From Clostridiales bacterium (GTDB lineage: Bacteria > Bacillota > Clostridia > Lachnospirales > Lachnospiraceae), in the NCBI GenBank assembly GCA_020859995.1, contig JAJBVE010000212.1, positions 1-51,203 on the forward strand: a stretch of DNA of 51,203 nucleotides, read 5' to 3'. Of the stretch, positions 1-51,203 are shown one piece after another (position 1 is the first letter of the stretch; each line of letters begins with the position of its first letter). Below the pieces are notes generated by a model. The model ran no database searches. It saw nothing but the letters and a program-made list of their open reading frames with translations, and had not been told where the DNA came from. Position numbers and translations under genes: made by a program.

Positions 1-54
1 GCGCTGCCGTTTCTGTCTGCGCTGCCGTTTCTGTCTGCGCTGCCGTTTCTGTCT
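1..54. repeat. Three perfect 18-nt tandem repeats in coding sequence
   Basis: The unit GCGCTGCCGTTTCTGTCT occurs three times in a row with no mismatch and may continue left of the window. Read on the minus strand, each unit encodes QTETAA in the linker of the SH3 protein, so copy-number change keeps the frame. Confidence 0.9.
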
Positions 55-1087
55 GAGCCGTTGTCTCCGATGTCGAAGAGGAACCCGATGAAGACGAATC
101 CGTTGTGTAAGAGCTCGACGTAGACGAACTTGTTGAGGAAGATCCTGTTGAAGAAGAATCCGCTGAATAATCGGCAGCTGTCGCGGATTCTGTCTGGACT
201 GTCTCGGTCTGTTCCGTATAAGTCTCCTCGGTGACAACCGTTTCCTCCGGCCAGATTATATCATAAAGCTTTACAAGCTCTACACGCTCCTGATCCTTCG
301 GCGTAGCTGACTCAAACAACATAACACTTGTCACATCTTCGCTGGATACATAAGCCGTCGAATCTTCATCGTACTGAATCTCAATCCAGTGTCCATAATC
401 ATTGACTACCTGATAAACTTCCTCCGCGTCCATAGTATCTTTTACCGTGGAGCCTTCCATATCGGTATAAATATTCACGCCGTCCCAGTCCGCGCGCACA
501 CCTTCCGCGCCATACACCTCAGCGATTTCTGCCACATCATCCCCAAACAGAAGGTAGTCGGTCATCACATATCCCGTTATCCCATTGGAATAAAACTCAG
601 TCCAGACATCCCCTTTCTCAATCACCCAGACAGCTGTGCCTCTGTACAAATAGCCAAGGGCCTCACTCTCGGTGTCAGCCGCGTAGCGAATGATTACGCC
701 GGTCTCAACCTTCTCACTGTTCGTAATAGCCACATTTTCCCAGGCATTCTCCTGCTCATAGGCTACCGCGACAAGCTCAGGCTCATACTCGGTCTCTGTT
801 TCAGTTTCGGTTTCCGTCTCTGTCTCAATCTCCGTCTCAGATTCTGTCTCCGTTTCCGTCTCCTGATCGGCTGCTTCCTCATCGGCGGAACCTGTTTCTG
901 TCTCAGCAGGCTCTGTTGCGTCAGCTTCTGTCGCCTCAATAACTTCTGTCTCGACAGCGACCTCCGCCTCCTCATTGGCAGATGCTTCCGCTGTATGTAC
1001 ATCTGTCAGTGTCATGGCACCCGCCAGCGATGTGGCACACATCACAGTTACGAGCCCCAGAGCCAGCCAAACTGTTTTTTTCCTCAT
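1..1087 (-). CDS. Secreted SH3-domain wall protein, 5' part only
   Basis: The frame opens at ATG 1087 behind a GGGGAGG ribosome site and runs without a stop off the left edge (362 codons seen). Residues 1-33 form a signal peptide (MRKKTVW, then a hydrophobic core). Residues about 35-105 are a Thr/Glu-rich stretch dominated by TE dipeptides. Residues about 110-265 look like two bacterial SH3 modules: one has the YLYRGTAVWVIEKG and GYVMTDYLLFG patterns, the second has VNIYTDMEG and GHWIEIQYDEDSTAYV. A Ser/Thr/Gln linker follows and ends in three exact QTETAA repeats at the window edge. Proteins with this build usually carry a C-terminal NlpC/P60 or other murein hydrolase domain. That part is outside the window, so the enzyme activity is inference. 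Confidence 0.8.
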   Translation of the reverse strand, partial: MRKKTVWLALGLVTVMCATSLAGAMTLTDVHTAEASANEEAEVAVETEVIEATEADATEPAETETGSADEEAADQETETETESETEIETETETETETETEYEPELVAVAYEQENAWENVAITNSEKVETGVIIRYAADTESEALGYLYRGTAVWVIEKGDVWTEFYSNGITGYVMTDYLLFGDDVAEIAEVYGAEGVRADWDGVNIYTDMEGSTVKDTMDAEEVYQVVNDYGHWIEIQYDEDSTAYVSSEDVTSVMLFESATPKDQERVELVKLYDIIWPEETVVTEETYTEQTETVQTESATAADYSADSSSTGSSSTSSSTSSSYTTDSSSSGSSSTSETTAQTETAAQTETAAQTETAA

Positions 1088-1163
1088 CTGAATTCCTCCC
1101 CGTCCCCTTACTACATTTTTATTAAAAATTATTACATAATTGTTAAATCTTGATGACAGGGCT

Positions 1164-1192
1164 ATTGTAATATGTTTCGATGTTTTTGTCAA
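1164..1192 (-). promoter_or_regulatory. Sigma-A promoter of the SH3 wall protein
   Basis: Minus-strand TTGACA (1192-1187) and TACAAT (1169-1164) are separated by exactly 17 nt, close to the housekeeping consensus. The 5' leader to ATG 1087 is about 70 nt. Confidence 0.8.
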
Positions 1193-1282
1193 CGTATTTT
1201 TTTAGATTCTTTCCCGTATTCTTTACTTTTTACCGAATGATTATCCTTATTTACCATGTTTTAGCAGAGATCAGACCTCTGC

Positions 1283-2173
1283 CTATTTGCACAGCAGCCC
1301 CATTAATTCCTCAAAACATACCCCGTCCGTCGGCGGCAGATTCATTTCCATGGATTTTTCAATACAAAGTCTGACAAAGCGGGAAGCTTTGCGCACGGAA
1401 TCATAAAATGGTACCCCATTTACCGCGTCGGCCGCTATCATGGCGGCAAACACATCCCCGGTGCCGCAGCGCTGCGTGCCGACCCTGTGTGTGCGCGCAA
1501 ATTTAGGATCTGTCCCTCTCTCATAACAGAAATTTGCGGTATACTCTCCCTGCGGGATGCCGGTGATCACGACCCGGCCAGGTCCCATTTCAGAAAGAGT
1601 CTCCGCAAGCGCCCGCACTTCCCGGATTCGCCACCCGCCATCGTGCCAGGTCTGACCGGTCAGGATACAGGCTTCTGTCAGATTGGGGGTCAGGATATCC
1701 GCATGGGCGGCGAGTTTTTTCATTTCGCGGCACATCTCCTCCGTGTAGGTCGCGTAAGGTCTGCCGTCGTCCCCCATTACCGGGTCCACAATAACCACGG
1801 TGTCTTTTTCCTTAAAATCATTCAGAAAACGCAATACAATCTGGATCTGCTCTTCTGAGCCCAGAAAACCAGTACTGATCCCGTCAAAAGAAAGATGAAG
1901 CTTTTTCCACTCATCAATATAAGGCTGCATCCGATCCGTAAAATCTTCAAAAAACCAGCTCTCATAAGCCGTGTGATTGGACAAAATCGAAGTCGGCACA
2001 GGACAGCACTGAATTTTCATTGCAGAGATAATAGGAAGCGATACCGTCAGCGAGCACCGGCCAAAGCCGGTGAAATCATTGATCAGGGCGATTTTCTTCT
2101 GACGAATGTGCCCTGTCTCTATATTCTTCTCATAATCTTTTTGCGGACAGTTTTTATTTGAAATTTCATTCAC
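1283..2173 (-). CDS. Pyridoxal/pyridoxamine kinase (PdxK/PdxY-like)
   Basis: A 296-residue ribokinase-fold kinase expected to phosphorylate B6 vitamers for the PLP salvage pathway. KKIALINDFTGFGRCSLTV near residue 26 is the family's first strand and substrate loop. IVDPVMGDDGRPY lies in the middle. RCGTGDVFAAMI near residue 240 is the anion-hole motif with the catalytic Asp. The product family is clear, but PdxY-like proteins overlap with hydroxymethylpyrimidine kinases, so the exact substrate is inferred. The start is GTG 2173 with AGAGG about nine bases upstream. This gives a roughly 25-residue N-terminal extension with no better internal start. No neighbouring gene points to a pathway; it appears to be a single transcription unit. 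Confidence 0.83.
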   Translation of the reverse strand: MNEISNKNCPQKDYEKNIETGHIRQKKIALINDFTGFGRCSLTVSLPIISAMKIQCCPVPTSILSNHTAYESWFFEDFTDRMQPYIDEWKKLHLSFDGISTGFLGSEEQIQIVLRFLNDFKEKDTVVIVDPVMGDDGRPYATYTEEMCREMKKLAAHADILTPNLTEACILTGQTWHDGGWRIREVRALAETLSEMGPGRVVITGIPQGEYTANFCYERGTDPKFARTHRVGTQRCGTGDVFAAMIAADAVNGVPFYDSVRKASRFVRLCIEKSMEMNLPPTDGVCFEELMGLLCK

Positions 2174-2437
2174 AGCGATAAGCCTCTTTTCGTCTGTCGT
2201 TCACTTAAAAGTGGTCATTCTGGTTTTAAAGTCGTGTTTTCAGCATCGCATAAAATCATATCACAATCATGCTTTTCCCTCAACCAGTTTTCCGGCAGAC
2301 GCGGCTGCAAAATTTCTTGCCCGGCCTTGTACAATCGGATAGGGGGAGTTTTCTTCTGCTGTCATCGCTCCTGATCCTTTTTTCTGCTGACAAAAGTCTG
2401 TCCGCAAATGTCTGACTCAAAGCGGTATTCCCTTTGC

Positions 2438-4129
2438 TTATTTCGTCTCTTCCGCTATAAAATACCCGAAATTCAGCTGGTTCATGGCGACCTCCGCAAG
2501 ATTTACACAGCTGTTGCCCATGCGGTCAATGCAGTGCAGGATACGCATGAACGGCGCAGAAAGGCTTCTTTTGCACTTGCCCTCGGTCACACGCTGCATA
2601 TGAGATTTCCGCATTTTGATATCCAGGTCCAGCACCTCGCCCTTGTGCCGGATCATTTTCTTCAGAGCGGTGTCATCATTTCCCATGAGGGCAGTGAGCG
2701 CGTTCGTATACATGATTTCAATCTGTTTCAGACTGTCGTTCAGGTCCTTCATGGCCTCCCCGGAATACTGGTAATTTTTTTCAATTTTTTCCTGTATGAT
2801 GTCCGCCATCTCCACCGAGAGGCTGCCCATGCGCTCCACATCGCTGAGTACATACATCAGCTTGGCGGTCTGCGTAGCCTGCTGCTCTGTCAGGGCGCCC
2901 GATGAGAAAAGATCCGCCAGATACTCATTGATTTCTCCCTGCAAAGATTCCACAGCGTGGCCGTATTCCCGCACCTTTGTCAGCATCTGGGGATCTCCGC
3001 TTTTTACCGTACCATGCACATCCTGCAGCATCATCCGCACTACATCGCCGCAGTGCAGAGTCTCCTTAGCTACCAGCTTCAGCGCGGCTGCCGGCTGCGA
3101 AAGGACATTTTTGTCCAGATAAATGGTCTTTGCCGGATCCGCTTCCTTGCGCTTCCCGTCCGGGATGATTTTCATAACCAGCTTCACCATCAGTCCCAGC
3201 AGCGGAATCCAGAGCACGGTCATCGTGATGTTAAAAATCGTATGCGCGTTCGCGATCTGCCGTGAAATCACCTCAATCTCCGGTCCGCTCGGAGAAATGT
3301 ACTGAATCAATGCCGCATAAGGCTTCACAAACCAGATGAACAGCACAGCTCCAGAAATATTAAACAGAGAATGTGCAACTGCAGTTCTTCTCGCGTCTTT
3401 TGACTGTCCGATGGAGGCCAGAAGCGCGGTGATCGTTGTTCCGATGTTGTCGCCGAGCAGGATCGGAATCGCACCCGTAAGTCCAAGGATACTGGTCACG
3501 CCGTCCGCGCCCGCCTGTGAGGCAAAATTCTGAAGTACTGCAATCGTGGCACTGCTGCTCTGCACCACCAGCGTCATCAGCGTACCCACCAGCACGCCGA
3601 GCACCGGAATGTCCGCCACCTTCCCGATCATATCCGTAAATACCGGGCTGGATGCCAGCGGCTTCATCACGCTTCCCATGGTCTCAATTCCCAGAAACAG
3701 CAGTCCAAACGCAAATACCGTCATCGCGATGTTTTTCACCCGTTCCCGTTTGCATACAAATGAGACAATAAATCCGCCGAAAATAAAGACGTAAATATAA
3801 TCAGTAATCTTAAAAGCAATGATCTGCGCAGTGATCGTCGTACCGATATTTGCGCCGAAAATAATTGAGATCGCCTGCGGCAGAGTCATCAGCCCCGCGC
3901 TGACAAATCCGATCGCCATGACCGTCGTGGCGCTGCTGCTCTGCAGCACCGCTGTCACCAGTGCGCCTGCCAGCACGCCCATCAGGCGGTTTCTCGTCAG
4001 CAGACCCAGGATCTGCTTCATCCGCTCTCCGGCTGCTTTCTGCAGACACTCACTCATTAGGTTCATGCCATAGATAAAAATGGCAAGACCGCCAAATAGT
4101 CCAAATATAATTTCCAGTGTATCGTTCAT
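2438..4129 (-). CDS. Na+/phosphate cotransporter with PhoU-like tail
   Basis: A 563-residue NptA/YjbB-type inner-membrane carrier. Two inverted transport repeats carry the family hallmark QSSSATT near residue 63 and QSSSAT near residue 190. Each is followed by a GANIGTTIT or GDNIGTTIT segment that forms the second half of the binding site. Residues about 1-320 are mostly membrane spans. From about 340 a soluble helical region resembles PhoU, as in family members that link phosphate transport to signalling. An upstream in-frame ATG at 4177 exists, but ATG 4129 has AAGGAG 11 nt before it and begins with the usual membrane-proximal sequence, so I use 4129. Two tandem terminators separate it from the flavoprotein gene upstream, so it needs its own promoter. 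Confidence 0.9.
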   Translation of the reverse strand: MNDTLEIIFGLFGGLAIFIYGMNLMSECLQKAAGERMKQILGLLTRNRLMGVLAGALVTAVLQSSSATTVMAIGFVSAGLMTLPQAISIIFGANIGTTITAQIIAFKITDYIYVFIFGGFIVSFVCKRERVKNIAMTVFAFGLLFLGIETMGSVMKPLASSPVFTDMIGKVADIPVLGVLVGTLMTLVVQSSSATIAVLQNFASQAGADGVTSILGLTGAIPILLGDNIGTTITALLASIGQSKDARRTAVAHSLFNISGAVLFIWFVKPYAALIQYISPSGPEIEVISRQIANAHTIFNITMTVLWIPLLGLMVKLVMKIIPDGKRKEADPAKTIYLDKNVLSQPAAALKLVAKETLHCGDVVRMMLQDVHGTVKSGDPQMLTKVREYGHAVESLQGEINEYLADLFSSGALTEQQATQTAKLMYVLSDVERMGSLSVEMADIIQEKIEKNYQYSGEAMKDLNDSLKQIEIMYTNALTALMGNDDTALKKMIRHKGEVLDLDIKMRKSHMQRVTEGKCKRSLSAPFMRILHCIDRMGNSCVNLAEVAMNQLNFGYFIAEETK

Positions 4130-4274
4130 CTTTTCGAATTCTCCTTCGTACTTTACCCTTTTGCTGCGCTTCGGCATTCATTCTTTTCGAAGCGCTCGTG
4201 TTATTATTTTAACGTATCTATATAAAGTGCAATATCGGGTGAGTGTAAAGGAAATGTAAAATCTGCGTAAATGC

Positions 4275-4303
4275 AAAAAAACAGTCCTCCTCATTGGAGA
4301 ACC
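4275..4303 (-). terminator. Intrinsic terminator (second of a tandem pair)
   Basis: On the minus strand GTTCTCC and GGAGGAC pair across a five-base loop with one G-T wobble and are followed by TG and seven T. It lies downstream of the flavoprotein gene. Confidence 0.7.
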
Positions 4304-4321
4304 GCATCTTTTCCAGGAAGA

Positions 4322-4352
4322 AAAAACATCCAGGAAAATTCCTGAATGTTTC
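4322..4352 (-). terminator. Intrinsic terminator of the flavoprotein gene
   Basis: On the minus strand ACATTCAGGA and TCCTGGATGT form a ten-base stem with a T-C mismatch or wobble near the middle, followed by a run of six T. Confidence 0.75.
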
Positions 4353-4462
4353 TTGATTCGACCTCATGTTTTAAGCATATTCGAATGTTGCTATTTTACA
4401 TACCCAGGCAGGAGGCCATCCGAATCCCCACGCCCCACGCGCCGGTGTAAAATGCTGCATTC

Positions 4463-5080
4463 TCACCGTATAAAATGCGTAGACTTCGGTATCTCCTTCT
4501 CCGGCAGTCCATAAGTTTCCCTGCCAAGCGCAATGCTCTTCATCAGGAATGTCATATTTCGCGCCAGCGTGCGCATGGTCTGCAGCCCCTCCTCATCCTG
4601 CACAGCCTCTCCCGGGAGTCTGCCGTGGACGCTGTTCCAATACTGGCTGGAAGCAACCGGCATTCCACTGATGGTAAAATATTTGTTCAGCTCGTCGAAT
4701 GTCGCGCTGGTGCCGCCCCTTCGGGCTACTGCTACACTCGCACCGACCTTCATGCGTTTATCAAACCCTGTGCTGTAAAACAGACGATCTAACAGAGAAA
4801 CAAGCGTCCCATTTGCTGATGCATAATAAACCGGGCTGGCCACGACAAGTCCGTCGCAGGCCTCAAACTTCGGTGCGACCTCATTTACCAGATCATCAAA
4901 CACGCATTTCCCCTTCTCGCGGCAGGCGCCGCAGGCAATGCAGCCGCGGATCGCCTGATTACCCGCCTGGACGATTTCTGTTTCAACGCCCTCTTCCTGA
5001 AAAACCTTTTCCATTTCCTGCAGGGCAATCGCCGTGTTGCCGTTTTTGTGCGGACTTCCATTTAACATCAGAACCTTCAT
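4463..5080 (-). CDS. NADPH-dependent FMN reductase / iron-sulfur flavoprotein family
   Basis: A 205-residue flavodoxin-fold protein. MKVLMLNGSPHKNGNT at the N-terminus is the FMN-phosphate loop. CIACGACREKGKC near residue 48 supplies four cysteines, as in iron-sulfur flavoproteins. ASPVYYASANG near residue 84 is the second FMN contact. It probably moves electrons from NAD(P)H to an unknown acceptor; the physiological substrate cannot be read from the sequence. ATG 5080 has GGAGGG eight bases upstream. An in-frame start at 5116 lacks such a site. The gene stands alone, downstream of the AAA/nuclease gene with a 60-nt gap. Confidence 0.87.
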   Translation of the reverse strand: MKVLMLNGSPHKNGNTAIALQEMEKVFQEEGVETEIVQAGNQAIRGCIACGACREKGKCVFDDLVNEVAPKFEACDGLVVASPVYYASANGTLVSLLDRLFYSTGFDKRMKVGASVAVARRGGTSATFDELNKYFTISGMPVASSQYWNSVHGRLPGEAVQDEEGLQTMRTLARNMTFLMKSIALGRETYGLPEKEIPKSTHFIR

Positions 5081-5141
5081 GTGTTTATCCCTCCATTTTT
5101 TGCATTTATTAATCAACTATTCTCATTTACAGTGAAAAACA

Positions 5142-6722
5142 TTACACCACAGCCTCCACCAGCACCTTGTCTCCCAGCTGCAGCTGTTTCACGCCAGTCT
5201 GTTTCTTCTTATTGAAACAAAAACTAAGCAGATATCCTTTATCCAGGTGATAATATTCCATGTACTCCAGCAGCTGATCTTCTCCACGCCGGTTATATTC
5301 CTGTCCATGCCAGATTTTCATCTCTACAACATTTTGCACGCCTTTATAATCAATAATGACATCTGTCCGTTTCATATTTCTGGTTCTGGCTTCAATATAA
5401 TAATTTCCGCTCCCATTAATAATCGGCTTCAGAAAGATCAGGAAAATCCGTCTCCCATTATCCTCCACAAACCGATCATCCGCATCCGCGTAGATATCTT
5501 CAAAATACTCGCAAAATTTTTGCAAAACCAGTTCCATCTGAAGATGTCCGCCACGGATAAACTGGTTTTTTTCTGTATCAGCAGCCGTAAACATTTTCAC
5601 ATCTGTCTCTTCTTCTGAAAGAAACAGATTATACAGCTTCATTTCAAATATACGGTTGGAAACACATACCTTTCCGTCCCTTTCTTTCAGAAAACCGAAC
5701 ATTTCTCCAATTCGAATGAGCTCATTATCCGGCTCATAGGCATAGCGGCTGCCTTGAAACAGGATGCTGTAAATCATCTCCTTCAGCTTCGGATAATCTG
5801 CAAGCTTTTTCACCATGTCGTCAAAAAGAGTATTGGTCTTTTTTAAAATCTCACGTACTGCCCCCTGAAAGGCTTCTGCATTCCATGCCTTCGCCCGTTC
5901 CTCTTTAGGACTGGCTTCCGTCACATTCTGCGCCATAATCTGGCACAGTCTGGATACCAGGAAAGGATAACCTGACGTATAATCATACAGAAGCTGGCTG
6001 ATATTGTCCACCTCCATGCCAGTATCCCAGTCCATCTCATACTGTAGAAGCATCGAAGAGATATCTTTTGCGGAAAAGCTCATATCAACCACAAAATCAG
6101 CAGCTATGTTCCAGGGTGAATTATATTTTGATTCTTCCCCTGGATGAAGCTTTTGTTTCAGATTTTTAATATCATAAACACCAGCCAGAATCACAGACCA
6201 AAAAGCCGGAACCTTCGGGCCTTTTAAATAATATGCTCTCAGTTGTGCGAGGAAATCCAGAAACACCTGATTATTCGATGCAGAATCCACTTCATCAATC
6301 ATCAAAACAACACCCTTGTCCGATTTCCCACACCAGGCTCTAATAGCCCTGAAAAGCGCGCCAAAAGAACTGATCTGAGCACTTCCATCTGCAAATGTCT
6401 GCAGCTGCGCCTCAATTCCATCCGGAAAATCCTCGACATTGTCCAGAAGCTCCTCCGCAAAGGCAGCCACAAAGGTCTGTTCATTCTGAAACGAGAGGGT
6501 CCCCACTGTCTGAAAATCCAGACTCACCACCACATAATCCTTTTGCAGATAATCCGCCAGCGCATTCAGCGTTGTCGTTTTTCCGAACTGCCGCGCCCGA
6601 TTCATCACAAAATATTCCCCATCATCCACCATTTTTTTGATTTCCTGCAATCTGGAAGTCAAATCTACCATATAATGCTTCTGAGGCCGGCAGGTTCCAT
6701 TTACATTAAAAACCCTGCTCAT
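5142..6722 (-). CDS. AAA-ATPase-like / PD-(D/E)XK domain protein
   Basis: A 526-residue member of a family greatly expanded in gut Firmicutes and Bacteroidetes, whose function is unknown to me. The N-terminus MSRVFNVNGTCRP followed by an HYMVD motif is typical. Residues 41-50 (NRARQFGKTT) replace a classical Walker A with the family's Q-x-GKTT loop. VVLMIDEVDS at 138-147 is Walker B. The C-terminal part, about 390-510, carries a PD-(D/E)XK-type core with D454, E467 and K469 (VVEMKIW), so a nuclease activity is plausible but unproven. I chose ATG 6722: it has AAGGGGGG just upstream and matches the family start, while the reading frame extends to 7058 through a repeat-rich leader without family resemblance. 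It may act in defence or mobile-element biology; that is inference. Confidence 0.85.
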   Translation of the reverse strand: MSRVFNVNGTCRPQKHYMVDLTSRLQEIKKMVDDGEYFVMNRARQFGKTTTLNALADYLQKDYVVVSLDFQTVGTLSFQNEQTFVAAFAEELLDNVEDFPDGIEAQLQTFADGSAQISSFGALFRAIRAWCGKSDKGVVLMIDEVDSASNNQVFLDFLAQLRAYYLKGPKVPAFWSVILAGVYDIKNLKQKLHPGEESKYNSPWNIAADFVVDMSFSAKDISSMLLQYEMDWDTGMEVDNISQLLYDYTSGYPFLVSRLCQIMAQNVTEASPKEERAKAWNAEAFQGAVREILKKTNTLFDDMVKKLADYPKLKEMIYSILFQGSRYAYEPDNELIRIGEMFGFLKERDGKVCVSNRIFEMKLYNLFLSEEETDVKMFTAADTEKNQFIRGGHLQMELVLQKFCEYFEDIYADADDRFVEDNGRRIFLIFLKPIINGSGNYYIEARTRNMKRTDVIIDYKGVQNVVEMKIWHGQEYNRRGEDQLLEYMEYYHLDKGYLLSFCFNKKKQTGVKQLQLGDKVLVEAVV

Positions 6723-7079
6723 GACTAGTTTCCCCCCTTCTACACGGATTTTGCTTCCATAGTCCCCTCGCCGGGTGGCATCCCGCACTTTGTGCGGGAT
6801 ATGCAATCGCGCAGCGATTTTCAGTTGCGCGGCTTTCATTTTATCATTGATTGTAGCATAAAGTGCAAAGATTTGTCTATGTATTCCGAATGGAAAATAT
6901 GCGTTTCTCGTGCTCTGTGCATCCCGCTGTAGGGTGCGTAACGCGTATGTAACGTGTAACGAAAATCGGTCACTGGATAAATAATACGTGACAACTTCCT
7001 CTATCCTTGTTAAAATAAGGCAGAAAATGCAGCGCCCTGGCTGACTGCACAAACCCAAAAAAGAAAGCGAGGAAGCACT
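6723..7079. other. Divergent intergenic region with palindromes
   Basis: 357 nt between the divergent AAA/nuclease gene and the GH5 gene, no convincing gene. The half near the AAA gene holds the palindromic element at 6762-6802 and a small hairpin (AATCGC-GCA-GCGATT, 6805-6819). The GH5-proximal half should contain its promoter, but I see no good -35/-10 pair. Confidence 0.6.
6762..6802 (-). repeat. Palindromic repeat element, ATATCCC...GGGATGCC type
   Basis: Nine-base perfect stem ATCCCGCAC (6780-6788) and GTGCGGGAT (6792-6800) with a TTT loop. On the minus strand it is followed by TGCCACCCGGCGAGGG. That 16-mer recurs exactly at 38340-38355, and a variant with the same order of parts lies at 38483-38523. 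Confidence 0.8.
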
Positions 7080-8726
7080 ATGTCACACACCATCTCATCT
7101 TTGCCGCTCCTGGTCATGCTGACGCTGGGGCTGGTCTTATCTGCCGGACTTTGGACATCCATTTTTGCAAAAGCATCCGAAACTCCAGACACGGAAAGCG
7201 GCGGCACGGCTGAAGCCAGTGCAGCTGCAGATGAAATCTCCACAATCCCGGCTCCATCCGCCTGCGGTGCACTGCAGGTGATCGGCACCCAGCTTTCTGA
7301 TGAAAACGGAAATGCCGTCCAGCTGAAGGGCGTCAGCACGCTGGGACTGGCCTGGTACCCCGAATATATTAATTACGACTGCTTTGCGCAGCTGAAAAAT
7401 GAGTGGAACGTCAGTCTGATCCGCCTGGCAATGTACACGGCCGAGTCCGGAGGCTACTGCACGGACGGCGACCAGGAAAATCTGAAAACGCTGATCCGAA
7501 ACGGCGTCGAATATGCCACGGAGCTTGATATGTATGTCATCATCGACTGGCACATTCTCTCCGACGGCAACCCGAATACCTACCTGGAAGAAGCAAAAGC
7601 CTTTTTCGAGGAAATGTCTGCAGAGTTCGCAGACCATAATAATATTCTGTATGAAATCTGCAATGAGCCAAATGGCAATGTGACCTGGGCGGACATCAAA
7701 GCCTATGCGGCAGAAATCCTGCCGATTATCCGTGCCAATGATCCCGATGCCGTGATTCTCGTCGGCACGCCGAACTGGTCCCAATATGTGGATCAGGCCG
7801 CCGCCGATCCCATCACCGGCTATGACAACCTGATGTACACGCTGCATTATTATGCTGCCACGCACACCGATTATCTGCGCAGTACGCTTGTCGCGGCCAT
7901 GGATGCCGGGCTTCCGATTTTTGTCTCCGAATATGGCATCAGCGATGCCAGCGGGAACGGCACACTCGACATCGGCCAGGCCAACCAGTGGATGGAGCTG
8001 CTCGATGACCGCCAGATCAGCTGCGCCATGTGGAGCTTTTCCAACCGGGATGAAAGCTCAGCGATCATCAAAAGCACCTGCACAAAGACCAGCGGTTTCA
8101 CCACGGACGACCTCACCGATTCCGGAAAATGGCTATATGAAAAGCTGATCGGAAATGCAGACGAAAACGCCAGCTCTGACAATACGGCTTCGGACAGCAC
8201 AGACTCCGGCAGTGACTCAACGGGCAGCATAGATTCTGACAGCTCTTCCGCAGACAGCGCAGGCAGTACGGCAGCAAATGCAGCAGGCGGCAGCGACGTT
8301 TCTGCAGACACCACGGGCAGCGCAGCAGACGGCAGCAATACCACTGCGGCTACTTCGGAAAATGCGGCTGTGGATGCCTCAGGGAACGGCGGCAGCTCCG
8401 ACAGCAGCTCCGCCGGATCCGTCGTCAGCGCCCCGGACAGCCTTGCCTGCACCGCTGCAGTAGTCAACCAGTGGGAAAGCGACGGCGTCCCCTTCTACCA
8501 GTATTCCGTGACTCTGGAAAATACGTCAGACGCAGAACTGATCGGCTGGATTATCGAGCTCACCTTCACCGGGAGCATTACCCTGTCGGATAGCTGGAAC
8601 GGCGAATATGCCCTGGACGGAACTACACTCACCATCACGCCGAAGGATTACAACCAGACCATCGCCGCAGGAGGAACGCTCTCGGACATCGGCTTTATTG
8701 TCAGCGGCGCGGGTACACTGAAGTAA
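7080..8726 (+). CDS. Secreted GH5 endoglucanase with C-terminal cellulose-binding module
   Basis: A 548-residue exported glycoside hydrolase. A hydrophobic segment at residues 9-27 is the secretion signal. The GH5 barrel spans about 65-357: NAVQLKGVSTLG begins it, the acid/base is E196 in YEICNEP, and the nucleophile is E284 in FVSEYG. WHILSDG near 157 and MWSFSNR near 317 are further subsite motifs of the GH5_2 type. A linker of about 85 residues, rich in Ser, Asp, Ala, Gly and Thr, leads to a module at about 455-548 (QYSVTLENTSDAELIGW, then SDSWNGEYALDG) resembling family-2/3-type cellulose-binding domains. It should cleave beta-1,4-glucan outside the cell. The start ATG 7080 has GAGG about seven bases upstream. 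No cellulosomal dockerin is visible. Confidence 0.92.
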   Translation: MSHTISSLPLLVMLTLGLVLSAGLWTSIFAKASETPDTESGGTAEASAAADEISTIPAPSACGALQVIGTQLSDENGNAVQLKGVSTLGLAWYPEYINYDCFAQLKNEWNVSLIRLAMYTAESGGYCTDGDQENLKTLIRNGVEYATELDMYVIIDWHILSDGNPNTYLEEAKAFFEEMSAEFADHNNILYEICNEPNGNVTWADIKAYAAEILPIIRANDPDAVILVGTPNWSQYVDQAAADPITGYDNLMYTLHYYAATHTDYLRSTLVAAMDAGLPIFVSEYGISDASGNGTLDIGQANQWMELLDDRQISCAMWSFSNRDESSAIIKSTCTKTSGFTTDDLTDSGKWLYEKLIGNADENASSDNTASDSTDSGSDSTGSIDSDSSSADSAGSTAANAAGGSDVSADTTGSAADGSNTTAATSENAAVDASGNGGSSDSSSAGSVVSAPDSLACTAAVVNQWESDGVPFYQYSVTLENTSDAELIGWIIELTFTGSITLSDSWNGEYALDGTTLTITPKDYNQTIAAGGTLSDIGFIVSGAGTLK

Positions 8727-8765
8727 AAAAATACCTGAATTCCATTTTTCATTACTGTATGATTT

Positions 8766-8900
8766 GTAACTATTCAGGACAGTACTTCGCACTTGCTGCG
8801 AAGTACGTATGAAAACGTATATTATGTGGGGAAAAGCCCCATCGCGAAGCGATTCTAAATGGACTTTTCCCTCGTAACTGTGAAGGCACTGAACAGTTAC
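8766..8900. mobile_element. MITE-like palindromic element, 135 bp
   Basis: Terminal inverted repeats GTAACTATTCAG (8766-8777) and CTGAACAGTTAC (8889-8900) match at 11 of 12 positions. Inside are two more inverted repeats: GTACTTCGCA/TGCGAAGTAC (8782-8806), and a larger one with arms GGGGAAAAGCCCC (8829-8841) and GGACTTTTCCC around an inner ATCGCGAAGCGAT. The right end (8874-8900) is itself a palindrome that recurs at 29826-29852 in reverse orientation with one mismatch in 27. No transposase is encoded. Confidence 0.7.
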
Positions 8901-9012
8901 TATGATTTTTCTGGAAAAGCCTCTTTTTCGCGCAGTCACGAAGGGGATTCCGGTTTGCGCAGCAAATCGATCATAAATACCGATTTTAATCGTGTGACAC
9001 TCAATTTTCTGC

Positions 9013-9042
9013 TTGTAAAAAACCCGCTTACTGTGCTACACT
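9013..9042 (+). promoter_or_regulatory. Possible promoter of the LytTR/GHKL pair
   Basis: TTGTAA (9013-9018) and TACACT (9037-9042) with an 18-nt spacer lie about 60 nt upstream of GTG 9101. The match is moderate. Confidence 0.4.
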
Positions 9043-9100
9043 AAGGCAGGGAAAATTACAGGCAAAAGAAATCGATCCGCAGCGAAAAGGGGGCTTTCTC

Positions 9101-9853
9101 GTGCATATCGCCATCGTTGAAGATTTGAAATCAGATCAGGATAATCTGACCCATCTGATCAGGGAATATTTTTCAGCAATGCGGGAGACCGTGGAGCTCT
9201 CTGTATATGGAAGCGGCGAAGATTTTCTAAAAGAATTCCGGCGCGGGTTCTGCAGCGCCGTTTTTCTGGATATTATGCTCGGAGAAGGCATGACCGGCGT
9301 GGATACCGCGCGGAAAATCCGGGAAATGGATGAACAGATTCCTCTGATTTTTACGACCTCAGAGACCGGTTTCGCACTGGACAGCTACGGAGTCCACGCA
9401 CTGGACTATCTGGTAAAGCCGGTGAAGGCCGAGGCGCTTGCCTGGTGTATGAAAAGTCTGCAAAAGGCAGTCGCCACTCCTGTATGCATCACCGTCCGCT
9501 GCCTGGACAAAAATTCCGATGCGTCAAACCGCGTCCTTCCCATTCGAAACCTGATCTATGTAGAATCCTTCCGCAACGGAACGATCCTGCACACGATTTC
9601 CGGCGAGCTGCGCTGTACGCAGACCTATGCTGAGATTGTGCGCCTGCTTCCCAAAACCGGCCGTTTCTGGGAATACGGCAGAGGAGCGACGGTCAATTTT
9701 TCTTTTGTCGAATCAATTGGAGATACCGGAGAAATCCGGCTTTCTTCAAAAAATTCTGAAACTCTTTTCTGCAGCAGAAGAAAGCTGAAGGATACGCAGG
9801 CCGCTTTTACTGATTACCAGTTTGCGGTTCTGAGAAATGAGGGGGTGGGCTGA
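9101..9853 (+). CDS. LytTR-family response regulator
   Basis: A 250-residue AgrA/LytR-type regulator. Residues 1-120 are a receiver domain with the acidic pair in IVED, phosphoacceptor D57 in VFLDIMLG, and the conserved K106 in YLVKP. Residues about 130-245 are a LytTR DNA-binding domain (LPIRNLIYVESFRNGTILHT, then FWEYGRGATVN). The start is GTG 9101 with AAAAGGGGG eight bases upstream. The stop TGA overlaps the ATG of the downstream kinase by one base, so the two are translationally coupled. Its target genes and signal are not recognisable here. The neighbouring GH5 gene could be a target, but nothing in the sequence shows it. Confidence 0.9.
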   Translation: MHIAIVEDLKSDQDNLTHLIREYFSAMRETVELSVYGSGEDFLKEFRRGFCSAVFLDIMLGEGMTGVDTARKIREMDEQIPLIFTTSETGFALDSYGVHALDYLVKPVKAEALAWCMKSLQKAVATPVCITVRCLDKNSDASNRVLPIRNLIYVESFRNGTILHTISGELRCTQTYAEIVRLLPKTGRFWEYGRGATVNFSFVESIGDTGEIRLSSKNSETLFCSRRKLKDTQAAFTDYQFAVLRNEGVG

Positions 9854-11198
9854 TGCAGCCGGGTTTAGCAGCTTTTCTTACCGCGTTCCTGTATGAAATC
9901 ATCTCCACATTGCCCTACCGGATCATCGCTTACTATCCGTTCCGGAAGCAGCTGCGCTTTTCCACCGGCATGACCGTGTTCATCATCGGATTCACGCAGC
10001 TTCTGGAGTCCACCGTATACGCAAGACTTGCTCCAGAAAATGCATTTATGGGGCGCATAGCGGAATATACCTTTGCCGTTATCTGTTTCATGATCTATAT
10101 GAATACGGTAAAAATCAACCGCTGGAAGATTCTGTTTATTTACATCTTTCTGTTTGTTACATCTTTCTGTTTGACTATATTATCCTCGTACGCGGGATTG
10201 CTTTTTTCGTTGAAGCACGCCTGTTTTACAGCGATGCGCTTACCTTTGACACCCCGCGCAGTGTCCTTCTGAACCTGATTGTCCTGGCAGCAACCATGCC
10301 GTTCATGCTTCATTACCTGCAGCGTACAAAGGATCTTGCTTTTCAGACGGAAGCGCCTTCCCTCTGGCGCGTCATCTGGATCCTGCCGGGATTTACGACA
10401 CTGATCGTCCTGATGTATACCTCCAACATTTCTCCGGAAAATGTCTGGCAGCTGCGTTTTTTCTTTGCCCGGGTCCTGCTGATCGTGTGCATGCTCGGGA
10501 TTTACAGTGTCCTGCTCCAGGCGCTCTCCGTCATCCGGCACGAGGCCGCAATGGAGGAGGAACGCGTCCAGCAGGAAAGCCTTCTGGCGCTGCAGCGGAC
10601 ACAGTACAGCCAGCTCTCCCGCCACATGCAGGAGACCCGGCAGGCGCGCCATGACCTCATCCAGCACCTGCGCATCATCAACAGCTTCATCAGCACAGGC
10701 AGCCAGGATGCCCTGCGCGATTACGTGGAAAATTACGAGCTGAGCCTCCCTCCGAACACGAACCGTTCCTTCAGCAAAAACTACGCTGTCAACACACTGG
10801 TCAGCTATTATGCCGAAGAAGCAGAGCATTCCAGTGTCGATTTTACTGCGAAGCTGAACCTGTCGGAGGCTCTGCCTCTGAACGAGGCAGAGTTCTGCTC
10901 CATGCTCGGAAATCTGCTGGAGAACGCGCTCCTGGCCTGCCGGGAAGTGAAGGACACCGCCCCCTACATCCGTATCCTGGCAAAGGAAAACAATCAGAAG
11001 ATCCTGCTCACCGTTGACAACACCAGCTCAAGGGAGCCGGTAATCAGGGACGGACAATTTCTCTCCTCCCGCCATGAAGGCTACGGACTGGGGACCGCTT
11101 CTGTCCGCACAATCGCCCAGCGCCACCATGGATCCGCCACTTTTCGCTATGAGCGGGGCATCTTTTATGCGTCCGTGATTCTTGATCTTTCGCTGTAG
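9853..11198 (+). pseudogene. GHKL sensor histidine kinase, frameshifted by a 17-bp tandem duplication
   Basis: Read with one repeat unit removed, this is a 442-residue kinase. It has an N-terminal membrane region of about 190 residues, a coiled segment, the phosphoacceptor box RHDLIQH near residue 261, the N box LGNLLENAL near 348 and the G box GYGLG near 404. As sequenced, a direct repeat at 10140-10173 shifts the frame after residue 101. The first frame then ends at 10272 after 139 residues, and the rest is open again only in another frame. The kinase half could be translated from an internal ATG such as 10296, but it would lack much of the sensor. It overlaps the response regulator by one base, so it is the cognate partner. 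This could be a reversible off state, a fresh mutation or an assembly artefact. Confidence 0.88.
10140..10173 (+). repeat. Exact 17-bp tandem duplication inside the kinase gene
   Basis: TTACATCTTTCTGTTTG occurs at 10140-10156 and again at 10157-10173 with no mismatch; flanking bases do not extend the repeat. Deleting one copy restores a continuous kinase frame (IFLF joined to DYIILVRG). Confidence 0.95.
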
Positions 11199-11202
11199 TT
11201 TT

Positions 11203-11523
11203 TTACTTTCCGCAGAACGTCACACACTCCGTCTCATCGGAACAGCACGCTCCCGCGCCGGAAATGTCCACATGATCCGCGACACAGACACATTTATCAT
11301 TGTATTCGCAGTTCACTGCGGCACACTGGATGCCTATCGTGCGGTCCGCATGGCCGCAGCCGCAGGAGTCTTTCATACTGTCTCCTGTTCTTTCATAAAA
11401 GCTCTCGCAGCTCGTCTCCTCACAGATCTGCGCCTGTTTTCCTCCTACTTCAATCTCTCCTTTGCAGCAATACATAGAATCGTTGTACCTGCAATTTTTT
11501 GCGGAACATACTAAAGCTGGCAT
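11203..11523 (-). CDS. DUF1540 cysteine-rich protein, two domains
   Basis: A 106-residue soluble protein with two copies of the DUF1540 pattern. The first runs from CSAKNCRYNDSMYCCKGEIEV at residues 6-26 to the CESF region. The second is QCAAVNCEYNDKCVCVADHVDI with a closing CVTFCGK. Regularly spaced cysteines suggest metal binding. The family is common in Clostridia and its function is unknown. I use ATG 11523, which has AGGAGG ten bases upstream, rather than an in-frame start 19 codons earlier. It converges with the kinase gene at a four-base gap. Confidence 0.85.
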   Translation of the reverse strand: MPALVCSAKNCRYNDSMYCCKGEIEVGGKQAQICEETSCESFYERTGDSMKDSCGCGHADRTIGIQCAAVNCEYNDKCVCVADHVDISGAGACCSDETECVTFCGK

Positions 11524-11637
11524 AAAAATACTGCCTCCTTTCGAAAAATGTATTTTTCCTACAGGAGACAGTATCCTCATTTTTTCGGTTTTTATTCTTA
11601 CTTTTCCTGGTTCATCCGAATCGAATCCTTTGACACG

Positions 11638-11772
11638 TAGCTCTTATTTTTTGTTCGTCCGTATCTCCTGACGCGTCCGGATCTCGTGGCGCATTAGCCT
11701 TGATTTTTCGTTCGTCTGAATCTCCCGATGCATTAGTCTTAATTTTCAATTCGTCCGGATCTCCTGGCGCAT
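11638..11772 (-). repeat. Tandem 39-nt repeats at the 3' end of the ABC permease gene
   Basis: Copy 1 (11772-11734) covers the last eight codons of the permease (MRQEIRTN), its stop and 12 nt beyond. Copy 2 (11733-11695) keeps the same length and most bases. Copy 3 (11694-11638) has an internal 18-nt duplication. Past the permease TGA the same frame would encode MHREIQTNEKSRL and MRHEIRTRQEIRTNKK before a TAA. A weaker fourth copy may follow to about 11595. Confidence 0.8.
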
Positions 11773-12756
11773 GAATCCGATGTAGGAGCACCCGAACGCT
11801 ACAATCATTTCTGCGATCATGCCAACCAGATGCGGCCACACGAGCAGCAGGCTCTGTCCCAGCGACAAATAGCTGCTGATCGCGCCCACCAGCTGGCTCG
11901 TCGTGACGACATTGACAGAGCGGACGGACGGATTCATGATCGTCGTGACTGCCTCACTATACAGGTAGTACGGCGAAATCCGGTTCAGGTTCAGCTTCAG
12001 CGTGTAATAATTGAGCTGATTGAACATCTGACCATAGTACGTGTTAATCGGGTAGACCGCTCCGGCGATGATCGTGGCCAACAGGCTCATGAAGATCGAG
12101 AAGAAAATCCACAACGCGATCGTCACCAGTGCTGAGGTCGCTGAGTGCCTGCAGACAACGGAAAAGAGGATCGCCAGCGCCAACCAGAACGCAATGTACA
12201 CGACAGTGAAGGTCAGGAAGAAGAATATCCGCAGCGCCTCCTCGCCGTCCGGTGTCAGGCCAGTCGCCAGCACTCCCACCGCGCCGAGCGCCAGTCCCAT
12301 TGCGTAAATGACAATCGCGATTACCGCCGTCCCCGCCAGAAACTTTCCTATAATAATAGAATCGCGGTAGATCGGCTGCGCCACCAGCCGGTTCAGCGTG
12401 TTGGACTGCCGCTCACTGTTGATCGCGTCAAAGCCGAGAGCCAGACCTACGATCGGTCCCAGCAGTGCGATAAAAGACATGAAGGACGGGATCGAGCTGC
12501 CGCTGGAAGTGTACAATTCCAGAAACATATAATCACTGGTCGATTCTGAGAGCTCACTGATCGCACCGTAAAGGCTGGCGAAACTTGTGCCCCCGATCAG
12601 CAGCAGGAGGATGAGAAAACGTCTGCTCCTGAGCTGATCAGCCATCTCTTTACGAAACAGCGCATAAAGTCCGGTAAAACCGCTAACTCGCCTGCTGCTT
12701 CTTCCGGCCGAACCTGCCTCGTTTTTTGTTGTTTTTTTCATAACTGCTTCTTTCAT
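11746..12756 (-). CDS. ABC-2 type permease, exporter subunit
   Basis: A membrane protein of about 336 residues. A basic N-terminus (RKEMADQLRSRR) is followed by a first span (FLILLLLIGGTSFASLYG), a long extracytoplasmic loop and about five more spans, the layout of NosY-like ABC-2 permeases. SERQSNTLNRLVAQPIYR is the cytoplasmic coupling segment typical of the family. It is the third gene of an operon with the NEW3 protein and the ATPase, and overlaps the ATPase 3' end by about 74 nt. The start is uncertain. ATG 12756 has a weak GCAGG site, ATG 12741 is close by, and a TTG at 12777 is less likely. The C-terminal codons are part of a tandem repeat. Confidence 0.85.
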   Translation of the reverse strand: MKEAVMKKTTKNEAGSAGRSSRRVSGFTGLYALFRKEMADQLRSRRFLILLLLIGGTSFASLYGAISELSESTSDYMFLELYTSSGSSIPSFMSFIALLGPIVGLALGFDAINSERQSNTLNRLVAQPIYRDSIIIGKFLAGTAVIAIVIYAMGLALGAVGVLATGLTPDGEEALRIFFFLTFTVVYIAFWLALAILFSVVCRHSATSALVTIALWIFFSIFMSLLATIIAGAVYPINTYYGQMFNQLNYYTLKLNLNRISPYYLYSEAVTTIMNPSVRSVNVVTTSQLVGAISSYLSLGQSLLLVWPHLVGMIAEMIVAFGCSYIGFMRQEIRTN

Positions 12757-13933
12757 CTGCCTGCCCTGCCTTTTCAAAATAAACTCTGTAAATCTCGTCC
12801 AGATCGCCGCCGCGCTGGTGCAGATGGTAGACGGTATAACCGTTTTCTCCTAAAAACTGCGTGAGCTTCGGGCGGATGTCCTTTTTCGAGGTAATCATGA
12901 ACTTGTCGCCCTCTTTTTCTATCTTCTTCACGCCGTCCTGCTGATAAAGCATGCCCAGCAGCTGATCGTCCATCGGCTGCACCGACAGCTCCAGCAGATA
13001 GTTGCCTTCCTTACGGATATGCTCCTCCAGCTCATGCAGTGAGCCCTCGACAATCAGATTACCCTCAATAAAAATACCGACACGGTCGCAGATCTGCTGG
13101 ATCTGCTGCAGCTGATGGGAGGAAATCAAGATCGTGCGTCCATCCTCCACCGCCAGGTCGCGGATCAGGATCAGGAGCTTGCGCATCCCTTCCGGGTCAA
13201 TGCCCAGCGTCGGCTCATCCATGATAATGACCTCCGGATCCTTCATCAGCACATCCGCCACGCCAAGCCTCTGGCGCATACCCTTCGAATACGTGCCGAC
13301 CTTCTGATCCCCGGCGTACTCAATATCCACTCTTTTGAGCAGTGTCTCAATCCGATCCTCCAGCTCCTGCCCTTCCAGGCCGTTCAGCCGTCCGGTAAAC
13401 CGCAGATTCTGGCGGCCTGTCATATCACCGTAAAAGCCCGCATTGTCAGGCAGGTAGCCCACGATCGACTTCACTCCGATCGGATCACGCGTGCAGTCCA
13501 TACCTTCGATCGTCGCCTTGCCTCCGCTCGGCTCCGTCAGTCCCAGCAGCATCAGGATCGTCGTCGTCTTGCCGGCGCCATTCGGACCCAGCAGACCGAA
13601 CACTTCACCTTTTCTGATCGACAGCGTCAGATCATTCACCGCAACCTTCTTGCCGTACCGCTTCGTCAGATGCTCCATTTCGATCACATGCTCTGCTTTT
13701 TCCAGATTTCTGGAGCGATCCCTCTGACCGGTTTCTGGCGCGTTCGCTGCAGCAGCTCCGGCATTTCTGGCATTTCCGGCATTTTCCCCAGCAGCCTTCG
13801 GCGTATTTGCCTCAGCGTTTCCCTGGGCAGCCTTTGCCGCATTCACTTCCGCATTTTCCTGGCTGGCTTTCGGCGCGTTCGATCCGGCACTGCCGTTTTT
13901 ATTTTCTTTCATTTTTGCGCTCTTATCTGCCAT
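12683..13933 (-). CDS. ABC transporter ATPase with a repetitive N-terminal extension
   Basis: A 416-residue ATPase pairing with the downstream ABC-2 permease. The nucleotide-binding domain starts near residue 85 (EMEHLTKRYG). It has Walker A GPNGAGKT at 116-123, the signature YSKGMRQRLG at 215-224 and Walker B VIIMDE at 235-240. The C-terminal 100 residues form the usual DUF4162-like tail. Unusual is the N-terminal extension. Residues about 19-66 are Ala/Asn/Glu-rich and built of roughly 12-residue imperfect repeats (NAPKASQENAE, NAAKAAQGNAE, NTPKAAGENAG). ATG 13933 has GGGAG ten bases upstream and lies three bases past the NEW3 gene. The transported substrate is unknown. Confidence 0.92.
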   Translation of the reverse strand: MADKSAKMKENKNGSAGSNAPKASQENAEVNAAKAAQGNAEANTPKAAGENAGNARNAGAAAANAPETGQRDRSRNLEKAEHVIEMEHLTKRYGKKVAVNDLTLSIRKGEVFGLLGPNGAGKTTTILMLLGLTEPSGGKATIEGMDCTRDPIGVKSIVGYLPDNAGFYGDMTGRQNLRFTGRLNGLEGQELEDRIETLLKRVDIEYAGDQKVGTYSKGMRQRLGVADVLMKDPEVIIMDEPTLGIDPEGMRKLLILIRDLAVEDGRTILISSHQLQQIQQICDRVGIFIEGNLIVEGSLHELEEHIRKEGNYLLELSVQPMDDQLLGMLYQQDGVKKIEKEGDKFMITSKKDIRPKLTQFLGENGYTVYHLHQRGGDLDEIYRVYFEKAGQADERSSYEKNNKKRGRFGRKKQQAS

Positions 13934-13936
13934 ATC

Positions 13937-15199
13937 CTATCTTCTCCCGAATTTTCTGAAGATCAGCCCTAGCGCGATCACCAGAAGGACAATAATTCCG
14001 ATCGCCACAAATCCCCAGGTCGAGGAGGTCTTCACCGACACACGGAATGCCGCCGTATCCGAAGTCTCGCTCGTGCTGACCGTGATATCCGTCTCATAGT
14101 CGCCTGTAATAGAATCCTCACACGGAGTCACATACGCGGTCACCTCTGCCGAAGCCCCCGCCTCCAGGGTCTCAATCGTTGACTCACTGAAAGTCACTTC
14201 CCAGTCCGTAGGCGCGGAGGAAGAAAGAGTCACATCCGTCAAATCCACATTGCCGTTGTTGGTAATCACCAGCGTCACAGATGAAGCTTTATTTTCATAC
14301 GCATCAAAGCTCAAAAGTCCGTCCGAGGTGGAAAGAGAAATGTCATAGGTACCAGTAATGTTAATGGAAAGCTCCATGGAAAGCGTCTCATTTGCGGAGG
14401 AAGCAGTCACCGGGATGGTGTAATCCCCCTGCTCCACCGTCTCCGGCGGTGTCACCGTGATCGTCAGCCCCTGACTGCTCTCCGCTGTCACGTCGATGCT
14501 GGCGATTGCCGTCGAAGTGTCATCCGAAGGAACGATCGACACTGACCAGCCGGTAGGAGTTTCTGTAGAAAGGCTGTAGGTCTGATCCGTCGTGCGGTTG
14601 TTGACCAGGGTCGCGTCGAAGCTGAAGGATGTGCCGGTCGCGCCCTGCTGCTCCGGATATTCCGAAGTAAAGCTGCTCTCACCGCGTACCTCTGCCGCGA
14701 CATTCAGGGTCAGCGTCAGGGTGTCCGTGTCGCCCGTATCCGAGGTTGCCAGAAGGACGACCTCATATTCTCCGTCTTCCTCATCATCCGGAATCGACAG
14801 GCTGTAGGTCACAAGGCCCGAATCATCCGATGCGTTTCCTGTAATATGTACGGAAGAAATCTCCGTGCTGCTCCCTTTAAAATAGCCTTCCCAGCCATCC
14901 GGAAGGGACTCTGTCGTCAGAGTGATATCATGTCCCGCGCCGTCCGCGCTGACAAAATCCAGTGAATAGCTTAAGGTATCTCCTGCTGTCGCAGACATCC
15001 CCGGGTAATCCGTGTTCATCTCAATCCCGGTTGATACCGATACTGTCGACGTGGTAACTGTAGTCGTCTCCTCATCGTCCTCCGCCGCCAGAACCGGCAT
15101 TGAAGAGACCAGCACTCCCATCGCTAAGAGCACCGACCACACACGAAACGATTTTTTCATAGTCGGCACAATCTGATACACATTCCTTTCGCACTTCAT
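13937..15199 (-). CDS. NEW3-domain membrane-anchored protein of an ABC export operon
   Basis: A 420-residue exported protein. A signal peptide (MKKSFRVWSVLLAMGVLVSS, ending at VLAAE) follows a short leader. Three beta-sandwich repeats come next, with the NEW3 signature of alternating G-W and Asn-rich turns (LPDGWEGYF, TPTGWSVSI, APTDWEVTF). A single C-terminal span (WGFVAIGIIVLLVIALGLIF) precedes a positive RKFGRR tail. It therefore sits outside the membrane, anchored at the C-terminus. NEW3 proteins next to an ABC ATPase and ABC-2 permease form a recurrent gene trio; the role of the sandwich protein is unknown. ATG 15199 has AAAGGAG nine bases upstream, better than the start 12 codons earlier. 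Confidence 0.85.
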   Translation of the reverse strand: MKCERNVYQIVPTMKKSFRVWSVLLAMGVLVSSMPVLAAEDDEETTTVTTSTVSVSTGIEMNTDYPGMSATAGDTLSYSLDFVSADGAGHDITLTTESLPDGWEGYFKGSSTEISSVHITGNASDDSGLVTYSLSIPDDEEDGEYEVVLLATSDTGDTDTLTLTLNVAAEVRGESSFTSEYPEQQGATGTSFSFDATLVNNRTTDQTYSLSTETPTGWSVSIVPSDDTSTAIASIDVTAESSQGLTITVTPPETVEQGDYTIPVTASSANETLSMELSINITGTYDISLSTSDGLLSFDAYENKASSVTLVITNNGNVDLTDVTLSSSAPTDWEVTFSESTIETLEAGASAEVTAYVTPCEDSITGDYETDITVSTSETSDTAAFRVSVKTSSTWGFVAIGIIVLLVIALGLIFRKFGRR

Positions 15200-15794
15200 A
15201 TATAAGTACTCCTTTCGTTGTTTTGGTACCCGCATGATTGATTCTAGAATCGCATATAATCGTAGTTTTTCGAATCAGGCAGGCATCTTAGTTCAAAAAG
15301 TTATTTTTGAAACCAGCAGAGGTGAAAATCCACAATTTTCGCTTCAAAAACCCCTTTTTTCTGGTCAATTTTAGTTCGAAAGTGTGTCCGGAATTTGATA
15401 GAAATGTGTTTGGGAAATGTATGAAATGTGAATAATCGATGACTAAAATAGAAGAATAAACATGCGTTGTGCTGACCTTGATAATGTTGTTTTTACTTAC
15501 GCGCCCCTTGTGGGGCGCGACGATAGAAATGTGTTCGGGAAATGTATGAAATGCGATTTCTACTCACACGTTCCTCGCGGGGCGCGACTGCTGCATTCAG
15601 CTATTCGCAGCTGTCGTGCCGCAATATCCAGGGCGAACTGTGAAATTTTGTTTCATTTTATCTTTACTAATTGCTTGCTGACAAATCCTCAAACCTCGCC
15701 AGGTTAAGTTTCTCTGCCCGAGTACACATTTTTCTCAAAACCGCGTCCTCGAACAGAGTAACCGTTTCTCGTCAAAATTTGGTCTTCCGACCGC
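15200..15794. other. Long intergenic region with a spaced direct repeat
   Basis: 595 nt between the NEW3 operon and the upstream peptidase gene, both read on the minus strand. I find no convincing gene. It contains a 32-nt direct repeat (15397-15428 and 15522-15553, one mismatch). Each copy is followed by a GGGGCGCGAC sequence. A perfect GCGCCCC/GGGGCGC hairpin lies at 15501-15518. Confidence 0.55.
15397..15553. repeat. 32-nt direct repeat, 125-nt period
   Basis: The unit starting GATAGAAATGTGTT occurs at 15397-15428 and 15522-15553 with one difference. Between and after the copies lie GC-rich GGGGCGCGAC motifs (15512-15521, 15578-15587), so the repeat may be a longer, diverged duplication. 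Confidence 0.75.
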
Positions 15795-17498
15795 TCACGC
15801 AATCCCCGTCAGATCATAATTCTCCAGCCATTTCTTTGCTTCGGCACATACGCTGCGCAGGCAGGCTTCATCGAACGGGCTCTCGAGACCGGCGTTTTTC
15901 AGCAGGTCGGTGAAGGTGCAGCTGCTGCCCTGCTTTGTGTAGGCCATGTAGTGCTCCCAGGCGTTTTTCTGGTCGTGCTGCAGCATCGCCCAGAATTCCA
16001 GCGACACGGTCTGTGCCAGACAGTAGTCGATGTAGTAGAACGGGAAGGAGTAAATGTGGTGCTGCCGCTGCCAGCCCTCGCCGTCCGCGTAGAACGGGAT
16101 CTCGCCGTCCAGCTTCATCCACGGCATGTAGATACCGAGCAGTTCCTTCCAGACGCCATGACGCTCCGCCGGGGTCATGTCTGGTTTTTCAAATACGATG
16201 TGCTGGAAGTGGTCGACCATCGTGCCGTAGGGAATGAAGGTCAGCGCGCCGGAGAGATGGCTGTAATAAAACTTTTTCGCGTCAGCTCCAAAGAAGCCTT
16301 CCTCCCAGGGCCACGCCATGAATTCCATCGACATGGAGTGTACCTCGCAGGCCTCCATGCCCGGCCAGCTTAAAGACATCGGTATGCGGTCGCGGTTCAT
16401 ATAGTACGCGAAAGCATGTCCCGCCTCGTGCGTCACAACCTCTACGTCATGCTGGGTGCCGTTGAAATTAGCGAAAATAAAGGGTACGCCATATTCCGGA
16501 ATGCTGGTGCAGTAGCCGCCGCCCTCTTTGCCCTCTGTGCTCAGCACATCCAGCAGGTCATTATCGAGCATTGTGCGGAAGAAGGCACTGGTCTCCGGAG
16601 AGAGCTCGTCGTAGAATTTCTTTCCCTGCGCCAGGATTTCGTCCGGCGTACCGCAGGGGCGCGGGTTTCCAGAACGGAATTCCAGCGCATTGTCCGCGAA
16701 GCTCATCGGATATTCTTTGCCCAGGCGCTTCGCCTGTTCGCGGTATATACTGTCCGCCACCGGCACCAGATATTTCTGCACAGCCGCGCGGAATTTCTCG
16801 ACATCCTCCTTCGTATAACAGTTGCGCCCCATCCGATAGTAGCCCAGCTGCGTATAGCCATCATAGCCCAGCTTTCTGCCCATCTCATCACGCAAATGCA
16901 CCAGCTCATCGTAAAGACCATCCAGCTTTTCCTGGTTGTCCTTATACCACTGGCCCTCTGCCTTCCACGCGCTTAAGCGGCGCGCGTCGTCAGGATCGTT
17001 TTTAAACGGCGTCATTTGGGAAATCGTATAAACGCCGCCTTCAAACGGGATCTGCGCAGACGCCAGCAGCTTCTCATATTCCTGCGTGAGGTCATTTTCT
17101 CGCTGCAGCTGCGGAATGATTTCCGGTGAGAACGTCTTCAGCTCAATCTCCGCGTTGACAAACATCAGGTTTCCGTATTCTGCCTCGAAATCCGGGCGGA
17201 ACGGACTCTCCAACATGGCCATCGTCCACTGCTGCTCATACTCCTGCAGCTCAGGCTCGGCGGCATTCCAGAATTTTTTTTCTTCATTATAATAAGCATC
17301 CCGCGTATCAATGGAGTGCCGGATGCTCGCCAGAGAAGCCAGCGTTCTCATATGACGGTCTGCTTCTTCTTTCTGTAAAAATATCGCGCGGGCCTCCTCG
17401 TAGGACGCGGCTGCTTTCAGCTGCTCAGTAAAAGCAGCCGCCTGCCGCTTCATATCCTCCAGATCCGGACGCTCATAGGGCATTTCTGAAAATTTCAT
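15795..17498 (-). CDS. M3 family oligoendopeptidase (PepF-like)
   Basis: A 567-residue cytoplasmic zinc peptidase, the usual size for the shorter PepF group in Clostridia. The catalytic HEAGH lies at residues 357-361 within VVTHEAGHAFAYYMNR, and the downstream EVHSMSMEFMAWPWE near 387 supplies the third zinc ligand. It would cut short peptides taken up by the cell or released by the proteasome-like proteases. ATG 17498 has GGGAGG nine bases upstream. It stands alone between repeat-rich intergenic DNA and a small membrane-protein gene. Confidence 0.92.
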   Translation of the reverse strand: MKFSEMPYERPDLEDMKRQAAAFTEQLKAAASYEEARAIFLQKEEADRHMRTLASLASIRHSIDTRDAYYNEEKKFWNAAEPELQEYEQQWTMAMLESPFRPDFEAEYGNLMFVNAEIELKTFSPEIIPQLQRENDLTQEYEKLLASAQIPFEGGVYTISQMTPFKNDPDDARRLSAWKAEGQWYKDNQEKLDGLYDELVHLRDEMGRKLGYDGYTQLGYYRMGRNCYTKEDVEKFRAAVQKYLVPVADSIYREQAKRLGKEYPMSFADNALEFRSGNPRPCGTPDEILAQGKKFYDELSPETSAFFRTMLDNDLLDVLSTEGKEGGGYCTSIPEYGVPFIFANFNGTQHDVEVVTHEAGHAFAYYMNRDRIPMSLSWPGMEACEVHSMSMEFMAWPWEEGFFGADAKKFYYSHLSGALTFIPYGTMVDHFQHIVFEKPDMTPAERHGVWKELLGIYMPWMKLDGEIPFYADGEGWQRQHHIYSFPFYYIDYCLAQTVSLEFWAMLQHDQKNAWEHYMAYTKQGSSCTFTDLLKNAGLESPFDEACLRSVCAEAKKWLENYDLTGIA

Positions 17499-17630
17499 TT
17501 AAATATACCTCCCATGGTTTTTCTATATTGCAAACGACGATGAGTCGCTTACTGTCGCATGTGTCAAATCATAAAGCTATCTTTCGCTGTCACAAGGGCA
17601 GGAGAACCAGCACAGTCATGCTTTACGTAT

Positions 17631-18182
17631 TTACAATGGCTGCTGTTCTGATTCCTCCCATTCCAGTCCGAGAATCGTCTGCCGCAGCAGCAGTGCGAGG
17701 ATAAGCCCCGCTGACTCCAATACCATATAGATCACCGCGCCGGAAACGCTGCCGTCAAATTGGCTCTGCCAGACCAGATTTACCAGCTCACCCAGGATCG
17801 CCGCGCCGGAGAGAACGATGGTCAGAATGGCCCGCACCGGAAGAGCCTCCACACTTTTTTTATAAATGTGTTCCGGGATTTTCTCACCTCCATCTGTGAG
17901 CGTATAGCTGCCCCAGAGGAGCGACACAGAGGCCGCGAGTGCCCCGGCGTATGGCAGCAGCACCCAGGCACGCCCGTTCATCCCGACGGAGGGCACACAT
18001 CCGGCCAGAATTTGCGCGGCAAAAGCCGCCGCGGACAGCAGCCAGATTTTGGTCAGAGCCGTTTTCCTCGGACTTTTCCAGAGGTAGACTTTTCCTTTGT
18101 AAACATAAGCGCCGGACTCATCCTGCTCATAGTCATTCAGATAAGCCCGGCGGCCCTGGTATTTCTTTTTTTTCTGTTCCAT
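17631..18182 (-). CDS. Four-span membrane protein, unknown function
   Basis: I do not recognise a named family. The 183-residue protein has a basic, tyrosine-rich cytoplasmic N-terminus (KKKKYQGRRAYLNDYEQD, KGKVYLWKSPRK) and about four predicted spans near residues 43-62, 70-90, 115-133 and 147-166. It ends in an acidic Glu-rich tail. ATG 18182 has GAGGG close upstream. It ends 45 nt after ung in the same direction and may be co-transcribed with it. Confidence 0.72.
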   Translation of the reverse strand: MEQKKKKYQGRRAYLNDYEQDESGAYVYKGKVYLWKSPRKTALTKIWLLSAAAFAAQILAGCVPSVGMNGRAWVLLPYAGALAASVSLLWGSYTLTDGGEKIPEHIYKKSVEALPVRAILTIVLSGAAILGELVNLVWQSQFDGSVSGAVIYMVLESAGLILALLLRQTILGLEWEESEQQPL

Positions 18183-18226
18183 GGAATCCCTCTTTTATAA
18201 CACGCCGCAAGCCCTGGTCATCTATA

Positions 18227-18902
18227 CTAGATGTTTTCAATCTGCCAGTCGATCGGCTCAATCCCGTTCTGTTTTAAGAATTTATTCGTCCTGGAGAAGT
18301 GCCGGCATCCGAAAAAGCCCCGGTAAGCCGAGAGCGGACTTGGATGGGGTGCCTCCAATATCAGGTGTTTTGGATTGTCGAGCATTGATTTTTTCATCTG
18401 CGCAGGACGTCCCCAGAGCAGATAGACAAGCCGGACGGTCGATCTGGTTGACGGCGCGGATCGCCGCGTCGGTGAATTCCTCCCAGCCGATCCCGCGGTG
18501 TGAGTTCGCCTGATGCGCCCGCACGGTCAGCACGGTATTAAGCAGCAAAACGCCCTGCTCGGCCCACTTTGTCAGATAACCGTTGTTCGGAATATAACAG
18601 CCGCAGTCCTCATGCAGCTCCTGATAAATATTGACCAGGGACGGAGGAATGTCGGTACCCGGCTTAACCGAAAAGCATAAGCCATGCGCCTGCCCTTCCT
18701 CATGATAGGGATCCTGTCCGAGGATCACGACCTTTACCTTAGAGAGCGGCGTAAACGCGAACGCGTTAAAAATATCATCCGCCGGCGGGTAAACCACGCG
18801 GCTTTTGTATTCCTCATTGATCTGGCGGTACAGCTTCGCGTAATAGGGCTTCGAAAACTCCGGCTTTAACGGAGTCAGCCAGTCATTGGAAATCGGAGGC
18901 AT
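18227..18902 (-). pseudogene. ung: Uracil-DNA glycosylase, family 1, with a one-base frameshift
   Basis: The N-terminal 150 residues are a normal UDG: GQDPYH at residues 62-67 with catalytic D64, SLVNIYQEL, and the [17 protein letters not shown] core. After NQID the current frame leaves the family and stops at 18282. In the next frame the true C-terminus continues ([13 protein letters not shown], the Leu-loop [13 protein letters not shown], then [13 protein letters not shown]) to TAG 18227. Removing one base at about 18431-18432 (minus-strand CCGG read as CCG) gives NQIDRPLVYLLWG and a full 224-residue protein. So either ung is recently inactivated or there is a sequencing error. The truncated product lacks the DNA-intercalating Leu loop and would probably be inactive. 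Confidence 0.9.
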
Positions 18903-19096
18903 GTGATTCTCTCCCTTCTCTTCTGTCCTGTCTTTGTATCAGGCAGCGTAACATTTAATCATTCAAACAATGAAAAGGCTGCGCAGCAAATGTAAGCAAC
19001 CGCTTTTTCACATCACGTCCCTGCATATCATGCCTAAACCAGGAGCTGCAGCAATTGTGCCTTGCAGCCAAAACCAATTCCATATAGCAGGGCATT

Positions 19097-19858
19097 TTAC
19101 ATCCGCACGCTCACACCGCGCCCCCGCAGATATTCCTTCACCTCGCGGATCTCCAGCTCTTTATAATGGAATAGAGAAGCCGCCAGCGCTGCGTCCGCTT
19201 TTCCTTCGGTAAGCGCGTCATAGAAATGTTCCATCGTCCCGGCGCCGCCGGAGGCTATCACGGGAACGGACACATGCTCCGCGATCGTGCGCGTCAGCTC
19301 AATGTCATAGCCTGCCTTCGTGCCGTCGCAGTCCATGCTGGTCAGCAAAATCTCACCGGCGCCCAGGCGGTCTGCCCGCATTGCCCATTCGACCGCGTCA
19401 ATCCCCATATCGACCCGACCGCCGTTTTTAAAAATATTCCAGCCGGAGCCGTCCGGCCTGCGGCGCGCGTCAATCGCCACAACCACACACTGCCGCCCGA
19501 ATTTTTCCGCCGCGTCCGCGATGAGCTGCGGATTCATGATCGCCGCGGAGTTGATCGAAATCTTGTCCGCGCCCTCGCGCAGAAGCAGCCTAAAATCTTC
19601 CACCGTTCGGATACCGCCGCCGACAGTAAAAGGGATAAATACCTTTCTCGCGACTTCGCGTACCATATCAACAACTGTATTACGCGCATCAGAGGAAGCC
19701 GTAATGTCCAGAAACACCAGCTCGTCCGCTCCGGCCGCGTCATAGGCAGCCGCGATCTCGACCGGGTCGCCTGCATCCCGCAGGTTGACAAAATTCACGC
19801 CCTTGACCACGCGGCCATTATTTACATCCAGGCAGGGGATGATACGTTTGGTAAACAT
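19097..19858 (-). CDS. hisF: Imidazole glycerol phosphate synthase, cyclase subunit
   Basis: A 253-residue TIM barrel that uses ammonia from HisH to turn PRFAR into IGP and AICAR in histidine synthesis. The family start KRIIPCLDV carries catalytic D11. The second catalytic Asp is D130 in [21 protein letters not shown] and [12 protein letters not shown] are the two phosphate-binding loops. I use ATG 19858, which has AGGAG 11 bases upstream; the GTG four codons earlier sits on top of that site. It follows hisH by 23 nt, so the two subunits are co-expressed. The other his genes are not in the window. Confidence 0.96.
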
Positions 19859-19881
19859 TATTTTCGACACTCCTTTTTGCG

Positions 19882-20487
19882 CTAAATTGCAACAAAATTC
19901 TTCAGAATCGCCAGTCCCACCTGACTGCTCTTTTCCGGATGAAACTGGCAGGCAAAGACATTCCCCTGCTCAATAGAAGCGTGTATCGGCACCGAGTAAT
20001 GGGTGGAAGCCTTCACGATCCGCGGGTCTGCCGCTTTCAGATAATAGGAATGGACAAAATACACATAAGACTCCTCCGGAATGCCCGCAAAGAGACGCCC
20101 CGGATGGTCAAAGGTCAGAGAATTCCAGCCCATGTGCGGAATCTTCAGTCCCTCCTTATCCGGAATCCGCAGGATCTGTCCTTTACAGATGCCAAGGCCC
20201 GGCACTCCGGGTGACTCCTCGCTCGACTCAAACAAAAGCTGCAGCCCCAGGCAGATCCCCAGAAATGGAGTGCCGCGGTCTGTGACCTCACGGATCACAT
20301 CCGCCAGGCCATATTGATGCAGCTTGCCCATCGCGTCGCCGAAGGCTCCGACCCCAGGCAATATCACTTTATCCGCATTGAGGATCTCGTCCCGGTTACG
20401 CGTGATCACAGTTTCCTGCCCCAGAGAAGCCAGCGCTTTTTCCACACTACGCAGGTTTCCCGCATCATAATCCAGAATTGCTATCAT
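19882..20487 (-). CDS. hisH: Imidazole glycerol phosphate synthase, glutaminase subunit
   Basis: A 201-residue class-I glutamine amidotransferase that feeds ammonia to HisF. Catalytic triad: C79 in [12 protein letters not shown], with H183 and E185 in [19 protein letters not shown] near residue 45 is the oxyanion strand. ATG 20487 has GGGGAG 11 bases upstream and gives the family N-terminus [12 protein letters not shown]. It lies upstream of hisF and downstream of thrS, with a 179-nt gap that contains a large inverted repeat. Confidence 0.96.
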
Positions 20488-20570
20488 AAATTTTCCATCT
20501 CCCCGATGTCTCTGCTGCCCTTCCAGCCCCACATGCAGCGTGTACTACCATGATAAAGCCAGAAAAGTAT

Positions 20571-20636
20571 ATGGCGGCAGTCATGCCTCTTACCACATGC
20601 ACCGTGTATGTCATGAGGAAACATGGCTGCCGCCAT
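20571..20636 (-). promoter_or_regulatory. Large inverted repeat between thrS and hisH
   Basis: Ten-base perfect arms ATGGCGGCAG (20571-20580) and CTGCCGCCAT (20627-20636) enclose smaller CCTC/GAGG and CATG pairings. On the minus strand it is followed by ATATACTTTTC, a weak T-run. It may terminate thrS, lead hisHF, or be another dispersed palindrome. Confidence 0.5.
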
Positions 20637-20666
20637 GCACAATGGGTTTGGTTATTACTGCGAAAT

Positions 20667-22571
20667 CTATCTCGCCCTGGTCGCGATCTCTTCTTTGATT
20701 GCGGCCGTAAAGTCTTTCAGAGTGCTCTGCCCCTTGTCGCCTTCCGAGCGGCTTCTGACGGACACCAGTCCTTCTTCCTCTTCCTTTGCGCCGACCACAA
20801 GCATATACGGAGTCTTCGCGATCTGCGCCTCGCGGATCTTGTAGCCGATCTTCTCCGCGCGGGTATCCACATTCGCGCGGATCTTTTCCGCTCGCAAAGC
20901 ATCCTTCACCTGATTTGCGTAATCAATATACTTGTCCGAGATCGGCAGGATACGCACCTGCTCCGGAGAGAGCCACGTCGGGAACGCGCCCGCGAAATGC
21001 TCAATCAGGATGCCGATGAAACGCTCGATAGAACCAAATGCCACGCGGTGGATCATAATCGGGCGGTGTTTCTCGCCATCCGCGCCGATGTACTCGCACT
21101 CAAAACGCTGCGGCAGCTGGAAGTCGAGCTGAATGGTGCCGCACTGCCAGGTCCGGCCGATGGAATCCTCCAGATGGAAATCAATCTTCGGGCCATAGAA
21201 CGCGCCGTCTCCTTCATTGACCACATAATCAAGACCAAGCTCATCGAGTGCTCCGCGCAGGCCATCGGTAGCCATCTCCCAGTCCTCGTCGCTGCCCATG
21301 GAATTCTCCGGACGGGTGGAAAGTTCCACATGATATTTGAAACCAAAAAGCTGGTAAACCTCATCAATCAGATTGACCACGCCCTTGATTTCGCCGCGGA
21401 TCTGCTCCGGTGTCATGAAGATGTGCGCATCGTCCTGAGTAAAGCAGCGCACACGCATCAGGCCATGCAGCTGTCCGGACTTCTCATGGCGGTGCACGAT
21501 ACCCAGCTCGCCCATGCGCAGCGGCAGGTCGCGGTAAGAGCGCGGCTCTGATTTATAGACCAGTACGCCGCCCGGGCAGTTCATCGGCTTAATCGCGTAA
21601 TCCTCATCGTCGATGACGGTGGTATACATGTTTTCCTTATAATGATCCCAGTGGCCGGAGGTCTCCCAGAGCTGGCGGTTCAGGATAATCGGAGTGGAAA
21701 TCTCCACATAGCCTGCCTTTGTATGGATCTCTCTCCAGTAATCCAGGAGCGTATTTTTCAGAATCATGCCGTTCGGCAGGAAAAACGGAAATCCAGGACC
21801 CTCGTCTGCCATCATGAACAGTCCCAGCTGCTTGCCAAGCTTTCTGTGATCGCGCTTTTTCGCCTCTTCCATACGGGTCAGGTAAGCGTCCAGATCGGCT
21901 TTTTTGGTAAACGAGGTACCATAAATACGGGTGAGCATCTTATTTTTCTCTGAACCTCTCCAGTAAGCACCCGCAATGCTGGTCAGTTTAAATGCTTTTA
22001 CTGGCTTTGTGCTCATCAGATGCGGCCCCGCGCAGAGGTCGACAAACTCGCCCTGCTGATAAAAACTGATCTCGGCATCTGCAGGCAGATCTTCGATCAG
22101 TTCCACCTTGTACGGCTCGTCTTTTTCTTTGAAATAAGCGATGGCCTCTTCTCTGGGCTTCGTAAAGCGGATCAGCGGCAGACCTTCCTTGACGATCTTC
22201 TTCATCTCCGCCTCAATTTTCTCCAGGTCTTCCGGTGTGATCGGCTTCTCACTGTCAATATCATAGTAAAATCCATCCGCGATGGACGGGCCGATCGCCA
22301 GCTTGACATCCGGATACAGGCGCTTGATCGCCTGCGCCATGATGTGTGAGGTCGTATGGCGGAACGCTGCAGCGCCCTGGGGGCTGTCAAAGGTCAGAAT
22401 ATTCAGCTCACAGTCCGCGTCCACGACTGTACGCAGATCCGCCTCCTCGCCATTAATCTCGGCAAGCGTCGCCACGCGCGCGAGACCCTCGCTGATGTCC
22501 TTCGCGATGTCAATGACTGCCATCGGCTGCGCGTACTCGCGTTTCGATCCGTCTTTCAGTGTAATAATCAT
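20667..22571 (-). CDS. thrS: Threonyl-tRNA synthetase
   Basis: A 634-residue class-II synthetase that charges tRNA-Thr. Domains in order: TGS (1-65), the editing/SAD domain with FRHTTSHIMAQAIKRLYPD near residue 75, the catalytic core from about 240, and the anticodon-binding domain from about 535. The core shows the zinc cysteine in IKPMNCPGG, motif 2 in MRVRCFTQDDAHIF, and motif 3 around HRVAFGSIERFIG. ATG 22571 has GGAGG nine bases upstream. The gene is preceded by a threonine-type T-box leader and a 94-codon membrane-protein gene, so expression should rise when tRNA-Thr is uncharged. Confidence 0.97.
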   Translation of the reverse strand: MIITLKDGSKREYAQPMAVIDIAKDISEGLARVATLAEINGEEADLRTVVDADCELNILTFDSPQGAAAFRHTTSHIMAQAIKRLYPDVKLAIGPSIADGFYYDIDSEKPITPEDLEKIEAEMKKIVKEGLPLIRFTKPREEAIAYFKEKDEPYKVELIEDLPADAEISFYQQGEFVDLCAGPHLMSTKPVKAFKLTSIAGAYWRGSEKNKMLTRIYGTSFTKKADLDAYLTRMEEAKKRDHRKLGKQLGLFMMADEGPGFPFFLPNGMILKNTLLDYWREIHTKAGYVEISTPIILNRQLWETSGHWDHYKENMYTTVIDDEDYAIKPMNCPGGVLVYKSEPRSYRDLPLRMGELGIVHRHEKSGQLHGLMRVRCFTQDDAHIFMTPEQIRGEIKGVVNLIDEVYQLFGFKYHVELSTRPENSMGSDEDWEMATDGLRGALDELGLDYVVNEGDGAFYGPKIDFHLEDSIGRTWQCGTIQLDFQLPQRFECEYIGADGEKHRPIMIHRVAFGSIERFIGILIEHFAGAFPTWLSPEQVRILPISDKYIDYANQVKDALRAEKIRANVDTRAEKIGYKIREAQIAKTPYMLVVGAKEEEEGLVSVRSRSEGDKGQSTLKDFTAAIKEEIATRAR

Positions 22572-22650
22572 TTTCTGTATCCTCCTGATTGTTATAAAGT
22601 AAACGACTTCGTCGTTTTGCGGCTATCTTTTTTCCGGCAGATTCTTCCGT

Positions 22651-22935
22651 TTAGTTTTCTTCCGCTCCATCCTCTGCGTCTTCTTCGTCGTCCTCGTCTT
22701 CGTCATCCCAGTCTTCGTCGTCTTCCACCTCAAAACCGCCCACGGAATGATCATCCGAGGAATTGTCGATGTCCCAGGAATTGTTGCTGAAAAAACTGAG
22801 CCCGTTTTTCAGCGGCGACGTCAGCCATCCGAGCAGGACGCCAAAGAGCAGGACATCCGCAAGAAGCAGCGCTTTTTCCATCGGCGTCCAGTCTGACAAA
22901 AAGACCGATTTTACCACTTTACATTTTTCTTTCAT
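22651..22935 (-). CDS. Acidic membrane microprotein in the thrS operon
   Basis: A 94-residue protein of no family I can name. A basic start (MKEKCKVVKS) is followed by one span at about residues 22-40 (EKALLLADVLLFGVLLGWL). A hydrophilic region then leads to a tail, about residues 68-94, made almost only of Asp and Glu. ATG 22935 has AAAGGAG eight bases upstream, so it is very likely translated. It lies 30 nt after the T-box terminator and 79 nt before thrS, which places it under threonine control. The role is unknown; the acidic tail could bind cations or the synthetase. Confidence 0.75.
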   Translation of the reverse strand: MKEKCKVVKSVFLSDWTPMEKALLLADVLLFGVLLGWLTSPLKNGLSFFSNNSWDIDNSSDDHSVGGFEVEDDEDWDDEDEDDEEDAEDGAEEN

Positions 22936-22962
22936 AGATATTTCTCCTTTCCCTGCAAACAG

Positions 22963-23197
22963 AAAAGCCCCTGACAGCCACCCAGACTGTCAGGGGCGAT
23001 CATACAGTACCGCGGTTCCACCCTGTTTTTTTACTCATTTGACGATAACGGAGTCACCGGACCGGATTGGGGCCACTCAGAGTCAGTTTTCAAATGGTTC
23101 CGCATAAGGACTTTCCAGCAGCCGTCCTCTCTCTGGATACTTCCGCATTTTACTCTTCTCATCAACGTGTTAATCGTATGCAATTTCTCGTTTCGCT
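22963..23197 (-). ncRNA. T-box leader, threonine type
   Basis: The minus strand carries the T-box sequence AGGGTGGAACCGCGG (23024-23010). It is followed by a terminator with an 11-base perfect stem, GCCCCTGACAG/CTGTCAGGGGC (22997-22967), and a TTTT run. Upstream lies a Stem I region, with an apical CCAG...CTGG segment around 23126-23110 and an ACC triplet in a GGAACCATTTG context near 23097. ACC is a threonine codon, in agreement with the downstream thrS. Uncharged tRNA-Thr would pair its acceptor end with the T-box and prevent termination. Confidence 0.93.
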
Positions 23198-23203
23198 CAG
23201 ACA

Positions 23204-23231
23204 AGTATAACATTTCAAATCGGTTTGTCAA
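23204..23231 (-). promoter_or_regulatory. Promoter of the T-box/thrS operon
   Basis: TTGACA (23231-23226) and TATACT (23209-23204) with a 16-nt spacer. The transcript start would be near 23197, just ahead of T-box Stem I. Confidence 0.8.
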
Positions 23232-23242
23232 CACCTGATTTT

Positions 23243-23323
23243 CTATTCGTTATTCCATCCTTCAGCGTCTTTCAATACCTGCGCCTTATTCGGCACCTGA
23301 TATTTCAGCGCCTGCTTTTCCAT
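23243..23323 (-). CDS. Possible 26-residue coupled peptide after the LCP gene
   Basis: The ATG (23323-23321) shares its A with the LCP stop codon (TAATG), so termination-reinitiation is possible. The peptide begins MEKQALKYQVPNKAQVL and ends at TAG 23243 just before the thrS promoter. It has no membrane segment or known motif. There is no independent ribosome site, so it could be chance. Confidence 0.35.
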   Translation of the reverse strand: MEKQALKYQVPNKAQVLKDAEGWNNE

Positions 23324-24360
23324 TACTGCACATAGGTCCCGGCAATCATCTCCTGAATCGCCGCGCGGTTTGTGGTCAGATCCGGCACGAGGACACTCAT
23401 GCCGCGGATGGTCTGGTTCGAGTAGGAGCCGTCAACCGGTATCCGGTAGGAGCCAAGCTCGCTCAGATTCATCGACTGTGCGAGATACAAAAGTGAAAGG
23501 ATCTCCGAATTTGACATGTCGGTCGATACCAGCTCGAGGATGTCATCCAACAGCGCAATCTGCGTGGTAATACCAACGTCCTTGTACGCGTTAAAGAGGC
23601 TCGTAATCAACGCGCGCTGCCGCTGTGTCCGGCCAAAGTCATTCGCCTCTGTCGCTGTTGAGACATAACGTGTCCGTGCGTAAATCAGCGCGAACTCTCC
23701 ATATACATGGTTTGCTCCCGCGCTCACACTGTAGCCCTGCGCCTGGAAGTAGGAGGCTTCTGTAGAAGTCAGAGTAATATCAACTCCTCCGAGCAGGTCG
23801 ATAATGCTCTCAAAACCGGTAAAGTCCACCTCAACATTATAATCGATCGTCACACCAAAGTTCTTCTGAATCACCTCGTCCAGCAGGCTAGCGCCTCCGA
23901 ACTGGTAAGAGGCATTGATCCGATTATCGGAATATCCCGGGATCTGGACATAAAGGTCACGCATGATGGAGATCATGTTCACCTCGTCCGTATCATCGTT
24001 GATAGAAATGAGAATCATCGAATCGGAGCGCTCTCTCACTCCCGCCGTGCGGGTGTCCTGTCCGATGAGCAGAATATTGGTCACGCCCGTGCTTGCCGCT
24101 TCGGTCTCCTCAACATCCTCAGGCCATACGACCTCTTCGGGTGCCATGCTGTCCTCTCCGGCGTCCTCGTCCGTCTCAAATTCCTCCGACTCCGGATCCA
24201 GCAGCTCCACTTCCTCGATCTCTCCGATGCTGCTCATCAGATGATTCACGGCCAAAGCCGCGGCCCCCGCCAGGATCAGCAGCACTGCCACAACAATCAG
24301 CGTTCCTGTCAATACCCATCGGAATGCACTCCGTTTTTTCTTTTTATTCGGATCTGCCAT
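23323..24360 (-). CDS. LytR-CpsA-Psr (LCP) family wall glycopolymer ligase
   Basis: A 345-residue type-II membrane protein. The basic N-terminus PNKKKKRSAFRW and one span at residues 17-40 anchor it. An acidic Glu/Asp-rich stretch (about 45-85) forms the stem. The LCP domain runs from about 92 to 330: NILLIGQDTR opens it, SDSMILISIN and ISIMRDLYVQIPG are core strands, and DNRINASYQFGG and ARTRYV carry conserved Arg/Asp residues for pyrophosphate and Mg binding. It should transfer undecaprenyl-linked glycopolymers to peptidoglycan outside the membrane. ATG 24360 has AGGAGG ten bases upstream. Confidence 0.92.
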   Translation of the reverse strand: MADPNKKKKRSAFRWVLTGTLIVVAVLLILAGAAALAVNHLMSSIGEIEEVELLDPESEEFETDEDAGEDSMAPEEVVWPEDVEETEAASTGVTNILLIGQDTRTAGVRERSDSMILISINDDTDEVNMISIMRDLYVQIPGYSDNRINASYQFGGASLLDEVIQKNFGVTIDYNVEVDFTGFESIIDLLGGVDITLTSTEASYFQAQGYSVSAGANHVYGEFALIYARTRYVSTATEANDFGRTQRQRALITSLFNAYKDVGITTQIALLDDILELVSTDMSNSEILSLLYLAQSMNLSELGSYRIPVDGSYSNQTIRGMSVLVPDLTTNRAAIQEMIAGTYVQ

Positions 24361-24489
24361 ATTTTCTTTTCCTCCTATTACTCTTATATCATACCCCTTT
24401 TGTCGCTCGAATCATACCATAATTCAGGTGGTAAATGGGTATGACACTACTCGCAATTCACCCTTGTATCATATAATCCTGCCGTCCGT

Positions 24490-25251
24490 TCACTGATCCG
24501 TTGCCGCGCGAAACTCAGTGGTAAATGCCGGGTGATAGAGCTTTGAACGGTCATATCCGACCTGAGCGACCGTCTCTCCGACAATAATCAGTGCTGTCTT
24601 GGTAACCTGGTTTTCCCGCGCACACTGCGCAAGGGTGGACACCGTACAGATATAACTGCGCTCGTCCGGCCAGGTAGCTTTGTAGACAATCGCGGCCGGA
24701 GTGTCCGCCGCATAGCCGCCTGCCATCAGACGCTCGCTTAAGCGTTCGAGCATCCCTGTGCTCAAAAAAATCACCATCGTCGCGCCATGGGCGGCAAGGG
24801 AGGCAATCTCCTCCTTCTCCGGCACCGGCGTCCTGCCCGCCATCCTTGTAATAATCACCGTTTGAGATATACCCGGCAGCGTATATTCCATATTTAATGC
24901 CGAAGCCGCGCCGCAGAACGCGCTCACACCTGGGCAGTAATCATAGGCAATCCCGGCTTTGTCCAGCAGATCCATCTGCTCGCGGATCGCGCCGTACACG
25001 CAGGGGTCGCCCGTGTGGAGGCGCACCGTAGTCAGGCCTTTTTCCTCCGCGTCTTTCATTACTGAAAAAACTTCCTCCAGCGTCATCTTTGCGCTGTCGT
25101 AAACCACACACGATTCCTTTTTATACTCCAAAAGCTCCGGATTCACCAGCGAACCCGCATAAATGATCACGTCCGCTTCCGAAAGCAGGCGGCTGCCCCG
25201 CACCGTGATCAGATCTGCCGCGCCGCTCCCGGCGCCCACAAAATGTACCAT
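24490..25251 (-). CDS. cobM: Precorrin-4 C11-methyltransferase
   Basis: A 253-residue SAM-dependent tetrapyrrole methylase of the CobM/CbiF type for corrin-ring (B12) synthesis. VHFVGAGSGAADLITVRG is the N-terminal SAM loop, LHTGDPCVYGA near residue 80 the second, and PGVSAFCGAASALN and TRMAGRTPVPE are typical of the C11 enzyme. No other cob/cbi gene is next to it, which is unusual since these genes mostly cluster. The start ATG 25251 has only a poor ribosome site. A possible TTGACT/TATGAC pair with an 18-nt spacer lies at 25386-25357. Confidence 0.92.
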   Translation of the reverse strand: MVHFVGAGSGAADLITVRGSRLLSEADVIIYAGSLVNPELLEYKKESCVVYDSAKMTLEEVFSVMKDAEEKGLTTVRLHTGDPCVYGAIREQMDLLDKAGIAYDYCPGVSAFCGAASALNMEYTLPGISQTVIITRMAGRTPVPEKEEIASLAAHGATMVIFLSTGMLERLSERLMAGGYAADTPAAIVYKATWPDERSYICTVSTLAQCARENQVTKTALIIVGETVAQVGYDRSKLYHPAFTTEFRAATDQ

Positions 25252-25442
25252 ACTATCTATTTTGCCGGACAGAAAATCCCGGCTCTCCTTTCTAGATTCG
25301 TGTCAGGATGTCCGTAGATTCTCCATGAAGAATCCTGATATGCAATGGGAATTCCAGTCATAAATTTCCATTGCTTCCTGAGTCAACTGCTTTTTGGTTT
25401 TATGGATTTTCAGCGTATTTTATTTTCTGACTTTTCTCGTTT

Positions 25443-25907
25443 TTACACCCCGTCCTGCACCTGTCTCTTTTTATGAAACTTCAGATGTCTTCGATAATAC
25501 ATCACCATCGACACAATGACAAATCCAATTCCCAATCCCAAAAGAGAGTGGACACATTTTACCGCGTTCTGACTGATGCGCTCGGTGTCCTGCAAAATCA
25601 GCCCGACAATGGAATAATAGAGCAGATCTCCCGGAATCAGCGGGATGATCGATGGATACAGAAAGACCGTAGACGGTGTCTTTGCGCGCACCGCCATAAA
25701 CTCTGCGTAAAGTGCGGCTGCCATGGCCGCCAGGAAACTATAGATAAAGCTCTCTGAAATAAAATTCAGCAAAATCAGATAGACACATCTTGTAAGCGCG
25801 CCGCCAAGTCCCGCATAGAGCAGGTATTTTTTCTGGATTCGGAAAACAATCCCGAACCCGAGAGAGGCTCCGAAGGAGCAGATAATCAATTTGATTGCGT
25901 TTACCAT
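25443..25907 (-). CDS. ThrE-type exporter, small subunit (DUF3815)
   Basis: A 154-residue membrane protein with about five spans, matching the C-terminal half of the ThrE threonine/serine exporter. FLYPSIIPLIPGDLLYYSIVG is the family hallmark. It overlaps the end of the larger subunit gene by seven bases, so the two are coupled and probably form one complex. The substrate (threonine, serine or another small compound) is inferred from the family only. Confidence 0.88.
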   Translation of the reverse strand: MVNAIKLIICSFGASLGFGIVFRIQKKYLLYAGLGGALTRCVYLILLNFISESFIYSFLAAMAAALYAEFMAVRAKTPSTVFLYPSIIPLIPGDLLYYSIVGLILQDTERISQNAVKCVHSLLGLGIGFVIVSMVMYYRRHLKFHKKRQVQDGV

Positions 25908-26671
25908 GTAATCAGCCCTCCGAAAAGATAAATACTAAGGACAAATCCACCGACAATTGCGATCGTCTCCAGCGTCGCTTTGAGTACCTCAAGTACTCCA
26001 TTGATTTCATTCCCGCACAGAAGGTTCCGAAAGGCATTGACCATCTGGATACCGGGAATCAGCATCATGCTGTTAGCAATCATGACGATATAAATATCAT
26101 CCACCATGCCGATTTTGCTCATCAGGATCGCAACTGTTCCCGCCATAAGGGTACTGAAAATGTTGAATACCATCCGGTTGACACCGGGCTTTTTCAGATA
26201 AATACCAGCCAGGTACATCAGGACCGTATTGAGCAGCACCACGATCAGATCTTTGACGCTCCCGCCGAAAATCAACGTCAGACTGGCAAATGCCAGCAGG
26301 AAGCCTCCGCAGCGCACCAGCGGAGAATAGGTCTCCGTGTCAAGCGCCTCTTTGAGAAGACCTTCCAGCTCCTGCGGCGACGGCTGTTCTGCGCAGATCT
26401 GCCGTGAGAGCTGATTCAGCTTCGAAAGATTTTCCAGATGCGTATCCATTCCGCTGCGCACGCACCGCTGCGAAGTCACACGGTTGCCCGCCTCGTCCTG
26501 AAGACTCAATGTCAGATAGCAATTTAGTGAAAAAAAGTGAGCATCCCGGCAGCCGTAGCTGTCGCAGATGCGGTAGACCGAGTCGTTGACCCGTTCCAGG
26601 TTCGCGCCGGAAATCAGCATCTGTTCGCTGAATTTCAGCGCAAAGTCTACAAGATACTCCAGATTCGTCAT
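25901..26671 (-). CDS. ThrE-type exporter, large subunit (DUF1212)
   Basis: A 256-residue protein. The first 120 residues form the soluble region of the DUF1212 family (LLISGANLERVNDSVYRICDSYG-like pattern). About five spans follow, with NSMMLIPGIQMVNAFRNLL as the conserved loop equivalent to the IPG motif of the partner. I use ATG 26671, which has GAGAGG seven bases upstream. The frame continues to 26806 through sequence without family resemblance or a ribosome site. Together with the small subunit it equals a full-length ThrE. Confidence 0.87.
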   Translation of the reverse strand: MTNLEYLVDFALKFSEQMLISGANLERVNDSVYRICDSYGCRDAHFFSLNCYLTLSLQDEAGNRVTSQRCVRSGMDTHLENLSKLNQLSRQICAEQPSPQELEGLLKEALDTETYSPLVRCGGFLLAFASLTLIFGGSVKDLIVVLLNTVLMYLAGIYLKKPGVNRMVFNIFSTLMAGTVAILMSKIGMVDDIYIVMIANSMMLIPGIQMVNAFRNLLCGNEINGVLEVLKATLETIAIVGGFVLSIYLFGGLITW

Positions 26672-26870
26672 GTCCTGTCCTCTCAGTTCCTTGGTATATC
26701 TATCCATTTCATAACCCGCCAGCGTCAGGAATCTGCCGGAGCAGATTTCATAGTATAAAAGCGGTTTTCTTCTCATAAATATACCACCACGTCCAAATCG
26801 TGGCAACTGCTTTTCTTTAAAATATCCTGTGATACTTAAATCACTGTCAGCTGAGCAATTCCTTCACAGC

Positions 26871-26974
26871 TTAATCCGCAAGTAAATCGGCTAAATATAA
26901 TTCGTCTTTTTTGTGAGCGCCATTTTTCTGATTGCCTTTTCATTTGATCCTTCACACATAATCAAAAGCTTCAT
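26871..26974 (-). pseudogene. Remnant of the partner gene of the defence-like ATPase
   Basis: The ATG at 26974 overlaps the ATPase stop (ATGA), as in a coupled two-gene module. The first 15 codons read MKLLIMCEGSNEKAI, which looks like the first strand of a TOPRIM/RloB-type protein. A different frame then gives KNGAHKKDELYLADLLAD and a stop at 26871, which looks like a true C-terminus. Only 104 nt remain, so the middle of the gene has been lost and the ends are out of frame. I remember proteins of this pairing ending in a HKKDELYLADLL-like motif, but could not check it. Confidence 0.6.
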
Positions 26975-28089
26975 TTCATAAGATCCCTTTTCAGATTCAT
27001 CAGCTGTTCATAATTAACGGCAGTTTGAAAAGTGTTGTTGTAAAATTGTTTGCTTTTTAAAAGCCCGGATCGTAAATCAAACGTATCATACATATTCTGA
27101 ATCAAAACCTTGTCCTCAGTTCGGCAAATCCAGATATTATCCTGGCGATTAAATAAATCCAGCACTTCACAATAATGGGTTGTAAAAGCAAGAGTTGCAT
27201 TTCTTTTATTTACGCTCTTATCCTTATACAAATTAATCATATTTTCGACAAGAGTTTTATGGAAATGCGTCTCCGCCTCATCAATCAGCAAATCCAGCCC
27301 GTTTTTCAGGGATACTACCATTAAAGTGTACAGCAAAATTCCCTTCGTTGTCCCGCTGGAAAGCAGATAAATCAGTTCCTTATCCGAAAAAATTCTGTCC
27401 TCATTTCTTCCAACCATATGATAATTATGGTCATCAATCCGCTGCAATTCCAGAATGCTTTCATCAAAAATACGTATAATATCTGCTAAAATGTCATTCG
27501 TTATACCATAGCTATTCATAGCTCTGAAAAGAATCTGGTAGGTATCTGCTCCCTCTCCATAGCTGTCAAAATATATAGCTGCTTCCGTTTTCTTTTTCAG
27601 AACAAAAAAAACACTTGCGGTATCTTCCGGCAGTTCTCCCAGATTCATCATTTCTTCAAAACCTGTTTCTGCGTAAATCGTATTCAGCTTTGATTTATAA
27701 TATTTTTTTCGGAAAATATGCTGGCTTTTAAATGTGGCTCTGTTCTCCGCTGTGATATCATTCTGTAAAAGAGTTACATATTTATAAATATACCCCTCAT
27801 GGTAGAAAATAATTTCCAGAGATATGTCATTGTAATTATAATGTTTATTTTCTAATCGAAACTCACCCAGGATCGAATAACAGCAATCAAGAAGCTCTAT
27901 AGCGGTCGTTTTGCCTGAAGCATTTTTTCCTACAAAAGCCATCGTATTATATCTATAAAGTCCGTCAGCTATCGTCTGAAGCTCGTATTCTTTATCCTCT
28001 GATGTCTTTTTTGACTTTGCCAGAAAATCGATCTTAGTATCATCCTGACAGTTTTTAAAATTACTGGCACGAACTCTTAATAATTTCAC
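26971..28089 (-). CDS. OLD/AbiL-like AAA ATPase, probable phage-defence subunit
   Basis: A 372-residue SMC/OLD-like ATPase (AAA_15/AAA_21 type). Walker A is GKNASGKT at 54-61. The signature is LLSSGTTKG at 242-250 and Walker B is LLIDEAE near 267-273. A switch His near 305 lies in FTTHYCEVLD. It is clearly more AT-rich than its neighbours, which suggests recent transfer. ATPases of this kind work with a second protein (TOPRIM or RloB-like) in abortive-infection modules. Here that partner is reduced to a 104-nt remnant, so the module is probably inactive. ATG 28089 has GAGGAGG upstream. Confidence 0.85.
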   Translation of the reverse strand: MKLLRVRASNFKNCQDDTKIDFLAKSKKTSEDKEYELQTIADGLYRYNTMAFVGKNASGKTTAIELLDCCYSILGEFRLENKHYNYNDISLEIIFYHEGYIYKYVTLLQNDITAENRATFKSQHIFRKKYYKSKLNTIYAETGFEEMMNLGELPEDTASVFFVLKKKTEAAIYFDSYGEGADTYQILFRAMNSYGITNDILADIIRIFDESILELQRIDDHNYHMVGRNEDRIFSDKELIYLLSSGTTKGILLYTLMVVSLKNGLDLLIDEAETHFHKTLVENMINLYKDKSVNKRNATLAFTTHYCEVLDLFNRQDNIWICRTEDKVLIQNMYDTFDLRSGLLKSKQFYNNTFQTAVNYEQLMNLKRDLMK

Positions 28090-28125
28090 GATTCTACCTC
28101 CTCGTAATCTAGCCGCTTGTCATTT

Positions 28126-28154
28126 ACTATACCACTGCATCAGAATTTAATCAA
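28126..28154 (-). promoter_or_regulatory. Promoter of the defence-like ATPase
   Basis: TTGATT (28154-28149) and TATAGT (28131-28126) with exactly 17 nt between them, about 40 nt upstream of ATG 28089. Confidence 0.75.
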
Positions 28155-28335
28155 GTTTTTTGTTTAAAATCAGTCGATACTTGATTAGATTTCAAATTAA
28201 GGCATTCTTTCATCGCAATTATCCGGATTTTCATCTCTGAGTTTCAAAATGGAGCGCAACTCAATCAGAGACTGTAAAATTCTCTTTTAAATTTTCCCAT
28301 TTTTCTGCCAAAGCACTCCCATTTTGTTTAAAATG

Positions 28336-28344
28336 TGTTATACT
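28336..28344 (+). promoter_or_regulatory. Possible extended -10 of trkH
   Basis: TGTTATACT is an extended -10 (TG, one base, TATACT), but no clear -35 lies 17 nt upstream. Confidence 0.4.
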
Positions 28345-28367
28345 GAATTTTGGTTTGTAAATTACAG

Positions 28368-28400
28368 GCAACTGTGAAAGTATTGGGCAATTACAGTTAC
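28368..28400. repeat. GTAACTGT-type palindrome in the trkH leader
   Basis: Arms GCAACTGT and ACAGTTAC enclose a 17-nt centre. It is a diverged relative of the palindromes at 8874-8900 and 29826-29852. Confidence 0.55.
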
Positions 28401-28433
28401 TATTACAATTACGCACGGAAGGAACTAACCTGT

Positions 28434-29819
28434 ATGGAGTCACTACGCAAAATACTGGATTCACTGCGCAAAATACCGGATTCACTGCGCCAGATGCGGC
28501 TCTCGAGGACACGGCTGATCATGGGCGGATTTCTGATTATCATTCTGGTCGGGGCGTGTCTTTTGATGCTGCCCTTTGCCACCAGAAGCGGCGAGCAGAC
28601 CACCTTTCTCGGCGCACTGTTTACCGCGGTCTCCTCGACCTGTGTGACTGGACTGGTCGTGTACGATACCTGGTCGCACTGGACGATGTTCGGACAGCTG
28701 GTACTCCTTACTCTGATCCAGATTGGCGGACTCGGTTTTATCACCATTGGCAGCTTTGCCATGATTCTGCTCGGGAAAAAAATCGGCCTGGCAGGACGTG
28801 AACTGATCCATGAAAGCCTGAGCACGCTGCAGCTGCGTGGAAGTGTCCATCTGGTGCGGCACATCGTCTGCGGCACACTGCTTTTCGAAGGAGCCGGAGC
28901 TATTCTGCTCTCCATCCGTTTCGTGCCTCAGATGGGGCTGGCGAAGGGGATTTATTATGGAATTTTTCACGCCATCTCCGCATTCTGCAACGCAGGCTTT
29001 GATCTGATGGGATTCCGGGAGCCCTATTCCTCCTTCTGCGCCTATGCTTCCGACCCGCTGGTCAATCTTGTCCTGATTTTATTAATCCTGATCGGCGGCC
29101 TCGGCTTCATTGTCTGGGAGGATCTGCTGACCAACCGCTGGCATTGGCGCCGCTATGCTCTCCAGACAAAAATCGTCCTGACCGCTACCATCGCGCTGAC
29201 GGTGGGAGGCACGATCCTCTTCCTCATCAGCGAGCGGAACAATCTGTTTGCGCAGATGGGAGCAGGGGAGCGATTCTGGTGCGCCCTGTTCTCTAGCGTA
29301 ACCCCCAGGACAGCCGGGTTTAATACGGTAGACACGGCGTCCCTGACCAACGGCAGCAAGATTCTGACCATGTGCCTGATGTTCATCGGCGGCAGCCCGG
29401 GCTCCACGGCCAGCGGCGTCAAAACCACCACGATCGTAGTCATTCTGCTTTATATCCGGGCCTACCTGCTACGCAATCAGGATCTCACCGTCTTCCAGCG
29501 CAGACTGGGGACAGACGTGATGAAACGGGCCAGCGTGGTTGTATTTATCAATTATTTTCTGGCGCTTACCGCGATCCTGATCCTGCTGATTGGGCAGGAT
29601 CTGCCGCTGGCGGATGTTTTGTTTGAAGCCTTCTCCGCAATCGGCACCGTAGGGATGTCGACCGGCGTAACCCGCGAGCTAAACACCCTCTCCCGCATTG
29701 TCATCATGATCCTTATGTTCCTGGGAAGAGTCGGCAGCCTTTCCTTCGCGATGTCCTTTACCGAGAAAAAACGTCCCGGCAAAATCCGTTATCCGGAGGC
29801 GGAGATAATTGTTGGGTGA
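28434..29819 (+). CDS. TrkH/KtrB-type potassium uptake channel subunit
   Basis: A 461-residue membrane protein with four pore repeats. The selectivity-filter segments are visible as SSTCVTGL, AFCNAGFDL, TPRTAGFN and IGTVGMSTG. RCK-controlled subunits of this superfamily import K+ (or K+/Na+) driven by membrane potential. The gene for a matching RCK protein follows. ATG 28434 has GGAAGGAAC about ten bases upstream. An in-frame start at 28350 lies in the leader and is rejected. The cytoplasmic N-terminus contains three seven-residue repeats (SLRKILD, SLRKIPD, SLRQMRL). Confidence 0.92.
   Translation: MESLRKILDSLRKIPDSLRQMRLSRTRLIMGGFLIIILVGACLLMLPFATRSGEQTTFLGALFTAVSSTCVTGLVVYDTWSHWTMFGQLVLLTLIQIGGLGFITIGSFAMILLGKKIGLAGRELIHESLSTLQLRGSVHLVRHIVCGTLLFEGAGAILLSIRFVPQMGLAKGIYYGIFHAISAFCNAGFDLMGFREPYSSFCAYASDPLVNLVLILLILIGGLGFIVWEDLLTNRWHWRRYALQTKIVLTATIALTVGGTILFLISERNNLFAQMGAGERFWCALFSSVTPRTAGFNTVDTASLTNGSKILTMCLMFIGGSPGSTASGVKTTTIVVILLYIRAYLLRNQDLTVFQRRLGTDVMKRASVVVFINYFLALTAILILLIGQDLPLADVLFEAFSAIGTVGMSTGVTRELNTLSRIVIMILMFLGRVGSLSFAMSFTEKKRPGKIRYPEAEIIVG
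28440..28502 (+). repeat. 21-nt tandem repeats encoding the TrkH N-terminus
   Basis: Units at 28440-28460 and 28461-28481 differ at two bases. The third (28482-28502) is diverged. Each encodes a SLRKI-like heptad. Confidence 0.85.
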
Positions 29820-29825
29820 TTCATA

Positions 29826-29852
29826 GTAACTGTTCAGTACCTTCACAGTTAC
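29826..29852. repeat. GTAACTGT-type palindrome between trkH and trkA
   Basis: 27-nt element with arms GTAACTGT and ACAGTTAC. It is the reverse complement of 8874-8900 with one mismatch. The rest of the 250-nt trkH-trkA gap shows nothing I can name. Confidence 0.8.
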
Positions 29853-30069
29853 GATTTATGCGCTATAGCAAATATTGTCTGATATTTCACTTTATACCAG
29901 CATAGGAATACGAAAGCAGTCATCACTATGCCCGCCCATGAGTATCAGATTTTTATTTCAGGTTTTTATGTATCACGTTATTAACATCATATGATAATTG
30001 GGGGAAATCAAGTTCATCGTTTCCAGCCGACAATATTCAATCACACAACACACAGGGAGGCAAACTATT

Positions 30070-30726
30070 ATGAAATCTATCTTAATCATCGGGCTGGGGG
30101 ATTTTGGACATTATCTGTGCCGGGATCTGGCAAACTTAAAGAATGAAATTATGATCGTAGATCAAGATGAAACTGCCATGGAGGATCTGCTCGATATCGT
30201 CTCAGACAGTCTGATCGCAGACTGCACCCGGGAGAGCGTCCTCAAAAAACTCGGCGTAGACAATTTTGACATTTGTTTTGTGTGCATCAGCGGCAATTTC
30301 CAGTGCAGTCTGGAGATCACCAGCCTGCTCAAAGATCTCGGGGCCAAATATGTGGTCAGCATGGTGCGCAGTGAAGTGCACGCAAAGTTTCTGCTGCGGA
30401 ACGGCGCGGATGAGGTCATTCACCCGAACCGGGGCGCTGCAATGAGAGCCGCTGTGAAGTACAACAACGACCACATTTTTGACTACATCGACCTGAAGGA
30501 TGGCTATTCCATCTACGAAATCACGCCCATGAAGGACTGGATCGGCAGGACCATCCTTGCCTCCGATATCCGTGCCCGGCATGGCCTCTATATTGTCGGA
30601 ATTATCGGTACAGACGGCCACACGAATTTCATGCCCGATCCGCAGACCATGATCCGGGATGGGGAGCATCTGCTGGTGCTCGCGCACCGCGATACCATTG
30701 ACAGGCTGATGAAGAAAATGCGGTAA
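30070..30726 (+). CDS. TrkA/KtrA-type RCK regulatory subunit
   Basis: A 218-residue cytoplasmic protein. Residues 1-135 are an RCK_N Rossmann domain (SILIIGLGDFGHYLCRDL, with the acidic end of strand two in IMIVDQDE). Residues about 140-218 are the RCK_C domain (YSIYEITPMKDWIGRTI, HLLVLAHRDTIDRL). It binds nucleotide and gates the TrkH channel encoded upstream. ATG 30070 follows AGGGAGG by nine bases. A strong bidirectional terminator lies immediately after the gene. Confidence 0.93.
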   Translation: MKSILIIGLGDFGHYLCRDLANLKNEIMIVDQDETAMEDLLDIVSDSLIADCTRESVLKKLGVDNFDICFVCISGNFQCSLEITSLLKDLGAKYVVSMVRSEVHAKFLLRNGADEVIHPNRGAAMRAAVKYNNDHIFDYIDLKDGYSIYEITPMKDWIGRTILASDIRARHGLYIVGIIGTDGHTNFMPDPQTMIRDGEHLLVLAHRDTIDRLMKKMR

Positions 30727-30730
30727 AAAT

Positions 30731-30760
30731 CGGCCAGGGAGAATTTTCTCTCCCTGGCCG
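30731..30760. terminator. Bidirectional terminator between trkA and uxaA
   Basis: Perfect 12-base stem CGGCCAGGGAGA/TCTCCCTGGCCG with a six-base loop. On the minus strand it is followed at once by ATTTTT, on the plus strand by ATAACTCTTTTT. It closes both converging units. Confidence 0.92.
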
Positions 30761-30770
30761 ATAACTCTTT

Positions 30771-32258
30771 TTACAGCACCACGCCGTCCTTGAAAATGGA
30801 AATCTCCCGGCATCCATGCTGCTCACTCAGAGTCTGGCGCCCGCCTGCAATCTCTATCACAAGCTTTAAGAGCCTCTCTGCCGCAGCGTCAAGCGGCTCT
30901 CCGTCCGCAACGGTGCCCGCGTCAAAGTCAATCCAGCCTTTCTTTTTCGCGGCCAACTGGCTGTTGGTCGAGATTTTTACCGTCGGTGCCGGCGCGCCAA
31001 AGGGAGTGCCGCGTCCGGTTGTAAAGAGGATCAGGTGTGCGCCGGCCGCCGTCATCGCGGTCGCGGAGACCAGATCGTTGCCGGGGCCGTACAGCATGTT
31101 CAGCCCCTTGGTCACCACCGGATCCCCGTATCCGATCACATCCATGATCGGCGCGGTGCCGCCCTTCTGTACGCAGCCGCAGGATTTATCCTCCAGGGTC
31201 GTAATGCCGCCCTTTTTATTGCCCGGGCTCGGATTTTCATAGACCACCTCGTTGTGGCTGAGGAAATAGTTTTTAAAGCCATTAATCATATTTACGGCCT
31301 TTTCAAACACCATCTCATCCACGCAGCGGTTCATCAGGAATCCTTCTGCTCCAAACATTTCCGGCACTTCGGTCAGTACGGTAGAGCCTCCCCGGGCGGT
31401 CATCATATCGCTGAAACGGCCGACTGTCGGATTGGCTGTAATGCCGGAAAGTCCGTCCGAGCCGCCGCATTTCATGCCGACTACCAGCTCACTTACCGGG
31501 ATCGGCTCCCTTTCAAACTGTGCCGCATACTCCGCGCACTGTTCAAGAAGAGCCCTTCCCGCCTCGTATTCATCCTCCACATCCTGACAGGTCAGGAATT
31601 TTACGCGGTCTGCGTCGTACTCTCCCAGCTCCTCCAGGAACTGCTCATGCGTCAGGTTCTCACATCCCAGGCTCAGAACGAGAATCGCCGCCGCGTTCGG
31701 ATGCCGTGCCAGCGCTGCCAGAAGCTTCCTGGTCTGCGCGTGATCTGCGCCGGTCTGGCTGCAGCCGAAGGGATGCGTAAAGGCATACAGGCCGTCGATG
31801 GTGCCCGTCACCAGATCCTGATTTTCCTTTACCAGATTTTTCGCGATATCGTTGACACAGCCAACGGTCGGAATAATCCAGATCTCATTGCGGATCGCCG
31901 CGCGGCCGTCCTTCCTGCGAAAGCCGGAAAACGTCTCTGGCGCCACTGGCTCCGGGTAGTACAGGTTCGGCTGATACGTGTACGCGACCTCGCCTGAAAG
32001 ATTGGTCTTTACGTTGTGTGTATGCATCCAGGTCCCCGGAGCCGCGTCTTCCGTCGCGTGTCCGATCGGGAAGCCGTATTTTACGACATTTTCGCCGTTT
32101 TTGATCGGGCGGATGGCGATTTTGTGCCCCTGGGGAATGTCTTCCAGCGCAGTAACGGTCGCCTGATCCACTTCAATTGTTTCCCCCTTTGCGACCGGAT
32201 GAAGTGCGACCGCAACATTATCGATCGGGGCGATCTGTATTGTTTTTATCAAATTCAT
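30771..32258 (-). CDS. uxaA: Altronate dehydratase
   Basis: A 495-residue iron-dependent dehydratase that converts D-altronate to 2-keto-3-deoxygluconate in galacturonate catabolism. Residues 1-100 form the SAF domain (HPVAKGETIEV, PIGHATEDAAPGTWMHTHNV). The main domain carries cysteines for metal binding (FGCSQTGAD, LSLGCENLTHEQ, VVGMKCGGSDGLSGITANP, EDKSCGCVQKGGTAPI). It is full-length, not the split form. GAGGAA precedes ATG 32258. It is the last gene of the minus-strand pectin locus and is followed by a strong terminator. Confidence 0.95.
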   Translation of the reverse strand: MNLIKTIQIAPIDNVAVALHPVAKGETIEVDQATVTALEDIPQGHKIAIRPIKNGENVVKYGFPIGHATEDAAPGTWMHTHNVKTNLSGEVAYTYQPNLYYPEPVAPETFSGFRRKDGRAAIRNEIWIIPTVGCVNDIAKNLVKENQDLVTGTIDGLYAFTHPFGCSQTGADHAQTRKLLAALARHPNAAAILVLSLGCENLTHEQFLEELGEYDADRVKFLTCQDVEDEYEAGRALLEQCAEYAAQFEREPIPVSELVVGMKCGGSDGLSGITANPTVGRFSDMMTARGGSTVLTEVPEMFGAEGFLMNRCVDEMVFEKAVNMINGFKNYFLSHNEVVYENPSPGNKKGGITTLEDKSCGCVQKGGTAPIMDVIGYGDPVVTKGLNMLYGPGNDLVSATAMTAAGAHLILFTTGRGTPFGAPAPTVKISTNSQLAAKKKGWIDFDAGTVADGEPLDAAAERLLKLVIEIAGGRQTLSEQHGCREISIFKDGVVL

Positions 32259-32313
32259 AGTAAATTCCTCGTCATGTTCCTACCGTTTTTCAACGTATAA
32301 AACACTTTTCAGA

Positions 32314-32346
32314 GTTCACCGCGAACCGTGAGGATCCGCGATGAAC
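32314..32346. repeat. Small inverted repeat between uxaB and uxaA
   Basis: Arms GTTCACCGCG and CGCGATGAAC pair at nine of ten positions. There is no T-run on the coding side, so it is more like the dispersed palindromes than a terminator. Confidence 0.5.
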
Positions 32347-32396
32347 CATTTTTTATTAGCTATATGGAATGGCCTCCATCCCACGGATTCTTTCCA

Positions 32397-33920
32397 TCAC
32401 AGGCAAGCCGCGTACGCTGCCTTCGCTCCTTCCGTGCGGATTTTCTTTAAAATCTCCACAACCTTTGCTTCCAGTCCGGCGATCGCGCTCAGATCCTGGC
32501 CCCACATCTTTTCATTCGTCAGGACTGCGTGAACCAGTGCTTCCTCGCTGTCGTTCTTATGCTCATAATAGAATTCCAGCGCCCAGCGGTCGTCGCTGAC
32601 GGCATAGGTAAGGTCGTCCAGATTTGCTGCCTTGCCTACAGCCGGACGGCGGCAGATCAGATTCTTGTCAGTCAGCTCCTGGATGTCATTGCTGTAGAAC
32701 GCGATGTAAGCTGCCAGCGAGGTCGTCAGGCAGATCGGCAGCTCGCCCTTCAGCGAAATATATTCCAGGAAGGAAGGCATATTGCGGGCTTTCCACTTGG
32801 AGGTCGAATTCAGGGAAATGCTCATCAGCTCATGATCTACGAACGGATTGTTGAAACGGTCCTGTACGGCCGAAGCGAACGCCAGCAGATCGTCCTTATC
32901 CAGCGGAAGGGTCGGGATCACCTCGTCGTAAAGCATCTTATTCATGAAGCCCTTGATGGTCTCGTCGTGCATGCAGTCGCGGACAATGTTCTCACCTGCC
33001 AGATAAGCGCCCAGCACGAAACCGGTGTGCGCACCGTTCAGGATACGAACCTTGCGCTTTTTATACGGACTCATATCCGGTGTGACAAACACTTTTTCCT
33101 TCAGCCCCGCCTTCGCGAACGGAAGGACATCATTCAGAGACTCATCTCCCTCGATGACCCACAGGCCAAACACTTCACCGACATCAAGAAGCGGGTCTGC
33201 ATAGCCATGGAACTCTTCGAGTGCAGCCACTTCCTTCGGATCGCGCACACGGCCCGGAACGATACGGTCTACCAGAGAACCGCAGAACGTGCAGTCTTCA
33301 TTAACGTATTTCCGGAAGCCGTCCTCGAGCCCCCACTGGTCAATGTACTGGTTGACACATTTCAGCAGTTCTTTTCCATTGTTGTCGATCAGCTCGCAGG
33401 CCAGCATGATGATCCCCGGCTTGCCTGCCTGATAGCGGCGAAGCAGCACCTGGGTCAGCTTTCCCGGAAAGCTCGACGCCGGACGGTCAGAGAGCTGGCA
33501 TGCCGGATCGTAGACAATACCGGCCTCTGTCGTATTGGAAACGATAATTTCCAGATCATCGCTCTCTGCCACCTTCATGACCTCTTCAAAATCCTCTTCT
33601 TCATACGGATTCAGGCAGCGGCTGACGCTGGAAATCACCCGTGCGTCATCCACCTTCTCGCCGTTCTGGCTTCCGCGCAGGTGCAGCGTGTAGAGGCCTT
33701 CCTGCTCATTGATCAGCTTCGCGAGTCCGCCGCCGATCGGCTGCACAAGAACACATTTCCCATTCCATCCAGCCTTCTCATTTGCCAGATCAAACCAGTA
33801 ATCCACAAACGCGCGCAGGAAATTGCCCTCGCCGAACTGCATGACCTTCTCCGGCGCTTTCTCCAGAATATAACCGGTGTAGCCAGTTTCCTTCAATACT
33901 GCGTAATTTAACTTGTCCAT
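32397..33920 (-). CDS. uxaB: Tagaturonate reductase
   Basis: A 507-residue NAD-dependent polyol/mannitol-type dehydrogenase that reduces D-tagaturonate to D-altronate. MQFGEGNFLRAFVDYWFD near residue 27 is the nucleotide-binding start. EIIVSNTTEAGI and the catalytic-domain segment KKRKVRILNGAHTG near 290 (with the conserved Lys and Asn-Gly-x-His) fit UxaB rather than fructuronate reductase. ATG 33920 has AAGGAGG nine bases upstream. It sits directly upstream of uxaA in reading order, the next enzyme of the pathway. Confidence 0.94.
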   Translation of the reverse strand: MDKLNYAVLKETGYTGYILEKAPEKVMQFGEGNFLRAFVDYWFDLANEKAGWNGKCVLVQPIGGGLAKLINEQEGLYTLHLRGSQNGEKVDDARVISSVSRCLNPYEEEDFEEVMKVAESDDLEIIVSNTTEAGIVYDPACQLSDRPASSFPGKLTQVLLRRYQAGKPGIIMLACELIDNNGKELLKCVNQYIDQWGLEDGFRKYVNEDCTFCGSLVDRIVPGRVRDPKEVAALEEFHGYADPLLDVGEVFGLWVIEGDESLNDVLPFAKAGLKEKVFVTPDMSPYKKRKVRILNGAHTGFVLGAYLAGENIVRDCMHDETIKGFMNKMLYDEVIPTLPLDKDDLLAFASAVQDRFNNPFVDHELMSISLNSTSKWKARNMPSFLEYISLKGELPICLTTSLAAYIAFYSNDIQELTDKNLICRRPAVGKAANLDDLTYAVSDDRWALEFYYEHKNDSEEALVHAVLTNEKMWGQDLSAIAGLEAKVVEILKKIRTEGAKAAYAACL

Positions 33921-33994
33921 GATAATTATCCTCCTTCATTTGCTGTCAGGCTTACAAGTAGTTTCTTAGTTAGGAAACCACATAACAACCCGTT

Positions 33995-34054
33995 TGTAAA
34001 TCTCTTTATCATTCATTTTATAAATCTTTTTGTAAATCTTTTTATAAATCTTTT
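33995..34054. repeat. Five 12-nt tandem repeats upstream of uxaB
   Basis: Consecutive 12-mers TGTAAATCTCTT, TATCATTCATTT, TATAAATCTTTT, TGTAAATCTTTT and TATAAATCTTTT lie in the kdgK-uxaB gap. A GTTTC/GAAAC inverted repeat follows on the uxaB side (33961-33978). Confidence 0.8.
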
Positions 34055-34176
34055 CCGGATATCTTTTACAGATCCAATCTCACACCTAAAATCAACTTTT
34101 ATGCGTGAAATTTTATGCAATCGATATTCCTTTTAACAAATGCTATTCTATAACCAGTCGAAAATATGAACCGCCA

Positions 34177-35265
34177 TTACCGTTTAATATCATAATTCAT
34201 ATTCATCAAGTTGCGGATGGTGGAAACATCATCCGTGATGTTCGCGTCGCCGCGGATGGTGTGCTTGATCGCGCTGCTCGCCACAGCGAAGTTGATCATG
34301 TCCATCGGCCGGTAATGATGCATCATCGCGTAGATCAGGCCGCTGGCAAACGCGTCCCCGCCGCCCACGCGGTCAAGAATATTAAAGGTAAACATCTTGC
34401 TCTCGAATGTGTGCCCCTCATACCACATAAAAGCCTTCAGACTATTCTCGCTGCCGCTGTGCGCGTAGCGGACATGGCGGGCAATACACTTGAGATTCGG
34501 GTAGCGGTCCACAAATGCCTGGAACACTTCATCCTGCTCCTCATAGGCCGGGCGGAAGGGAATGTCATCCTTGATGTCGCCCTTGCTGTGGTCATTCTCG
34601 TCCTTCCAGAGATGATAAGGCTCGATTCCGAGCAATACATCCACGTAAGGAAGACATTTGGTGCAGAAATCCCGCGCCTCCTCCCAGGTCCAGAGCTTGC
34701 TGCGGAAGTTTCCGTCAAAGCTCACCGTCAATCCTTTTTCCTTCGCGGTCTGCAGGCTGCGAAGGATCAAATCCTGGCAGTTCGCGCCCAGGGCTGGTGT
34801 GATTCCGCTTAAGTGCAGCCAGGTAAATCCCTCGAACAGCGCGTCCAGATCTATATCGCTGAAGTCAAATTCCGAGATCGCACTGTGCTTCCGGTCATAG
34901 GTCACCTTACTCGCGCGGATGCCGTATCCGGTCTCCAGATAATAGCTGCCGAAACGGTGAGTCGGGGTCTGCTCCGGCGTACTCAAAATCACCGGTGTGC
35001 AGTGCACATCGTTGCTGCGCAGCATGCGGATCGCGCTCTTTCCCAGACTGTTGTTCGGCACCACCGAGAAAAAAGTACTGTCAATGCCCAGATTCGCGAG
35101 AGCAAGAGCGATATTCGCCTCGCTGCCCCCATAGCTGGCCTCAAACGACGTCGCCACGCGGATTTTCTCGTAGTTCGGCGGCGTCAGACGCAGCATAATC
35201 TCGCCGATTGTAATGAATTTTTCCGCTGTATCCCGTTCCGTAAGCAGCGGATTTTTGTGTTCCAT
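34177..35265 (-). CDS. kdgK: 2-keto-3-deoxygluconate kinase, PfkB family
   Basis: A 362-residue ribokinase-fold kinase expected to phosphorylate KDG to KDPG. EIMLRLTPP, the substrate loop YGGSEANIALALANLG near residue 45, SFDGNFRSKLW, and the anion hole GGGDAF with catalytic D304 are all present. ATG 35265 has GGAGGAGG five bases upstream. An in-frame start seven codons earlier lies over that site. The substrate is supported by the adjoining uxaB and uxaA; no KDPG aldolase gene is in the window. Confidence 0.9.
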   Translation of the reverse strand: MEHKNPLLTERDTAEKFITIGEIMLRLTPPNYEKIRVATSFEASYGGSEANIALALANLGIDSTFFSVVPNNSLGKSAIRMLRSNDVHCTPVILSTPEQTPTHRFGSYYLETGYGIRASKVTYDRKHSAISEFDFSDIDLDALFEGFTWLHLSGITPALGANCQDLILRSLQTAKEKGLTVSFDGNFRSKLWTWEEARDFCTKCLPYVDVLLGIEPYHLWKDENDHSKGDIKDDIPFRPAYEEQDEVFQAFVDRYPNLKCIARHVRYAHSGSENSLKAFMWYEGHTFESKMFTFNILDRVGGGDAFASGLIYAMMHHYRPMDMINFAVASSAIKHTIRGDANITDDVSTIRNLMNMNYDIKR

Positions 35266-35311
35266 ACGCTTTCCTCCTCCTTCCAATATTATACAAAGCA
35301 GACTACTATGC

Positions 35312-36451
35312 TCATAGGCTCATCCCTGCCCGGCGCATCTCGGTGTAGGCCAGCAAGAACGGTCCCACGCCCTTGGCGTCATCCTTGACCACCGGCTCCG
35401 ACATGTAATAGTCGTAGGTGCCCGGGCGATTGCCTTTTCCGCCAAGTCCTGCCACCAGACAGATGCCTCCCAGATGCAGATTGCCCTCTTCGTCCTCGGA
35501 AAGGTATTTTTCACAGACGCCATGGAACGCTTTCACACCGTACTCCTGATAAGACTCCGGCAGAAATCCGAGCCGCACGCCCTTTAACAACGCATATGCC
35601 AGAATCGAGCTGCCGCTCGTCTCCAGATAGTTTTTCTCCATGCCGCCGAAGTTGACCACCTGATACCACATGCCGCTCTCATCCTGATATTTCAGAAGCG
35701 CGTCCATCAGGTCCAGGAACATCCTCTTCATCCGCTCATAGGGCTCGCCCACGGACGGGTCCGCCTTATCCAGCGTATCAAGCAGCGCCATCGAAAACCA
35801 TCCCAGCGCCCGCAGCCAGAAATTCTGGCTTAAGCCTGTCACACGGTCGCACCAGAACATCTGCCGTGAAGAATCCCAGGCATGATAATAGAGGCCGGTC
35901 TTCGGATCGCGCATATGCTCCTGCACCGTGAAAAACTGCCGGAAGATATCGTCATAATTCTGTTTTTCGTGGAACCGGGTCTCGTACTCCATATAAAACG
36001 GCTGGCACATATACAGACCGTCGAGCCAGACCTGGTTCGGATAAATATTTTTGTGCCAGAAGCTGCCTTCCTTCGTGCGCGGCATCTGCTCAATCTGACT
36101 GTACACCAGATCGATCGCCTTGCGGTATTTCTCCTTGCCGGTCAGATCGTAAAGCTCAAACAGGGTCTTCCCCGCATTGACATTGTCGATATTCAGCTCC
36201 TCTACGGAATAGCCGTCAATCGTCCCGTCCTCGCGTACCTTCGCGTCAATAAATGCGTCGGCAAACGCAAAATATTTTTCATCCTTTGTAATGGCATACA
36301 TTTCAAGAACCGCCTTGATCATGCACCCATCGATATAATTCCAGTTAGATTTCAGCCCCTGCAGAATCTTTTCAATATTCCACGCAGGCCGATCCGGCGT
36401 GCTCCGCTCAAGCAGTCCGTCTATGTATTTTTCAATTTTATCCACGCTCAT
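35312..36451 (-). CDS. GH105 unsaturated rhamnogalacturonyl/uronyl hydrolase
   Basis: A 379-residue (alpha/alpha)6-barrel enzyme of the YteR/YesR type, which removes the unsaturated uronic acid left by pectate or rhamnogalacturonan lyases. PNQVWLDGLYM carries D144, matching the catalytic Asp near 143 of YteR. WHKNIYP, WDSSRQMFW and FWLRALGWFSMALLD are further barrel motifs. No signal peptide is seen, so it acts in the cytoplasm on imported oligosaccharides. ATG 36451 sits behind AGGAGAGG. It lies 46 nt upstream of kdgK. Confidence 0.92.
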   Translation of the reverse strand: MSVDKIEKYIDGLLERSTPDRPAWNIEKILQGLKSNWNYIDGCMIKAVLEMYAITKDEKYFAFADAFIDAKVREDGTIDGYSVEELNIDNVNAGKTLFELYDLTGKEKYRKAIDLVYSQIEQMPRTKEGSFWHKNIYPNQVWLDGLYMCQPFYMEYETRFHEKQNYDDIFRQFFTVQEHMRDPKTGLYYHAWDSSRQMFWCDRVTGLSQNFWLRALGWFSMALLDTLDKADPSVGEPYERMKRMFLDLMDALLKYQDESGMWYQVVNFGGMEKNYLETSGSSILAYALLKGVRLGFLPESYQEYGVKAFHGVCEKYLSEDEEGNLHLGGICLVAGLGGKGNRPGTYDYYMSEPVVKDDAKGVGPFLLAYTEMRRAGMSL

Positions 36452-36547
36452 TCCTCCCTTCCTCTCCTGTTGAGAACTCACTGCTATCCTTTCCTGCCTG
36501 ACAGATCCCATTTCACAGCCCGACATGAAAAATGCGTTTTCAGAATT

Positions 36548-37309
36548 TTAGTCTTCTTCGTTCCCTTTGCCAATTTTCCCTTCGAGTTGATCTTTTTCTC
36601 TTCCGCCATCCATCGCCAGCCTATTTTGCTCCAGAAAATATTCGTCCGACTCTTTCTCCGGTTTTTCAAAATCACCAGATACGTCTGCATCCTCTTCTGG
36701 TTTGATATATTTTTCAAACGCTTTCCGCTGGTAAGCAGCCATGCAATAGCCGATCAGTCCAAACCCATAAATAATCGTCAGATAATTTGCCAGCTGCGTC
36801 AGTGTATTTACCCAGATAAACAAGGCCATCAGCAGCACCATCTGGATGGTTCCCTTCAGATTGTGAAGCGAGACGAAGAATGCGTAGCGGATCGTCGCCT
36901 TGACCGGGTTGACAAATTTTGCCTGTACGCCGAACACATACAGCAGCGAAAGCAGATAAGGAACCGCGATAATGCCCGCCCCGCACTGCAATACCATGCC
37001 GAAGGTGCCGCCCTGCTGTCCTCCCAGGATAAAATCCGCCACGAGCAGAATCCCGGCGAGCAGGTAAATCAGAAAGATCCCGGTCGCCTGTTTAAAGTTC
37101 TGCGCAAAGGAATGAAAGAAATTCTTATACCAGTACCCTTCGTTTTGCTGCAGCTTCATGCTGCTGTACATCAGAGCCGTAGTCGCCGCGCCCATCGTAA
37201 AGATCGGCAGGGAGCAGATCACCCAGACCAGATTCAGGAGAAAAATCTTTCCTATCTTGTCCACAGCTCTCCACACAGGGTTATCGATATCAAAAATTCT
37301 TTCAAGCAT
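36548..37309 (-). CDS. DUF624 (YesL-type) membrane protein
   Basis: A 253-residue membrane protein with about five spans. MLERIFDIDNPVWRAVDKIGK followed by LLNLVWVICSLPIFTMGAATTALM is the DUF624 hallmark. These proteins accompany CUT1 oligosaccharide transporters and pectin genes (as yesL does in Bacillus), but their role is not known. The C-terminal 45 residues are highly charged and acidic. I use ATG 37309, where the family homology begins; a GTG at 37354 is possible but less likely. Confidence 0.87.
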   Translation of the reverse strand: MLERIFDIDNPVWRAVDKIGKIFLLNLVWVICSLPIFTMGAATTALMYSSMKLQQNEGYWYKNFFHSFAQNFKQATGIFLIYLLAGILLVADFILGGQQGGTFGMVLQCGAGIIAVPYLLSLLYVFGVQAKFVNPVKATIRYAFFVSLHNLKGTIQMVLLMALFIWVNTLTQLANYLTIIYGFGLIGYCMAAYQRKAFEKYIKPEEDADVSGDFEKPEKESDEYFLEQNRLAMDGGREKDQLEGKIGKGNEED

Positions 37310-37451
37310 TGCTGGTTCATCCTTCCATCTACGAGTCTTTTTGCGTTCATCCACACTCCGCTTTTACTCACACCCTCGGTGATGAGACGCATCTGCAGCA
37401 CTTACCTGTGCATCACAAACGGAATTCCCATCTATACGCATCTCTCATTTT

Positions 37452-38294
37452 TCAGACCTGGCATGCATCCCACAGCTGCTGGATGTGCTCTCTGGCCTGC
37501 ACGGCATTTGCCGGCACGGTGTCCTCCAGCGTCGCGTGAATGTACGGTTTTCTTTCCTTTATAAAACGGATAATCCGGGAATAGTCCATCTGCCCGGTTC
37601 CGGCGGCGGTGGAGATCAGCTGATTGCCTTCCACCCGGTAATCCTTCAGATGCATCACCGCGACATCCTCACCCAGCAGCTCGATTGTCTCCGCGAAAAT
37701 CTCGTCGCTGTTCTGATAGTTGCTGATATCCAGCAGGTTGACCGGATCAAAAATAATCTGAAGGTTGGGGGAATCGATTGCGTCCAGCACCTTTCTCGCC
37801 CGCTTCGGGGTTGAGACAATGTGGCGGTACACCGGCTCAATCGCCAGAATGACGCCCATCTTCTCCGCATATTCTACTACAGGACGTACATTTTTTATAA
37901 AAAGCTCCAGCGCTTCCTCCGAATGGCAGGCCTCCTCAAAGCGGTACTCCTCATTCGGCGCTCCAGTCTCCGTGCCGACAACGCCCGCGCCGAGCTGCGC
38001 CGCAAAGCGGATGTTGGTCAGATAGCGGCGGGTCGTCGCCTTCAGGCTCACAGGGTTCGGATTTGCCAGATTCAGGTAGCAGCCCAGCACTGCGATATCC
38101 AGCTGATTTTCAGCGAAAAGCTTTTTTAAATACATCGCATAGCCGGGGGTGAGCGCCCCATCATCCACCGGATTTTCCGAGATCACCTTGCCCAGAGCCA
38201 GATGTGCGCAGGAAAATCCCTGCTCATGAGCGGTCTGCAGCCGTTCGGCAAGCGGCGCTTCCTTAACATCATGCAAACGAATTCCTATCTGCAT
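37452..38294 (-). CDS. Sugar phosphate isomerase/epimerase, xylose-isomerase-like TIM barrel
   Basis: A 280-residue AP-endonuclease-2-type barrel. Metal ligands are visible as E in VLAIEPVYRH, D and N in IIFDPVNLLD, H in VAVMHLKDY, and E in HATLEDT near the C-terminus. Family members isomerise or epimerise small sugars. The exact substrate, possibly a uronate or rhamnose-derived ketose, is inferred only from its place between GH28 and GH105. ATG 38294 has GGAGG nine bases upstream. Confidence 0.87.
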   Translation of the reverse strand: MQIGIRLHDVKEAPLAERLQTAHEQGFSCAHLALGKVISENPVDDGALTPGYAMYLKKLFAENQLDIAVLGCYLNLANPNPVSLKATTRRYLTNIRFAAQLGAGVVGTETGAPNEEYRFEEACHSEEALELFIKNVRPVVEYAEKMGVILAIEPVYRHIVSTPKRARKVLDAIDSPNLQIIFDPVNLLDISNYQNSDEIFAETIELLGEDVAVMHLKDYRVEGNQLISTAAGTGQMDYSRIIRFIKERKPYIHATLEDTVPANAVQAREHIQQLWDACQV

Positions 38295-38339
38295 TCTATG
38301 TTCCTCCTTTTTATGTTGTTAGCTCATACTTTTCTTTCA

Positions 38340-38545
38340 TGCCACCCGGCGAGGGCGAACCTGTGGAATTGCCCCCTCACTTCGTTCGGCGGCAGGTCGG
38401 TTCGCTCATCCTGATTCGCTTCGCGAAGGAATATCCCATGCGAAGCGTGGGATGCCCGCGCCCTGCAATCAGAGATTGGGGCTTATCCCGTCCGAAGGAC
38501 GAGGATGCCACCCCGGCGAGGGGCATAACCCGGCGAGGGCGAACC
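38340..38545. repeat. Cluster of palindromic repeat modules between GH28 and the TIM-barrel gene
   Basis: About 200 nt packed with small GC-rich palindromes. Two ATATCCC...GGATGCC modules lie at 38431-38462 and 38483-38523. CCCGGCGAGGGCGAACC occurs twice (38345-38361 and 38529-38545). Small hairpins include GTCC-GAA-GGAC and CCCATGCGAAGCGTGGG. The segment at 38376-38400 shares GCGGCAGGTCGG with the insertion inside the GH78 gene. The cluster ends four bases before the GH28 stop codon. Confidence 0.82.
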
Positions 38546-38548
38546 AAC

Positions 38549-40234
38549 CTAGTGAATGACTTCGTCCACATCGTGCAGCTCGAACAGCTCACCCTCGCAG
38601 CCCTCGATCTTCACGTTATCCAGAACCAGCCGTTTCACATTGCGGACGAACACGCCCTTTTTGCTGCACGCATCCACGCCCTCAGACATAATCGGCACAT
38701 CGCTTTTCGCATCCGCAGCGAAAGAAATTTCAATATTCCGCATCTGGATCTGCTCAATCTTCTGCTCCGGAAGGCCTTCAAACCAGAGTGCAGCCACATG
38801 GCAGTCCTTCGCGTGAATGTTTTCAAAAAAGAATCGCTTCATGGACGGCGTCCCGTCGTCCACCGGATACTTTTCGCGGGAGCGCACAAACTCTGTCCGC
38901 CCGTCTGGATCACAGAAATAAAACGCATTTGCCGTAAACGGCGACATTACCTGATCCATCTCAAGGTCGCGGAAAATGATGTTGTCGAGCACTGCGTCTT
39001 TTCCGCGTCCGCGCCGCGTCTTGATACGCAGTCCGCGGTCTGTATGGGAAAACCGGCATTTTTCAACGACCAGTCCGTTGACGCCCCCAGCCATCTCGCT
39101 GCCGACCGTGACCGCGCCGTGTCCGTTTTCCATCAGGCACTGATAAATATGAATATTTGAGGAAGGCGTTTTGTATTTCCGTCCCATATAAATTTTCCCG
39201 GATTTCACCGCAATGCAGTCATCTCCGAGGGTAAAGCGAATCCCGCAGATCGTGACATCCCTGCAGGATTCCGGATCAATTCCATCCGTATTCGGGGAAA
39301 CCTGCGGATTTTCAATCGCAAAATCACTAAACAGCAACTGCTCGCAAAAATATGGATGCACCGTCCAGGACGGGCTGTCATGCAGCAGCACTCCCTGCAC
39401 ACGGACATTTTTGCAATGATTCAGAAACAGCAGGCGCGGCCGCCAGGCCGTCACCATCACCTTCTCGTTTTTCCACCAGTTCTCATGCGAAGCAGCTCCG
39501 TCGATACTGCCTTCGCCATAGATTGTGACATCTGAAACATCCACGCCGGTCACAATCCCGGTAAACATTTTCTGCGGATCGCCTTCCCAGGTGCCAAGCT
39601 GAAGCTCCTGGCTTCCAGCCGCTCCAGCGGCGGCGTTCAGGTATCCCCGGCCGGTGCCACACGATGATCCCTGCCCCACATCAGCCGGGCAGCCTCTCTT
39701 TCCATCAGCCAGAACATCTGGCTCACACGCATCCGGCACATCCGGACATATACTCCTGATCGCTCCCGGGAAAATCGCGAATTTCGACCGATCTGTAAAT
39801 GCCCGGATATGGGCGCCTTTTTCCAGTTCAATATTCACACCGCTCTTTAAAAAGATACTTGTGATCCGGTAGATCCCCTCCGGGATCCGTACGCGCCCTT
39901 CCCGCGGGCAAGCCATGATCGCAGCCTGAATGCAGACCGTATCATCCGACTCGCCGTCTCCCTTCGCGCCAAACTCCCGGACATCCAGGGTAAAGGATTC
40001 CCGGTCCGTGCGGAACGCAAAGGAACCAAGCGTCGCACCATGCAGATCCTCCGCCAGAATCATGTAGTCTGTATCCGGCTGCAAATGATAGAGGGAGGTA
40101 ATCACCGTGTCCGTGCGTTTGACCTCTTCCCCATTTTGCAGAATCCGATAAGGCTCTTTCGTATTATATATCCCGCCGTCGTCAAGTTCAAGAGTCACAC
40201 TTCTGGCGGTTTTCATTATAAGGCGAATATTCAT
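38549..40234 (-). CDS. GH28 polygalacturonase / rhamnogalacturonan hydrolase
   Basis: A 561-residue right-handed beta-helix enzyme. Catalytic residues are visible as NTDGID with D317, GDDCIAVKSG with D338 and D339, GHGAVTVGSE with H372, and RIKTRRGRG with R403 and K405. An N-terminal fibronectin-like segment (1-80) precedes the helix (DVREFGAKGDGESDDT near 85). No signal peptide is evident, so it probably cleaves imported oligogalacturonides. Residues about 160-214 form a Gly/Ala/Cys-rich stretch that interrupts the expected FAIFPG to LGTWEG junction. ATG 40234 has AGAGGAA upstream; an earlier in-frame start at 40300 lacks one. Confidence 0.93.
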   Translation of the reverse strand: MNIRLIMKTARSVTLELDDGGIYNTKEPYRILQNGEEVKRTDTVITSLYHLQPDTDYMILAEDLHGATLGSFAFRTDRESFTLDVREFGAKGDGESDDTVCIQAAIMACPREGRVRIPEGIYRITSIFLKSGVNIELEKGAHIRAFTDRSKFAIFPGAIRSICPDVPDACEPDVLADGKRGCPADVGQGSSCGTGRGYLNAAAGAAGSQELQLGTWEGDPQKMFTGIVTGVDVSDVTIYGEGSIDGAASHENWWKNEKVMVTAWRPRLLFLNHCKNVRVQGVLLHDSPSWTVHPYFCEQLLFSDFAIENPQVSPNTDGIDPESCRDVTICGIRFTLGDDCIAVKSGKIYMGRKYKTPSSNIHIYQCLMENGHGAVTVGSEMAGGVNGLVVEKCRFSHTDRGLRIKTRRGRGKDAVLDNIIFRDLEMDQVMSPFTANAFYFCDPDGRTEFVRSREKYPVDDGTPSMKRFFFENIHAKDCHVAALWFEGLPEQKIEQIQMRNIEISFAADAKSDVPIMSEGVDACSKKGVFVRNVKRLVLDNVKIEGCEGELFELHDVDEVIH

Positions 40235-40432
40235 GAAAATTTCCTCTGACTGCCAGTTGAAATACTCTCCCGATTCTGAAACATCCTTTCGCGATTCCAT
40301 TTAATCAGGCAAGAAAGCACGTACCAATTGCCACGTCCTAAGAATGATGCGTGCCAGCGGCATCCGCCTCATTCCTCTTAACTGCTTCATCATTGAAAAA
40401 GGGATGACAGGAACTGCCACCCCTTTGGGAGA

Positions 40433-40467
40433 GTAACTGTCCAGCGTATTTGAAACTTTACAGTTAC
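40433..40467. repeat. GTAACTGT-type palindrome downstream of the second permease
   Basis: Arms GTAACTGT (40433-40440) and ACAGTTAC (40460-40467) with a 19-nt centre. It is another member of the family seen at 8874 and 29826. The remaining 230-nt gap shows no gene. Confidence 0.65.
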
Positions 40468-40531
40468 AATTGTTCGTAAAAACCTTATCTGCCCGAAACA
40501 CCCGAAGGCCTTCCTTCAGATAAACTATAAA

Positions 40532-41395
40532 TCAGCCCTTGACACCGCCTGCGGAAATACCGTCTACGAACTTATCCTGCGCCAGGAAGAAAATTACCAG
40601 CGACGGGATAATCGAAATCAGGGAAAGTGCAAGTACACGGTTCCACTGGAATCCGGAATCTGCATCCATGGACAGCTTTACGAAGATTGCCAGCGGATAT
40701 TTTGCCGGGGTATTCACATAAAGCAGCGGTCCCATGAAGTCGTTGGACGACCACATGAACTGGAACAGTGCAACTGAGGTAATCGCCGGGGAAAGCATCG
40801 GAACGATAACCTTAGTCAGTGTCTGCACTGCATTGCATCCGTCGATCTTTGCCGCCTCATCCAGATCCTTCGGCACGCCGCGCAGGAACTGAATCAGCTG
40901 AAATACAAACAGCGTATCCGTCGCGCACAGGGTCGGCACGATGATTGGCAGATACAGCTTGGAGTCCACCCAGCCAAACTTGGAAAACATGATGAACTGC
41001 GGAACGTTTAATACCACCTGCGGCAGGAACAGCGTCGCCATCAAAATTGCAAAAAGGATATTATGTCCCTTGAACTGAAAGCGTCCAAATCCATAAGCAG
41101 TGATGGTAACGGAAATAACCGTAAATACCACCTTCGGGATTACATAGGAATAGGTATTGAACATTGCTTTCCAGATATTGATATCGCCGCCGTAGCTGCT
41201 CATCGCGGCCTTGTAGCCTTCCAGAGTCGGATTCTTCGGGATAAAGCTGATGCTGGAAAAAATCTCCGCATTAGACTTAAAGGTCGCACCCACCATCCAG
41301 AGCAGAGGATAAACCATAATAAAGCCAACCAAAATCAGGACAAAATACCTCAGAAAAGTGGTAATATTTCGCTTGGATTTACTTTGCGCAGCCAT
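40532..41395 (-). CDS. Carbohydrate ABC permease, MalG/YtcP type
   Basis: A 287-residue inner-membrane subunit with six spans of a CUT1 importer. The coupling (EAA) loop is DEAAKIDGCNAVQTLTKVIVP near residue 190. The N-terminal span RYFVLILVGFIMVYPLLWMV is typical. It starts three bases after the other permease ends, behind GAGGAGGG, so the two are translated together. The pair should import oligogalacturonides or related sugars using an ATPase encoded elsewhere. Confidence 0.93.
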   Translation of the reverse strand: MAAQSKSKRNITTFLRYFVLILVGFIMVYPLLWMVGATFKSNAEIFSSISFIPKNPTLEGYKAAMSSYGGDINIWKAMFNTYSYVIPKVVFTVISVTITAYGFGRFQFKGHNILFAILMATLFLPQVVLNVPQFIMFSKFGWVDSKLYLPIIVPTLCATDTLFVFQLIQFLRGVPKDLDEAAKIDGCNAVQTLTKVIVPMLSPAITSVALFQFMWSSNDFMGPLLYVNTPAKYPLAIFVKLSMDADSGFQWNRVLALSLISIIPSLVIFFLAQDKFVDGISAGGVKG

Positions 41396-41398
41396 ACT

Positions 41399-42337
41399 TT
41401 AGCCCTCCTCATCCGAATAGAATACCCAGTACTTCTGGGACAGGAATGCGATACCTGTGAAGATCATCAGAATGACGAACAATACCCAGGCCATTGCACT
41501 GGCCATACCCATGTCGTACTGCTTGAACGCGCTGTTATAAATCAACAGCGAGAGCAGTGTTGTAGAGTTTCTCGGTCCGCCGGAGGTAATGATGTACGGT
41601 CCGTTGAACTCCTGGAATGCCTGACAGAGCTGCGTCACCAGGTTGTAGAAAATAACCGGGGTAATCAGCGGAACTGTCACTGAGAAGAACTGACGCCACT
41701 TGCCTGCTCCGTCAATCGAAGCTGCCTCATAAAGATCTGCCGAAACACCCTTCAGGGCAGCAAGGAAAATCACCATGGAAGATCCAAACTGCCATACACG
41801 CAGAAGGCAGATGACCATCAGAGAATATCTGGTATCACTCAGCCAGCTCGGGCCGGTAATTCCGATCAGGGCAAGCGCTCCGTTCAGAAGACCCTCATCG
41901 CGGAAAACCGCTTTCCAGAGAACCGCGATTGCCACAGATCCACCCAGGATCGAAGGAATATAGTATACGGTACGGAAAAAGTTCACACCTTTGATCTTAA
42001 AATTCAGTATGTACGCGACAAACAGCGCGAAGATCAGCTTCAGCGGCACTGTGATAAACGCATAGCGGAACGTGATGCCCATCGCTTTTGTAATCTTTGA
42101 TGTGGTAAATACATCAATATAATTCTGCAGCGTGCCGACAACACTGATTCCGTTGAACAGGTTGTAATCAGTAAAGCTGTAGAACAGAGAAGATCCCATC
42201 GGATACAATTTAAAAACAAGGAAACCGATCAGCCATGGCAGGATAAAGAAAAAACCGATATTATCCTTGCAAAAGCCTTTAAAACCTTTTCTTTTCACCT
42301 TGTGCGGGATCGCATTAGCATTATTGTTTTTTGTCAA
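41399..42337 (-). CDS. Carbohydrate ABC permease, MalF/LplB type
   Basis: A 312-residue membrane subunit of the same CUT1 importer. IGFFFILPWLIGFLVFKLYPM is the first span and YEAASIDGAGKWRQFFSVTVP the EAA loop. Two starts compete: ATG 42355 has only a weak AGG, while TTG 42337 has GGGAGG eight bases upstream. I prefer the TTG. An intrinsic terminator and a tandem-repeat array separate it from the binding-protein gene, which should lower permease relative to binding-protein expression. Confidence 0.88.
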   Translation of the reverse strand: MTKNNNANAIPHKVKRKGFKGFCKDNIGFFFILPWLIGFLVFKLYPMGSSLFYSFTDYNLFNGISVVGTLQNYIDVFTTSKITKAMGITFRYAFITVPLKLIFALFVAYILNFKIKGVNFFRTVYYIPSILGGSVAIAVLWKAVFRDEGLLNGALALIGITGPSWLSDTRYSLMVICLLRVWQFGSSMVIFLAALKGVSADLYEAASIDGAGKWRQFFSVTVPLITPVIFYNLVTQLCQAFQEFNGPYIITSGGPRNSTTLLSLLIYNSAFKQYDMGMASAMAWVLFVILMIFTGIAFLSQKYWVFYSDEEG

Positions 42338-42365
42338 TTTTCTTTCCTCCCTCATGTGTCCTATT

Positions 42366-42402
42366 GAAAAAGGGGGCTGCCATTTCCCAACAGCAGCCCC
42401 CT
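42366..42402 (-). terminator. Attenuating terminator after the sugar-binding protein
   Basis: On the minus strand AGGGGGCTGC and GCAGCCCCCT pair perfectly across a 12-base loop and are followed by TTTTT. Because the permease genes lie just beyond, it probably acts as a partial terminator that sets subunit ratios. Confidence 0.85.
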
Positions 42403-42409
42403 TAACTAT

Positions 42410-42516
42410 GAACTACTTATTTGTGAACCACCAGTCTGTGCGTCACTTATTTGTGCGTCACCTGTTTGTGAACCACTTAATTGTGTGTCACACTTACTTG
42501 TGCGTCACGGATCTGT
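42410..42516. repeat. Seven 15-nt tandem repeats after the binding-protein gene
   Basis: Units of the form GCGTCACTTATTTGT run from 42410 to 42516 (the sixth is 17 nt), with alternating GAACCAC and GCGTCAC starts. There are no unique spacers, so this is a minisatellite and not a CRISPR array. It lies between the binding-protein stop and the terminator. Confidence 0.88.
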
Positions 42517-42535
42517 GTAGCGTATCACTGATTCA

Positions 42536-43831
42536 TCAGCCAAGTACGTCGTTGATGCCGTCAATGAGAATTTCAGCAGCCTCTTCGATGTCATAATCGC
42601 CATAGCTCAGACCAGCCATCACATCATAGTAAACGCCGTCGCTGCTCTTCAGTGTAGAATCCTCGAAATACGGATCCAGAGCGTTGCTGCACCATGCCAG
42701 AACCTTGCCGTTTGCTTCTACGGTGGTCTCATTCAGGATACCGGCCTCAGATGCAGCTGCAAGAGCAGATGCGGATACCGGAATACCTCTCTCAGAGCCA
42801 AGGATGACAGCTGCGTCAGCATCGTTCATCAGGTAGTTGAGAAGCAGCGCGCACTCATACGGATGCTCGGTTCTCGTGCTGATCGCCCAGCCAAGAGAAA
42901 CCTTTGTGTAGCCTCCCTGATACTCGCCAAGGTCTGTCAGATAATCGCCAACTACAAACTCGCGGCCTTCCTCAAGAGCGCCCTGATACTTCGATGCGGA
43001 GGAATCCCACTCGAAGATACCTGCGTAATGACCGTCGATCCAGTTCATATTCTGATCCAGAGAAGAAGCGCCGTCACCGGTGATCTTCGCGATGGTCGGT
43101 GTTACATGAGCATCCTCAAGGCTCTGGATGAACTCCAGACCTTCCTGGATCTGCTCAGCCGTATACTGAAGCTCGCCGTCAACTACCCAGTCTGTGCCAT
43201 AGACACACTCCAGATAGTAAACCATAAGGATCATTCTGTCATACTCGCCAAGAGCGATCGGATAATAGCTCTCATCATAAGCAGCAAATGCCTCGCCGCA
43301 TGCAAGCAGGTCTTCCAGAGTCGTCGGGATCTCTACGCCAACCTCATCAAAGGTGGTCTTGTCCCAGTAAAAGATACGGCCGGTCATGGATGCCGGAAGC
43401 GCTGCCAGAGATCCGTCGGAAGCCTCGCACATCGCCAGATAGGACTCACCGATCTGATCCAGATCAATCGTATCTGCGTAATCATACAGATTCAGGAAAA
43501 TGGAGCCGTCGGAATCATACTGGGTAATCCAGTTCCAGTTTACCTGGTTGATATCCTGCTCGGTGCCTGCCACGAAAGCGGTAGCCATCTTCTCTTCCCA
43601 GCCGTCCCATGCGGAGTAGGTAGACTCTACCGTGATCCCCGGATAAGCTTCCATAAATGCGTCGATCGCTGCGAGCGTCGCCTCATGTCTGGAATCACCG
43701 CCCCACCAGGAAATCGTGAGCGTACACTCTTCGTAGTCAGCTTCCTCTGCGCTTGCTACTGGAACCATGGAAACTGCCATAGCGCCTACAAGTCCGATAG
43801 CAAGTACACGTCTTAAAGCATTCTTTTTCAT
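42536..43831 (-). CDS. Extracellular sugar-binding protein of the CUT1 importer
   Basis: A 431-residue family-1 solute-binding protein. Signal peptide MKKNALRRVLAIGLVGAMAV, ending near ASAEE, with no lipobox cysteine visible near the cleavage site. The mature part begins with the family pattern LTISWWGGDSRHEATLAAIDAF. It captures the oligosaccharide outside the cell and hands it to the two permeases. The ligand is inferred to be a pectin fragment from the locus. ATG 43831 has AAAGGAG eight bases upstream. It is the first gene of the transporter operon. Confidence 0.92.
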   Translation of the reverse strand: MKKNALRRVLAIGLVGAMAVSMVPVASAEEADYEECTLTISWWGGDSRHEATLAAIDAFMEAYPGITVESTYSAWDGWEEKMATAFVAGTEQDINQVNWNWITQYDSDGSIFLNLYDYADTIDLDQIGESYLAMCEASDGSLAALPASMTGRIFYWDKTTFDEVGVEIPTTLEDLLACGEAFAAYDESYYPIALGEYDRMILMVYYLECVYGTDWVVDGELQYTAEQIQEGLEFIQSLEDAHVTPTIAKITGDGASSLDQNMNWIDGHYAGIFEWDSSASKYQGALEEGREFVVGDYLTDLGEYQGGYTKVSLGWAISTRTEHPYECALLLNYLMNDADAAVILGSERGIPVSASALAAASEAGILNETTVEANGKVLAWCSNALDPYFEDSTLKSSDGVYYDVMAGLSYGDYDIEEAAEILIDGINDVLG

Positions 43832-44104
43832 TCTTTTATTCTCCTTTTCACGTGATCTGAGGGCACCATGCCCACATGAGTCAATCATAACACAGCTTTC
43901 AACAAATTACACTACTTTTTTCAAATTTTTTTCACAGATTTTTTTATATCCTGTTTATAATTTAACAAAGTTTTTATTGTTTTTTATTTATTTTGTCTGC
44001 TGTGTCCCGCGGCCGGATATCAGGCTTAAAAAATTGCCCCCTGGCGCCAGTCCCAGAGGGCATAAAATTTATATAGGAAGGTATACGGTATGCTATGCAA
44101 TCAT
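43832..44104 (-). promoter_or_regulatory. Leader/promoter region of the pectin transporter operon
   Basis: 273 AT-rich nt between the MATE gene and the binding-protein gene. TATGAT near 43893 would serve as -10, with no good -35. A GGGCA/TGCCC inverted repeat lies in the leader just upstream of the ribosome site. I see no unmistakable catabolite-repression (cre) box. Confidence 0.4.
44029..44062 (-). terminator. Intrinsic terminator after the MATE gene
   Basis: TGCCCTCTGG and CCAGGGGGCA form a ten-base stem with two G-T pairs, followed by ATTTTTT on the minus strand. It separates the GH78-GH2-MATE unit from the transporter operon. Confidence 0.88.
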
Positions 44105-45505
44105 TTATACATCACGCACAGTTGCCCCGGCAATTCCATACTCTCTGCGGATCCTCCGCACAAAGACCGCCGCGACAATCATGGCAAGCAGCCCGCTCGC
44201 GATATTGCTGACTGCCATCACGATCCCGGCGCTGACACTGCCCAGATCTGTAAAATGCTGCAGTCCCCACAGTACCGGGATACGGAACACGAAAACCCGG
44301 CAAAAATTCATCACCAGCGTGATTTTAGTCCTGCCAAATCCATACAGCAGCGCCATCACCGCCGCGTTTGCGCCGAGAGGAATCGCGCCGAGCGCCTCCC
44401 AACGATAAATTTCTTTAATCATCACCGCAAATTCTTCGTTTCCTTCCGCGAAAAGAGACACGATCGGGTCCAGAAAAAGCAGAGTTATGCTTACCAGTAC
44501 CAGGCCGACCAGGCAGTTAACTGCAAGCGTCCACCGAAAGGCTGCAAGCGCCCGCTCCGGCTTTTTCGCGCCGAGATTCTGGCTGATCACCGCCGAGCCG
44601 CCCGACTGAAATCCATTCTGTGGATTGGTCGTGAGGCCATCGATATTATTGGAAATCCCCAGTGCCCCCACCGTCCAGGTGCCATAGACCGTACTCATCG
44701 AATTGACAATGACTTTTCCCATAGAAAAAGCGGCTTTCTCCACGATCACCGGAAAGGAAAGGGAAAGCATCGGCCCCAGGACTTCCTTTTTCACGGAAAC
44801 CGCCCGCAGCGAAAATCCGAACGCGCTGCCCTTCTGGTTCATATTGATCAGCGCGGCGATCAGCAAAAGGCCTTGTGAGACAATCGTCGCGACCGCAATC
44901 ATCTGTACCCCGCTGCCCATTCCATAGACAAACAAGGCCGTCAGTGAAAGCTTGGTCACGATCACGGCCATGTTCAGATACAGGATCCGCCTGGAATTAC
45001 CGCGGGAGCGTTCCACGGCGATATAAATGCTGTCAAAAAAGGAAATCACCAGCGCAAACAGCTCCAACCGGAAATACACGGTCCCCTCAGCGAGAATTTC
45101 TTCCGGAGTATTCATCAGCTGCAAAAATACCCGTGCGAAGGGCACCAGCACCAGCAGCAACGCGCCGCCCAGCACAGCGCAGAGCGCAAACACTGTACTC
45201 ACACGCTGCTGCACCAGCTCCAGATCGTCCGCCCCGTATGCCTCACTGATTTTCATCCCCGCCCCGACTGCCAGACCGCCGCCGATCGCGGAGAGCATCA
45301 GGTTGATCTGCGACAGATAAGCCACCGTAGATACCGCCGTCGCTCCGATGTGAGAAGCCATCATCGTGTCGAGAATCTTGAACAGCTGGTTCAGGCTCTC
45401 ATAGAGTGCAAGAGGAAAGCCGACGTGTAAAACTACTTTCCACATCGGCCCCTCCAGGGAAAATTGTCGAAATTTTTCATCTTTTGAGGATAATTCTGCC
45501 TTCAT
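44105..45505 (-). CDS. MATE-family efflux protein
   Basis: A 466-residue, 12-span antiporter. LEGPMWKVVLHVGFPLALYESL is the N-terminal family motif, and two homologous six-span halves follow (second start near VSVKKEVLGPMLSLSFPVIVEKAAF). It would export a small organic compound in exchange for Na+ or H+; the substrate is unknown. The ribosome site GGAGG is about 16 bases before ATG 45505, which is far. ATG 45445 has a closer GGAGGGG but would cut into the family N-terminus. It follows the GH2 gene with a 119-nt gap and no terminator. Confidence 0.88.
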   Translation of the reverse strand: MKAELSSKDEKFRQFSLEGPMWKVVLHVGFPLALYESLNQLFKILDTMMASHIGATAVSTVAYLSQINLMLSAIGGGLAVGAGMKISEAYGADDLELVQQRVSTVFALCAVLGGALLLVLVPFARVFLQLMNTPEEILAEGTVYFRLELFALVISFFDSIYIAVERSRGNSRRILYLNMAVIVTKLSLTALFVYGMGSGVQMIAVATIVSQGLLLIAALINMNQKGSAFGFSLRAVSVKKEVLGPMLSLSFPVIVEKAAFSMGKVIVNSMSTVYGTWTVGALGISNNIDGLTTNPQNGFQSGGSAVISQNLGAKKPERALAAFRWTLAVNCLVGLVLVSITLLFLDPIVSLFAEGNEEFAVMIKEIYRWEALGAIPLGANAAVMALLYGFGRTKITLVMNFCRVFVFRIPVLWGLQHFTDLGSVSAGIVMAVSNIASGLLAMIVAAVFVRRIRREYGIAGATVRDV

Positions 45506-45624
45506 CGTTCTGTCTGTTCTTCCTCCCTCGTTTTACAGGTTTTATCCTGACCCACCGCTTTACCAGTTCATCCTCCACGCCGCCGATTTACCGTTTCTTC
45601 TGCGAATACCATTTTAACACAGCA

Positions 45625-47700
45625 TCAGTGCTGTAAGGTCTTGTATCCGAAATCCGGTATTCCTTCCCACCGTCTGCGCAGCGAGTGCGCCGCCAGCTTC
45701 GGTCTGCGGTCGCGGGTCAAAATGCCCTTTTTGTTGCCGTCCACGCGCATCGGTCCCTGAATCGTGGCGAAATCCGCGAAATTCCAAAGCTGTTCACCAA
45801 TGAAGAACGGCCGTTTGTCAATCTCAGCGTTAATCCGCAGATAATAGTCCGCCTGGTATTCCTCACTGAACATTTCTCCGTTCGTGTTGTGAATGCCCGG
45901 ATAAGTATCCGCGCCATACTCGGTGAACATCACCGGCTTACCCTGCTTTTCCCAGAAATCCAGCTCGATGTTCAGCGCGTCGCAGGCCGCATCCAGATCG
46001 CCGCCCAGGTTGTACCAGCCATAATAACGGTTGAGGCAGACCACATCCATCGTCCTGGTAGTGAGATCCTTCTCATAATTATTCTGGCAGCAGACCAGCG
46101 TCACCGGGCGGTTCTGCGGATCCAGACTGTGCGCCAGCTCATAGAGCGGTGTAAAATAGTCATGCGCGTCCTCCGGAAAATTCTCCAGATCCGGTTCATT
46201 GGCCAGCGACCACATAACCACGCTCGGATGATTTTTGTCCCGATCGATCATATCCCGGATCACATCGCGGTGATGATCATGAATCCGCATCGCCTGATAA
46301 GGATTCGTCGCGCTGCCCGCGCCGATGCCGACCGCAGGCGTTTCATCAATAATCACAATCCCCTCGCGGTCGCAGAGGTCGTACATTTCCTCCGCGTAAG
46401 GGTAATGGCTCGTCCGGAAGGAATTGGCGTGCAGCCAGCGTATTAAAGAAAGATCTTTAACATTCAGGCACGGATCTATGCCCCGCCCATGGAAAAAGCT
46501 GTCCTCATGCTTTCCAAAGCCTTTAAAATAGAAAGGCTTTCCGTTGATCAGAAACTCAGTCTCCCGCACCTCTACCGTGCGGATGCCGAATTTCTGCTCA
46601 TAGACATCCCCGCCATATTCTACACGCATGGTATAGAGATAAGCCGCGCCCGGGTTCCAGAGCTTCGCGTTTGGGATGACACAGGAGCCGTTCAGAATGC
46701 CGTCAGTCCCATCCAGGATCCCTTCAGACCTGGCCAGATTGCCGTCTGCCCCAATTAAGGTACTGGCACCAGCCGCACACTCTGCAACGACATTTTGTGC
46801 CTCATCCAGAATCGTGACGCGAGCGTATGGCAGTGCCACATGCTGGTCTGGCTCATGCTTGTCCGGCACACACCGCTCTTCTATAATATGCTGCTCCGGA
46901 AGTTTTTCTTCGCTGAAAAATTCCATCCGCTTCTGATCGGTCTGTGCAGCATCTGGGGTCTGTCCCGACGGTTCTGCCTGTTTTCCCTGAGAATTGTTGC
47001 ATGTACAAGCATCTGCATCTTTGTTCTCCACAGTTCCTGTCTTAATCTGGTATTTTACAATTCCGTCCTTCTGGTCTATATCTGTGACAATACTGATGTC
47101 CCGGATATAAAACCTCGGCGTCGTATACAGCCAGACGGGCCGGATAATTCCAGCATAATTAAAAAAGTCAAAGTTTGGCTTATTCTGCGGCTTGCAGCGC
47201 GTCTTTGCCCGTTCAATCGAAGGAATGCCAGGATTATCCGATCCGAAAAACGCTACTGCATTCTCATTTCCCACCGGGAGCGTCCCGTAATTCACCCGGT
47301 TGTCCACCGCCACAGCCAGAAGATTTTCTCCCAATTTCACATCGAAAGTCACATCAAATTCAAACGGAAGAAAGCCCCCCTTGTGGCTTCCCAGATGCTG
47401 CCCATTCAGATATACTTCCGCCTGGTGAGTCACCGCTCCAAAACGCAGCACCATCCGCTCATTCCTCATCTGCCGGGGTACCGTAAAGGTTCTCTGATAA
47501 ACCACCCATCCGTAGTGACTGCGCAGGTTCACGTCATCCTTCTGGTCATTGTAGGATGCCGGCACCGCCATAGACATCGGATGCACAAGCGGCTCCTTCA
47601 CCATCTGTTCCTCGTAGGAATCCGCTCCTGCCATCTGAAAATCCCAGATGCCGTCCAGCGCCACACGCATGCGGCTTTCATTTAGTTGTGGATACAACAT
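45625..47700 (-). CDS. GH2 beta-glucuronidase
   Basis: A 691-residue enzyme that removes terminal beta-glucuronic acid. The sugar-binding domain covers 1-190, the immunoglobulin-like domain about 195-375 and the TIM barrel about 380-680. Acid/base E502 is in SLANEPD and nucleophile E594 in MFTEYGADT. GNKKG near residue 663 contains the Asn-x-Lys glucuronate-recognition motif. Most relatives are near 600 residues. The excess lies at about 222-345, a low-complexity insert in the Ig-like domain with CTCNN, Gln/Asp/Lys-rich stretches and the repeat GILDGTDGILNGS. AGGAGGG precedes ATG 47700. It may act on glucuronidated glycans of the same locus. Confidence 0.93.
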   Translation of the reverse strand: MLYPQLNESRMRVALDGIWDFQMAGADSYEEQMVKEPLVHPMSMAVPASYNDQKDDVNLRSHYGWVVYQRTFTVPRQMRNERMVLRFGAVTHQAEVYLNGQHLGSHKGGFLPFEFDVTFDVKLGENLLAVAVDNRVNYGTLPVGNENAVAFFGSDNPGIPSIERAKTRCKPQNKPNFDFFNYAGIIRPVWLYTTPRFYIRDISIVTDIDQKDGIVKYQIKTGTVENKDADACTCNNSQGKQAEPSGQTPDAAQTDQKRMEFFSEEKLPEQHIIEERCVPDKHEPDQHVALPYARVTILDEAQNVVAECAAGASTLIGADGNLARSEGILDGTDGILNGSCVIPNAKLWNPGAAYLYTMRVEYGGDVYEQKFGIRTVEVRETEFLINGKPFYFKGFGKHEDSFFHGRGIDPCLNVKDLSLIRWLHANSFRTSHYPYAEEMYDLCDREGIVIIDETPAVGIGAGSATNPYQAMRIHDHHRDVIRDMIDRDKNHPSVVMWSLANEPDLENFPEDAHDYFTPLYELAHSLDPQNRPVTLVCCQNNYEKDLTTRTMDVVCLNRYYGWYNLGGDLDAACDALNIELDFWEKQGKPVMFTEYGADTYPGIHNTNGEMFSEEYQADYYLRINAEIDKRPFFIGEQLWNFADFATIQGPMRVDGNKKGILTRDRRPKLAAHSLRRRWEGIPDFGYKTLQH

Positions 47701-47903
47701 TTATTTTCCCTCCTCTGTTTTTTAACCCGGATAAACCGAAAACCAAATTTGCCATTTTGTGAAAAAAATGTCCTTAAGTTTCTAAGCTATATAAACCTCA
47801 TCGTCCAAAATATCCTGCACCTTTTCCAGTCCGAACACCTTACGTCATCTTTTCTTCAGGCACACGCATTCTATCACAGGAACTTCCGAGTATAAAGCCG
47901 GAT

Positions 47904-50714
47904 TTAAAAAATCTTTTCTTCTATCTTTCCTTCCATCTTCTCACCCTGTTTCACAATCCTGAGAGCCTTTCCATGCCATGGCACGCGAAGGACAAAATCC
48001 GGACAGTCCGGTATCTGCGGCGGAACGAACCACAGGCCGTCCATTTTCTCCGATGCCTTGCAGACCAGCATAGCTGCCCTCTGACTTTTCTGACCTGCAT
48101 TTTCCGGATCCGGATACAGCCCCGCGATCTCCTCAATAAACAGAGGGATAAATCCGCTGCTCCACCCGTGGCAGAGGCTGGTGTTCCATTTCTGCTCCTT
48201 CCCCCAGACTTCAAAGGACGCGCTCGCTCCCTCCCGGAGCATATTCCGCCAGCCATAGGCATCCGCCCGGGTCATCAGCCGGAAGCAGACATCCGGTCTG
48301 CCGATTTTCGCCGCGCTCTTCAGCGCAAAATAAGCGGGCAGTGCGCCGCAGACCCGGCCAGGAGCCTGCAAAAGAGTAAGATAAGCGTCTTCCGCTTCCT
48401 GCGGCAGCAGTCCAAAACAAGCAGCATACAAATTCGCGTGAAGCGAACAGTGCTCACTCTTTTCGCTGTCCGCAAACAGGTGCGGTTTCTTTCGGTAAAA
48501 TGCCGCACGGTATGCCGGCGCAATCCGCGCAGTCCTCCCGGCCGCCGGCAGCCCAAGTATTCGCTCCATCTGCTCCTGCATCTGATTCGCCCCATACCAG
48601 AGCGCGTTTATGACATTATGGCAGCCCTCGCCCACAACCGGGCGGGTCAGCGCAAAATCATATCCGTCACGCAGGTTTTCCGGCCAGTCCACAAGGTTCC
48701 ACAGATCACCCACATTCTCAAGCAAACCGTCCGGGCGCTGATAAATCAAAAACGATTCCGTCAGCCTTTTCACCGCCGGATAGCAGCTGGCCAGATACTC
48801 CTTATCCGCCGTAAACTCATAATCTGTCAGCGGAAGCAGCGGAAACAGCAGCGAAAAATCTGCAATCTCCTGCATCACGCTCCCAGGCGCGACCGCCATC
48901 ATCGACGCCGAAATACACTGCGAAGCAATAAAATCATCAATGCACTTGCGCAGAAGCTCCGTGCTCCCGGTCAGCCATACCTGCGAACGCCCGGTAATCA
49001 GCGCATCTCCCAGATACTGCCCCTTTTCGCGGGTCGGACAGTCCAGGTATCCGTCCTGCGAGCAGCAGCGCACTGCGTTTTTGCAGATTTCGAAAATCTG
49101 CTCCAGCTCATCCTCACTCTTTAGTGAGCAGGCATCTTCCTCCATCGGATAATGCCGTACCCAGGCATGTATCCCGCGAATTTTAACCGTATCCGGATAA
49201 ATCAGCTGCGCATAGCGGAATCCTTTGTAATCATAAGGATGGAAACGGCTGACTCCTTCTCCCAGTGTCCAGATCTCCTGATACGCACATCCGCAGCGCA
49301 TGTCCCAGCGCACGTTTGATCGGTTGATGCTGCAACTATCTTGTTTGTCCGACAGATCATCCGGTAGTCTTCCTATGTCTAAAGGCAGCGCAGTATTTTC
49401 CGCCGTTTCCAGTTCCTCGCCATAGCGGATCACCACCTGCGCTCCTGCAGGTCCGACCGCCTCCGCAAGAATCGAACCAGTGATTTCACGCCCAAAATCC
49501 AGCAAATCACTCACCAGGCCGTCCCCACGCGCAGCGTGTTGTAATGGAACGGCGCCGCCGTCCAAACGCGCACCGTTTCTATCAGTGTCAGCACCTTCTG
49601 CAGCAGAACCTTGATTGCCAAAAGTATTCGCCGGTATACCCCCCAGATCCAGCTCTGCAATGAGACGCTTCCCATGCGTATGCGCGGCCGGGCAGATTGT
49701 CTTCTCTTCAAGCATTCGGATTGACCTCGGCATCATCTTATAATCCGCCCAAAGCGCCGGAACCAGATGCCCCCAGGATCCCGTTGTAGTATTCTTAAAA
49801 TCATCTACATCAAACTCCGGTCTCTCCCAGCCTTCCTGCCAGCAGCGGCTGTCAAAATTCTCCAGAAACTGCGTATCGTAGCCGACCGTCTCGCCGCTGT
49901 ATGCCGTACAGATCAAATAGCGCCAGTTCTCATCGCATCGCGCCAGCTCTTCCCATGAGCCACTTTTTTGCAGGCCGTCCCCACGCGAAGCGTCTTGAAA
50001 TGGGACGGCCGACCTGCCGCTGAGCGCAGCGAAGGGGCGCTTCCTTTGCAGGCCGTCCCCACGCGAAGCGGAAGTTTTCTTCCTCCGCACCGAAACCCAC
50101 ACCCCAAAACGCCCGTCTCCGCTCGTCCAGGAGCGGCTGATTCTTCCATGATAATACAAATGCAAAGCGATCGTAACCTTATGAGACCCCATTCTGTGGT
50201 CCAGGGCAGAATTGTCATCACTCGCTCTCCTGGCTCCCTGCAGCGGGGTATGCGGCGCAGGTGTGACGAGTAACGAATCGTCATCTTGATCCGTCATCCG
50301 CAATCCGAATGGACCCACAGACTTTCCAATCGGATAGCTGTCATAATAGCAGCGATCTGAACAAGATGCAGACGGCCCCTGCCCCTGATAAACACCGTCC
50401 ACCCACAACTGATAATGGTCATCCGCTGCTACCAGCAGTTCATAATCATTTATCTCAGAATTATACAGGTCTCCCATTTGCTCCTGCGCAGAAACCTTCT
50501 CCGGCTTTAATTCAGCCACAGAATCTGTATTCTCGCCCGGCAGGTCGATCACGCCGCGCACCAGCACGTGAAAATTCTCCGGTGCGTCCGCCCGGTGCAG
50601 ATTATCTGCCTCCCTCTCCCGTCCGGAAACATTCACCTGCCGCACGGATGTCCACTCAGGAATCGTCATCCAACCTGATGAGTTCATTCTTTCCTTTTCA
50701 TTGTTTGCTGTCAT
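47904..50714 (-). CDS. GH78 alpha-L-rhamnosidase-like protein with in-frame palindromic inserts
   Basis: A 936-residue protein. N-terminal beta domains (to about 470) precede an (alpha/alpha)6 barrel whose start DGYLDCPTREKGQYLGDA carries the expected catalytic acidic residues. GHNVINALWYG-like, SASFEVWGKEQKWNTSLCHGW and C-terminal beta-sheet segments fit GH78. It would remove rhamnose from rhamnogalacturonan. Three places in the N-terminal half do not look like enzyme: KTSASRGDGLQ, RSAVPFQDASRGDGLQ and GAVPLQHAARGDGLV. All are encoded by copies of one DNA palindrome. No signal peptide is seen. The start is either ATG 50714 or ATG 50687, which has a better AAGGAAAG site. Confidence 0.85.
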   Translation of the reverse strand: MTANNEKERMNSSGWMTIPEWTSVRQVNVSGREREADNLHRADAPENFHVLVRGVIDLPGENTDSVAELKPEKVSAQEQMGDLYNSEINDYELLVAADDHYQLWVDGVYQGQGPSASCSDRCYYDSYPIGKSVGPFGLRMTDQDDDSLLVTPAPHTPLQGARRASDDNSALDHRMGSHKVTIALHLYYHGRISRSWTSGDGRFGVWVSVRRKKTSASRGDGLQRKRPFAALSGRSAVPFQDASRGDGLQKSGSWEELARCDENWRYLICTAYSGETVGYDTQFLENFDSRCWQEGWERPEFDVDDFKNTTTGSWGHLVPALWADYKMMPRSIRMLEEKTICPAAHTHGKRLIAELDLGGIPANTFGNQGSAAEGADTDRNGARLDGGAVPLQHAARGDGLVSDLLDFGREITGSILAEAVGPAGAQVVIRYGEELETAENTALPLDIGRLPDDLSDKQDSCSINRSNVRWDMRCGCAYQEIWTLGEGVSRFHPYDYKGFRYAQLIYPDTVKIRGIHAWVRHYPMEEDACSLKSEDELEQIFEICKNAVRCCSQDGYLDCPTREKGQYLGDALITGRSQVWLTGSTELLRKCIDDFIASQCISASMMAVAPGSVMQEIADFSLLFPLLPLTDYEFTADKEYLASCYPAVKRLTESFLIYQRPDGLLENVGDLWNLVDWPENLRDGYDFALTRPVVGEGCHNVINALWYGANQMQEQMERILGLPAAGRTARIAPAYRAAFYRKKPHLFADSEKSEHCSLHANLYAACFGLLPQEAEDAYLTLLQAPGRVCGALPAYFALKSAAKIGRPDVCFRLMTRADAYGWRNMLREGASASFEVWGKEQKWNTSLCHGWSSGFIPLFIEEIAGLYPDPENAGQKSQRAAMLVCKASEKMDGLWFVPPQIPDCPDFVLRVPWHGKALRIVKQGEKMEGKIEEKIF
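49518..49553. repeat. Palindromic element copy C inside GH78
   Basis: Arms GCCGTCCC and GGAACGGC with an inner ACGCGCAGCGT hairpin. On the minus strand it encodes AVPLQHAARGDGL. It is a diverged copy of 49973-50010. Confidence 0.85.
49967..50010. repeat. Palindromic element copy B inside GH78
   Basis: GGCCGTCCCC (49973-49982) and GGGACGGCC (50002-50010) form the outer stem; ACGCGAAGCGT forms an inner hairpin. On the minus strand it encodes AVPFQDASRGDGLQ. Confidence 0.9.
50009..50069. repeat. Palindromic element copy A and linking module inside GH78
   Basis: TTTGCAGGCCGTCCCC and ACGCGAAGC at 50045-50069 repeat copy B base for base over 25 nt and encode SASRGDGLQ. The stretch 50009-50038 between A and B carries GCGGCAGGTCGG on the minus strand, as found intergenically at 38389-38400. 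Confidence 0.85.
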
Positions 50715-50849
50715 AAAATGCTTCCCAATATGTTAAACCATTTTTTATACGTTCAGAGCTGTCCGGCCGCGGAAATTTTCAAAGAATTTCCATATAAGAG
50801 CAGCGTTTCTCTCGTCTCTGCAACATCATCTGTCAGCCATCCGCCATTT

Positions 50850-50868
50850 TCTGATATAGTATATCAGA
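50850..50868. promoter_or_regulatory. 19-bp palindrome upstream of GH78, possible operator
   Basis: TCTGATATA and TATATCAGA flank a single central G, a perfect palindrome about 140 nt upstream of the GH78 start. It may be an operator; no regulator gene is present to support it. Confidence 0.5.
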
Positions 50869-50889
50869 GAGCGAAGAAATTTGGTAGAG

Positions 50890-51036
50890 CTATTTTGCAG
50901 AAATGTCTCCTTCCGCCAATGCTTCCCGGTTCAGCACATACACCTTCCCGGCAGTCGTCGTGATCGTACCGGTCCAGTAATAGCTCCGGGTATTCGCCGC
51001 CACCGCCGTAAGGAAAGCATCACTGACCGCGTACAT
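50890..51036 (-). CDS. Phage-tail-like N-terminal fragment, 48 residues
   Basis: The peptide begins MYAVSDAFLTAVAANTRSYY and continues WTGTITTTAGKVYVLNREAL. This resembles the N-terminus of siphophage tail proteins (DUF5048-like), where a YYWTG-x-ITT strand follows an AVSDAF helix. GGAGG lies nine bases before ATG 51036, but the frame ends at TAG 50890, so only the first tenth of such a protein remains. It is probably the edge of a degraded prophage that extends past the window. Confidence 0.55.
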   Translation of the reverse strand: MYAVSDAFLTAVAANTRSYYWTGTITTTAGKVYVLNREALAEGDISAK

Positions 51037-51061
51037 CCGCCACCGCCTCCTTCCATGCGTT

Positions 51062-51090
51062 AAAAAAGCACCAGCCGCTGTGACTGATGC
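51062..51090 (-). terminator. Terminator-like hairpin near the right edge
   Basis: GCATCAG and CTGGTGC pair across a nine-base loop, followed by six T on the minus strand. It would end a transcript entering from beyond the window. Confidence 0.6.
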
Positions 51091-51163
51091 TCTGTGTAAA
51101 ATGTTCTGTTGTAAATTTGTTGCCGATAACCTGGAATATAATTATTCATCCGGCTGTTGGCCA

Positions 51164-51202
51164 TCATGCGCTTTCCACATGCACTCTGTCAATTTCAATT
51201 CT
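51164..51202 (-). CDS. Possible C-terminus of an upstream gene
   Basis: An open frame enters from the right edge, encodes RIEIDRVHVESA and stops at TGA 51164. It overlaps the ATG of a 35-codon frame (51167-51060, starting MMANSRMNNYIPGYRQQ). Both may belong to the phage remnant; the evidence is only the ATGA-type overlap and the adjacent fragment. Confidence 0.3.
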   Translation of the reverse strand, partial: RIEIDRVHVESA

Positions 51203-51203
51203 G

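What the first reader, a model, noticed from the sequence alone, without database searches (positions are those of the whole stretch)
49518..50069. Palindromic DNA elements inserted in one reading frame of a GH78 enzyme
Seen: three copies of a GGCCGTCCC...GGGACGGCC-type palindrome (one partial) lie inside the N-terminal half of the GH78 gene. They all encode the same peptide core, (A/S)RGDGL, in the same frame: SASRGDGLQ, AVPFQDASRGDGLQ and AVPLQHAARGDGLV. Copy C is diverged at DNA level but keeps the frame and the peptide, so the inserts look tolerated for some time. Known parallel: Rickettsia palindromic elements that insert in frame into proteins. I know of no such description for this group of Clostridia. 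If general, this would be a selfish palindrome that spreads through coding sequence and adds peptide to enzymes.
Basis: partly seen in the sequence, partly recalled or inferred. Interest (0 to 1): 0.85.

Follow-up and report, generated by a model that had tools for sequence, protein, structure and literature searches.

The report
Hairpin repeat inserted in bacterial enzymes
A small two-hairpin DNA repeat, catalogued as an RNA motif, sits many times in this bacterium and its relatives, often inside protein genes without breaking the reading frame, so that the predicted enzymes carry about 25 extra amino acids each time.

Summary
The palindrome is half of a two-hairpin element, Rfam RF02987 "GA-cis" (window 49969-50048 +, 62.3 bits, cut-off 34.7). 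The own genome has 21 copies over cut-off; 23 of 47 genus genomes carry it. Of 125 copies read, 77 lie in long ORFs, in all six frame/orientation classes. Hosts include a valyl-tRNA synthetase, TatD, IMP cyclohydrolase and a Mur ligase. Orthologues with empty sites show net gains of 24-26 codons. One AAA-ATPase loop carries copies in both orientations and different frames. The outer stem is about 9 bp, with nearly every arm different. In 28 genomes of other genera the element is intercistronic, same-strand and flanked by Shine-Dalgarno-like motifs. Best reading: a mobile palindromic element comparable to Rickettsia palindromic elements, which in this genus spread into coding sequence. The mobilising enzyme was not found; translation of the inserts was not tested. 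"Same frame, same peptide" is local to this gene, not a rule. New variant of a known kind.

The parts
47904..50714 (-). GH78-type alpha-L-rhamnosidase ORF, 936 aa, host of the inserts
49969..50048 (+). Full GA-cis element (RF02987), antisense to the host gene: hairpin A (palindrome) plus hairpin B
   Evidence: Rfam 62.3 bits, cut-off 34.7; own model R1 73.9 bits at 49968-50048
49973..50010 (+). Hairpin A: 9-nt arms 49973-49981 / 50002-50010 with inner hairpin ACGC-GAA-GCGT
   Evidence: sequence; DNA fold of 49967-50013, minus strand, z -2.63
50016..50038 (+). Hairpin B
   Evidence: Rfam structure line; an inner pair of this hairpin covaries in the genus alignment
50045..50070 (+). Truncated second hairpin A (direct repeat of 49967-49992), 78 nt from the full copy
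49514..49553 (+). Copy C: hairpin A with imperfect 3' arm, no intact hairpin B
   Evidence: 90% identical over 39 nt to copy B; R1 21.8 bits, E 0.0026
49556..49575 (+). Possible eroded further half copy next to C
   Evidence: 2-mismatch pattern hit 49558-49575; weak
38361..38440 (-). Second full GA-cis copy, between two minus-strand ORFs (38549-40300 and 37452-38294), same strand as both; probably intergenic
   Evidence: Rfam 45.2 bits; R1 75.4 bits; ORFs
8827..8874 (+). Hairpin-A-only remnant
   Evidence: R1 25.9 bits, E 0.0003
6792..6842 (+). Weak hairpin-A-only candidate
   Evidence: R1 17.8 bits, E 0.022
5142..7058 (-). AAA-ATPase-type ORF (named by its likeness to L135/L180) with the EMPTY form of the recurrent insertion site (KLHPG|EESKYNSPWN)

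Best explanation
The palindromes belong to a non-autonomous, two-hairpin repeat (Rfam GA-cis) that is, or was until recently, mobile. Shown: it is dispersed in the genus; copies lie in long ORFs in all six frame/orientation classes; four sites have empty orthologues, and the net gains there are whole codons (24, 25, 25, 26); both hairpins are kept by compensatory changes; tandem arrays with shared arms occur. Inferred: insertions fall widely, and only those with an in-frame length, in a tolerant loop, survive; the element is recognised by its folded form (perhaps as single-stranded DNA, given the GCGAAGC core), not by its arm sequence; a factor in trans moves it. In other genera of the family the same element sits between genes of one strand with Shine-Dalgarno-like motifs at its ends; in this genus that linkage is lost and it lies in long ORFs about as often as neighbouring positions do. 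In the GH78 gene a hairpin-A copy at site C is shared with two relatives, and the A-B-A array at site A/B probably grew locally.
For: Family membership. In-gene position and frames: 77 of 125; 35 of 40 host ORFs that I chose for scanning have a Pfam hit, seven with the insert inside one domain stretch. Empty sites: TatD, IMP cyclohydrolase, ValRS, AAA-ATPase; the two PDB homologues of TatD shown align up to residue 164 (163) and again from 191, skipping the insert. One AAA-ATPase site filled in both orientations and in different frames, +26 aa in the four copies measured. Element length class 2 mod 3 in 53 of 77 in-gene against 13 of 32 intergenic copies, chi-square over three classes p 0.02. 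Stem: matched arms 8.85 bp against 3.93 for swapped arms, 82 copies; 56 of 57 arms distinct. No strand preference: 43 sense, 34 antisense in ORFs; next ORF co-oriented 14, opposed 15, unseen 3 of 32 intergenic. SD-linked same-strand guise elsewhere: of 50 copies 45 left and 31 right motifs, next ORF same strand 39 against 4.
Against: No transposase or recombinase found; the only family tested, Y1 transposase PF01797, is absent from the own genome and several rich genomes. No general target-site duplication; an A before the arm (98% of 108 copies) is the only strong border mark. In shared insertions the insert is more conserved than its flanks in 18 of 21 pairs, which selfish DNA in decay would not show, though pairs share sites and both members had to score well to be sampled. 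The 77 is a count by ORF length: it includes the window copy at 38361-38440 (L136), whose ORF has no Pfam hit and overlaps a longer one, so some of the 77 are false. The four empty-site lengths alone could be multiples of three by chance (about 1 in 81). The genomes are drafts. No protein or RNA data: translation of the inserts is unproven.
Confidence: 0.75

Rival explanations
1. GA-cis is a functional cis-acting RNA (as the Rfam name suggests), acting near ribosome binding sites; the in-gene copies of this genus are a by-product.
For: In 28 genomes of other genera 39 of 47 copies outside ORFs have the next ORF on the same strand, and 45 of 50 carry an SD-like motif at the 5' end; stems covary; shared inserts are highly conserved.
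Against: Downstream genes there are unrelated (chaperonin, reductases, ABC, ROK, SpoIIIAA, MFS and others; 20 scanned), so no regulon is apparent; multi-copy and tandem; in this genus no orientation preference, and 34 of 77 in-ORF copies are antisense to the host.
Confidence: 0.15
2. The inserts are removed from mRNA or skipped by the ribosome (as in the yeast mitochondrial elements mentioned in PMC6649704), so proteins are normal.
For: Hairpins inside conserved enzymes, including a tRNA synthetase.
Against: Net lengths are multiples of three in the four sites measured and the spanning frames are open in both orientations; neither is needed if the insert is skipped.
Confidence: 0.05
3. REP-type element moved by a RAYT (Y1) transposase.
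For: Small palindromes, no clear TSD.
Against: PF01797 is in 25 of 47 genus genomes but gave no match in the own genome, G437, G426, G431 or G409, which have 23 to 55 GA-cis matches; drafts may miss a gene.
Confidence: 0.04
4. Ancient enzyme sequence or local palindrome duplication special to GH78.
For: The exact 20-mer is found only in this gene in the own genome and in no other of 397 family genomes.
Against: Diverged copies in many genus genomes; GH78 relatives lack the segments.
Confidence: 0.01

Closest known systems
Rfam RF02987 GA-cis RNA
   Same: Same sequence and structure family: over the curated score in the window, the genome and 23 of 47 genus genomes.
   Different: Catalogued as an sRNA gene with a cis name; in this genus mostly in long ORFs, either strand, mostly without the SD-like motif.
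Rickettsia palindromic elements (RPE) and the Wolbachia counterparts
   Same: Small hairpin repeats fused in frame with many unrelated, conserved protein genes; also intergenic copies (passages of PMC2229807 and PMC10969869; the original papers were not read; Wolbachia seen only as a reference title).
   Different: RPEs are given there as 105-146 or about 150 bp with terminal inverted repeats; here about 75-80 nt, two hairpins with hypervariable covarying arms, all six frame/orientation classes, and a second SD-linked guise. Sequence kinship was not tested.
REP/BIME and RAYT
   Same: Short palindromes in many copies.
   Different: REPs are mainly extragenic (recalled); no Y1 match in several rich genomes.
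Coding palindromes of nematomorph mitochondria (PMC6649704, passages)
   Same: Hairpins held near-perfect inside coding sequence, gained and lost.
   Different: From the passages seen, inverted repeats up to 142 bp per arm within mitochondrial genes; a dispersed family with a conserved core is not described in them.

Membership tests
Rfam GA-cis (RF02987) | Score over the curated cut-off and the two-hairpin consensus structure | tested here: met
   62.3 and 45.2 bits in the window, cut-off 34.7
Rfam GA-cis (RF02987) | cis position upstream of genes (implied by the name; recalled, source paper not held) | tested here: inconclusive
   Not met in this genus: 77 of 125 copies in long ORFs, 14 against 15 orientation in intergenic copies. 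Met in other genera: next ORF same strand 39 against 4
Rickettsia palindromic elements | In-frame insertion into unrelated conserved genes | tested here: met
Rickettsia palindromic elements | Sequence kinship to an RPE family | not tested
   no RPE sequence was compared
Rickettsia palindromic elements | Insert translated and tolerated by the enzyme (shown for gmk, per PMC2229807) | not testable with these tools
   needs proteomics or enzyme assay
REP/RAYT | Y1 (RAYT) transposase in the genome | tested here: not met
   0 matches in the own draft genome; 25 of 47 genus genomes have one
MITE | Target-site duplication | tested here: inconclusive
   AGAG at both ends in one clean empty/filled pair; overall duplications of 4 or more in 5 of 108 copies against 4.5 expected, of 6 or more in 2 against 0.3
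MITE | Recent dispersal of near-identical copies to unrelated flanks | tested here: inconclusive
   seen for a larger composite carrying GA-cis in G436/G438, not for the in-gene copies

The most novel reading that the evidence does not exclude
One structured element has two ways of life. In most genera of the family that carry it, it sits at ribosome binding sites between genes of one strand, with a Shine-Dalgarno-like motif on both sides so that insertion is harmless. In one genus it left that niche and became an orientation-free invader of coding sequence that adds about 25 residues, in any frame, to conserved enzymes, while its hairpins keep re-evolving by compensatory change. A catalogued 'cis RNA' would then be a protein-building mobile element.
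Probability: 0.5. Interest if true: 0.87.

Novelty: new variant of a known kind. Interest (0 to 1): 0.78.

Why it matters
In-frame invasion of proteins by palindromes is best known from Rickettsia. Finding it in an unrelated 4.4-Mb genome and its genus (relatedness inferred, not named by a tool), with 20 or more copies in many genomes, several sites with empty orthologues and one loop filled by different copies, makes the old question testable: do such inserts only survive, or do they supply new protein loops? It also means that one Rfam 'RNA' family needs re-reading. Gene annotation and structure work on these bacteria must expect inserts of about 25 residues that are not part of the enzyme fold.

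Tried and rejected
Exact-pattern searches first suggested that the repeat is unique to this gene; the six stretches, each with one match in an organism of another group, were taken as chance without further study. A short degenerate pattern gave 36 matches against 27 for its reversed control, too little to use. A pattern scan of viral contigs found nothing (an exact, narrow pattern, so weak evidence). RAYT association not supported. An exact target-site duplication was looked for and not found as a rule; a TCCnnA context was seen in only 12 of 108. Stop-codon avoidance: mean open frames 3.82 against 3.47 for dinucleotide shuffles (highest of 40: 3.60); small, and stronger in in-ORF copies (4.05 against 3.56) than in intergenic ones (3.38 against 3.18), as expected of survivors. 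A-B-A arrangement: 20 of 125 copies have a downstream repeat of the element start, control 2, so most copies are single units. MAFFT plus RNAalifold missed the outer stem because the arms are too variable to align; it was tested by arm swapping instead. No structure prediction was made: homologues from these genomes are outside what the tool says it accepts, and a single-sequence model of 936 aa would be poor. Rfam at E 0.5 did not call the insert in G431's GH78; my own model R1 did (36.6 bits, E 1.2e-6). Rows dropped: of 140 non-own rows listed I read 104; of 130 non-own rows listed I read 50; for the stem work copies over 86% alike were dropped (83 of 125 kept; 82 used, the first 70 within 77-87 nt); border analysis used 108 of 125. 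The organism was never named by a tool; family and genus are only f1 and g1.
Full report
OBSERVATION. The three copies are there, in the minus-strand ORF 47904-50714 (936 aa), an alpha-L-rhamnosidase by Pfam. Three matches to an 18-mer with up to 3 mismatches face 0.15 expected by chance. Only the middle copy is a complete palindrome (49973-50010). The one at 50045-50070 is a half and the one at 49514-49553 has a damaged arm.

IT IS HALF OF A LARGER, CATALOGUED ELEMENT. blastn with the 116-nt A+B stretch found copies in 18 of 47 genomes of the genus, the own one included, at E 0.01. Rfam identifies these as RF02987, GA-cis: 15 matches in 11 of 12 loci given, and two in the window (49969-50048 +, 62.3 bits; 38361-38440 -, 45.2 bits; cut-off 34.7). 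The RNA strand is antisense to the GH78 gene. The own genome has 21 matches over the cut-off, with 150 of 368 candidates scored. In the genus 23 of 47 genomes have one over the cut-off, with up to 62 matches at E 0.001 in one genome; at most 72 candidates were scored per genome, so counts are lower bounds. None of 14 control genomes passes the cut-off.

ANATOMY. Consensus on the RNA strand: conserved A, then hairpin A (9-10 nt arm, inner hairpin around GCGAAGC, AAT, matching arm), then GACCTGCC and hairpin B, then GTTTCC. GCGAAGC is present in 91 of 125 copies; that this heptamer is an unusually stable DNA mini-hairpin is recalled, not tested. In hairpin A's inner stem 16 and 29 of 70 sequences have both sides changed at two pairs, and 36 of 70 at the inner pair of hairpin B. 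The outer arms cannot be aligned, but each copy's arms match each other: mean 8.85 Watson-Crick pairs against 3.93 when arms are swapped between copies (200 swaps, highest mean 4.25; 82 copies), with 56 of 57 arms distinct among those with a stem of 5 or more (61 of 70 anchored). Arm identity stays near 0.46 even where the other half of the element is 80-90% alike. The copies were found with a structure model, which favours intact stems.

INSIDE GENES. I read 125 copies with flanks: 104 of the 140 non-own rows listed, and the 21 own ones. 77 lie in an ORF of 250 aa or more with at least 15 aa on both sides; 32 are intergenic by my rule and 16 ambiguous. This is a rule of length: it counts the window copy at 38361-38440 (L136), which is probably intergenic. 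At neighbouring positions of the same loci 136 of 195 are in such ORFs, so coding sequence is hardly avoided. All six frame/orientation classes occur (24, 20, 15, 10, 4, 4), 43 sense and 34 antisense. Forty host ORFs of my choice were scanned; 35 have a Pfam family at E 0.001, among them valyl-tRNA synthetase, TatD, riboflavin kinase/FAD synthetase, a Mur ligase, IMP cyclohydrolase, cytidylate kinase (insert before the domain), glycoside hydrolases and ABC transporters. Seven inserts fall within one Pfam stretch (L212, L169, L191, L234, L235, L240, L125).

EMPTY SITES. TatD: L212 has 25 residues that six orthologues (L284-L289) lack. IMP cyclohydrolase: 25 residues in L240, L292, L293, L294, absent in L290, L291, L299. 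Valyl-tRNA synthetase: 24 residues in L254, absent in L280-L283; the same assembly (G411, 4% contamination) holds a second, 79% identical stretch that runs through the site without a gap, so the filled gene may not be its only one. AAA-ATPase: 26 residues in L135, absent in its close orthologue L182 (net 78 nt, AGAG at both borders) and in the window's own paralogue. The Mur ligase site is filled in L169, eroded to a remnant in L298 and empty in L297; for L295 and L296 the alignment broke off at the site. The same AAA-ATPase loop carries elements in both orientations (L161 and L237 against L215 and L180; L135 in a third frame), +26 in the four measured (L135, L161, L215, L237): probably three independent hits, though inversion in place is not excluded. 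Element lengths fall in one class modulo 3 in 53 of 77 in-ORF and 13 of 32 intergenic copies (chi-square p 0.02). The two PDB relatives of TatD shown align to residue 164 or 163 and resume at 191, skipping the insert.

GH78 HISTORY. Relative G422 is empty at A/B and has an A-B-A array at site C; G437 has a half copy at A/B and an eroded hairpin A at C; G428 an eroded half at A/B; G426, G435, G406, G432 and G411 show none of these in the alignment. G431 has a plus-strand element at the A/B site, found by my model (E 1.2e-6) but not by Rfam at E 0.5. The model also sees eroded copies in G422 (E 9.9e-7) and, weakly, in G437 (E 0.01). So this gene seems to have been hit repeatedly, in both orientations.

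TWO GUISES. In the family 29 of 397 genomes pass the cut-off (10 candidates scored per genome); in the order 10 of 392, the 11 genomes with any match at E 0.001 all being of the same family. I read 50 of the 130 non-own matches listed, from 28 genomes of 25 other genera: 45 have an SD-like motif at the 5' end, 31 after the 3' end, 3 lie in an ORF of 150 aa or more, and of the rest the next ORF is on the same strand in 39, opposite in 4, not seen in 4. In the genus of the window the motif figures are 11 and 4 of 125, and the next ORF is co-oriented in 14, opposed in 15, unseen in 3 of 32 intergenic copies. Twenty downstream genes in the other genera belong to varied families (17 with a Pfam hit at 1e-6). 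This is the strongest hint that a strand-bound intercistronic element turned into an orientation-free one in this genus; the direction of change is my inference, no tree was made.

MECHANISM. A non-autonomous element, recognised by fold, moved by an unknown factor, is the most economical account. Shown: dispersal, insertion, in-frame survival at four sites, tandem arrays. Inferred: present mobility, action in trans, single-stranded DNA as substrate. Against simple decay, 18 of 21 cross-genome pairs of shared insertions have an insert more alike than the flanks (mean 0.948 against 0.849 and 0.861, no indels), but pairs share sites and both members had to score highly. Y1 transposases gave no match in the own genome and in G437, G426, G431 and G409; no other transposase family was tested.

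COMPARISON. RPEs are known to be fused in frame to many genes, and one such gene product (gmk) was shown to be translated and active (PMC2229807 and PMC10969869, passages only). The original RPE papers are cited there and were not read. 'GA-cis' occurs in one paper of the library, in a table of Rfam 15 (PMC11701678, passage); the paper that I recall as its source (NAR gkx699) is not held. My searches for in-frame palindromes in Lachnospiraceae, Clostridia or Firmicutes (listings only) gave nothing relevant; subscription papers are not covered, so this is not proof of absence from print. That the family is Lachnospiraceae is my guess; no tool named it.

Noticed in passing
L158, L175 (G436), L159, L176 (G438), L155 (G430): GA-cis is embedded in a larger repeat (about 130-250 bp, 88-99% alike between places), with extra hairpins: a possible longer, recently dispersed form. 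In the locus shared by L158 and L159 the block between the same flanking genes is inverted.
   Followed up: partly
L143 (G000:C97:13424-13545) and L077 1616-1726 (G431 GH78): A third hairpin-like module (CTCGCCGGGTGGCATCC...GGGATATC) seems nested between hairpin A and hairpin B; pieces of it also flank other copies (read by eye).
   Followed up: no
L254 (G411 valyl-tRNA synthetase): A further long Ala/Ser/Asp-rich insertion before the FDKIYLHW segment; the homologous search shows a second ValRS-like stretch in the same assembly.
   Followed up: no
L187, L199, L165, L182, L132 and L161, L180, L215, L237, L135; window 5142-7058: AAA-ATPase-like proteins are hit often by the element at two loops.
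   Followed up: partly
G208:C47, G262:C9, G366:C4: Tandem arrays of three GA-cis units with 85-89 nt spacing in other genera.
   Followed up: no
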